This document shows, piece by piece, positions 1 through 37,067 of a stretch of 37,067 nucleotides of DNA. The notes beneath the pieces are model-generated. The model worked only from the letters and a program-made list of their open reading frames with translations. It was not told the origin of the DNA and made no database searches. The position numbers and the translations under genes were made by a program. Source of the DNA: Minisyncoccota bacterium (GTDB taxonomy: Bacteria; Patescibacteriota; Minisyncoccia; Minisyncoccales; GWA2-38-27); the NCBI GenBank assembly GCA_028687715.1, contig JAQTZP010000007.1, positions 1 through 37,067 of the forward strand, written 5' to 3'. Within the stretch, counting starts at the first letter, position 1, and each line of letters begins with the position of its first letter.

Positions 1-244
1 GTGTTCCATTATTTCCATTTCCAGTGCTATCGTTGCAATTATCCTCAAAATTCCACTCTCCTACAATATCAGCTCCTAAAGCATGCTTGATGCTGCCGCT
101 GAATTGAAGACCTTTGGCAATTATCCCCCTTTCTCTCACTCCCCTGGTACTTAATAAAATAATGCTTGCTAATAGTCCTAAAATAGCTATTACTACTAAA
201 AGCTCTATTAATGTAAAGCCTTTTTTATTCTTAAAAAGTTTCAT
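1..244 (-). CDS. Type IV pilin-like protein with LamG-like start, 3' end outside window
   Basis: The first 81 codons of a prepilin are visible; the gene runs off the left edge. The N-terminus is short and basic (MKLFKNKKG), then a class III prepilin cleavage site G9/F10 with the conserved Glu at +5 (E14) and a hydrophobic helix to about residue 33. A prepilin peptidase would cut after G9 and the helix would pack into a pilus or pseudopilus core. From about residue 59 the motif IVGEWNFEDN followed by DSTGNGNNGT looks like the beginning of a LamG/concanavalin-like adhesive domain, a combination often seen in CPR pilins (family knowledge). The start is the ATG at 244; no Shine-Dalgarno is visible. 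The C-terminal domain assignment is an inference from about 20 residues. Confidence 0.85.
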   Translation of the reverse strand, partial: MKLFKNKKGFTLIELLVVIAILGLLASIILLSTRGVRERGIIAKGLQFSGSIKHALGADIVGEWNFEDNCNDSTGNGNNGT

Positions 245-305
245 ATTTATATATAGCAATGGCAGTAAGTCTACTTCCAATTGCTACGTTAATATATTTT
301 AATTT

Positions 306-314
306 ATTATAACA
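306..314 (-). promoter_or_regulatory. Extended -10 promoter candidate for the pilin gene
   Basis: Minus-strand TGTTATAAT is a perfect extended -10 element in the galT-pilin gap (245-316). Transcription would start near 299, about 55 nt before the pilin ATG. No good -35 box is visible. A second element, TGCTATATA (250-258), lies almost on the start codon and could give a leaderless transcript instead. Confidence 0.4.
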
Positions 315-316
315 CT

Positions 317-1378
317 TTATTGTTTTTTTAAATACTCTGCAGCTTTCTCAGGTTCAATAGAAGAAATTTCAATCCTGGTTCCTATCTCAAAACCAGCCCA
401 GGTTGAAGTTTTGGGTAGAATTGTCCAGTGCCAGTGATAATAACTGTGGTCTTTATTGTCGCAGGGCGAACTATGAAGATAGAAATTGTAATCAGGGTTA
501 TTTAATCCTTTATAAATCTTTTTTAAAGCTGTCTGGAAAGCCTCTGCCAAATCCCATTTTTCATCTTCGGTTATTCTTTCAAAATAAGCTGAGTGCTTTT
601 TGGGCGAGATTATCACCTCAAAAGCTGTTTTTGAGGCAAAGGGACAAATAACCACAAAATTCTTATTCTCAAAAACAATTCTTTCTCTTTTTTTAAGCTC
701 CCAATTTGTCATCTGGCAGTAGACGCACTTTTTATTCTTCTTAAAATAACTCTGGGCATTCTCTAAAGCGTTTCTCAAGTCAACATCAATTAAAGGAACC
801 GTTATTATCTGAGAATGAGGGTGAGCTATAGAAGCTCCTGCTTCTGAACCGCTGTTATGAAAGATAGAAATGAGATTGACGAACTTCTTTTCCATTAATT
901 CCAAATACCTTTGTTGGTATGCGTCAATAACTTCTTTAACCTCCTCCATCTTAAACTGACCCATATGTTTTTCGTGGTCTTTGGTGACAACTACTTCGTG
1001 AAAGCCAATGGCGTTTATTCTCTGATAAATGCCGCCTTCTATCGTTTTATTAAGGTCTGAATAAGGAAGAAAAGCTGGGTATTTGTTTGGAATTACAATA
1101 AGACTCCAGCTTTTCGGAATCTTGTCCCAGCCTTTAAAAAGAATCTTCTTTCCTTTTTCCATAACAAGGGTTGGAGGCTCCTGCGTCTCAATATTGCAGA
1201 AAGGACATTTTCTTTTATCAATTCTTACCTTCTTTTTTGCTTCTTTTCTAAACATTTCAGGCTTTTTAGCCCTGCCCGTAGCAATTACCACCCAATCCTT
1301 GCTTACTAAATCCAAACGAAGCTCTGAAGGAAACTTGATATCTTTATTGATTTTCTTTGAAAGCATTATTTTATTCAC
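317..1378 (-). CDS. galT: Galactose-1-phosphate uridylyltransferase-like protein
   Basis: 353-residue HIT-superfamily nucleotidylyltransferase of the GalT type, which exchanges UMP between UDP-glucose and galactose-1-phosphate through a uridylyl-histidine intermediate. Visible are the zinc-ligand pair C58/C61 (CPFC), H127 in GFHEVVV, and the active-site motif H185-P-H187-S-Q, where canonical GalT has HPHGQ. A second CxxC (CVYC) lies near residue 219 and HWHW occurs near the C-terminus. The GTG at 1378 is preferred over the ATG at 1366 because AGGA sits 7 nt before it; the gene then overlaps the upstream glycosyltransferase by 8 bp, suggesting translational coupling. Related enzymes use ADP- or other sugar nucleotides, so the exact sugar is uncertain. 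Confidence 0.85.
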   Translation of the reverse strand: MNKIMLSKKINKDIKFPSELRLDLVSKDWVVIATGRAKKPEMFRKEAKKKVRIDKRKCPFCNIETQEPPTLVMEKGKKILFKGWDKIPKSWSLIVIPNKYPAFLPYSDLNKTIEGGIYQRINAIGFHEVVVTKDHEKHMGQFKMEEVKEVIDAYQQRYLELMEKKFVNLISIFHNSGSEAGASIAHPHSQIITVPLIDVDLRNALENAQSYFKKNKKCVYCQMTNWELKKRERIVFENKNFVVICPFASKTAFEVIISPKKHSAYFERITEDEKWDLAEAFQTALKKIYKGLNNPDYNFYLHSSPCDNKDHSYYHWHWTILPKTSTWAGFEIGTRIEISSIEPEKAAEYLKKQ

Positions 1379-2093
1379 TATACTTTCCTGTAATTAAATT
1401 CCACCTTATTTTCAACAAATCAAACCCCATTCTTATCATCCCCTTTAATTTTACCTTGCTGTCTGGGTCATTAACCCATCTGACTGGAACTTCTTTAATC
1501 TTAAAACCCATCTTTCTGCCCAATTTTAGAATCTCTGGATCAAAAGCCCATCTATTGATCCTGCACTTAGGCAGAATCTTCTCTGCTGCTTCTGCGCTTA
1601 ATGCCTTAAAACCGCATTGAGTATCCCAAATCCCCCATAATCCTACGATAAACTGAGTTAAAAGATTAAACATATTGCCTACTAAAACCCTATGCCAGGG
1701 CTGAGGCGGGTCCAAAACAGCGCCCTTTACATCTCTTGAACCAATTACAATGTCATAATCCTGGTTGAAATAAGGAATCATATCTTCAACCTGGTCTAAA
1801 GAAGTAGAATTATCAGCATCGGTAAACAAACGGTACTGGCCTTTGGCTTCAATTAATCCCTGACGGACAACATATCCTTTTCCGTGATTCTCTTTGTTAT
1901 CAATTAATTTAAGATTTAATATCTCTGATTTTAAATTATTCACAGCTTCAGAGGTTCTGTCTTTTGAGCCGTCGCTTACCACAATAATTTCATACTCATA
2001 ATCCTGTTTTCTTAAATATCGGTCAATTTCAAGAAGCGTTTTAGGCAAACGCTTTTCTTCATTGTAAGCTGGGATTATTACTGATAAATACAT
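1371..2093 (-). CDS. GT2 family glycosyltransferase, dolichyl-phosphate glucosyltransferase (ALG5)-like
   Basis: 240 residues, GT-A fold family 2. The N-terminus carries the typical strand and turn VIIPAYNEEKRLP, then SDGSKDRT (D41), the metal-binding FTDADNST (D92, D94), IGSRD near 118-121, and DTQCGFK (D157), a signature of the polyprenyl-phosphate sugar transferases DPM1/ALG5. It probably loads a sugar from a nucleotide donor onto undecaprenyl phosphate at the membrane for surface glycan assembly. No C-terminal membrane domain is visible, so it should be a peripheral enzyme. It overlaps galT downstream, which points to a shared sugar-nucleotide theme. Donor and acceptor cannot be read from the sequence. 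Confidence 0.87.
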   Translation of the reverse strand: MYLSVIIPAYNEEKRLPKTLLEIDRYLRKQDYEYEIIVVSDGSKDRTSEAVNNLKSEILNLKLIDNKENHGKGYVVRQGLIEAKGQYRLFTDADNSTSLDQVEDMIPYFNQDYDIVIGSRDVKGAVLDPPQPWHRVLVGNMFNLLTQFIVGLWGIWDTQCGFKALSAEAAEKILPKCRINRWAFDPEILKLGRKMGFKIKEVPVRWVNDPDSKVKLKGMIRMGFDLLKIRWNLITGKYSE

Positions 2094-2105
2094 AACAATT
2101 ATTCT

Positions 2106-2114
2106 ATTATAGCA
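2106..2114 (-). promoter_or_regulatory. Extended -10 promoter of the glycosyltransferase-galT unit
   Basis: Minus-strand TGCTATAAT is a perfect TGn plus TATAAT element, located just after the map terminator. Expected transcription start is about 2099 and the ATG is at 2093, giving a leader of only about 6 nt. The -35 region is poor (CTTCTA), as is usual for extended -10 promoters. Confidence 0.6.
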
Positions 2115-2145
2115 AAAAGCATAATCAATAGAAGTGTGAATAAAT

Positions 2146-2169
2146 AAAAAAAGAGGATTAAATCCCCTT
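2146..2169 (-). terminator. Intrinsic terminator closing the ribosomal super-operon
   Basis: Directly after the map stop codon the minus strand forms AAGGGGAT-TTA-ATCCTCTT (hairpin 2151-2169, one G-T pair) followed by a run of T. It separates the super-operon from the glycosyltransferase unit. Confidence 0.85.
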
Positions 2170-2915
2170 TATACCTCTGTCAGTATCTCAGCTCCCTTTT
2201 TTGTAATTGCAATAGTGTGTTCAAAGTGAGCTGCCACTGAGTCATCTTTTGTGGCATAGCCGTAATTGTCTTGGGCTCTTTTTATCCTCCAGTCCCCCGT
2301 TGAAACCATTGGCTCGATACAGAAAACCATGCCTTCTTTTATAACAGGCCCTGTCTTCCTTTTGCCGTAATTTAAAATCTGAGGGTCTTCATGGATCTCT
2401 CTGCCTATGCCATGGCCGCATAAGTCTTTGATAACGCTGAAACCCTGGCTTTCTACATAACGGCTTATTGTGTTTCCAATATCCCCGAAGGTATTGCCTG
2501 GTTTTGCCTTTTTTATGCCTCTTTTTAAAGCCTTTTTAGTCACCTTAATCAATCTCAAAGCTTCTGGCTCAACTTTTCCAATTCCAACTGTTACTGCCAT
2601 ATCAGCATGAAAGCCCTTATGCTTTATACCTAAATCCAAACAAACCACATCTCCTTCTTTTAAAACCCTTTCTGAAGGAATTACATGAACCAGTTCTTCA
2701 TTCACAGAAACACATAAACAAGCCGGGAAGCCCTGATAATTCTTGAAAGAACACTCTCCATTGTATTTTAAAACAAGGCCGCTTGCGACCTTGTCTAGAT
2801 ATTCTGTTGTCACTCCAGGCTTTGCTTCTTTCTCCAGCTCCTTCATAATTTTAGCTAAAATTCCTCCTCCTTCTCTCATTATTGAAATCTCTTTTTCTGT
2901 TTTTATTGTAATCAT
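2169..2915 (-). CDS. map: Methionine aminopeptidase, type I
   Basis: 248 residues. It removes the initiator Met from nascent proteins once the formyl group is gone. All five metal ligands are recognisable: D94, D105, H168, E201 and E232, together with the conserved substrate-side H77. There is no N-terminal zinc or SH3 extension, so it is the short bacterial type Ia. The ATG overlaps the adk stop in an ATGA arrangement, implying translational coupling. In many bacteria infA, rpmJ and the rpsM-rplQ genes follow here; instead there is a terminator, so this is the last gene of the operon. Confidence 0.96.
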   Translation of the reverse strand: MITIKTEKEISIMREGGGILAKIMKELEKEAKPGVTTEYLDKVASGLVLKYNGECSFKNYQGFPACLCVSVNEELVHVIPSERVLKEGDVVCLDLGIKHKGFHADMAVTVGIGKVEPEALRLIKVTKKALKRGIKKAKPGNTFGDIGNTISRYVESQGFSVIKDLCGHGIGREIHEDPQILNYGKRKTGPVIKEGMVFCIEPMVSTGDWRIKRAQDNYGYATKDDSVAAHFEHTIAITKKGAEILTEV

Positions 2916-3622
2916 TTTATTAAACTCATTATATCCTCAAAAACATCTGCTACTGATTTCTCTCCGTTAATCTTATCTACCTCTATATTCTCTTTTTCAA
3001 GATAATCAATTACCGGGAAAGTCCTTTTTTGATATTCTTTGAGTCTGACTTTAATTGTTTCTTTATCATCAAGGCCCTCTCTTTTGAGCAGTCTTGAGCC
3101 GTCTAAAGGGCAGAGAGTCAGATTTTCAGTTTCCTGATTGTATAAGATGGGATGGCGCATCAGCTCGCAGATCTTTCTGTGGGAATTCCTAAAAATAGTA
3201 GCCTCTGGGCTTATCTCAATTAAAACCACCCTTATATTCTCCTTGCCGTAAAGCTCTTTTAAAATCGGAGTAATCCTTTCTGCCTCAAAAAGAGTTCTTG
3301 GCGAACCGGCAATAACCAGGTTTTTACCTGAACCTGCCAATTCTTTTATCTTTTCCTTAACAAGATGGGCAACAAAAGGAGGACTGCAGAGTATTCCTTC
3401 CTTCCAAAGCTTTTTCTCGTTTAAAATATCATATTTTTCGCTGTCTATTTCAATAAATCTCTCAAGGGAATCCTCTGAAAGATTTTCAGCTTGATTGAAT
3501 TTTTCCTCTAAGATCTTGCTTGTTTCAAAAAGATAAAGACCCATTTTGTCTGATAATAATTCTGCTTGAGTTCCTTTTCCGGCTCCAGGGGGACCAAATA
3601 GTATAATGACCTTTTTATCCAT
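2912..3622 (-). CDS. adk: Adenylate kinase-like NMP kinase, divergent
   Basis: 236 residues in the usual secY-adk-map position. The P-loop GPPGAGKGT (10-18) is perfect and the C-terminal half has the LID-like CPLDGS segment and an adenylate-kinase-like arginine region (VRLKEYQKRT). It should interconvert AMP and ATP to ADP. It is unusual in the NMP-binding half: TGDMLR reads TSKILE, and the normal DGFPR motif reads AGSPR, so the Asp is lost. The LID lacks a four-cysteine zinc site. Because a second kinase at 19835-20908 keeps DGFPR and a zinc LID, activity here may be specialised. The call as adk rests on P-loop, general fold pattern and gene context. Confidence 0.8.
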   Translation of the reverse strand: MDKKVIILFGPPGAGKGTQAELLSDKMGLYLFETSKILEEKFNQAENLSEDSLERFIEIDSEKYDILNEKKLWKEGILCSPPFVAHLVKEKIKELAGSGKNLVIAGSPRTLFEAERITPILKELYGKENIRVVLIEISPEATIFRNSHRKICELMRHPILYNQETENLTLCPLDGSRLLKREGLDDKETIKVRLKEYQKRTFPVIDYLEKENIEVDKINGEKSVADVFEDIMSLIK

Positions 3623-3642
3623 AATTTTAAAATTATTTTATA

Positions 3643-4920
3643 TTAAAAGCTTTCATATTCTCTCATCTGAAGCTGGGCATTAATCTGCCTCATTGTCTCT
3701 AAAACCACTGAAACTGCAATAAGAAGCGAAGTTCCTCCTATTAAAAAGCTGAATACTAAAATACCGGTAATAGAGCCTACGATAGAAGGCATTACTGCGA
3801 TTAATCCCAAGAAAATAGCTCCGATTAAAAGAACTCGGTTAAGAATAAAATACATAAATTTAGCAGTTGATTCTCCAGGCCTTATCCCAGGAATAAAGCC
3901 CCCCATTTTCTGAAGATTGGAGGAGATCGTCTTTGGGTCAAAAGTAACTGCGGTATAGAAATAAGTAAAGACAACTACTAATAAGAAATACATAATGCCG
4001 TGAGTCCAGGGATTTGACAGAAATGAATTTACGCCTGAAGCAACGCCTCCGATTATTCCTGATGAACCTGCAAGAAAACCAACTATCATCTGAGGAAACA
4101 TAAGCAGAGACAAGGCAAAGATTATCGGCATTACCCCCGCAGGATTGATATTTAAAGGCAGATAAGTTGAAACCCCTCCATACATTTTTGTTCCCCTTAC
4201 CCTCTTGGCATAGGAAATAGGGATATTCCTTTTCCCTTCTGTAATTAAAACAACGCAAGCTATAATAATTAAAGCCATAGCAAAGAAAAGAACATAAGAA
4301 GGAATTCTGGCCGGGTCCCAGCCAACAAGAAGCTGGCGCATATTTACCGGGAAATCAGCTACAATGCCTGCAAAAATCAAAAGAGAAACCCCGTTTCCTA
4401 TTCCTTTTTCAGAAATAAGCTCTCCCAGCCACATAAGGAATAAGGTAGCTGCTGTAATTGTCAAAATTGAGCCTAAAAGAATAAAAGGAGACATAAAGGT
4501 GATTACGCCCTGGCGCTGAAACAGAACAAGCATGGCATAAGCCTGAAGCATTGCCAAGGGAACTGTTAGAATCCTGCCGTATTGATTGAATTTCTGCCTG
4601 CCTGCTTCTCCCTCTTCTTTATACATTTTCTCCAATAGAGGAAATATCATTGTCAAAAGCTGGAGTATAATCGAAGCAGTGATATAGGGGCCGAGACCAA
4701 GCATAATAATAGAAAGACGGTCCAATGCTCCCCCGGTAAAAACATTTAAAAGTCCGAACATCTGAAACTGATTGAAAAAGTTTTTTAGGTTTTCAGCATC
4801 TATTACTGAAATAGGGATATTTGCCATTAATCTGAAAACAGCAAAAACGCCTAAGACAAACAGGATTTTATTCCTTAATTCTGGTATTTTAAATACTTGA
4901 ATTATTTTCTGGTACCACAT
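3643..4920 (-). CDS. secY: Protein translocase subunit SecY
   Basis: 425 residues, ten predicted membrane helices, the central channel of the Sec translocon. The N-terminus MWYQKIIQVFKIPELRNKI, the first helix and plug region, and the cytosolic loops with basic residues match SecY. The ATG at 4920 is chosen, one base after the rplO stop; an in-frame TTG at 4932 would overlap rplO and adds four atypical residues. It lies between rplO and adk as in most bacteria. SecE and SecG are not in the window. Confidence 0.97.
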   Translation of the reverse strand: MWYQKIIQVFKIPELRNKILFVLGVFAVFRLMANIPISVIDAENLKNFFNQFQMFGLLNVFTGGALDRLSIIMLGLGPYITASIILQLLTMIFPLLEKMYKEEGEAGRQKFNQYGRILTVPLAMLQAYAMLVLFQRQGVITFMSPFILLGSILTITAATLFLMWLGELISEKGIGNGVSLLIFAGIVADFPVNMRQLLVGWDPARIPSYVLFFAMALIIIACVVLITEGKRNIPISYAKRVRGTKMYGGVSTYLPLNINPAGVMPIIFALSLLMFPQMIVGFLAGSSGIIGGVASGVNSFLSNPWTHGIMYFLLVVVFTYFYTAVTFDPKTISSNLQKMGGFIPGIRPGESTAKFMYFILNRVLLIGAIFLGLIAVMPSIVGSITGILVFSFLIGGTSLLIAVSVVLETMRQINAQLQMREYESF

Positions 4921-4921
4921 A

Positions 4922-5353
4922 TTATTTAACAATGCCTTTTAATTTTTCAATCTTATCTTTGGCAGTTTTTGAGAACTTAATTCCCTCAATCACCAGTTTT
5001 TTATCAATATCCCCTTTCCCCAATATCTTTACTGAATAATTCCTTCTGTCTTTTACGCTTATTAGGCCTTTCTCGGCTAAGGTTTTTAAAGAAATAGTTT
5101 CTGAATCATTGAACTTTTTATTCAATAAATCCAAATTAAAAACAATAATTTTGTTATTAATATTTTTTCTTCTGTACCCTTTAAGTTTAGGATACCTTTT
5201 TATAACTTCTCGGACAATAGGCGCCATCTTTCTGCCAGCCCTTGATTTCTGGCCTTTCTGGCCCCGGCCGGAATAAGTTCCTCTTTTTCCTCCTCTTCCA
5301 ACCCGCTTTTTCCTTTTTACTCTATGAATTGGCTTTAATTGATGTATCTGCAT
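4922..5353 (-). CDS. rplO: 50S ribosomal protein L15
   Basis: 143 residues. The glycine- and arginine-rich N-terminus (KRVGRGGKRGTYSGRGQKGQ) is the L15 tail that threads into 23S rRNA, followed by the globular L18e/L15-type fold. It follows rpsE with a 4-bp gap and no rpmD (L30) between them, although most bacteria have L30 at this point; its absence is a known CPR trait. Confidence 0.97.
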   Translation of the reverse strand: MQIHQLKPIHRVKRKKRVGRGGKRGTYSGRGQKGQKSRAGRKMAPIVREVIKRYPKLKGYRRKNINNKIIVFNLDLLNKKFNDSETISLKTLAEKGLISVKDRRNYSVKILGKGDIDKKLVIEGIKFSKTAKDKIEKLKGIVK

Positions 5354-5357
5354 TTTA

Positions 5358-5867
5358 TTATTTTTCAGCTATTTTTTCTTTTATCTTTTTTAAGGCTTCT
5401 ATAGTTGCCTTGGCATTGTTAATTTTATTGCCGGTTCTCCCTAAAACTTTGGAAGATATGTTTTTAATGCCTGCTAAAGTGCAAATAACTCTTACTGTTC
5501 CTCCGGCAACCAAACCTCTCCCCTTTCTCTGGGGCTTTAAAACAATGTTTGCGGCTCCAAATCTGGCTTCAGTCTGATGAGGAATAGTTTCATCTTTAAT
5601 GAATACGTTAATAAGGCTTTTATGGGCTGCTCTGGTGGCTTTCTCAACTGCCTGAGACACGTCCTTGCCTTTGGCGACTCCAAGCCCTACCTTGCCTTTT
5701 TTATTGCCTATTATCACTGTTGCCCTGAATCTGAAGCGTCGGCCTCCAGCAGTCATTCTGGCAACCCTGGCTAGATCTAAAAGCTTTGAATCAAATTCGC
5801 TCTTTTTAATCTCCTTTTTCTCAAACCTCCCTTCTCTTTTATTGACTTTATCTTTATTTATTATCAT
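5358..5867 (-). CDS. rpsE: 30S ribosomal protein S5
   Basis: 169 residues. The double-stranded RNA-binding-like N-terminal domain (with GGRRFRFRATVIIG near 41-54 and VGLGVAKGKD) and the C-terminal S5 domain are intact. It helps form the mRNA entry site and affects accuracy. The first 20 residues are a basic and acidic extension of moderate length. The ATG at 5867 is 12 bp after rplR. Confidence 0.97.
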   Translation of the reverse strand: MIINKDKVNKREGRFEKKEIKKSEFDSKLLDLARVARMTAGGRRFRFRATVIIGNKKGKVGLGVAKGKDVSQAVEKATRAAHKSLINVFIKDETIPHQTEARFGAANIVLKPQRKGRGLVAGGTVRVICTLAGIKNISSKVLGRTGNKINNAKATIEALKKIKEKIAEK

Positions 5868-5879
5868 AGATATCTTAGT

Positions 5880-6236
5880 TTAAAACTTTAATCCTCCTTC
5901 TCTGGCGCCTTCAGCTAAAGCCTTTACCCTTCCATGATACCTGCATCCTCCCCTGTCAAATATTACTTTCTCAATCTTTTTATCAAGCGCTTTTTGGGCG
6001 ATTGTTTTCCCTAATTCAAAAGCTATTCCAATTTTAGCGCTTCTTTTATCTTTTTTTGATGAAGATTTTTTTAGCTCCCTATCGCTTAATGATAAAATAG
6101 TTTTACCTTTGGCGTCATCGATTAACTGAACGTAGATATGATTTAAACTTCTAAAAACAGAAAAACGAGGCCTCTCTGATGTCCCAAAAAGCTTTGCTCT
6201 AATTCTTTTATGGCGGTAATATCTTTTTTTATTCAT
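5880..6236 (-). CDS. rplR: 50S ribosomal protein L18
   Basis: 118 residues, the usual length. It binds 5S rRNA in the central protuberance together with L5. The C-terminal [25 protein letters not shown] block is the family hallmark, and the N-terminus is arginine-rich. The start is preceded by AAAATT rather than a Shine-Dalgarno, with the rplF stop 4 bp upstream. Confidence 0.96.
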
Positions 6237-6240
6237 AATT

Positions 6241-6792
6241 TTAAGCGGCTCCGGCAGAAGAAACTACCTTCTTGCCTGATTTTCTTCTTACCTGCTCCCC
6301 AAAATACCTAATGCCTTTTCCTTTATACGGCTCCGGAGGCCTGATTGCCCTAATTTCAGCTGCCATCTCGCCTACTTTCTCCTTATTGATTCCAGATATA
6401 GTAATTATATTCTTTTCAACTGAAAAATTTATGCCTTGTTCCTTTTTTATCTTAACCGGATGAGAAAAGCCTATTTGGAGGACTAAATCATCACCTTCTA
6501 AATTAGCTCTGTAGCCAACGCCTTCAATCTGCAGCTTTTTCTCAAACCCTTTAACTACGCCTTCTATCATATTGGCAATAATAGCTCTTGTAAGGCCCCA
6601 AAAAGATTTTGTCTTTTTAGTTTCAATCAGAGGAGTTAATACAATCTCTTTTTCTTTTTTCTCAACCTTAATTTCAGGCCTGATTTCCCTTTCTAACTGG
6701 CCCTTAGGACCTTTTACTGCTACTAATCTGCCTTTTATCTCTATTTCTACTCCCTCTGGTATTGATATTGGTTTTTTGCCTAACCTTGACAT
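6241..6792 (-). CDS. rplF: 50S ribosomal protein L6
   Basis: 183 residues with two tandem L6 domains; the first starts [16 protein letters not shown] and the second ends with the highly conserved [14 protein letters not shown] block near residues 153-166. It sits near the sarcin-ricin loop and supports factor binding. The initiation context is AAAATTATG. Confidence 0.97.
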
Positions 6793-6804
6793 AATTTTAA
6801 ATAA

Positions 6805-7215
6805 TTACCATATCTCGCATATAATCTCTCCTCCTAATTTTTTCTTTTTCGCCTCTTTTGAAGCCATAAGCCCGCTTGGAGTTGAAATTATTGAAATTCC
6901 GTATCCTCCTCTTACAGATTTAATATCTCTGCTTGAGGTATAGATTCTTTGGCCCGGCTTTGAAATTCTTCTAAGACCTAAAATAACAGGCTTTTTGCCT
7001 TCTTTGGCTGATTCATCTTTATAATAATTAAGCGTTATCTCGAAAAACTTCTTTTCCTTCTTGCCCTTTTTCTCAAGCTTTTTAATAAGACCTTCTTTCT
7101 CCATAATCTGGGCTATTTCATATTTCAACTTAGAAAAAGGGATTTCCACTGAATCCTTTAAAACAGCCTGGGCATTCCTTATTCTGTTTAACATATCTGT
7201 AATTGGATCTGTCAT
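6805..7215 (-). CDS. rpsH: 30S ribosomal protein S8
   Basis: 136 residues. The N-terminal TDPITDMLNRIRNA and the C-terminal STPSGLMASKEAKKKKLGGE segment are typical of S8, a primary 16S rRNA binder. In E. coli S8 also represses the spc operon by binding an rRNA-like mRNA structure in rplE; no such site was identified here. Initiation context AAAATTATG. Confidence 0.97.
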   Translation of the reverse strand: MTDPITDMLNRIRNAQAVLKDSVEIPFSKLKYEIAQIMEKEGLIKKLEKKGKKEKKFFEITLNYYKDESAKEGKKPVILGLRRISKPGQRIYTSSRDIKSVRGGYGISIISTPSGLMASKEAKKKKLGGEIICEIW

Positions 7216-7219
7216 AATT

Positions 7220-7405
7220 TTACCATGATGATTTCTTTATACCCGGTATTTCTCCTTTATTTGCTAATTCTCTGAAACAAATGCGGCATAATCCAAACTT
7301 CCTTATAAAGCCCCTGCGCCGGCCGCACCTAAAGCATCTCCGAATAATCCTAGTGGTGAATTTCGGCTTTTTTAAAGATTTTGCTATTTGTGATTTTTTA
7401 GCCAT
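7220..7405 (-). CDS. rpsN: 30S ribosomal protein S14, zinc-binding short form
   Basis: 61 residues. Two CxxC pairs (C24/C27 and C40/C43) form the zinc knuckle of the C+ S14 type; the long zinc-free paralogue is not seen in this window. It lies in the 30S head. The gene has its normal place between rplE and rpsH, with 4-bp spacing to rpsH. Confidence 0.97.
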
Positions 7406-7418
7406 AATATTTATTACT

Positions 7419-7973
7419 TTAAGACTTTATCGGAAATCCTATCAATTTCAATAGCTTCAATCCTTCATTATTATCTTTAGCTGTTGTCACTACAGTAATC
7501 TCAATGCCGAAAATAATTCTGGATTTTTCAGGAGAAATCTCGGGAAAGATAAAATGTTCTTTTACTGCTATTGTCAGATTTCCTTTTTTATCAAAAGATT
7601 TAGGGTCAATGCCTTGGAAATCTCGGGTTCTTGGAAGATAAATATCAATCAGTCTTTCTAAAAAATCATACATCTTTCTGCCTCTCAAGGTAGCCATGGC
7701 GCCTACTGCCAAGCCCTGTCTAAGTTTAAATCCAGCAACTGATTTCTTGGCTCTGGTTAAAACAGGCCTTTGTCCGCAGATTAGAGCCAAGTTATCCGAT
7801 ATCTCAGTCTGAATCTTTTTCCGCTCATCTGAAGTTTTATCAATAACCAATTTGCCAAAACCGGTATTTACAACCACTTTTTCAATCTTAGGAACAGCGG
7901 AAACGCTTTTGTAGCCGAACTCCTTCATCATAACAGGCACTGCCTCTTTTGTGAATTTATCTTTTAAATACAT
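7419..7973 (-). CDS. rplE: 50S ribosomal protein L5
   Basis: 184 residues from the ATG at 7973. This start is supported by an unusually strong GGAGG placed 9 nt upstream, one of very few clear Shine-Dalgarno sites in the window; a longer reading from 8030 would overlap rplX by 53 bp and is rejected. The family blocks [22 protein letters not shown] and the [14 protein letters not shown] segment are present. L5 binds 5S rRNA and contacts the P-site tRNA. Confidence 0.96.
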
Positions 7974-7977
7974 ATTT

Positions 7978-8283
7978 TTATACCTCCTGCCTGCATTTTT
8001 TGCAAATGCGGTATTTCTTTTTATTTTCAACCTTATAGCCTATTCTTGCTGCCTGGCTGCATTTAGGACAGATAATTTTTGCATCAGAGACATAGATTGG
8101 ATGGGGCAATGTTACAATCTGCCCCTTTTCCCCAGTCCTTTTCGGCCTTACGCTCTTTTTCCTTAAATTAACTCCTTCAACAATAATCTTCTCTTCTTTG
8201 GGAAGGGCTTTTATGACCTTTGCTCTCTTGCCTTTATCTTTGCCTGATATTATTAAAACTGTATCTCCTTTTTTAATCTTCAT
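7978..8283 (-). CDS. rplX: 50S ribosomal protein L24 with zinc ribbon
   Basis: 101 residues. An N-terminal KOW domain (KKGDTVLIISGKDKGK) initiates 50S assembly. The C-terminal part holds C72/C75 and C94/C97, a four-cysteine zinc ribbon found in many but not all bacterial L24 proteins. The stop is 4 bp before rplE. Confidence 0.96.
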   Translation of the reverse strand: MKIKKGDTVLIISGKDKGKRAKVIKALPKEEKIIVEGVNLRKKSVRPKRTGEKGQIVTLPHPIYVSDAKIICPKCSQAARIGYKVENKKKYRICKKCRQEV

Positions 8284-8288
8284 AATTA

Positions 8289-8657
8289 TTAAATTAAATC
8301 CTGGGCTAAAGTAGCTATTCTCTCAAATCCCTTATCTTTTAATTCTCTTGGAATCGGACCGAATATTCTTCCTCCTCTTGGATTCTTGTTCGCCTCAATA
8401 ACAACTGCGGCATTCTCGTCAAAGCGAATGTAAGAGCCGTCAGCCCTTCTAAAAGCTTTTTTCTGCCTGACTATCACTGCTTTTACCACCTCATGCTTTT
8501 TAACTATTCTTCTGGGTTCAGCTACTTTCACTGCTCCAACAATAATATCGCCTATCTGAGCGTATCTTCTCCTTGTACCCCCTAAAACCTTGATGCATTG
8601 GATAATCTTTGCCCCGGAATTATCAGCTATTTTTAATATTGTTCTTGGTTGAATCAT
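8289..8657 (-). CDS. rplN: 50S ribosomal protein L14
   Basis: 122 residues, standard length. It opens [17 protein letters not shown] and contains [18 protein letters not shown] and [13 protein letters not shown], all strongly conserved in L14. It forms an intersubunit bridge near the 16S h14. It is followed by rplX after 5 bp. Confidence 0.98.
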
Positions 8658-8664
8658 AAATAAT

Positions 8665-8898
8665 TTAAGCTTTGTTTATTACCTTCCACCTTTTATCCCT
8701 GCTTATAGGCCTTGATTCTTCAATCGTAACCATATCGCCAACTTTTAAATCAGCCCCTTCGTAGTGAGCCTTATATTTCTTGCTGATTTTGTATCTCCTT
8801 CTATATTTCGGATGCTCTTTTATTCTTTCCACTTCAACAACCAGCGTCTTCTTCATTTTATCCGAAACAACTTTTCCTATTAATCTTCTTTTAGGCAT
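8665..8898 (-). CDS. rpsQ: 30S ribosomal protein S17
   Basis: 77 residues, an OB-fold protein and early 16S rRNA binder. The blocks [35 protein letters not shown] and [13 protein letters not shown] are diagnostic. Initiation context AAAATTATG without a Shine-Dalgarno, 4 bp after rpmC. Confidence 0.97.
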
Positions 8899-8902
8899 AA
8901 TT

Positions 8903-9103
8903 TTATCTTGATTTCTTATTTATCTCTGTTAATATTCTGGCTATTTCTTTTTTAATCTTTCTTATTTCCCTTACGTTTTTTATCTTGCCGGAAGCCAAAT
9001 CAAACCTCATCTCTCTTAATCTTTCTCTTTTTAAGGATAAATCTCTTTTCAGGTCAGCTGCTGATTGGTTTTTAGACAAGATATCTTTATCTGATTTTTT
9101 CAT
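8903..9103 (-). CDS. rpmC: 50S ribosomal protein L29
   Basis: 66 residues, two antiparallel helices as expected for L29 at the polypeptide exit site. The LREMRFDLASGKIKNVREIRKIKKEIARILTE region fits the family pattern (the RFxxAxGxLxNxxxIRxxRKxIARxxT motif). It starts 2 bp after the rplP stop. Docking of trigger factor (tig is in this window) uses L23 next to L29. Confidence 0.93.
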   Translation of the reverse strand: MKKSDKDILSKNQSAADLKRDLSLKRERLREMRFDLASGKIKNVREIRKIKKEIARILTEINKKSR

Positions 9104-9105
9104 AT

Positions 9106-9522
9106 TTAACCTTCTCTTTTAATAAACTTAGTTTTAACAGGCAGCTTGTCAGACGCCTTTTTAAAAGCATCTCTTGCCTCTGGCTCTTTTATGCCTTCTA
9201 ACTCAAAAATAATTCTGCCGGGCTTTAAAGGGAATACATAATGGTCTACAGAGCCTTTTCCTCCTCCCATAGGCACTTCTGTACCTTTTCTTGTAACTGG
9301 CTTATCGGGAAAAACCCTAATCCAAAGCTTGCCTCCTTTTTTTAAGTACCTTATAATTGCGCGCCTCGCAGCTTCAATCTGTCTTGAGGTCAGCCATTTG
9401 GTTTCCATTGATTTAAGTCCGTAACTCCCGAAAACAAGCTCGGTTGCCCGGGTTTCAACCCCTTTTGAAACTCCTTTGCGCCATTTTCTATGTTTAACCT
9501 TTTTAGGCATTAATATAGCCAT
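9106..9522 (-). CDS. rplP: 50S ribosomal protein L16
   Basis: About 138 residues. MPKKVKHRKWRKG, GLKSMETKWLTSRQIEAARRA and the RVFPDKPVTRKG block with the following Gly-rich loop identify L16, which lines the A-site tRNA corridor. The start is uncertain: TTG at 9534 has GGAG 6 nt upstream but overlaps rpsC by 8 bp, ATG at 9522 lies 4 bp after the rpsC stop, and ATG at 9510 gives the usual N-terminus. The middle choice is given. Confidence 0.93.
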   Translation of the reverse strand: MAILMPKKVKHRKWRKGVSKGVETRATELVFGSYGLKSMETKWLTSRQIEAARRAIIRYLKKGGKLWIRVFPDKPVTRKGTEVPMGGGKGSVDHYVFPLKPGRIIFELEGIKEPEARDAFKKASDKLPVKTKFIKREG

Positions 9523-9526
9523 AATA

Positions 9527-10225
9527 TTAATCAAACTTTTCTCCCTTATATATCCAAATCTTTATTCCTATTACTCCGTAAGTGCAGTAAGCCTGCGATA
9601 AGCTGAAATCAATATCAGCCCTTAATGTCTGACGGGGAAGCCTGCCTTCGGAAAGCCATTCTTTTCTGGCAATCTCATTGCCGTTAAGCCGTCCTGACAG
9701 CTCAATTTTAGCGCCCTTGACCTCTTTGTTGGACATAATCTTGCTTAATACTTCCTTCATCACTCTTCTGTAAGGAATCCTTTTCTCAATTCGTCCAGCA
9801 GCCCACTCTCCGCTTAATTTTGCTGAAACCCAGGGGTTTTTTACTTCTCTTATTTCAATCCTTATTTCTTTTTTCTTATCTGCGTTTAATTCTTTTCCGC
9901 CTGAAGTGAATTTCTTGTAAAAAGAGGAGAATAGGGGTTTTCTCAAGACTTTCTGTTCTATCTCTTTTCTTAGCTTCTCAATTCCCTCACCCCCCCTGCC
10001 GATGATTAATCCTGGCCTGGCACTGGAAATAATAATATTTATCTTATTCGGAAATCTCTCTATTTCTATCTTTTCAATGCCTGTTTTGCCGATTTTATCT
10101 TCTAAGAATTTCTTGATTATAAAATCCTCCTCCACGTATCTTGCAGGTTCTTTGTGGTACCATCTTGAACCCCAATCATTTATACCCCTAATTCTGTATG
10201 ATTTTGGATGAACTTTATGAGCCAT
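9527..10225 (-). CDS. rpsC: 30S ribosomal protein S3
   Basis: 232 residues. It has the N-terminal MAHKVHPKSYRIRG, a type II KH domain with GRGGEGIEKLRKEIE, and the C-terminal S3 domain with RIEKRIPYRRVMKE. S3 forms part of the mRNA entry helicase. Between the KH loop and its last strand there is an extra loop of about 20 residues (around 95-117, KPLFSSFYKKFTSGGKELNA) that is longer than in E. coli. Confidence 0.96.
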   Translation of the reverse strand: MAHKVHPKSYRIRGINDWGSRWYHKEPARYVEEDFIIKKFLEDKIGKTGIEKIEIERFPNKINIIISSARPGLIIGRGGEGIEKLRKEIEQKVLRKPLFSSFYKKFTSGGKELNADKKKEIRIEIREVKNPWVSAKLSGEWAAGRIEKRIPYRRVMKEVLSKIMSNKEVKGAKIELSGRLNGNEIARKEWLSEGRLPRQTLRADIDFSLSQAYCTYGVIGIKIWIYKGEKFD

Positions 10226-10229
10226 ATAA

Positions 10230-10754
10230 TTAAAAAGATTTCCTTCTAAACATTTTATTTATTGCTCCCATAATTTTGGGTTTTCTGGCTTTAATTTCAG
10301 GCCTCTGTTTCTCTTTCTTCGGTTCATAAACCTCTTTTTTGACCTCTTCTTTTTTAATCTCGGGTTCTTTCTCAGGCTTTAATGCAGTTTTCTTTTTTAA
10401 ACTCTTGGTTCTTTTGCTCGGTTTAACCTCATCTAATATCAAAGTTATATGAGAAGTCTTTTTCTGAATTTGAGCTGCTTGGCCTCTTGATCTCGGCATC
10501 CATCTTTTGATTTTAGGTCCTTCATCAACAGTAATCTTTGAAATATATAGATTTTCAGGCTCTATCTGGAAGTTATTTTTTGCGCTTGAAACAGCGGAGC
10601 TTAAAAGTTTTGAAATAGGCCTTGTTGATTTCTTAACAGTAAAACTTAAAATCTCTTGAGCCTCTCCAACTCTTTTTCTTCTAATCAAATCAGCGACTAA
10701 TCGAACTTTCCTTGGCGCAATTCTTAAATAATTTAATTTTGCCTTAATCTGCAT
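10230..10754 (-). CDS. rplV: 50S ribosomal protein L22 with long charged tail
   Basis: 174 residues, whereas L22 is normally about 110. Residues 1-112 are ordinary L22 (AKLNYLRIAPRKVRLVADLIR, the exit-tunnel hairpin region MPRSRGQAAQIQKKTSHI). Residues about 113-174 form a Lys/Glu/Pro-rich, low-complexity tail ending in a basic KMFRRKSF, without recognisable domain. The tail would lie near the tunnel exit on the ribosome surface. Gene order and flanks are normal. Confidence 0.95.
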   Translation of the reverse strand: MQIKAKLNYLRIAPRKVRLVADLIRRKRVGEAQEILSFTVKKSTRPISKLLSSAVSSAKNNFQIEPENLYISKITVDEGPKIKRWMPRSRGQAAQIQKKTSHITLILDEVKPSKRTKSLKKKTALKPEKEPEIKKEEVKKEVYEPKKEKQRPEIKARKPKIMGAINKMFRRKSF

Positions 10755-10761
10755 AATGTAT

Positions 10762-11079
10762 TTATTTTCCTTCAGGAGCCGGAGCTTCGGCGCCTAATGA
10801 TTTTTTCTCTAATTCTCTCTGCATTCTGCCTCCGTGCCTCAAGAATTTGGTAGTCGGAGCAAATTCTCCTAACTTGTGCCCCACCATCTCTTCTGTTATT
10901 TTAACCGGTATGTGCTCTTTTCCGTTATGAACCTCTATTGTAAAACCAACCATCTCAGGACTTATTGCAGAGTCTCTTGCCCAAGTCTTAACCGCTCCTT
11001 TTTCTCCAGATTTAAAACTCCTGATTTTCTTTAGCAGGTTTTCATCAATATATGGACCTTTTTTTAAGCTTCTTGACAT
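10762..11079 (-). CDS. rpsS: 30S ribosomal protein S19
   Basis: 105 residues. [41 protein letters not shown] and [18 protein letters not shown] are diagnostic. S19 is in the 30S head next to S13. A short Ala/Pro-rich tail ends the protein. Confidence 0.97.
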
Positions 11080-11089
11080 AAATTAAATA

Positions 11090-11890
11090 CTATTTTTTCT
11101 TTTTTAATCTTCTTTTTAAGATATATTTATCAGTCCACCTTTTCTTTCTTGTTTTAACGCCTAAAGCTGGTTTGCCCCAGGGTGTTTTTGGATGCTTGAG
11201 ACCGATAGAAGTTCTGCCTTCTCCTCCTCCATGAGGATGATCCACAGGATTCATAGCCGAACCTCTAACAGCGGGTCTTTTGCCTCTTAATCTGGAGCTT
11301 CCTGCCTTCCTTATATCAGTATAGCGCCACTCGGGATGAGAAACCATTCCAATTGTCGCGTAGCAGTCGCCCGGCACTCTTCTTACTTCAGAAGAAGGCA
11401 TTTCAAGATTAGCGTATTTTCCTTCATAAGCCAAGACCTTGGCGCTGGTTCCTGCTGACCTGACAATCTTGCCTCCTTTTGAAGGTTCAAGCTCTATATT
11501 GAAAATCGTTGTTCCTACAGGTATATTTCTAACCTTCGTTCTATTGCCTATTTTAATTTCAGCTCTTTCAGAACAGATTATCTCGTCTCCAACTTTTATT
11601 CCATTAGGCGCCAAGAGGTAGCGCTTTTCTTTGTCTTCATACTCAACTAAAGATATAAAGGCGGTTCTGTACGGGTCATACTCCAAAGCAATAACTTTTC
11701 CTTTGATATCAAGCTTTTCCTGACCGAAATCAATAATTCTGTAAAGCTTCTTTGCTCCGCCTCCTTTATGACGCACCGTGATTCTCCCGGAGCTTGAGCG
11801 TCCGGATCTGGCTTTCAAGGATAAAAGCAGCCTTTTCTCCGGCTTTTTTCTGGTTAATATTTTCGTTGCTGATATCTTTTTCTTTCTCAT
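11090..11890 (-). CDS. rplB: 50S ribosomal protein L2
   Basis: 266 residues. The central RRVPGDCYATIGMVSHPEW block and the C-terminal MNPVDHPHGGGEGRTSIG loop, which reaches towards the peptidyl transferase centre, are conserved, including the functionally important His of that loop. The N-terminal region is somewhat shorter than the E. coli protein (273). One of the most confidently identified genes in the window. Confidence 0.98.
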   Translation of the reverse strand: MRKKKISATKILTRKKPEKRLLLSLKARSGRSSSGRITVRHKGGGAKKLYRIIDFGQEKLDIKGKVIALEYDPYRTAFISLVEYEDKEKRYLLAPNGIKVGDEIICSERAEIKIGNRTKVRNIPVGTTIFNIELEPSKGGKIVRSAGTSAKVLAYEGKYANLEMPSSEVRRVPGDCYATIGMVSHPEWRYTDIRKAGSSRLRGKRPAVRGSAMNPVDHPHGGGEGRTSIGLKHPKTPWGKPALGVKTRKKRWTDKYILKRRLKKKK

Positions 11891-11894
11891 AAAA

Positions 11895-12287
11895 TTATCT
11901 TGATATAATTTCTATCTTCTGGCCTTGTTTTAATTTTACAATAGCTTTCTTGTATCCTTTTTTCCAGCCTGAATGCCTTCCTAATCTTCTTTTTTTCTCA
12001 GAAACATTGATTATCTTAACATCTACTGCCTCAACTCCGTAAATATCTCTTACCGCTTTTTTTATCTGCAGTTTATTGGCGGAATAAAGAACTCTAAAGA
12101 TATGTTTATTATCTTTTTCAAGTTCTGTGGCTTTTTCTGTGATATGGGGGCAGTAAAGAACCAAAGAGCCTGAACTTTTCTTTTTCGGCGCCTCTGGCTT
12201 AATCTTTTCCGGCTGAATATTTTTTTCTTTAGCCTTATAAGGAATAGGTTTTTCTTCCTTTTTTTTAAAAAAATCTAAAACTGACAT
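11895..12287 (-). CDS. rplW: 50S ribosomal protein L23 with N-terminal extension
   Basis: 130 residues, about 30 longer than usual. The first ~40 residues (DFFKKKEEKPIPYKAKEKN and onward) are Lys/Pro-rich and low complexity; the L23 fold follows from LYCPHITEKATELEKDNKHIF to KKAIVKLKQGQ. L23 is the docking site for trigger factor and SRP at the tunnel exit, so the extension lies near nascent chains. Confidence 0.94.
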   Translation of the reverse strand: MSVLDFFKKKEEKPIPYKAKEKNIQPEKIKPEAPKKKSSGSLVLYCPHITEKATELEKDNKHIFRVLYSANKLQIKKAVRDIYGVEAVDVKIINVSEKKRRLGRHSGWKKGYKKAIVKLKQGQKIEIISR

Positions 12288-12291
12288 TGAT

Positions 12292-12924
12292 TTATTTGAT
12301 AAATGTTTCTTTAATAACTTTTATTGATTCTTTCGGCATAATTATATATTTATATGACATTAAATCCAAAGCATTTAAATCTTTAGCCTCTATAACTTTC
12401 ACTTTAGCTATATTCCTGGCTGATTTAAATATATTTTCATCTTTCTTAGAGGTTATTATTAAGCCTGTTCCTTTTTTCAAGAAAAACTTATCAAGCATCT
12501 CATAAACTGCTTTTGTCTTTATTCTCTCAATTTTAAGCTCGTCTAAAACAAAGATCAACTGGTCTTTTGCCTTTTGCGATAAAACCATAAACAAAGCTTT
12601 TCTTTTCATCTTCTTTGGTATTATCTTTTTAAAAACCTTTAAAGTATCGGGACCGAAAGTAACTCCTCCCCCCCTCCAAATTGGAGAACGGGTTGAACCG
12701 TGCCTTGCCCTGCCTGTTCCTTTCTGCCTCCAGGGCTTTCTGCCTCCGCCTCTTACTTCTGAACGATCTTTGACCTTAGCTATCTTCTGCCTCCTGTTTG
12801 AAGCCTGAGAAACAACCACCTGATGAAGAAAATCATAACTTAAAGGAACCTCGAATACCTCTTTAGGCAGTTCTATCTCTTTATCTGTCTTTTCTCCTTT
12901 TTGGTTATAAATAAAGGTTTTCAT
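12292..12924 (-). CDS. rplD: 50S ribosomal protein L4
   Basis: 210 residues. The RGGGRKPWRQKGTGRARHGS loop that lines the exit tunnel is conserved, and the C-terminal globular domain is complete. In E. coli L4 also represses the S10 operon by attenuation and translation block; a terminator-like hairpin does occur before rplC here, but no L4-binding element was recognised. Confidence 0.97.
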   Translation of the reverse strand: MKTFIYNQKGEKTDKEIELPKEVFEVPLSYDFLHQVVVSQASNRRQKIAKVKDRSEVRGGGRKPWRQKGTGRARHGSTRSPIWRGGGVTFGPDTLKVFKKIIPKKMKRKALFMVLSQKAKDQLIFVLDELKIERIKTKAVYEMLDKFFLKKGTGLIITSKKDENIFKSARNIAKVKVIEAKDLNALDLMSYKYIIMPKESIKVIKETFIK

Positions 12925-12937
12925 ATCTCTTGTTGTT

Positions 12938-13549
12938 TTATCCTATAATCTCCAGTAAAGTCCCTTTTCTTCCGGGCACTGCGCCGCAGACAGCTATTAA
13001 GTTTCTTTCTTGGTCAATTTTAACTATTTCTAAGTTTTTAACAGTAACGCGCTCATAACCTAATCTGCCAGGCATCTTTTTCCCTTTTATAACCCTTTCT
13101 GGAAAGCTTGTTCCTATAGAGCCGATAGTTCTTTCTTCATGCTTCGTTCCATGAGTGGCTGGCTTGCTTTTAAAACCCCATCTCTTTATTCCTCCGGCAA
13201 AACCTTTGCCTTTTGAAATGCCTGATATTTTTACCTTATCTCCTTTTTCAAAAACTGAAGCTTCAATTTTATCCCCTATATTGTACTTTGAAATATCAAT
13301 ATCACCTCTAAACTCTTTTAAATAGCGGTAGGGCTTGTTCTTTTTTGATTTAGTTATCTTTTTATCTTTAAGCTTTAAAAAGCCGATTTGGACAGCTTCG
13401 TATCCGTCTTTTTTAGAACTACTGGAATCTTTAGCCTTGATTTGGGTAATATAACAAGGCCCTGCTTCAATTAAAGTTATCGGGACAATATTTCCCTTTT
13501 CATCAAATATCTGGGACATCTCTAATTTTTGACCAAGTATGAACTTCAT
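12938..13549 (-). CDS. rplC: 50S ribosomal protein L3
   Basis: 203 residues from the ATG at 13549. The N-terminus MKFILGQKLEMSQIFDEKGN is the standard L3 opening; an in-frame extension up to 13618 runs through a strong hairpin and is rejected. The KGKGFAGGIKRWGFKSKPATHGT region includes the loop that approaches the peptidyl transferase centre. The 97-bp gap to rpsJ is the longest within the S10 block and holds the hairpin listed separately. Confidence 0.96.
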   Translation of the reverse strand: MKFILGQKLEMSQIFDEKGNIVPITLIEAGPCYITQIKAKDSSSSKKDGYEAVQIGFLKLKDKKITKSKKNKPYRYLKEFRGDIDISKYNIGDKIEASVFEKGDKVKISGISKGKGFAGGIKRWGFKSKPATHGTKHEERTIGSIGTSFPERVIKGKKMPGRLGYERVTVKNLEIVKIDQERNLIAVCGAVPGRKGTLLEIIG

Positions 13550-13560
13550 AATGTATAAAG

Positions 13561-13586
13561 AAAAACAGGGCAATAGCCCAGTTTTT
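13561..13586 (-). terminator. Terminator-like hairpin just before rplC (possible attenuator)
   Basis: AAAAAC-A-GGGC-AATA-GCCC-A-GTTTTT (plus strand) forms a 10-pair stem with one A-A opposition. On the transcribed minus strand it is followed by T-rich TGTTTTTCTTTAT. It ends 11 nt before the rplC ATG, inside the operon, so it cannot be a simple operon end. Confidence 0.7.
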
Positions 13587-13646
13587 ACAAATTTCTCTTT
13601 AACTAGACTATCTTTCAACTATTATTAATCATTGGCATCTTGGCAT

Positions 13647-13985
13647 CTATATTTTAATTTCAATATCAACCCCTGCCGGCAGATTTAAATTCATCAAAGC
13701 GTCTATCACTTCCGGGCTCGGATTTGAAATGTCTATAATCCTCTTATGAACCCTCATTTCAAACTGTTCTCTGGCATCCTTATGAATAAAAGAAGAACGG
13801 TTAACAGTATATTTATGAATTTCGGTCGGCAAAGGAACAGGTCCGGAAACTTCAATTCCGTATCTTAGGGCTGTCTCTACAATCTGCTTAGCGCTGTTGT
13901 CTATAACTTTGTAATCATAAGCCCTAAGCTTTATTCTCAGCTTGTGTCTTATTTCTTTTTCTACTGACTTCTGTTTAGTCGGCAT
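13647..13985 (-). CDS. rpsJ: 30S ribosomal protein S10 (NusE)
   Basis: 112 residues. The [27 protein letters not shown] opening and the [35 protein letters not shown] core are diagnostic. S10 serves in the 30S head and as NusE in antitermination complexes with NusB and NusG. It follows tuf after 64 bp, so the str and S10 operons are joined here as in the ancestral bacterial order. Confidence 0.98.
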
Positions 13986-14012
13986 CTTAGAAAAGAACCT
14001 GTTTAAATTAAA

Positions 14013-14037
14013 TGTCAGCTAATAATCTTAGCTGACA
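14013..14037 (-). terminator. Perfect 10-bp hairpin between tuf and rpsJ
   Basis: TGTCAGCTAA and TTAGCTGACA pair perfectly around a 5-nt loop. The following minus-strand sequence is T-rich but interrupted (TTTAATTT), so termination would be weak. It could reduce expression between tuf and rpsJ or mark an RNA processing site. No separate rpsJ promoter was seen. Confidence 0.5.
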
Positions 14038-14049
14038 ATTAATCTTTTT

Positions 14050-15249
14050 CTAATTGATAATCTTTGTTACAACGCCAGCTCCTACTGTTTTTCCGCCTTC
14101 TCTGATAGCAAATCTTTGTTTTTCTTCAAGAGCAACCGGCGCAATTAATTTAATCTTTAAATTAACGGTATCTCCGGGCATTACCATCTCTGTTCCCTCA
14201 GGCAAAGTAGCCTCACCGGTGACATCAGTGGTTCTAATGTAAAATTGGGGCTTATACCCTGCAAAAAAAGGAGTATGGCGTCCGCCCTCTTCTTTGGTTA
14301 AAATATATACCTCTGCTTCAAACTCAGTGTGAGGGGTAACAGTTCCCGGCTTTGCCATAACCTGACCTCTCTCAATTTCCTCTTTTTTAATGCCTCTTAA
14401 CAAGATACCGACATTATCTCCTGCCTGACCTTCATCCAATATCTTATTAAACATTTCAATGCTTACAGCCACTGTTTTATAAGTAGGACGAAGCCCGATA
14501 ACCTCCACTTCTTCGTTCTGCTTGACTACCCCTCTTTCAATTCTTCCAGTAGCCACTGTGCCTCTTCCTTCAATTGAGAAAACATCTTCAACTGCCATCA
14601 AGAATGGCTTTTGAGTGTCTCTTGTCGGTTCTGGTATATACTCATCAAGCGCTTTCACCAATTCTAAAATAGGCTTAGCTGATTCATCGTCAGCTGATTT
14701 GGCTTCAAGGGCTTTTAAGGCTGAACCCCTGATAATTGGAATCTCGTCTCCAGGATATTCATATTTCTTTAAAAGCTCTCTTATCTCTGATTCAACCAAG
14801 TCTATGATTTCCGGGTCGTCAACCATATCGCATTTGTTTAAAAAGACCACAATAGAAGGAATGCCTACCTGAAGAGCCAAAAGAATATGTTCTCTGGTTT
14901 GAGGCATTGGGCCGTCTGGAGCAGACACAACCAGTATTGCGCCGTCCATTTGAGCGGCACCAGTAATCATGTTTTTAATATAATCGGCATGTCCGGGACA
15001 ATCTATGTGGGCGTAATGCCTTTTATCTGATTCGTATTCCAGATGAGAAACAGAAATCGTAAGACCTCTGGCTTTTTCCTCTGGAGCGGCATCAATCTGG
15101 TCAACGCTTCTCTCAGTTGCTTTTAAGCCTTTTAAGCTAAGGACATGAAGAATCGCCGCGGTTAAGCTTGTTTTACCGTGGTCTACGTGGCCGATAGTGC
15201 CGATATTTATATGGGGTTTTACCCTTTCGAATTTTTCTTTTCCTGCCAT
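14050..15249 (-). CDS. tuf: Elongation factor Tu
   Basis: 399 residues. It carries aminoacyl-tRNA to the ribosome as a GTPase. The G motifs are GHVDHGKT (20-27), DCPGH (83-87) and NKCD (138-141); domains II and III follow. The start is the ATG at 15249; the 12-residue upstream extension is atypical. In switch I the sequence TISVSHLEY replaces the common TINTxHVEY, while the Mg-coordinating Thr is kept. A separate promoter upstream suggests extra transcription independent of fusA. Confidence 0.98.
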
Positions 15250-15341
15250 TTTATAAATAAACAATAAACAAGAATTAAAGAACAATTAATCTAAATTGTC
15301 CATTGAATGCTGTTTACTGCCGTTAAAATTATATATTTAAT

Positions 15342-15370
15342 AATTTAATAAAAATAATGACAAATGTCAA
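15342..15370 (-). promoter_or_regulatory. tuf promoter candidate
   Basis: Minus-strand TTGACA (15365-15370) and TAAATT (15342-15347) are spaced by 17 bp in the 173-bp fusA-tuf gap. A start near 15335 gives a leader of about 86 nt. The -35 box is part of an inverted repeat TGACA-TT-TGTCA. A second TTGACT with TTAAAT lies further upstream, so two starts are possible. Confidence 0.6.
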
Positions 15371-15422
15371 TATTTTAACTTATCTTATATTTAAGCAAAT
15401 AATATAAAATAAGTCAATTGTT

Positions 15423-17552
15423 TTATTTCCTCTTTCCCTCAATAATCTGCTGGGCTATGTTTGAAGGCACTTCTTCATAATGGTCAAACTCCATTGTAAA
15501 GTTGCCTCTTCCCTCGGTTAAAGACCTTAAAGTGGTGGTATATCCGAATACTTCTGATAAAGGAACTTTGGCGTCAATGACTTTTAAATTGAGCCTGTCT
15601 TTTGTTTCCTCAATCCTGCCTCTTCTGGCAGACAAATCCCCGATTACATCCCCGAAGAATTCGCTGGGAACAATAACTTCAAACTTCATAATAGGCTCCA
15701 AGATAACTGGTTTTGCTTTTTTAGCAGCTTCTTGAAAAGCCATAGCTCCGGCAATCTTAAAGGCGTTCTCAGAAGAATCAACTTCGTGAAAAGAACCATG
15801 GTAAAGGATGGATTTTAAATCAACCATTGGATAACCGGCTAAAATACCCTTATCCATTGCTTCTTTAATTCCTTTCTGGATCGCAGGAATAAATTCTTTT
15901 GGTATAATGCCTCCTTTAATCTCATCAACGAATTCAAAGCCCTGGCCTCTTTCTTTCGGCTCCAGCTTTAAACAGACATGTCCGTACTGGCCCCGGCCTC
16001 CTGACTGCCTGACGTATTTCCCTTCTGCTTCAGACTTTTCTTTGACTGTCTCCTTATATGCCACCTGGGGCCTTCCAACCAAAGCATCAACCTTAAATTC
16101 TCTTTTAATCCTGTCAACAATAATTTCAAGATGCAGTTCGCCCATTCCAGAGATAATCGTCTCTCCTGTTTCCAGGTCAGTCTTTATCTTAAAGGTCGGG
16201 TCTTCTTCTGACAGCTTTTTTAAAGAAAATCCCATTTTTTCCTGGTCTGCTTTTGATTTTGGTTCAATTCTAACTGATATTACAGGCTCTGGAAACTCTA
16301 TCTTTTCCAAAATAACAGGCTTTTCCTCATCGCAAAGAGTATTGCCGGTCTGGGTATTTTTAAGACCTACGGTAGCTGCAATATCACCAACAAAAACCTC
16401 TTTTAACTCTTCCCTTTCAGCAGCATGCATGCGCAGTATCCTGCCGATTCTTTCTTTTTCTCCAGTAACAGAATTTAAAACATAAGAACCGCTCTTTAAG
16501 GAGCCTGAATAGACCCGGAAATAGGTCAAAGCTCCAACATAGGGGTCAGTTGCAACTTTAAAAGCCAAAGCGGAAAAACTATCTGAATCATCAGGCTTTC
16601 TTTCTATTATCTGGCCTGTTTTTAAATCAGTCCCTGTTACCGGAGGAAGATCATTCGGAGCTGGGAGATAATAGCAGACTGCGTCCAATACAAGCTGAAT
16701 CCCTTTGTTTTTTAGAGCAGAACCGCAGAAAACAGGGATTAAGCGGTAATCAAGAACAGCCTTTCTTAAAACTTCTCTTAAATCAGATTCTTTGATTTCA
16801 TCGCCTTTCAAATATCTCTCTAAAATATGCTCGTCTTCAGCTACTATTTTCTCTATCATTTTATCACGCCACTTCTTTGCTAGCGAGATCAAATCTTCTG
16901 GTATTTCCTCCTTTTTTATAATCTGGCCGAAATCACCTTCAAATCTTAATGCTTTCATTTCTAAAAGATCTATGACTCCGCTTAGATTATCTTCTTCGCC
17001 GATTGGTATCTGAACTGCTATAGCATTGGGAGAAAGCTTCTCTATAATTGAATTAAAGCTTTTTTCAAAAGAAGCTCCTGTTCTGTCTAATTTATTGATA
17101 AAACAGATTCTGGGAACCTTAAACTTATCTGCCTGGCGCCAAACAGTTTCTGATTGAGGCTCTACTCCGGCAACTCCGTCAAAAACAACAACTGCGCCGT
17201 CTAAAACCCTTAAGGAGCGCTGAACTTCTGCTGTGAAATCAATATGGCCCGGAGTATCAATTATATTAATTCTGTATTCGTGTTCTTTTTTAACTAATTC
17301 CAAAGGCTTATCAGATTCCTTTTCTTTTGTAGGAACCCAAAAACAAGTTGTAGCAGCAGAAGTAATAGTAATCCCTCTTTCTCTTTCCTGCTCCATCCAG
17401 TCCATAATTGCCTGTCCATCATGAACCTCTCCTATTTTATGAGAAATGCCTGTATAGAAAAGAACCCGTTCGGTAACGGTTGTTTTTCCAGCATCAATAT
17501 GGGCAATAATCCCTATATCTCTGTATCTTTCTAATGGATAACTTCTGGGCAT
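15423..17552 (-). CDS. fusA: Elongation factor G
   Basis: 709 residues. It is the translocase GTPase, which also acts in ribosome recycling. AHIDAGKT (17-24), DTPGHIDF and [10 protein letters not shown] are the G motifs, followed by the G' insert and domains II-V, with [10 protein letters not shown] and the C-terminal region near [20 protein letters not shown]. The ATG at 17552, 7 bp after rpsG, is chosen over a TTG at 17579 that would overlap rpsG. The second member of the str block. Confidence 0.98.
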
Positions 17553-17559
17553 AATATTT

Positions 17560-18030
17560 TTACCAGGCAAAATGAGCAAAAGCTCTGTTAGCCTCTGCCA
17601 TTTTATGAGTATTTATTCTTTTCCTAACCGCAGAACCAGAATTGTTGGCAGCTTCAATTAATTCTTCAGCCAGCTTATCTTTCATCGGTTTTCCCTTTTT
17701 TGACTTAGCTCCTTCGATTATCCAGCGGATAGCCAAGGTAATCTTTCTATCCCCTTTAACCTCAACTGGAACCTGATAAGTAGCTCCTCCAATTCTCTTA
17801 GGCTTTATCTCCAAAAGAGGAGCTGCGTTTTTCAAAGCTGAATCAAAAACTTCAAGCGGATCTTTTTTCGTCTTTTCCTTGATTATCTCAAAGGACTGAT
17901 AAACAATTTTTCTAGCAATTGTTTTTTTCCCTTTTCTCATTACCTGATTGATAAACTTTGAAATCAAAACGCTGTCGTATAAAGGATCAGGCGCAATAGG
18001 ATGTCTTTTTATTTTTTTTCCTCCGCTCAT
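17560..18030 (-). CDS. rpsG: 30S ribosomal protein S7
   Basis: 156 residues from the ATG at 18030, four bases after the rpsL stop; a longer reading from 18087 would overlap rpsL by 53 bp. [41 protein letters not shown] and the C-terminal [21 protein letters not shown] are typical. S7 nucleates the 30S head; in E. coli it is also a regulator of the str operon. Confidence 0.97.
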
Positions 18031-18034
18031 AATA

Positions 18035-18445
18035 TTATTTTTCTCTTTTTTTACCGTATTTGCTCCTCCCCTGCTTTCTTTTCTCAACTCCCGATGTATC
18101 TAAATTCCCTCTTACAACATGATATCTTACTCCTGGAAGATCCTTGACTCTGCCCCCTCTGATTACAACGACTGAATGCTCTTGGAGATTATGACCTTCT
18201 CCGGGGATATAGGCAGTAACCTCCATTCCATTGGTAAGCCTCACTCTGGCTACTTTTCTTAAGGCTGAATTTGGTTTTTTGGGAGTAACAGTAAAAACCT
18301 TCAGACAAACCCCTCTTTTAAAAGGAGAGGTGTAATCTTTGGGTCTGTTTTTTAAGATATTGAATCCAAAAGTTAAAGCAGGCGTCTTAGAGCGCTTTTT
18401 TAATCTTTTTCTTTTCTTTTTAATAAGCTGATGGATTGTCGGCAT
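18035..18445 (-). CDS. rpsL: 30S ribosomal protein S12
   Basis: 136 residues, first gene of the super-operon. It sits at the decoding site. The [20 protein letters not shown] block retains the Lys (E. coli K43) whose mutation gives streptomycin resistance, and [10 protein letters not shown] follows with Lys (KDLPG) at the position of E. coli K88; so the wild-type, sensitive-type residues are present. Initiation context AAAATTATG. Confidence 0.98.
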
Positions 18446-18467
18446 AATTTTAATCTTAAGAAATCAA

Positions 18468-18486
18468 AAAGCAAAACATTTGCTTT
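18468..18486 (-). promoter_or_regulatory. Hairpin in the str-operon leader
   Basis: AAAGCAAA and TTTGCTTT pair around a 3-nt loop, followed on the minus strand by TTGATTT. It lies 22 nt before the rpsL ATG, downstream of the promoter at 18541-18569. It may be a weak attenuator or a 5' leader fold. Confidence 0.4.
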
Positions 18487-18540
18487 GCCTTTTGTAATCT
18501 TTTTTAAATCCAAAAAAATTACTAATAAGCTCTTGAGATA

Positions 18541-18569
18541 AAATTATCATAATTAATATTTATAGTCAA
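18541..18569 (-). promoter_or_regulatory. Promoter of the str/S10/spc super-operon
   Basis: Minus-strand TTGACT (18564-18569), 17-bp spacer and TAATTT (18541-18546) preceded by TG (extended -10). The start would be near 18534, leaving a leader of about 89 nt before rpsL. The -35 box is only 4 bp after the stop of the protease gene. Confidence 0.65.
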
Positions 18570-18572
18570 TAT

Positions 18573-19208
18573 CTATAATATGCCAAAACCAGTAATGAGC
18601 CTGAAAATCAAATCAATAACATAGCTTAGCCAAGGAAATAAAAAGAATATAATGATGAATAAAAGGAAAATGCTTATTGAGCTCAAGAAAGCCTGAATCT
18701 TGTATGCGGATGTAGGAGATAGAAAAGAAAACAATATATGGGAGCCGTCCAAGGGCGGAATAGGCATTAGGTTAAAAACAGCCAAAAGAATGTTAATATA
18801 GACAATGTATGAGAATATGAGTCCAAGGGCTGAATTTGCTATGGAGAAATTGAAGAATCTTAATATCAATCCAAAAAACAAAGCAATTAAAAGATTTGAG
18901 CCTGGTCCAGCCAAAGCTACTTTTAAAGAGCCGTATTTTTGGTCCCTTAGATTGTATGGGTTGACTGGAACCGGCTTTGCCCAGCCGAATATGATTCCTC
19001 CCCCTAAAACCTGATTGGCAATAACCAGGAAAATAGGCAGAATAACCGAGCCAATAGGGTCTAAATGCTTTATCGGGTTTAAGGTAAGACGCCCGGCATA
19101 TTTTGCCGTAGGGTCTCCCAAGTAATTAGCAACTGCTCCATGGGAAACTTCATGTATTACCACAGAGTATATTAAGATAATGATTATAAAGATAAATTCC
19201 ATAATCAT
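18573..19208 (-). CDS. Site-2 protease family membrane metalloprotease (M50)
   Basis: About 212 residues, mostly membrane-embedded. The zinc-binding HEVSH (19-23) lies in the first helix and the second signature NLMPIPPLDGSHIL provides the Asp ligand. The YAGRLTLNPIKHLDPIGSVILP segment is typical of the short SpoIVFB/YwhC-like branch without PDZ or CBS domains. Such enzymes cut substrates within the membrane, often anti-sigma factors or leader peptides. The start is either ATG at 19208 or 19202; a TTG at 19268 is disfavoured. Divergent to rpmB. Substrate unknown. Confidence 0.9.
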   Translation of the reverse strand: MIMEFIFIIIILIYSVVIHEVSHGAVANYLGDPTAKYAGRLTLNPIKHLDPIGSVILPIFLVIANQVLGGGIIFGWAKPVPVNPYNLRDQKYGSLKVALAGPGSNLLIALFFGLILRFFNFSIANSALGLIFSYIVYINILLAVFNLMPIPPLDGSHILFSFLSPTSAYKIQAFLSSISIFLLFIIIFFLFPWLSYVIDLIFRLITGFGIL

Positions 19209-19227
19209 TTTTATACTAACATAAATC

Positions 19228-19255
19228 TTGCCAAAATTAAAATTTCTGATACACT
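19228..19255 (+). promoter_or_regulatory. rpmB promoter candidate
   Basis: TTGCCA (19228-19233), 16-bp spacer and TACACT (19250-19255) precede rpmB by about 30 bp. Both boxes match the consensus in four or five positions. Confidence 0.4.
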
Positions 19256-19286
19256 TATTAAATAACAATAATTATTTCAAATGCTT

Positions 19287-19475
19287 ATGGCAAAGAAATG
19301 CGAAATCTGTCAAAAATCATCAATAATGGCTTGGAAGCTGAAAAAGCTTAGAGGAAAATACAACCCTACTATTAAAAAAAGAAAGTATCCTAATCTTCAA
19401 AAAGTGCGCTTATTATCAGGCAAGCGGGTTTTAGCCTGCGCCAAGTGCATAAAGTCTTTATCCAAAAAGAGATAA
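19287..19475 (+). CDS. rpmB: 50S ribosomal protein L28, zinc-type
   Basis: 62 residues from the ATG at 19287, giving the usual MAKKCEIC opening; an ATG six bases earlier adds two residues. C5/C8 and C51/C54 form a zinc site, found in the C+ variant of L28. It is a small protein of the large subunit near the E site. It is transcribed alone, without rpmG, and closed by a short terminator hairpin. Confidence 0.94.
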   Translation: MAKKCEICQKSSIMAWKLKKLRGKYNPTIKKRKYPNLQKVRLLSGKRVLACAKCIKSLSKKR

Positions 19476-19480
19476 TATAA

Positions 19481-19504
19481 AGAAGGTTTTATCTTCTGTT
19501 TTTT
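19481..19504 (+). terminator. Short intrinsic terminator after rpmB
   Basis: AGAAG and CTTCT pair around a 7-nt loop, followed by GTTTTTT. The stem is only 5 bp, so termination may be partial and read on into the tRNA-Pro gene 10 bp later. Confidence 0.55.
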
Positions 19505-19513
19505 AATTTCTAC

Positions 19514-19587
19514 CGGGGCATGGTGTAATTAGATAACATTTGCGCATGGGGTGCGTAAGACTCCGGGTGCGAGTCCCGGTGCCCCGA
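19514..19587 (+). tRNA. tRNA-Pro (anticodon GGG), atypical D and T loops
   Basis: Full cloverleaf: acceptor CGGGGCA/TGCCCCG with the bacterial tRNA-Pro C1-G72 pair, D stem GTGT/ACAT, anticodon stem TGCGC/GCGTA with loop ATGGGGT (anticodon GGG, G37), T stem CCGGG/CCCGG, discriminator A. A32 and U38 match the pattern known for tRNA-Pro(GGG) (family knowledge). CCA is not encoded. It is odd in lacking the GG of the D loop (AATTAGATA) and in reading TGCGAGT in the T loop, so position 55 is G rather than U. It reads CCC and CCU codons. Confidence 0.88.
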
Positions 19588-19620
19588 TTAATACATTGCT
19601 TGAATAAATAATTTAATCAA

Positions 19621-19644
19621 ATAAAAAAAGCTTTTTAAAAAGCT
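19621..19644 (-). terminator. Terminator of the 6S-like RNA
   Basis: On the minus strand AGCTTTTTAAAAAGCT (19629-19644) is followed by six further T. It sits 8 nt after the closing stem of the structured RNA. Confidence 0.8.
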
Positions 19645-19792
19645 ATAACTTAAGCCCTACTCTATTTCCAGAAAGATTCTGAGGAAAATATCTTAATTTA
19701 GTATCCGCACGCATCCGCCTCAACGAATACAAATATAGGATACTCTAAAAATAGTTATAGTCCTGAATCAATCCAGAAATCTAAGCAGGGCT
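19621..19792 (-). ncRNA. ssrS: Structured non-coding RNA, candidate 6S RNA
   Basis: No protein is encoded here. The core (19653-19792, 140 nt) folds end to end: AGCCCU at the 5' end pairs with AGGGCU at the 3' end, continuing through AUUUC/GAAAU and GAUUC/GAAUC. Above this comes a large, AU-rich central bubble (about 17 and 16 nt), then an apical arm with AGUAUCC/GGAUACU and GUAUUCG/CGGAUGC closing a UUGAGG loop. A long closing stem, central bubble and apical arm is the architecture of 6S RNA, which binds the housekeeping RNA polymerase. The RNA has its own consensus promoter and intrinsic terminator. That it is a discrete RNA gene is well supported; the 6S identity is inferred from shape only. 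Confidence 0.65.
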
Positions 19793-19799
19793 ATTATTA

Positions 19800-19828
19800 A
19801 TTTTAGCGCAGTCAGAATTAGATGTCAA
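19800..19828 (-). promoter_or_regulatory. Consensus promoter of the 6S-like RNA
   Basis: Minus-strand TTGACA (19823-19828, 6/6), exactly 17-bp spacer, TAAAAT (19800-19805, 5/6). The predicted start is the A at about 19792, which is the first base of the closing stem. It lies just after the stop of the NMP kinase gene. Confidence 0.8.
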
Positions 19829-19834
19829 ATTTAA

Positions 19835-20908
19835 CTAAAGATTTAAGACATCTGTAATCTGCTTTATCAAAGAAACAACAACCGGAGGAGGCATTAGGCT
19901 GTTTGAAGCTACGCCTTCATCATCTAAAATCTGCCAAGGCTTTTCAATTATCTCTACTTTTTTATCATTATCATTCCAATTATAAACATATTCAGGAGTA
20001 ATCTCATAATCATCTGTAAATTCTTTGGCTTTATCAACCGGTATTGAGTTCCTTAGAAGAATCTTTGGAATCCCATACAAGGAAAAAGCTCGTTTTATAA
20101 GATTCTCATCTGTTTTTAATCTGTTTTTAATAGGCTCTATTCCCAATTCATCTCCCTCTTTGGTGACCATCCTCTCTTTTTGACAACTGGAATTATCGCA
20201 AACAAGGAAGAATTTGTCCCTCTCTTTGTCATATCCTGCATTTTTAGTAGGTAAAAGCTTTAAGTTTCTTGATGTCTGACATACAGGACATATCACCCGG
20301 TACTTAATTCTTTCATCTATAACTGCCTCTGGAACATCAATTAGAACAAAGATATCAGGATCTTCTCTGTATTCAATTAAATCTCTGAAAAATAAAGAGT
20401 AAGATATCTGGTCCAAGTCTCTTGGAAATCCGTCTATGAAAACAGCTTTTTTCCCTATTTTTGATATCTCGTCTTTTACCAAGGCCAAGATAAGCTCCGA
20501 AGAAAGAAGTGTTTTTGTGCTTCTTTGCTCCAATGACCTGATAATTTCTTCAAGAGACATAAACCCTCTGTAGTTTTTCTCTAAAAAATAAATGAGTTCT
20601 TTTTTCTTATTCTCATCAGCTACTACCGCATCAAAACGCCTGACCATGTCTCCTATGGAAAAATGCTCAATCTTGTCTTTATCAATTATCTCTTTGAACA
20701 TTTTCGCATAAGTTCCTTTGCCAGAGCTCTTTTTCCCCAATAGATAAGCTATAAAAGTGTTGTTTTTAAGATATTCTCTTAATTTTTCAATCTCTTTGCC
20801 TGCCTTAAATTCAAAATAAGCCTGTCTCTGATTAAAATCAGTCAAATCAAACCTTTCTGAAGAATTGTCTATTTTGGTTTTAAAAATAGGAAATTGAATA
20901 TCTTTCAT
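19835..20908 (-). CDS. Adenylate kinase-family NMP kinase with zinc LID and extensions
   Basis: 357 residues, against about 215 for adenylate kinase. P-loop GKKSSGKGT (58-66), SIGDMVRR at 84-91 in the NMP-binding part, DGFPRD (159-164), and a LID with CPVC (207-210) and C237/C242 for zinc. About 50 extra residues precede the P-loop and about 60 follow the core. It keeps the NMP-binding residues that the adk-like gene at 2912-3622 has lost, so it may provide the main adenylate kinase activity or act on another nucleotide. It is 5 bp downstream of the ComEC-like gene and probably co-transcribed. Confidence 0.82.
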   Translation of the reverse strand: MKDIQFPIFKTKIDNSSERFDLTDFNQRQAYFEFKAGKEIEKLREYLKNNTFIAYLLGKKSSGKGTYAKMFKEIIDKDKIEHFSIGDMVRRFDAVVADENKKKELIYFLEKNYRGFMSLEEIIRSLEQRSTKTLLSSELILALVKDEISKIGKKAVFIDGFPRDLDQISYSLFFRDLIEYREDPDIFVLIDVPEAVIDERIKYRVICPVCQTSRNLKLLPTKNAGYDKERDKFFLVCDNSSCQKERMVTKEGDELGIEPIKNRLKTDENLIKRAFSLYGIPKILLRNSIPVDKAKEFTDDYEITPEYVYNWNDNDKKVEIIEKPWQILDDEGVASNSLMPPPVVVSLIKQITDVLNL

Positions 20909-20913
20909 TGTTT

Positions 20914-21786
20914 TTAATATATTTTATAGTCTCTGCCGTTAGTTATTATCTTTATGTCCCCCATTTCATCTGTTCTCAATACCTCTATACCAAAATCTTT
21001 AAATCTTGCCAATACTTCACTGCTTGGATGATTATATTTATTATCTTTTCCAACAGAGATAACTGCTGTACTGGGAGAAACTTCTCGTAAAAACTCTAAA
21101 GAGCTTGAAGCGCTGCTGCCATGATGAGCAGCTTTTAAAATATCGGAGTCTAGGGGCTTTGCGCTGTTAACTATCTCTTTTTCTGCCTTTTTGGAAATAT
21201 CTCCTGGAAATAATATTGAGACATTTGAAAAAGACAGCCTTAAAACAACAGAGGTATCGTTTGCATCATCTGTTTTTAGTCCTTTTAAATTATCAAAAGG
21301 GTATAAAATATCCATAAAGATGAAAGGATTTTCAGAAAGTATTATTCTTTTTTTAGAAAAGGCAATCTCTTCATTGGCATTTTCTTTTTCTAAAACCTCT
21401 ATCCATTTGTTAAATTCTGCTCCTTCTTTTAAGACTCCAGTCCATAAGATATTATAAACATCATATCTTTTTAAAACATCGATTAAGCCGGACAAGTGGT
21501 CATAATCAGGATGAGTTAAAACTACTAAATCCAAGGAGTTATCGTAAAAAGGCATCTCTTCTGCTAATTTCTCCAATACTCTTGAGCCGGGACCGCCGTC
21601 AATTAGAATCTGCTGATTAAAAGGGGTTTCAATAAAGATGCTGTCTCCCTCTCCTACATCAAAAAAGACAATCTTTAATAGGTTCTCTTTATTTAAATCA
21701 TAAGCTATAAGCCAGGTTATAATGTTTAAAAAAACTAAAAGAGCTAAAATAGCTAAAACCAGCCTGTTTCTTTTGTTAAAATTCAT
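20914..21786 (-). CDS. ComEC/Rec2-like metallo-beta-lactamase-fold protein, membrane anchored
   Basis: 290 residues. One N-terminal membrane helix (about 8-29) is followed by a metallo-beta-lactamase domain: DVGEGDS (43-49), IDGGPGS, the metal motif THPDYDH (91-97), and AAHHGSS with later HPS. This matches the C-terminal extracytoplasmic domain of ComEC but has no competence channel domain. Related domains may degrade the non-transforming DNA strand during uptake, so a nuclease role outside the membrane is possible. A pilin gene at the window start fits a DNA-uptake theme, but that link is speculative. The start codon is only 18 nt after a strong terminator hairpin. Confidence 0.85.
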   Translation of the reverse strand: MNFNKRNRLVLAILALLVFLNIITWLIAYDLNKENLLKIVFFDVGEGDSIFIETPFNQQILIDGGPGSRVLEKLAEEMPFYDNSLDLVVLTHPDYDHLSGLIDVLKRYDVYNILWTGVLKEGAEFNKWIEVLEKENANEEIAFSKKRIILSENPFIFMDILYPFDNLKGLKTDDANDTSVVLRLSFSNVSILFPGDISKKAEKEIVNSAKPLDSDILKAAHHGSSASSSLEFLREVSPSTAVISVGKDNKYNHPSSEVLARFKDFGIEVLRTDEMGDIKIITNGRDYKIY

Positions 21787-21793
21787 TGTATTT

Positions 21794-21849
21794 TATTAAA
21801 AAAAATAACCCAAAACTTATTCCCGCTACTAAGGATGATTTTGGGTTAT
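21794..21849 (-). terminator. Strong intrinsic terminator between the zinc-ribbon gene and the ComEC-like gene
   Basis: ATAACCCAAAA (21805-21815) pairs perfectly with TTTTGGGTTAT (21839-21849) around a 23-nt loop, followed on the minus strand by eight T. It ends the zinc-ribbon transcript; the ComEC-like ATG is 18 nt beyond it, with no promoter visible in that short space. Confidence 0.85.
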
Positions 21850-21869
21850 ATTTTTAGAGAAATGGTTTT

Positions 21870-22025
21870 TTATGCCTTTCCTAATATTTTAAACATTTTG
21901 GTTCCGCACTCAGGACAAGTTCCTGTCATTGCCCTTCTCTTTACTCCTCCCTTGCCCTTCATACTTACCTCTTTTGCGTTTTTCATCTCTCTTTTTTTCT
22001 TGCATTTTACACAATATCCTTCCAT
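21870..22025 (-). CDS. Small zinc-ribbon protein, DUF5679-like
   Basis: 51 residues from the ATG at 22025, too short for most gene callers. It opens MEGYCVKCKKKREM and ends GTCPECGTKMFKILGKA; C5/C8 and C37/C40 form a zinc ribbon, and the middle is strongly basic (KGKGGVKRRAMTGT). The pattern agrees with the DUF5679 family as I remember it. Nucleic-acid binding is plausible because of charge, but no function is known. It has its own promoter, a 90-nt leader and a strong terminator, so it is a monocistronic, probably well-expressed gene. Confidence 0.85.
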   Translation of the reverse strand: MEGYCVKCKKKREMKNAKEVSMKGKGGVKRRAMTGTCPECGTKMFKILGKA

Positions 22026-22121
22026 GTTTTGTTGATTTTGATTAATTGACTAATTACCGCGGCGACCTTTCCCCTGTCTATTATAGCCAGGGCTGTTAAG
22101 GGTTTTCCACAAGCTTATTAT

Positions 22122-22150
22122 ATCTTATTTTAAGCAAGAATAATAGTCAA
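22122..22150 (-). promoter_or_regulatory. Promoter of the zinc-ribbon gene
   Basis: Minus-strand TTGACT (22145-22150), 17-bp spacer and TAAGAT (22122-22127), just downstream of the thiI stop. A start near 22115 gives a leader of about 90 nt with a CCCTG/CAGGG hairpin. A perfect TATAAT at 22080-22085 could be a second -10 box. Confidence 0.55.
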
Positions 22151-22154
22151 CCCC

Positions 22155-23300
22155 TCAATAGTTTTTAATTTGAACCTTTCCTACAGCCTTATTCACTAAA
22201 CTATCTATGTCTAATTCTTTCTCAATATCCTTAATTATCTCTATTTTTCCTTTGGCTGTTTGATGGGCCGGAACAAATAAAGTGCAGCAGTCTTCTTGAG
22301 GTTTTATAGATATTTTAAAGGTTTTTATCTTTTCAGCTAATCTTATTATTTCTTCTTTATCGTAAGTTAAAAGAGGCCTTAATATCGGCATTTCAACCGC
22401 TTCTTCAATAATCTTTATATTATAAATAGTCTGAGAGCTTACCTGGCCTAAATTATCCCCTGTGCTTAAAGCAGAGCAATTCTCTTTCTCGGCTATCTGC
22501 TGGGCTATTTTAAGCATTATTCTTCTGTAAATTAAAACTCTGTATTTGGCAGGCGCTTTGGTCTTGATTTCCGACTGAATATCTGAAAAAGGAACGAAAT
22601 ATACTTTGAGACGAGGCTGGTAATTGAGAAAAATATCAGCAAGCTCTTCAATTTTATCAATGCTTCTTTTTGAAACCAAAGGAAAGCTGTGGAAATGAAC
22701 CCAGGTATTTTCAAGCCCCCTTTTTAAAGCAAGATAAGAGGCGACAGGAGAATCAATCCCTGATGAAACCAAAGACAAAACCCTTCCTCCGCTTCCTACT
22801 GGAAGACCGCTTAGGCCTTTTTGCTTTTTAAAATAAAGAAATAAGCCGCTTTTCCTAATTTCAATAAAAATCTCTTTGTCCGGCTTTGAAAGATTAACTT
22901 TCCTTCTTATTTGTTTGGCAATTTTATCTATAAATTCAGCCTTATCCAAAACTCCCTTATGGACTTTTAATCTTAGGGCAAAACTTTCATCTTTTTTAAT
23001 CCATTTTGAATAGTTTTGCTGTATAAAACACAAGAACTGCTCTGAAGATGCTTTCGGAAAATAAAAGCAATCGCAAAACCAATAAATTCCGAAAACCCCT
23101 TTTAAGACTCTTTTTACCTTTAAAGCATCTTCTGTCTTAATAAAAATCCTTTCCCTAAAAGACAGGATATTAAAATCAAGCTTTTCTTTATTTAAAAAAA
23201 GGGAAATATTAGATGCAAGCTTTTTCTGGAAGATATCTTTTACTCTTTTTGATTTCAAAAACATCTCCCCAAAAGCTATAAGCATGCCTTTTTCAGCCAT
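22155..23300 (-). CDS. thiI: tRNA 4-thiouridine synthase ThiI
   Basis: 381 residues. An N-terminal ferredoxin-like and THUMP region (to about 165) binds tRNA; the PP-loop SSGIDSP (179-185, usually SGGxDSP) adenylates U8, and STGDNLGQVSSQT is the second hallmark. There is no C-terminal rhodanese domain, so the persulfide must come directly from IscS or through the QEDCCTLF cysteines near 343. The tRNAs in this window all have U at position 8. It lies 4 bp after mnmA, downstream of the isc genes. A role in thiamine synthesis is unlikely without the rhodanese domain. Confidence 0.93.
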   Translation of the reverse strand: MAEKGMLIAFGEMFLKSKRVKDIFQKKLASNISLFLNKEKLDFNILSFRERIFIKTEDALKVKRVLKGVFGIYWFCDCFYFPKASSEQFLCFIQQNYSKWIKKDESFALRLKVHKGVLDKAEFIDKIAKQIRRKVNLSKPDKEIFIEIRKSGLFLYFKKQKGLSGLPVGSGGRVLSLVSSGIDSPVASYLALKRGLENTWVHFHSFPLVSKRSIDKIEELADIFLNYQPRLKVYFVPFSDIQSEIKTKAPAKYRVLIYRRIMLKIAQQIAEKENCSALSTGDNLGQVSSQTIYNIKIIEEAVEMPILRPLLTYDKEEIIRLAEKIKTFKISIKPQEDCCTLFVPAHQTAKGKIEIIKDIEKELDIDSLVNKAVGKVQIKNY

Positions 23301-23304
23301 ATCT

Positions 23305-24357
23305 TTAAGCTATTATTCCTCCCCCTAAAAGCTCATTGTCTTTATAAAAAACAATGGATTGGCCTGATGTTATCGCTCTTTGGGGTCTTTTAAAACTTAT
23401 CTTATACCTGTTCTTAAATTTAGAGCTAATTACTGCTTTTGTACTGTTATGCCTGTAGCGGATCTTAGCTTTTGCCTCAAAGGGCAGATTAGGCTCTGTG
23501 GATGAAATCCAATTAACATTTGCGGCAGTAAGCTCTTTTTTAAGCAAATCCTTTTCTTTATCGGAAACAATTAGAATATTGTTCTTAAAATCCTTAAAAA
23601 CAACATAATAAGGACCTCCTGAAAGCCCTATGCCTTTTCTTTGGCCGATAGTATAAAACCATAATCCTTTATGAAATGCCAATACCCTTTTATTCGTATC
23701 AATAATCTCTCCCTTTTTTTCTTTAAGATGCTTTCTCAAAAAATCATCTATCTCTTTATAGATAAAGCAAATCTCTTGGGATTCTGAGGCAGAATGAACT
23801 GGAAGCTTATTTCTCTTTGCAATCTCTCTTACTTGTTTTTTATTATAATCCCCTATAGGAAATAAAGTCTTTTTTAATTCTTTCTGAGTTAATTTCCATA
23901 AAAAATAACTCTGGTCCTTATTTTTGTCTTTGGCTCTGTATAACAGCGATTTTGAGCCTTTATTTCTGACTTTAACATAATGCCCTGTTGCGATATAATC
24001 AAATCCCATCTCCAATGCCTTTTTTAAGAATAATCCAAACTTTATCTCTTTATTGCAGATTATGCAGGGATTCGGAGTCCGATAATTCTTATACTCTTTC
24101 AAAAAATATTCTACAATCTTATCTTTAAATTCTTTTTCAAAATTAAAGACATAAAAAGGAATCCCAAGCTTTTTAGAGACAAGCCCGGCTCTTTTTTCTG
24201 ATTCTCTGCCCCTTTTTTTAGAACAAGGCTCTTTCCATAATCTCATAAAAACGCCGCTGACGTCAAAACCTTGTTCTTTTAAAAGATATGCTGATACAGA
24301 GCTGTCCACTCCTCCTGAAAGAGCTACAGCCACTTTTTTATTTCTTGGATTTCTCAT
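23305..24357 (-). CDS. mnmA: tRNA-specific 2-thiouridylase MnmA
   Basis: 350 residues. It makes 2-thiouridine at U34 of tRNA-Lys, -Glu and -Gln. The PP-loop SGGVDSS is at 14-20; the two catalytic cysteines are C98 (NPCIICN) and C197 (SQEICF), as in E. coli C102 and C199. GHYVKV and IGQRKGIGLSGGPYYV are further family blocks. IscS is the usual sulfur donor and is encoded upstream in the same direction. The ATG lies 10 nt after a terminator hairpin. Confidence 0.96.
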   Translation of the reverse strand: MRNPRNKKVAVALSGGVDSSVSAYLLKEQGFDVSGVFMRLWKEPCSKKRGRESEKRAGLVSKKLGIPFYVFNFEKEFKDKIVEYFLKEYKNYRTPNPCIICNKEIKFGLFLKKALEMGFDYIATGHYVKVRNKGSKSLLYRAKDKNKDQSYFLWKLTQKELKKTLFPIGDYNKKQVREIAKRNKLPVHSASESQEICFIYKEIDDFLRKHLKEKKGEIIDTNKRVLAFHKGLWFYTIGQRKGIGLSGGPYYVVFKDFKNNILIVSDKEKDLLKKELTAANVNWISSTEPNLPFEAKAKIRYRHNSTKAVISSKFKNRYKISFKRPQRAITSGQSIVFYKDNELLGGGIIA

Positions 24358-24359
24358 TT

Positions 24360-24396
24360 AAAATAACTAACTGCCCCAGACCTTTTGAGGCAGTTA
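24360..24396 (-). terminator. Intrinsic terminator between the SDR gene and mnmA
   Basis: TAACTGCC (24368-24375) pairs with GGCAGTTA (24389-24396); minus-strand T-rich GTTATTTT follows. It ends 10 nt before the mnmA ATG. Without a visible mnmA promoter after it, it could act as an attenuator. Confidence 0.75.
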
Positions 24397-24422
24397 AGCA
24401 AAACATGTAATTATCTCTAAAC

Positions 24423-25184
24423 CTATCCAGCCAGCCAGCCTCCGTCAACTGTTAAAGTCGCTCCGGTGATATAAGAAGACTCATCAGAGGAAAGAAACAA
24501 TACAGCACTTGAAACCTCTTCGGGCCTGCCGGCTCTTCTGAGAGGAATTCTCGCCAAAGTCCCTTCCATTGCTTTCGGGTCCTGCTTTATAGAATTAACC
24601 ATGGGGGTATCAATCATTCCCGGCGCAATGGCATTAACCCTTATATTATACGGCGCTAAATCAAGAGCCATTGCCTCGGTCATAGCAGTAATGCCTCCTT
24701 TTGTGGCGCAGTAATGGACAAGACCGTTAAAACCAATCCCAACCTGGCCCATTGCGATAGAAGCTATATTAACAATTGCGCCTGACTTCTGTTTTATCAT
24801 TTCTTTTGCTGCTCTTTGAGCGCATAGAAAATATCCTTTTAAATTAATATCTATCATCTTATCCCAGTCTTTTTCAGTTAACTCTAAAAAGGGAGCAAAC
24901 TGGACAATGCCTGCGTTGTTAACCAAAATATCAATCCTGTTAAACCTCTTTAACGTTTCCTTTATCATCTTGTCAATATTATCTTTTTTTAAAACATCGC
25001 ATTTTACGGCAATTGCCTCTTGTCCTTGTTTTTCTATCTCATCTACAACTTTCTGGCAGTCTTCTTTTGAAATATCGGAAACTACTACTTTTGCGCCTGC
25101 TTTTGCCAAAATCAAGGCATGAGTTCTTCCCATTCCCTGACGTCCCCCGGTAACAACAGCTACTTTATTTTTTAAATTAAACAT
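24423..25184 (-). CDS. Short-chain dehydrogenase/reductase
   Basis: 253 residues, classical SDR. Cofactor motif TGGRQGMG (12-19), NNAG (89-92), catalytic S142, Y158 and K162, and the C-terminal TGATLTVDGG. The acidic D37 after the second strand suggests NAD(H) rather than NADP(H). Closest general types are FabG-like or glucose/alcohol dehydrogenases; the substrate cannot be deduced. It follows iscU after 42 bp without a terminator and is followed by one, so it is probably the last gene of the isc transcript. Confidence 0.88.
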   Translation of the reverse strand: MFNLKNKVAVVTGGRQGMGRTHALILAKAGAKVVVSDISKEDCQKVVDEIEKQGQEAIAVKCDVLKKDNIDKMIKETLKRFNRIDILVNNAGIVQFAPFLELTEKDWDKMIDINLKGYFLCAQRAAKEMIKQKSGAIVNIASIAMGQVGIGFNGLVHYCATKGGITAMTEAMALDLAPYNIRVNAIAPGMIDTPMVNSIKQDPKAMEGTLARIPLRRAGRPEEVSSAVLFLSSDESSYITGATLTVDGGWLAG

Positions 25185-25226
25185 AATTTAAAATTCATTA
25201 TTTAATCGACCTTTTTTTATTTTATA

Positions 25227-25715
25227 TCATTTTATCCATTTTGCGTATCTTTTCTCTATCTCATCTCTGTTCTTTGATATCCTTTCATGCCTTTTTAAAA
25301 GCTCTTTTGGAATTTCTCTCTTATCCTTTGACAAATAATCATAAACAGCTTCAGAAAGGGCGTCTACAGCCAGCAAGGAGCAGTGGATCTTTATAGAAGG
25401 AAGACTGCCGAGCTTTTTAACAACATCTCTGTTATTGATTTTTAAGGCTGAATCTATGGTTTTCCCTTTTGCCAAGTCGGTAACCACGCTGCTTGTGCTT
25501 ATAGCGGCCGCGCACCCAAATGTCTCAAAACTTATATCTTTTATAACTTCCTGATTCTTTTTATTTTTTGCAATTTTAATATAAAGATGCATTACATCTC
25601 CGCAGTAGATATTCCCGACTTTGCCTATTCCATCTGGGTTTTTCATCTTCCCGTAATTATGAGGGTTCTTAAAATGTTCAATGACTTTTTTCGTATAAAG
25701 TCCGAATTTATCCAT
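25227..25715 (-). CDS. iscU: Iron-sulfur cluster scaffold protein IscU
   Basis: 162 residues. The three cluster-binding cysteines C38 (YCGD), C68 (FGCAAA) and C112 (HCSLL), D40 and H111 match the IscU/NifU-N scaffold. About 30 extra charged residues at the C-terminus (from around 130) are not part of the usual fold. It builds [2Fe-2S] clusters with sulfur from IscS, encoded 4 bp upstream. HscA/HscB and ferredoxin genes are absent from the window, suggesting a reduced system. Confidence 0.94.
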   Translation of the reverse strand: MDKFGLYTKKVIEHFKNPHNYGKMKNPDGIGKVGNIYCGDVMHLYIKIAKNKKNQEVIKDISFETFGCAAAISTSSVVTDLAKGKTIDSALKINNRDVVKKLGSLPSIKIHCSLLAVDALSEAVYDYLSKDKREIPKELLKRHERISKNRDEIEKRYAKWIK

Positions 25716-25719
25716 ATTT

Positions 25720-26889
25720 TTATTTATTCTTATAATAAAATGGTGATATTTTTCTAAGCTTCTTAACTACCTCAGGCAATACCTTTATTAAATAATCAAT
25801 ATCGCTGTCCTTAGTGTATCTTCCAAAGCTTATCCTTAAAGAACCGTGAGCCTGATGAGGCTTTAGTCCGATTGCCAAAAGAACAGGGCTTGGTTCAAGC
25901 TTTACCGAAGAACAGGCTGAACCAGTAGAAGCAGCTATTTTCTCCAAGTCAAGCTGAATTACTAAAGATTCTCCCTCTATAAAAGAGAACCAGAAGCTGG
26001 TAATATTTGGAAGCCTTTTAACCGGATGGCCGCTTAAATGAGCTTCTTCTATTTTTAAAACCTCTTTTACAACCTTGTCTTTTAATCTAGATATTCTCTC
26101 ATATTCCTTTTTCATATCTTTTTTAGAAAGCTCAACGGCCTTGGCAAATCCAACAACTGCCGCTGCGTTTACTGTTGAACTTCTCAAACCCGTTTCCTGG
26201 CCTCCTCCATGCAAAAGAGGCTCAATAATTACCCCCTCTTTTACAAATAAGCAGGCTGCTCCTTTTGGTCCGTATATTTTATGAGAGCTTGCTGTTAAAA
26301 GATCTATTTTCATTTCCTCAACATTAATCGGAATTTTGCCGAAACTCTGGGAGGCATCGCTGTGGAAATAAACTCCTTTTTTCCGGCATATCTCTCCGAT
26401 TTCTTTAACAGGCTCAATAGTGCCTATTTCATTTGAGGCATGGATTATTGAAACAAGAATTGTATCTTTTTCTATTGCTTTTAAAACATCTGAAGGGTTA
26501 ACAAGTCCAAATTTATCAACCTTTAACTTTGTAATCCTAAATCCTTGTTTCTTCAACCAATCAGCAGCTTCTATGATGCATGGATGCTCAATGCTAGAAA
26601 TTATTATATTCCTGCCTCTATCTTTATTTCTAAAAGCCACTCCCTTTAATGCTAAATTATTGCTTTCAGTTGCTGAACCAGTAAAGATTATTTCATTGGA
26701 TTTAGCCCCGATAAGCCCAGCAATAGCCTCCCGGCTCTTCTCCAAAGCTATCTTTGCCTCTTGGCCGAAACTATGAAGAGACATTGTATTGCCGTATTTT
26801 TCAGTTAAAAAAGGGGTCATTGCCTTTAAAACCCTTTTATCCAAAGGAGTGGTAGCTGCATAATCTAAATATATCTTTTTCATAGGCAT
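25720..26889 (-). CDS. iscS: Cysteine desulfurase IscS/NifS
   Basis: 389 residues. PLP-dependent enzyme giving alanine and protein persulfide. The PLP lysine is K204 (SSHKIYGPKG) and the active cysteine C326 (STGSACSS); LDYAATTP opens the protein, and HSDASQSFGK contributes cofactor contacts. It can supply IscU, MnmA and ThiI, all nearby. The start is ATG at 26889 (one base after the iscR stop) or ATG at 26883, which gives the more usual MKKIYLDYAATTP. Confidence 0.96.
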   Translation of the reverse strand: MPMKKIYLDYAATTPLDKRVLKAMTPFLTEKYGNTMSLHSFGQEAKIALEKSREAIAGLIGAKSNEIIFTGSATESNNLALKGVAFRNKDRGRNIIISSIEHPCIIEAADWLKKQGFRITKLKVDKFGLVNPSDVLKAIEKDTILVSIIHASNEIGTIEPVKEIGEICRKKGVYFHSDASQSFGKIPINVEEMKIDLLTASSHKIYGPKGAACLFVKEGVIIEPLLHGGGQETGLRSSTVNAAAVVGFAKAVELSKKDMKKEYERISRLKDKVVKEVLKIEEAHLSGHPVKRLPNITSFWFSFIEGESLVIQLDLEKIAASTGSACSSVKLEPSPVLLAIGLKPHQAHGSLRISFGRYTKDSDIDYLIKVLPEVVKKLRKISPFYYKNK

Positions 26890-26890
26890 A

Positions 26891-27277
26891 TTATTTAGTC
26901 AATTCGCTAAGATTAATAGAATCTAAAGCGTCTTTTAAAGATTGCTCTAATTTGTTCCAAACGCTTTTAGCTGAACATTTTCCCATACGGCCGCAGATTA
27001 AACAGTTAACAGGCTTAGTTTTTTCTAAAGCGCCTACAATATCTCCTGCAGTGATTTTCCTAGGAGAACAAGCTAAAAAATAACCTCCATTGGGACCTTT
27101 TTTAGCTTTTACCAAGTCTGATTTTTCAAGCTCTAAGATTATTTTCTCCAAGAAATCAAAAGGAATATCCTCTGATTTAGATATTTCTCTAAGGGGGAAA
27201 ACCTTATTTCTTTTGAAATTCTTTGCCAAATAGACCATTGCCCTGAGTCCGTATTGAGTCTTTTTTGATATTTGCAT
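26891..27277 (-). CDS. iscR: Rrf2-family transcription regulator, IscR-like
   Basis: 128 residues. The N-terminal winged helix (MQISKKTQYGLRAMVYLA through GPNGGYFLA) is typical of Rrf2 proteins. C92, C95 and C101 can bind an Fe-S cluster; the spacing CxxCx5C differs from the Cx5Cx5C of E. coli IscR. It heads the isc operon, and a match to the IscR type 1 operator overlaps its own start site, which implies feedback control of iscR-iscS-iscU. The match of protein and site makes an IscR role more likely than the generic Rrf2 call. Confidence 0.92.
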   Translation of the reverse strand: MQISKKTQYGLRAMVYLAKNFKRNKVFPLREISKSEDIPFDFLEKIILELEKSDLVKAKKGPNGGYFLACSPRKITAGDIVGALEKTKPVNCLICGRMGKCSAKSVWNKLEQSLKDALDSINLSELTK

Positions 27278-27287
27278 AAATAAAACA

Positions 27288-27300
27288 GACTATATTAGTC
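27288..27300. promoter_or_regulatory. IscR-type operator at the isc promoter
   Basis: Minus-strand GACTAATATAGTC is an inverted repeat that fits the core GACTRWWWYAGTC of the IscR type 1 site from E. coli. The flank ATAACC before it also agrees in most positions. It lies immediately downstream of the -10 box, over the transcription start, where bound protein would block initiation. Confidence 0.75.
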
Positions 27301-27301
27301 G

Positions 27302-27331
27302 GTTATATCAGAAACAAGGTATATTTGTCAA
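27302..27331 (-). promoter_or_regulatory. Promoter of the isc operon
   Basis: Minus-strand TTGACA (27326-27331, 6/6), 18-bp spacer and TATAAC (27302-27307, 5/6). Start near 27295, leader about 18 nt, no Shine-Dalgarno before iscR. Confidence 0.8.
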
Positions 27332-27362
27332 GAAGGGGTGTGGATAATTGGTTGAAATCTCA

Positions 27363-27392
27363 TTGACTTAGACCCCTTCAAGATGCTATTAT
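27363..27392 (+). promoter_or_regulatory. Promoter of the tRNA-Pro/tRNA-Gly unit
   Basis: TTGACT (27363-27368), 18-bp spacer and TATTAT (27387-27392). It is divergent from the isc promoter 31 bp away. A hairpin AAAAGAG/CTCTTTT (27398-27417) plus extra T lies between start site and tRNA and could act as a weak early terminator. Confidence 0.75.
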
Positions 27393-27425
27393 TTGATAAA
27401 AGAGCAGAAACTCTTTTTTTAAAAC

Positions 27426-27498
27426 CGGGGCATAGTGTAATGGCTAACATATGCGCTTTGGGAGCGTAGGATTCCCGGTTCGAGTCCGGGTGCCCCGA
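27426..27498 (+). tRNA. tRNA-Pro (anticodon TGG)
   Basis: Cloverleaf with acceptor CGGGGCA/TGCCCCG, D stem GTGT/ACAT and loop AATGGCTA with normal GG, anticodon stem TGCGC/GCGTA with loop TTTGGGA (anticodon TGG, G37), T stem CCCGG/CCGGG with standard TTCGAGT loop, discriminator A. CCA is not encoded. It shares acceptor, D stem and anticodon stem with the tRNA-Pro(GGG) at 19514 and can read CCA, CCG and by wobble other Pro codons. A CTCGG/CCGAG hairpin separates it from tRNA-Gly. Confidence 0.95.
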
Positions 27499-27539
27499 CA
27501 ATCCGCTCGGGTTCTATCAACTGAAACCGAGATCGGTTT

Positions 27540-27610
27540 GCGGGTGTAGCACAATGGCAGTGCACTTGCCTTCCAAGCAAGGTACGAGGGTTCGATTCCC
27601 TTCACCCGCT
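27540..27610 (+). tRNA. tRNA-Gly (anticodon TCC)
   Basis: Acceptor GCGGGTG/CACCCGC, D stem GCAC/GTGC with loop AATGGCA, anticodon stem CTTGC/GCAAG with loop CTTCCAA (anticodon TCC), T stem GAGGG/CCCTT with TTCGATT, discriminator T, which is usual for bacterial tRNA-Gly. CCA is not encoded. It reads GGA and GGG, not a recoded UGA. The next coding gene begins 12 bp after it. Confidence 0.95.
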
Positions 27611-27621
27611 AATTAATAAAT

Positions 27622-27984
27622 ATGACTAAAAAATTAAAAAGACTCTTAATCCCTGCCACAGCCTTAACGCTTCTTCTTTACGGTTCAGCCCTTTTAGCTT
27701 TAGGCGCTGTAATAGGCTATATAGCAACCAGCTTATTCTGCAAAAGATACATAAATACTGGAAAAATAGACCTCTTGATTTTTGATCTGGGAATCGGAGA
27801 CTGGAAGCTTCATCTTCATCACTGGCTTTACGGAAGCCTAATAATCATTACTGTTTATTTTTTAGGGCTTTTCTATAAAATACCAGTATTTTGGATAGGA
27901 GCATTAAACGGACTGATTTTCCATGATCTTTATACCGATGAAAAATGGGATGAGATAATTTTTAAAGAAGAAGACAGCGCTTAA
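27622..27984 (+). CDS. Small His-rich membrane protein of unknown function
   Basis: 120 residues; I do not recognise the family. A basic N-terminus is followed by a hydrophobic segment (about 9-39), a short polar stretch with IFDLGIGDWK, then the histidine cluster HLHHW (H64, H66, H67), a second hydrophobic segment (about 70-100), and HDLYTDEKWD (H101, D102, D106). The two His/Asp clusters flank the second helix and could bind a metal at the membrane surface, as in some membrane hydrolases; this is speculation. It begins 12 bp after tRNA-Gly and has no promoter or Shine-Dalgarno of its own, so it is probably cut from the tRNA transcript. A strong terminator follows at once. Confidence 0.8.
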   Translation: MTKKLKRLLIPATALTLLLYGSALLALGAVIGYIATSLFCKRYINTGKIDLLIFDLGIGDWKLHLHHWLYGSLIIITVYFLGLFYKIPVFWIGALNGLIFHDLYTDEKWDEIIFKEEDSA

Positions 27985-27985
27985 A

Positions 27986-28019
27986 AACTAAAAACCCGAA
28001 TATATTCGGGTTTTTAGTT
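27986..28019. terminator. Bidirectional terminator between the membrane protein gene and rny
   Basis: AACTAAAAACCCGAA and TTCGGGTTTTTAGTT form a perfect 15-bp stem with a TATA loop between two convergent genes. It can serve both, with T-rich stretches on either strand. Confidence 0.92.
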
Positions 28020-28027
28020 CTATTTAA

Positions 28028-29560
28028 CTATCTTGCGTATTCTATCACCCTGTTCTCTCTGATAACTATAACCTTTATCTCTCCTGGGTAATTAAGCTCT
28101 TCTTGAACTTTATTGGCAATTTCTCTTGCTATTTTTTTAGCTCCCAAATCATCTATTTCTTCAGGCCTTACAAAGACTCTCAGCTCTCTGCCCGCAGAAA
28201 TAGCATATGCTTTCTCAATTCCGTTAAAATCCAAGGCTATCTTCTCCAAATCTTCGAGTCTTTTAATATAATTCTCCAAGGTATCTTTTCTGGCTCCGGG
28301 CCTGGCTCCTGAAATTTGGTCTGCAGCCTGAACTATGATCGCTTCAAGACTCTCATAAGGATATTCTTCATGGTGGGATTTCATTGCTTCTATTACTTCT
28401 TTTTCAACCTTAAACTTCTCAAGTATTTTAATGCCTATCTCAACATGGGAGCCCTGGATTTGATGGTCAACCGCCTTTCCAATATCATGAAGAAGTCCTG
28501 CTTTCTGGGCAACCTTTACATTGGCCCCTAATTCTGAAGCTAAAGCAGCTGAAATATGAGAAACTTCTATAGAGTGAAGAAGAATATTCTGGCCGTAACT
28601 GGTTCTAAACCTTAACCTTCCTAAAAGCTGGATTATCTTAGGGTCAAGATCAATTATCCCGGTATCATAAGCCGCTCTTTCTCCTGCTTCTTTAATTTGG
28701 GAGACTATTTCAGATTCCGCCTTTTGAACCATTTCTTCAATTCTTGCAGGCTGGATTCTTCCGTCATGGATAAGCTTTTCCAAAGCATTTTTGGCAATCT
28801 GCCTCCTGACTGGGTCAAATCCAGAAATAACAACCGCTTCTGGCGTCTCATCAACTATTATTTCAACCCCTGTTAATTTTTCCAAAGCCCTTATATTCCT
28901 TCCCTCTTTACCTATAATTCTGCCTTTTATTTCATCTGAAGGAAGAGCTACAGTAGTAGTAACAAGCTCTTGAGCCTGAGAGAGCGCATATTTCTGAATT
29001 GCCAGGGCAAGAATCTCTTTCGCCTTTTTCTCGTACTTTTCCTGGCCTTCAAGCTCAAGCTTCATCATTCTTGACAAAATATCCTGCTTGTATTCCTTTT
29101 CAAGATTTTCCAAAAGCTCTTTCTTAGCCTCTTCTCTTGAAAGCTTAGCAACTCTTTCTAAGTTATTTACCGCTTCAACTCTTAAATTCTCTATATTCTC
29201 TTTTATCTCTCTTAGCTTCTCAACTTTCTCGTTAAAGTCTTTTTCTTTATTTTCCAATCCAGAAAATCTTTCCTCCAAACTATTTTCTCTTCTAAGAAGA
29301 ATCTTTTCGGCATTGAAAATCTCACGGCGCTGGCTCTCAACATCCCTTTTTGCGTCCCTTATGATTTGAGAGGCTTGTTCTTCTGCCTTAAGAACCATCT
29401 CTTCTGTACTTTTCCTTGTCTGGGCTATCTTTTTCTGAATTGTAAGTTCTATATTATCAGCAGCTTTTCTGGCAATTGACTGACGGGCAAAATAGCCTAA
29501 AACCGAACCTATAACTAAACTAATAATTCCCACTAAAAGTAGGACGAATTGTTGAATCAT
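28028..29560 (-). CDS. rny: Ribonuclease Y
   Basis: 510 residues, the usual size. One N-terminal membrane helix (about 4-24), a long coiled coil (about 30-190), a KH domain (around 200-265, GRIIGKEGRNIRALEKLTG), and an HD domain with LLHSIEVSHI and HDIGKAVDH. It is a membrane-bound endonuclease that starts mRNA decay, standing in for RNase E in many bacteria. It is monocistronic, with a promoter about 140 bp upstream and a leader of about 135 nt containing a hairpin at 29629-29663. Confidence 0.97.
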   Translation of the reverse strand: MIQQFVLLLVGIISLVIGSVLGYFARQSIARKAADNIELTIQKKIAQTRKSTEEMVLKAEEQASQIIRDAKRDVESQRREIFNAEKILLRRENSLEERFSGLENKEKDFNEKVEKLREIKENIENLRVEAVNNLERVAKLSREEAKKELLENLEKEYKQDILSRMMKLELEGQEKYEKKAKEILALAIQKYALSQAQELVTTTVALPSDEIKGRIIGKEGRNIRALEKLTGVEIIVDETPEAVVISGFDPVRRQIAKNALEKLIHDGRIQPARIEEMVQKAESEIVSQIKEAGERAAYDTGIIDLDPKIIQLLGRLRFRTSYGQNILLHSIEVSHISAALASELGANVKVAQKAGLLHDIGKAVDHQIQGSHVEIGIKILEKFKVEKEVIEAMKSHHEEYPYESLEAIIVQAADQISGARPGARKDTLENYIKRLEDLEKIALDFNGIEKAYAISAGRELRVFVRPEEIDDLGAKKIAREIANKVQEELNYPGEIKVIVIRENRVIEYAR

Positions 29561-29702
29561 ATAATTACAAGAATTTGGCTATTCAATCAATTCAACAAAG
29601 ATAAGTTATAAATGTGCTACATCATTAAACTTCATTAGAGTAAAATTATGTTCTAATAGAAGTGAATAAACCGAAATTCTAACTTAATATTTTCTAAAAT
29701 AA

Positions 29703-29731
29703 AGTATATCATAATTGTTTTGAAAAGTCTA
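29703..29731 (-). promoter_or_regulatory. Promoter of rny
   Basis: Minus-strand TAGACT (29726-29731), 17-bp spacer and TATACT (29703-29708) preceded by TG at the extended -10 position. It would start near 29696. The gap 29561-29887 is otherwise non-coding. Confidence 0.6.
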
Positions 29732-29740
29732 CATGAAACT

Positions 29741-29822
29741 AAATCAGCTTGGTTTGTAATGTCGACCAAGCTGATTTTAACATTTGCAATGCATTTAAAC
29801 GCACACACCGGCTAAAGCCGGT
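29741..29822. other. Two further hairpins in the 327-bp rny-clpP gap
   Basis: AAATCAGCTTGGT and ACCAAGCTGATTT (29741-29777) form a perfect 13-bp stem with an 11-nt loop containing GTCGA; ACCGGC-TAAA-GCCGGT (29807-29822) is a second, short GC-rich hairpin. Neither has a proper T run, so they are not obvious terminators. No open reading frame or tRNA is present. Confidence 0.55.
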
Positions 29823-29838
29823 TTATACATTTAATTAA

Positions 29839-29868
29839 AAAAACTATTAGCAACCGCCAATAGTTTTT
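29839..29868. terminator. Terminator of the nusA-hppA-tig-clpP operon
   Basis: AAAAACTATT and AATAGTTTTT pair perfectly around a 10-nt loop 19 bp after the clpP stop, with T runs on both strands. Intrinsic terminator for clpP. Confidence 0.9.
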
Positions 29869-29887
29869 TATTAATCAGTATTATACT

Positions 29888-30472
29888 TTATGGCTTATTT
29901 CTTATCACTTCATCAATAATGCCGTATTTTTTTGCCTCATCTGCCGACATATAGAAATCTCTGTCTGTATCTTTTTCTATCTTTTCAAGGGGCTGACCGG
30001 TATGATGAGCTATGATTTCATTTAACTTATTCTTAATCTTTATAATCTGCTTGGCAGTAATTTCAATCTCAACTGCCTGACCGGTAGCCCCTCCGGCAAC
30101 CTGATGGAGCATAATTTCAGCATTAGGCAGGGCAAATCTCTTGCCTTTTTCTCCTGCGCCCAAAAGCACAGCACCCATAGATCCTGCCAATCCAAAACAA
30201 ATTGTGGCAACCGGAGTCTTAACATACTGCATTGTATCGTAAATCGCGAGACCGGCTGTAACAGAACCTCCGGGAGTATTAATATACAGCTGAATATCTT
30301 TTTTAGAGTCTTCGCTTGCTAGAAAAAGCATCTGGGCAATAACTAAATTAGCCAAATTATCATCGATTTGGCCTGCTAAGAAAATAATTCTTTCTTTTAA
30401 AAGGCGTGAATAGATATCATAAGCCCTTTCTCCGTATCTTGTTTTTTCTAAAACAGTGGGGATAAGGTTCAT
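29888..30472 (-). CDS. clpP: ATP-dependent Clp protease proteolytic subunit ClpP
   Basis: 194 residues. The serine protease triad is S98 (GSMGA), H123 (MLHQ) and D172 (DRDF), and [10 protein letters not shown] gives the oxyanion strand. It forms the double-heptamer chamber that works with ClpX or ClpC, neither of which is in the window. The gene follows tig by 20 bp, the order known from many bacteria (tig-clpP-clpX), but here clpX is replaced by a terminator. Confidence 0.97.
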
Positions 30473-30492
30473 AGATTTTTATTTAAAAATTA

Positions 30493-31785
30493 TTACTCTT
30501 TCTGGGCAAAACTTTTTAATAACTCCAGAACTTTCTCGTTTCTTATCATTTCTTTAGTATAATCCTTTAATTTTTCCGGGTCAACGTCTTTTTCTACGTC
30601 AGAAACTTTTGAATAATTCTTTAGGATATTATCCGATTCTTGTCTAATCTCCTGTTCTGAAACTTCAATATTCTCTTTGGCTCCGATTTCCCTTAAAACC
30701 AAAATGTCTTTTATTCTCTTTTCTGCCTGTTTTTCAAGCTCTTTTAGGAATTCTTGTTCGGTTTTCTTAACTTTTTCTAAATAGGCTTCAAAAGTAATGT
30801 TAAATCTTTGAGAAACTTCTTTTTTCAAATCATCAAGCATCTGCGATTTCTCCTTTTGAATTAAAGATTCAGGAACCTCAAAATCCGAGGCAATGCTTAT
30901 CTTATCAACAATCTCTTTTTTAGCTTTTTGAAACTCAATCTGCTCTTTTTCCGTATCAAGGCCCTCTCTTATGCTTTTCTTAAGGGCTTCCAAGTCTTTA
31001 AAATCCCCTATGTTTTTACAAAAATCATCATTAATCTCAGGCAGTTCCACTTTTTGGACAGAGTTTATTTCCACCTCAAAATCAATTTCTTTGCCGCTAA
31101 GTTCTTTAACTGGATAATCATCGGGAAGAATTAAGGAAAATTCCTTTTTTTCTCCATTCCCTTTTGCTCCGATTAATTTATCTTCAAAACCATTTATGAA
31201 ATGACCTTCTCCCAAGATAAAGCTGTCTTTATAGGTTTTAGCGTCTTTTAGATCAGACCCTTGATTTGTTTTGTATTCAATTTCTATAAAGTCTCCTTTT
31301 TGAGCAGGCTCATTTTTTAAAGTAAGCTTTGCTCTGGATTTTTGAAGCCACAACAGAGCGTTGTCTATTTCTTTTTCTTCTGTTTTTGGTATCTTTATTT
31401 TAATCGACGAGGCTATTTCTTTGTAATCAGGCAGTTCTATCTTATCAAGAACAGAAACTTTAGCCTTAAAAATTAAAGGGTTATTATGCGCAAGTTTAAT
31501 GATTTCAATCTTTGGATAAGAAACAGTGCTGATTTTATTCTCTAAAACAACCTTTTGGTAGTTTTCCTCAATTGCCATTTCAGCAGCCTCGGCTAAGATA
31601 TTCTCTTTTTTTATCTTCTCTTCAATAATATGCCTTGGAGCCTTGCCTTTTCTAAAACCCTCTACTTCCAGATTTTGTCCGAGCTTTATAACTGCCTTAT
31701 CGATAAAAGCTTCTAACTCTTCTTCTGAAACTTCAATTTCTATCTCAATTTCAGTATTTGAGATTTTTTTTAAATCATACTTCAT
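30493..31785 (-). CDS. tig: Trigger factor
   Basis: 430 residues. The N-terminal ribosome-binding domain carries the signature FRKGKAPRHIIEE (the GFRxGKxP loop that docks on L23), a FKBP-type peptidyl-prolyl isomerase domain lies around 150-245, and the rest is the helical chaperone body. It is the first chaperone met by nascent chains. It lies between hppA and clpP with gaps of 7 and 20 bp. Confidence 0.95.
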   Translation of the reverse strand: MKYDLKKISNTEIEIEIEVSEEELEAFIDKAVIKLGQNLEVEGFRKGKAPRHIIEEKIKKENILAEAAEMAIEENYQKVVLENKISTVSYPKIEIIKLAHNNPLIFKAKVSVLDKIELPDYKEIASSIKIKIPKTEEKEIDNALLWLQKSRAKLTLKNEPAQKGDFIEIEYKTNQGSDLKDAKTYKDSFILGEGHFINGFEDKLIGAKGNGEKKEFSLILPDDYPVKELSGKEIDFEVEINSVQKVELPEINDDFCKNIGDFKDLEALKKSIREGLDTEKEQIEFQKAKKEIVDKISIASDFEVPESLIQKEKSQMLDDLKKEVSQRFNITFEAYLEKVKKTEQEFLKELEKQAEKRIKDILVLREIGAKENIEVSEQEIRQESDNILKNYSKVSDVEKDVDPEKLKDYTKEMIRNEKVLELLKSFAQKE

Positions 31786-31792
31786 AAATTTT

Positions 31793-33769
31793 CTAAACTA
31801 AAAAGGAAACTATTAAAAGAGCCACTACGTTTAAAACCTTAATCATTGGATTAATAGCAGGACCGGCAGTATCTTTATAAGGATCTCCTACAGTATCCCC
31901 TGTTACCGCAGCCTGATGAGCGAAAGAACCTTTTCCTCCGAAATTTCCATCTTCAATATACTTCTTTGAATTATCCCAGGCAGCGCCTCCGGTTGTCATT
32001 GAGATAGCCACAAAAAGGCCTGTGATAATGCTTCCTATAAGCAATCCGCCGAGCGCTTCAGGTCCTAAGATAAAGCCGGTTAGAATAGGGAAAACTACTG
32101 GAATTAAAGCAGGGACAATCATTTGTTTTATTGATGCTTTAGTTACAATGTCAACGCATCTGGAGTAATTAGCTTTAGCCGTTCCCTCCATTAATCCTTT
32201 AATTTCCTTAAACTGGCGCCTCACCTCCTCCACAACGCTTGAAGCTGCTTTTCCTACCGCACTCATTGCTAAAGAAGCAAAAAGATAAGGAAGCAGGCCG
32301 CCGATAAAAAGACCAGCGATAATTCTTGGGTTTTCCAAGCTGAAATCAGCTTTAGAACCTAAATCAATAAGCTCCTGGCCGTAGGCTGAAAAAAGAACCA
32401 GCGCTGCCAAACCTGCAGAAGCAATAGCATAGGCTTTGGTAACCGCCTTAGTGGTGTTTCCTACTGAATCAAGGCTATCAGTAATTTCTCTAACCCCTTC
32501 TTCAAGCCCTGACATCTCTGCAATTCCACCGGCATTATCAGTAATAGGACCGTATGAATCAATGCCTACTATTATGCCTGATAAAGAAAGCATAGCCATT
32601 ACAGCTAAAGAAATTCCGTAAATCCCTCCCAGCCAAAAGCTGATTATTATTCCAAAAGAGATTAAAATGATAGGCAAAGCCGTAGCTCTCATTCCAACAG
32701 CCAGCCCGGTAATTATATTTGTAGCATGGCCTGTCTTAGATGCAGCAGCAATACTTTTTACAGCATTGTATTTCTTTGATGTGTAATATTCTGTAATAAC
32801 TATCATTCCAGCGGCAATAATCAAACCTACAAGCGAAGCAAGATAAAACTTAAAACTGTTATTTAATTTCAAGCTCATTATCACTGGATAGAAACCCAAT
32901 GCAGCTAAAACAGCAGAGGCAATTACTCCTTTGTAAAGGGCTGCCATTATATTTCTGTTTTGGCCAAGCTTTACAAAAAAGCTCCCGACAATAGACGCTA
33001 TAATTGAAACTGCGCCCAAAAATAGGGGCAGAAGGATAAATTTAGGGTTCTGAGGGAAAAGAAGATTGCCTAAAATCATTGTAGCGATGATGCTAACAGT
33101 ATAAGTTTCAAAAATATCAGCTGCCATACCGGCGCAGTCGCCTACATTGTCTCCAACCTGGTCAGCTATAACAGCTGGGTTCCTTGGGTCGTCTTCAGGA
33201 ATCCCTTTTTCTATCTTTCCAACGATATCAGCTCCAACATCAGCTGCTTTGGTGTAAATGCCTCCTCCAAGCCTGGCAAAAACTGAAATCAAGCTTCCTC
33301 CAAAACCCAAAGCAATGAGTGATTTTAAATCATAAGTTAGGAAATAAAAACCGGAAACGGCTATTAAACCCAAACTTACTACTAAAAGGCCGGTTACCAA
33401 TCCTCCTGTAAAAGAAATATCCAGTGCCGGCTCTAAACCTTTCTTAGCAGCTTCTGCTGTTTTAACATTGGCTTGAGTAGAAACCATCATGCCGATAAAT
33501 CCTGATAAGGCTGAAAGTCCTGCTCCTATCAGGAAAGCTAAACCGGTCCAAAGACCGAATCCCAGCCACAAAAATAAAAATAGAATGATAGAGACAAAAG
33601 CAATTGCCTTATACTGCCTTTTAAGATAAGAAACTGCTCCTTCTCTTATCGCCGAAGAAATCTCATTCATCTTGCCGGAACCAGACGGACTTTTTTTAAT
33701 TTTCTGCGTTAAAAAAACAACAAAAAATATTGAGAATATTGATACAATAATTGGCAGATATTTATTCAT
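31793..33769 (-). CDS. hppA: Membrane proton-translocating pyrophosphatase, K+-independent type
   Basis: 658 residues from the ATG at 33769 (a TTG at 33787 adds six). About 16 membrane helices. The substrate motif [20 protein letters not shown] with [18 protein letters not shown] is intact. The GNTTKAVTK motif has Lys and Thr at the two positions that mark the K+-independent, proton-pumping class, where K+-dependent enzymes have Ala and Gly (published family rule). It uses pyrophosphate from biosynthesis to build a proton gradient, useful for a cell with little respiration. Confidence 0.96.
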
Positions 33770-33816
33770 AAAATTAACAACAGCCAAAAGATAACTTCTT
33801 TAAAGCTGTAAAGAGG

Positions 33817-35040
33817 CTATTCTTGACTGTCTGTTTTTTTATTATTTTTCTTTTCTTTTGGTTTTTCAACTTCTTTTTCCTTTTCTTCTGATTCTTCCTT
33901 TAATTCTTTCTCAAGCTCCTTAAATTCCTCTTCTTTATCAGAAGTTCTGACATCTATCTTCCAGCCCGTTAGCTTTGCGGCCAGCCTTACATTCTGGCCG
34001 TCCTTGCCGATAGCCAAAGAAAGCTGGTCTTCGGGCACAATGCAGAAAGCCCTGTTTTTAGGAAGAATCCTAACTTCTAAAACCTTAGCCGGAGAAAGAG
34101 AATTAGCTATATATTTTTGAGGATCATCTGAGTATTCAATAATGTCAATCTTCTCTCCGCCCAGCTCATTAATTACTGCCATTACTCTGGTTCCTCTCTG
34201 ACCCACAGCGCTTCCGATAGGATCTATTTCATCGCTTGTGGATGAAACAGCGATTTTTGAACGAGAGCCTGCTTCTCTGGCAATTGATTTTATAACAACC
34301 AGCCCTTGAGATACTTCAGGGACTTCAAGCTCAAAAAGCTTGGAAACAAGCTTGGGATAAGCCCTGGAAACAAAAATAACAGGTCCTTTTGGAGTTTCTT
34401 CAACTTTTAAAATATATACTTTCAGCCTTTGTCCCGGTCTGTAAAACTCTCCGTAGACTTGTTCTTCTTTTGGCAGGATAGCCAAGGTCTTGCCTATATC
34501 AATAAAAATATTCTTTCCCTCAATTCTTTGAAGAACGCCTGAAACTATTTCCCCTTCTTTTGACCTGTATTCATTTAAAACAGTCTCTCTTTCCGCCTCC
34601 CTTATTTTCTGGAGAATAACCTGTTTCGCCGTCTGAGCCGCAATTCTGCCGTAATCCATTTTTGCCTCTAAGAATATCTCCAGTTCTTCTCCTGTTTTGA
34701 CTTTGTGATTTATTTTTTTAGCCTCATCAATCATTATGTGTTTTTCAGGATTAAAGCGGATCTTTTCCTCCTCTGGAGATTCAGCATGCTCCTTAGGGTC
34801 ATCTTCTTCGCCTTCTCTTATCTCAACCGTATCCTCTGAAACAACTAATTTAATCTGCCAAAACTTAGCCTGGCCTGTTTCCAGATCAAGCTTGGCTTTT
34901 ATAATCTGCCCCTTTTTTCCGTAGTCCTTTTTATACGCAGCTGCGATAGCTGTTTCAATGCTTTCAATAACTTTTTCAAGCGGGATGCCTTTTTCTTCGG
35001 AAATCTGGGATATTGCTGATTTAAAATTCTTTATATCCAT
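33817..35040 (-). CDS. nusA: Transcription termination/antitermination factor NusA
   Basis: 407 residues. An N-terminal RNA polymerase-binding domain (about 1-125), an S1 domain (about 150-220), and tandem KH domains with AVGQRGTRVMAVINELGGEKIDI and IGKDGQNVRLAAKLTGWKIDV. The tail is Lys/Glu-rich and low complexity, without the acidic repeats of E. coli NusA. The region 60-105 contains a long acidic insertion (EGEEDDPKEHAESPEEEKI). It leads the operon with hppA, tig and clpP; rimP and infB, its usual partners, are not adjacent. A terminator hairpin directly before the ATG suggests self-regulation. Confidence 0.97.
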   Translation of the reverse strand: MDIKNFKSAISQISEEKGIPLEKVIESIETAIAAAYKKDYGKKGQIIKAKLDLETGQAKFWQIKLVVSEDTVEIREGEEDDPKEHAESPEEEKIRFNPEKHIMIDEAKKINHKVKTGEELEIFLEAKMDYGRIAAQTAKQVILQKIREAERETVLNEYRSKEGEIVSGVLQRIEGKNIFIDIGKTLAILPKEEQVYGEFYRPGQRLKVYILKVEETPKGPVIFVSRAYPKLVSKLFELEVPEVSQGLVVIKSIAREAGSRSKIAVSSTSDEIDPIGSAVGQRGTRVMAVINELGGEKIDIIEYSDDPQKYIANSLSPAKVLEVRILPKNRAFCIVPEDQLSLAIGKDGQNVRLAAKLTGWKIDVRTSDKEEEFKELEKELKEESEEKEKEVEKPKEKKNNKKTDSQE

Positions 35041-35050
35041 AAGTTTTTAA

Positions 35051-35075
35051 TAAAAATGCCCGTTTCCCAACGGAC
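35051..35075 (-). terminator. Terminator-like attenuator in the nusA leader
   Basis: Minus-strand GTCCGTT-GGGA-AACGGGC (35058-35075, one G-T pair) is followed by ATTTTTA. It lies between the nusA promoter and its ATG, 17 nt before the start codon, so readthrough is needed for expression. Confidence 0.75.
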
Positions 35076-35105
35076 AAGAAATTCATTCTTTTTCATCTTT
35101 TAATT

Positions 35106-35133
35106 AGTTTAACAGAATAAAGAATAATGTCAA
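35106..35133 (-). promoter_or_regulatory. Promoter of the nusA operon
   Basis: Minus-strand TTGACA (35128-35133, 6/6), 16-bp spacer and TAAACT (35106-35111). The -35 box overlaps the stop of the receiver gene. Start near 35099, leader about 59 nt including the attenuator hairpin. Confidence 0.65.
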
Positions 35134-35528
35134 TCCTTTAACTCTTTTAATCTTTTATCTATAAGTTTAACCAGTTCCGTAGGAGTATAATCTGCCTTAA
35201 GGATATGCTCTTCTGACTTAAGATTAAATCCAAGCCGTTCTAATTCGCTGTCAGTATAATTAGTTAGTATGAAAATTGGAATATCTTTTGTTTTTTCCTC
35301 TTTTCTTATCTCTTTTAATACCTCAATGCCGTTCATGTCAGGAAGAAGAAGGTCTAATAGGATTAAATCAGGCTTATCAGTTTTCCCCTTTTTTATCTCT
35401 TTGACCCTTTTTATCACCTCATCGCCTAAGGTTAAAACATCTAAATCAAAACCTTCTTTTTTAAAAGCAATTTTATACACTTCGATTATCGGGAGATCAT
35501 CTTCAACTAAAAGTATTTTCTTAGCCAT
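35130..35528 (-). CDS. Stand-alone response-regulator receiver protein
   Basis: 132 residues, one receiver domain without an output domain. Acidic pocket D10/D11, phosphorylation site D59 (LLDLLLPDMNG), T89 and K111 are all present, so it can probably be phosphorylated. No histidine kinase is in the window. A paralogue with clearly similar C-terminus ends at 36941. CheY-like signalling, or control of motility by pili, are possible but not shown. It has its own near-consensus promoter. Confidence 0.93.
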   Translation of the reverse strand: MAKKILLVEDDLPIIEVYKIAFKKEGFDLDVLTLGDEVIKRVKEIKKGKTDKPDLILLDLLLPDMNGIEVLKEIRKEEKTKDIPIFILTNYTDSELERLGFNLKSEEHILKADYTPTELVKLIDKRLKELKD

Positions 35529-35541
35529 AGATTAATAATCT

Positions 35542-35570
35542 ATTATAGTATCTTAACTTAAAAATGTCTA
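35542..35570 (-). promoter_or_regulatory. Promoter of the receiver gene
   Basis: Minus-strand TAGACA (35565-35570, 5/6), exactly 17-bp spacer, TATAAT (35542-35547, 6/6). The start would be near 35535, leaving a leader of only about 7 nt. The -35 box overlaps the plsC stop codon. Confidence 0.8.
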
Positions 35571-36287
35571 AATTTCTCTTATTCTCTCCATTATAAAGTC
35601 TGCTAAATCGTTTAAGTCTTCTGGCCTTGAAATTTTATGATAGGGAACATTAAAAACTTTACCGAATCTAACTCTAATTTTATACTTCCTTGTAAAGAAA
35701 TTTATCAAACTGATATGGGATTTTTCTTCAATCTTTACAGGCAAAATTCTTGTCTTTGTAGTAAATGCCAGATACGCAGCTCCTCTCCTGCCTTTGGGCT
35801 TATGGCCTATTTTTGCTCTTTTGCCTTCAGGGAAAATTCCAACTACTCCGCCCTTTTTTAAAATATTTACAGCAACTTTTAGAGATTTTTCAAGTCCTAT
35901 TCCTTTCCTTACTGGAAAAGTGCCCAAAAGCCACAAAAAGGGTGTAAGAACTGGAAAATAGAAATAACGGAACCAGCAGGCATAGCGGATAGGATAAATC
36001 TTTGGCCCAAAAGGAAAAGCTGAAGCGATGATAAATGAATCTAAAAATGAAAGATGATTGCTTGCTATGATTAGAGGACCCCTTAACTCTGAAAGGTTTT
36101 CTTTACTGCTTATCTTCATGTGGGTAAAAAAAGAAAATGAAGCCCTAATCGGCCAGTAAATAAGGTTGAAGAAAAACCTTCTAAAAGGAAAAGGCGGCTT
36201 GGTGATTATAACCTTTTCTGTTTTTATTTTTCCCCAACTTACATCTCTTGACAATAGATGGTGTGCTTGATAAGATTTATTTGCCAT
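35568..36287 (-). CDS. plsC: 1-acyl-glycerol-3-phosphate acyltransferase (PlsC) family protein
   Basis: 239 residues. The acyltransferase motif NHLSFLD (77-83, HX4D) and the substrate motif FPEGKR (152-157) are clear, with PVRKG in between. A hydrophobic stretch near 88-122 may dip into the membrane. It would make phosphatidic acid from lysophosphatidic acid, which is notable since many CPR lack lipid synthesis; alternatively it remodels scavenged lipids. The first 35 residues before the domain are polar and poorly conserved in appearance. It has its own promoter and a folded leader. Confidence 0.88.
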   Translation of the reverse strand: MANKSYQAHHLLSRDVSWGKIKTEKVIITKPPFPFRRFFFNLIYWPIRASFSFFTHMKISSKENLSELRGPLIIASNHLSFLDSFIIASAFPFGPKIYPIRYACWFRYFYFPVLTPFLWLLGTFPVRKGIGLEKSLKVAVNILKKGGVVGIFPEGKRAKIGHKPKGRRGAAYLAFTTKTRILPVKIEEKSHISLINFFTRKYKIRVRFGKVFNVPYHKISRPEDLNDLADFIMERIREI

Positions 36288-36300
36288 GGCACTTTTGTCT

Positions 36301-36356
36301 AAAGACGGCCTTTTTTATTTAGGCTCTGCCCAATTTGAGCTTTTAAGGCTGTCTTT
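36301..36356 (-). promoter_or_regulatory. Folded 5' leader of plsC
   Basis: The transcript would begin with AAAGACAGCCTT (36345-36356), which pairs at 11 of 12 positions with AAGGCCGTCTTT (36301-36312). The enclosed 32 nt can form either GCTC/GAGC or TTGGGC-AGA-GCCTAA (36319-36333), which exclude each other. The element ends 13 nt before the ATG. It matches no riboswitch class that I can recall. Confidence 0.5.
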
Positions 36357-36360
36357 TTAT

Positions 36361-36389
36361 ATATTACAAATTTAATGCATTTTTGTCAA
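36361..36389 (-). promoter_or_regulatory. Promoter of plsC
   Basis: Minus-strand TTGACA (36384-36389, 6/6), 17-bp spacer, TAATAT (36361-36366). The start is expected near 36354, at the 5' arm of the leader stem. Confidence 0.65.
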
Positions 36390-36404
36390 TTCTTCCATAA
36401 ACAA

Positions 36405-36422
36405 ACCCCATAGTGATGGGGT
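36405..36422. terminator. Terminator after the C39-like gene
   Basis: ACCCCAT and ATGGGGT pair around a 4-nt loop, 10 bp after the stop. T-rich sequence follows on both strands (TTTGTTTAT on the minus strand). Confidence 0.8.
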
Positions 36423-36431
36423 CTTTATTTT

Positions 36432-36935
36432 TTATTTAATTTTAAACTCCTCTTTAAAAGGAGCGGCTACAAAAATCAATCTTAGAATAATATCTTTTGG
36501 ATTCTTGATGTAGTCTCCTTTGAAATCAAACCAAATCCTGAAAAACTTATCAAGCGGCATTTTCCTTCTTCTGATATATATTAATATCTTTCTCAAACTT
36601 GGGTCCATCAAAACTATATTCTTTTTATCTATATCAACTACTACTGAATAATGGCCCTCATCTTCAAAAAACCAGTCAACAATTACTGGTATTTTTCTTT
36701 TAACAAAGTATCTCAAATCATCTAAACTGCTGTTCTTTTTAACAAATGTATGGAGTCCGAAATGCCTTGCAGCTTTAACTAAACCATCAATAGAGACTCC
36801 CTTTTGTCTTGTAGCTCCGCTGGCTTTGGCAATCTCAGCTTCTGATTTTGAAATGCTGTAATAATCCAAAACCATCTTTAAGGAAGCTGGACCGCATAAT
36901 CCTGGTGTTTGGCGGAATGGTTTTAATTTTATCAT
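36432..36935 (-). CDS. C39-family-like cysteine peptidase
   Basis: 167 residues, papain-like. The oxyanion Gln Q9 and catalytic Cys C14 (QTPGLCGPASLKMVL), His H95 (EGHYSVVVDID) and Asp D111 (LMDPS) are in the order of C39 peptidases, which remove double-glycine leaders. It has no ABC or membrane domains and no signal peptide, so it resembles free-standing C39-like proteins of unknown substrate. It follows a receiver-domain gene by 5 bp, probably in one operon, and ends at a terminator. Confidence 0.85.
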   Translation of the reverse strand: MIKLKPFRQTPGLCGPASLKMVLDYYSISKSEAEIAKASGATRQKGVSIDGLVKAARHFGLHTFVKKNSSLDDLRYFVKRKIPVIVDWFFEDEGHYSVVVDIDKKNIVLMDPSLRKILIYIRRRKMPLDKFFRIWFDFKGDYIKNPKDIILRLIFVAAPFKEEFKIK

Positions 36936-36940
36936 ATGTT

Positions 36941-37067
36941 TTATTCTTTTAACCTCTCTTTAATTATCTTAACCAATAGAGTAGGAGTATATTCTGTTTT
37001 AGTAAGATAGTTCTCTGATTTTAAGTCATAACCTAATTCTTGAAGCTGTCTTTGGGTATAATTGGTT
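36941..37067 (-). CDS. Response-regulator receiver protein, C-terminal part only
   Basis: The last 42 codons are visible; the rest lies beyond the right edge. TNYTQRQLQELGYDLKSEN and the following YTPTLLVKIIKERLKE match the C-terminus of the receiver at 35130-35528 at most positions, including the conserved Thr region and Lys (LTKTEYTPT). The two genes are paralogues. No output domain follows. It is immediately upstream of the C39-like gene. Confidence 0.85.
   Translation of the reverse strand, partial: TNYTQRQLQELGYDLKSENYLTKTEYTPTLLVKIIKERLKE

Follow-up and report, generated by a model that had tools for sequence, protein, structure and literature searches.

A probable compact and divergent 6S RNA in a Minisyncoccota bacterium and its relatives of the candidate phyla radiation

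Organization of the locus and predicted fold

The window, i.e. the whole stretch of 37,067 nt analysed here, belongs to contig JAQTZP010000007.1 (assembly GCA_028687715.1) of a Minisyncoccota bacterium of the order Minisyncoccales, a member of the candidate phyla radiation (CPR). A non-coding RNA gene lies on its minus strand, between the stop codon of an NMP kinase gene (19835) and the plus-strand genes for tRNA-Pro and bL28. This tRNA-Pro(GGG), at 19514-19587, was called by ARAGORN and falls below the cut-off of the Rfam tRNA model, the other two tRNAs of the window being reported. The features of the locus, all on the minus strand, are as follows, with the basis of each in brackets.

19835..20908, minus strand: adenylate-kinase-like NMP kinase, the upstream neighbour, outside the RNA (Pfam PF00406)
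19823..19828, minus strand: -35 hexamer TTGACA (sequence; recurrence in 68 homologues)
19800..19805, minus strand: -10 hexamer TAAAAT, after a 17-bp spacer (sequence; recurrence in 68 homologues)
19623..19793, minus strand: putative 6S RNA transcription unit of about 170 nt (sequence and fold)
19783..19792, minus strand: closing stem, 5' strand (AGCCCUGCUU), pairing with 19662-19653 (fold; arm-swap test)
19761..19769, minus strand: inner stem GAUUCAGGA, 5' strand, bordering the bubble and pairing with 19685-19682 and 19679-19675 (fold; alignment with the relative G012; covariation)
19745..19760, minus strand: central bubble, 5' strand (CUAUAACUAUUUUUAG) (fold)
19738..19744, minus strand: apical stem, 5' strand (AGUAUCC; family consensus GGGAGUCC), pairing with 19706-19700 (covariation)
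19737-19732 / 19709-19707, minus strand: conserved UAUAUU/UGC internal loop below the apical hairpin
19710..19731, minus strand: apical hairpin of 9 bp (covariation, up to six pair types per position)
19700..19706, minus strand: apical stem, 3' strand (GGAUACU; family consensus GGACACCC) (covariation)
19686..19699, minus strand: central bubble, 3' strand (AAAUUAAGAUAUUU) (homologue alignment)
19653..19662, minus strand: closing stem, 3' strand (fold; arm-swap test)
19623..19644, minus strand: predicted intrinsic terminator, hairpin 19644-19629 followed by a U-tract (fold; looser terminator scan)

A sequence-only reading of this region had proposed an autonomous unit with a near-perfect promoter, a start at the first base of a long closing stem and an intrinsic terminator, and each of these three elements was recovered. 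The promoter matches 11 of the 12 consensus bases and holds the joint top score in a 10-kb promoter scan. The transcription start predicted from it falls at about 19794-19792, so that A19792, the first base of the closing stem, coincides with it within about 1-2 nt, and the unit runs from there to the U-tract. The terminator hairpin contains only two G-C pairs and is followed by a U-tract of 6-7 nt; too A/U-rich for the default terminator scan, which missed it, it was recovered with looser settings.

Folded as a single sequence, the RNA forms one unbranched rod of -58.6 kcal/mol, a stability that none of 200 shuffled sequences reached (-35.2 +/- 3.6 kcal/mol; z -6.6). The rod had been described as a closing stem, a large AU-rich central bubble and an apical arm. 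This shape and the bubble are real, although the single-sequence fold places weak pairs across the bubble.

Distribution and conservation of the family

A DNA search of 60 relatives yielded one homologue, in genome G012, which is 73% identical to the window RNA. This copy possesses its own promoter (TTGACT-16-TATAAT) and sits behind Ndk and the same MBL-fold gene; the two RNAs align without gaps over a 95-nt core in which compensatory changes are already visible. Most of the other DNA-level matches in the relatives were low-complexity alignments at the A/T-rich terminator and were discarded, G012 alone being homologous.

A covariance model built from these two sequences (R1) matched 97 of 247 genomes of the order, once per genome, with E-values down to about 1e-18 when the two training sequences are excluded. 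A second model (R2), built from 70 sequences and trained on the R1 matches, again gave one match per genome, both in the class (147 of 384 genomes, including 35 of the 41 sampled members of the window genome's own order) and in the phylum (111 of 380). A group I intron candidate at locus L002 was rejected (18 bits for a cut-off of 50, on the opposite strand). The distant CPR members L110 to L122 have much longer apical arms, L110 being aligned across the whole Rfam 6S model, and shortening of the arm seems to have occurred inside the CPR.

Covariation, which the sequence-only reading had put forward as a check on relatives, was counted on alignments made from sequence alone and proved strong. 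In the apical arm, the 16 pairs form in 93% of cases, against 69% with shuffled partners and 37-52% with slid partners, and they gather 286 double-change cells against 99 in shuffles, with up to six pair types at positions of the apical hairpin. Over a 23-pair core the corresponding counts are 320 and 118, the inner stem being paired at only 66% in this sequence-only alignment. The arms of the closing stem also match each other, pairing better within their own sequence than with the median swapped-in arm in 64 of 68 homologues. These patterns indicate that the structure of the RNA is under selection, as judged from the sequence comparisons.

The signals surrounding the RNA are conserved as well. 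A sigma-70 promoter with at least 9 of 12 matches stands at the right distance in 93% of the 68 homologues and in 4% of shuffles, and exactly 6 nt separate the -10 hexamer from the first base of the closing stem in 50 of the 68. Terminator-like hairpins occur within 70 nt in 42 of the 68 homologues (7% of shuffles). Gene order is likewise conserved: an NMP kinase homologue lies upstream on the same strand at 38 of 67 loci and Ndk takes its place at 14, while bL28 lies downstream in the opposite orientation at 33 of 67.

Relationship to 6S RNA and alternative identities

6S RNA, the small RNA by which bacteria keep RNA polymerase in reserve, is a global transcription regulator known from most bacterial phyla, for which E. 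coli ssrS and B. subtilis 6S-1 are the experimental references. The search with Rfam 6S and SRP models advocated in the sequence-only reading had a mixed outcome. The Rfam scan of the window locus returned chance matches only, all below cut-offs, and the 6S model (RF00013) has no match there; relatives do match RF00013, and the SRP models remain without a match. Across the 60 relatives, RF00013 produced one match with E<=1, which falls exactly on a place found by R1 (E 1.8e-4, 28.2 bits for a cut-off of 46.4), its alignment passing through the 6S core UAGGGAGCC...GGGCACCCACCU that borders the bubble. A longer-armed CPR member could be aligned across the whole 6S model at 26 bits. Over the 380 genomes of the phylum, RF00013 matches 30 (E<=0.01), four of them above the Rfam cut-off; 23 of the 30, including three above the cut-off, share their contig, strand and position with an R2 match. 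The two models thus designate the same place in all 23 genomes matched by both, and this coincidence is independent of the training of R2 on R1 matches.

The link was also followed outside the phylum. A motif taken from the shared core was used to preselect contigs of named genomes, and it occurs in Vogel-, Nealson-, Yonath-, Peregrini- and Saccharibacteria as well as in Omnitrophota, Halanaerobium, Thermosyntropha and others. Among these preselected contigs, the RNAs of Omnitrophota, Halanaerobium and Thermosyntropha exceed the RF00013 cut-off, and none of the 14 Patescibacteria contigs does. On the Omnitrophota contig L138, R2 has a match (E 4e-4) that falls within the 69.3-bit match of RF00013; searched against E. 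coli ssrS, R2 gave none. Since RF00013 matches CPR places and R2 matches Omnitrophota 6S RNA, the link runs in both directions. The CPR family also possesses the core that borders the bubble on its apical side (GGGAGCC...GGGCACCCACCU), with CCCAC in 61 of 68 homologues. Taken together with the covariation, these reciprocal matches support the 6S interpretation that had been proposed from shape and promoter, and the minus-strand unit 19828-19622 is very probably the ssrS gene, encoding a compact and divergent 6S RNA of this CPR bacterium.

The copy of the window is itself peculiar. It departs from nearly all its relatives at the most conserved positions of the region 19745-19686, where GGG...CCCACUU is replaced by GAG...CUAAAUU, so that its core reads GAGUAUCC...GGAUACUAAAUU in place of the family core. 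The near-invariant CCCACYU box of the family, which begins in the stem and extends into the 3' bubble strand, thus appears here as CUAAAUU, and the apical stem forms an uninterrupted helix of 7 bp, shifted by one register. Given its intact promoter, fold and neighbourhood, this copy does not resemble a pseudogene. Its function as a 6S RNA is the least certain point for its own genome.

Three other identities were weighed against 6S RNA. The rod shape that recalls 6S is also that of SRP RNA, and the place of an SRP RNA looks vacant, none being found in the window genome (RF00169, RF01854) and no small SRP RNA in the 60 relatives. The M-domain of SRP54/Ffh (PF02978), retrieved in 14 of 14 positive controls, was not found in the window genome either, and therefore no SRP RNA is expected in it; moreover the window RNA has no match to the SRP models and its relatives match the 6S model. 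An SRP RNA of the CPR is accordingly a most improbable identity, and the signal recognition particle seems to have been lost in this genome, perhaps throughout its CPR order. Two further housekeeping RNAs, tmRNA and RNase P RNA, are located elsewhere in the genome. The RNase P RNA (G000:C5:46365-46701) scores 81.5 bits for an Rfam cut-off of 100 and would be missed by cut-off-based annotation. A better match to another RNA family, an outcome that the sequence-only reading had regarded as contrary to its proposal, was found with none of the Rfam families.

An undescribed structured RNA, resembling 6S by convergence and serving another protein partner, would fit with the position of the window copy and most CPR copies below the 6S cut-off. 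It would also fit with the sequence of the bubble, which is not promoter-like beyond its composition: hexamers resembling a -10 element in the 3' bubble strand with at least 4 of 6 matches occur in 57% of homologues against 36% of shuffles, and with at least 5 of 6 in 8% against 11%, so that a -10 mimic, not convincingly above composition, was dropped as evidence. The agreement of two independently built models in every one of the 23 genomes that both match and the specificity of the shared sequence core flanking the bubble speak against such a convergence, which we regard as very unlikely. Hardly more credit can be given to an Ms1-like RNA, a relative of 6S that binds core RNA polymerase without sigma and sets the level of the enzyme. 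Ms1 is structurally related to 6S (PMC9130861), and the shared-core motif is also present in contigs of Streptomyces and other Actinobacteria, where Ms1 is the known member. Yet Ms1 measures about 300 nt and carries two extra end hairpins (PMC9130861), whereas the CPR family spans 119-146 nt between the ends of the closing stem with no extra hairpins inside; R2 matched Omnitrophota contigs and no Streptomyces contig at E<=1, and the Rfam 6S model locates the same places as R2. Size and architecture thus argue against an Ms1 identity.

Several Streptomyces contigs (L147, L151, L165 and others) carry a single occurrence of the 6S core motif. R2 matches none of them, and L147, the sole Streptomyces locus tested, lies below the Rfam 6S cut-off. 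They may correspond to the Ms1 locus, in which case Ms1 and 6S would belong to a single superfamily by sequence.

Proposed function and significance of a probable compact 6S RNA

With 6S RNA retained as the preferred identity, the CPR RNA can be compared to known systems. It shares with 6S/SsrS (RF00013) the rod with its closing stem, large central bubble and apical arm, the core GGGAGYC...GRCACCCACYU at the apical edge of the bubble, a sigma-70 promoter of its own and a single-copy gene. It differs by its apical arm, which in most members retains no more than a stem, the UAUAU/UGC internal loop and a single short hairpin, by its 119-146 nt between closing-stem ends compared to about 180 nt for 6S, and by its position below the Rfam cut-off, or the lack of any match, in 376 of the 380 sampled genomes of the phylum. 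Ms1 of Actinobacteria also combines a 6S-like rod and a central bubble and binds RNA polymerase (PMC9130861), but it differs from the CPR RNA by its length of about 300 nt, its extra terminal hairpins and its binding to the core enzyme, and Streptomyces contigs are unmatched by R2. SRP RNA (RF00169, RF01854) resembles it as a long rod-like molecule and differs by the lack of a model match and of an Ffh M-domain in the genome. A further comparison is offered by an engineered RNA, a B. subtilis 6S-1 truncated to 78 nt that keeps the bubble between two short arms. In vitro it still binds polymerase, though about ten-fold more weakly, and it still serves as a pRNA template and undergoes release (PMC8876501); the CPR form, by contrast, is naturally compact. 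Since this truncated RNA still works in vitro, the compact CPR form is mechanistically plausible.

By analogy with 6S RNA, whose 3' bubble strand corresponds to the -10 element, whose apical region corresponds to the -35 and whose basal helix touches beta and beta' (PMC8876501), we infer the following cycle for the CPR RNA. The rod would be bound by the holoenzyme of RNA polymerase and the housekeeping sigma factor in place of an open promoter, its 3' bubble strand occupying the position of the non-template -10 region, and polymerase would thereby be stored in starved or non-growing cells. When NTPs return, the enzyme would use the 5' bubble strand (19745-19760, the putative template) to synthesize a short pRNA toward the closing stem, and this synthesis, as in 6S RNA, would refold the RNA and release the enzyme. 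The pRNA of the window copy is predicted to be near 5'-AUAGUCCUGAAUC.

The apical arm of E. coli and B. subtilis 6S RNA carries -35-like sigma contacts. A short apical arm could therefore imply another engagement of the polymerase, weaker or differently dependent on sigma, which would set the CPR RNAs apart as a functional class of their own among polymerase-binding RNAs, perhaps adjusted to the host-attached and detached phases of these symbionts; we consider this extension rather unlikely.

Within 6S RNA, the CPR RNA represents a compact branch (about 119-146 nt) that is apparently uncatalogued. The open-access literature, to which our survey was restricted, nowhere pairs 6S RNA with the candidate phyla radiation, Parcubacteria or Saccharibacteria, and its match for Patescibacteria concerns SRP. 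As far as could be checked, this compact branch is thus undescribed. Four of the 380 genomes of the phylum pass the Rfam cut-off, so that automatic annotation may already include a small number of CPR 6S RNAs; the R2 model provides a ready tool for annotating this missing housekeeping RNA across the CPR. As a naturally compact form, the RNA is also a good subject for finding the minimal 6S. The RNA has been retained in single copy by genomes of 0.5-1 Mb, among them at least one that apparently has no SRP, which suggests that a reserve of polymerase matters even to these reduced and mostly host-dependent cells.
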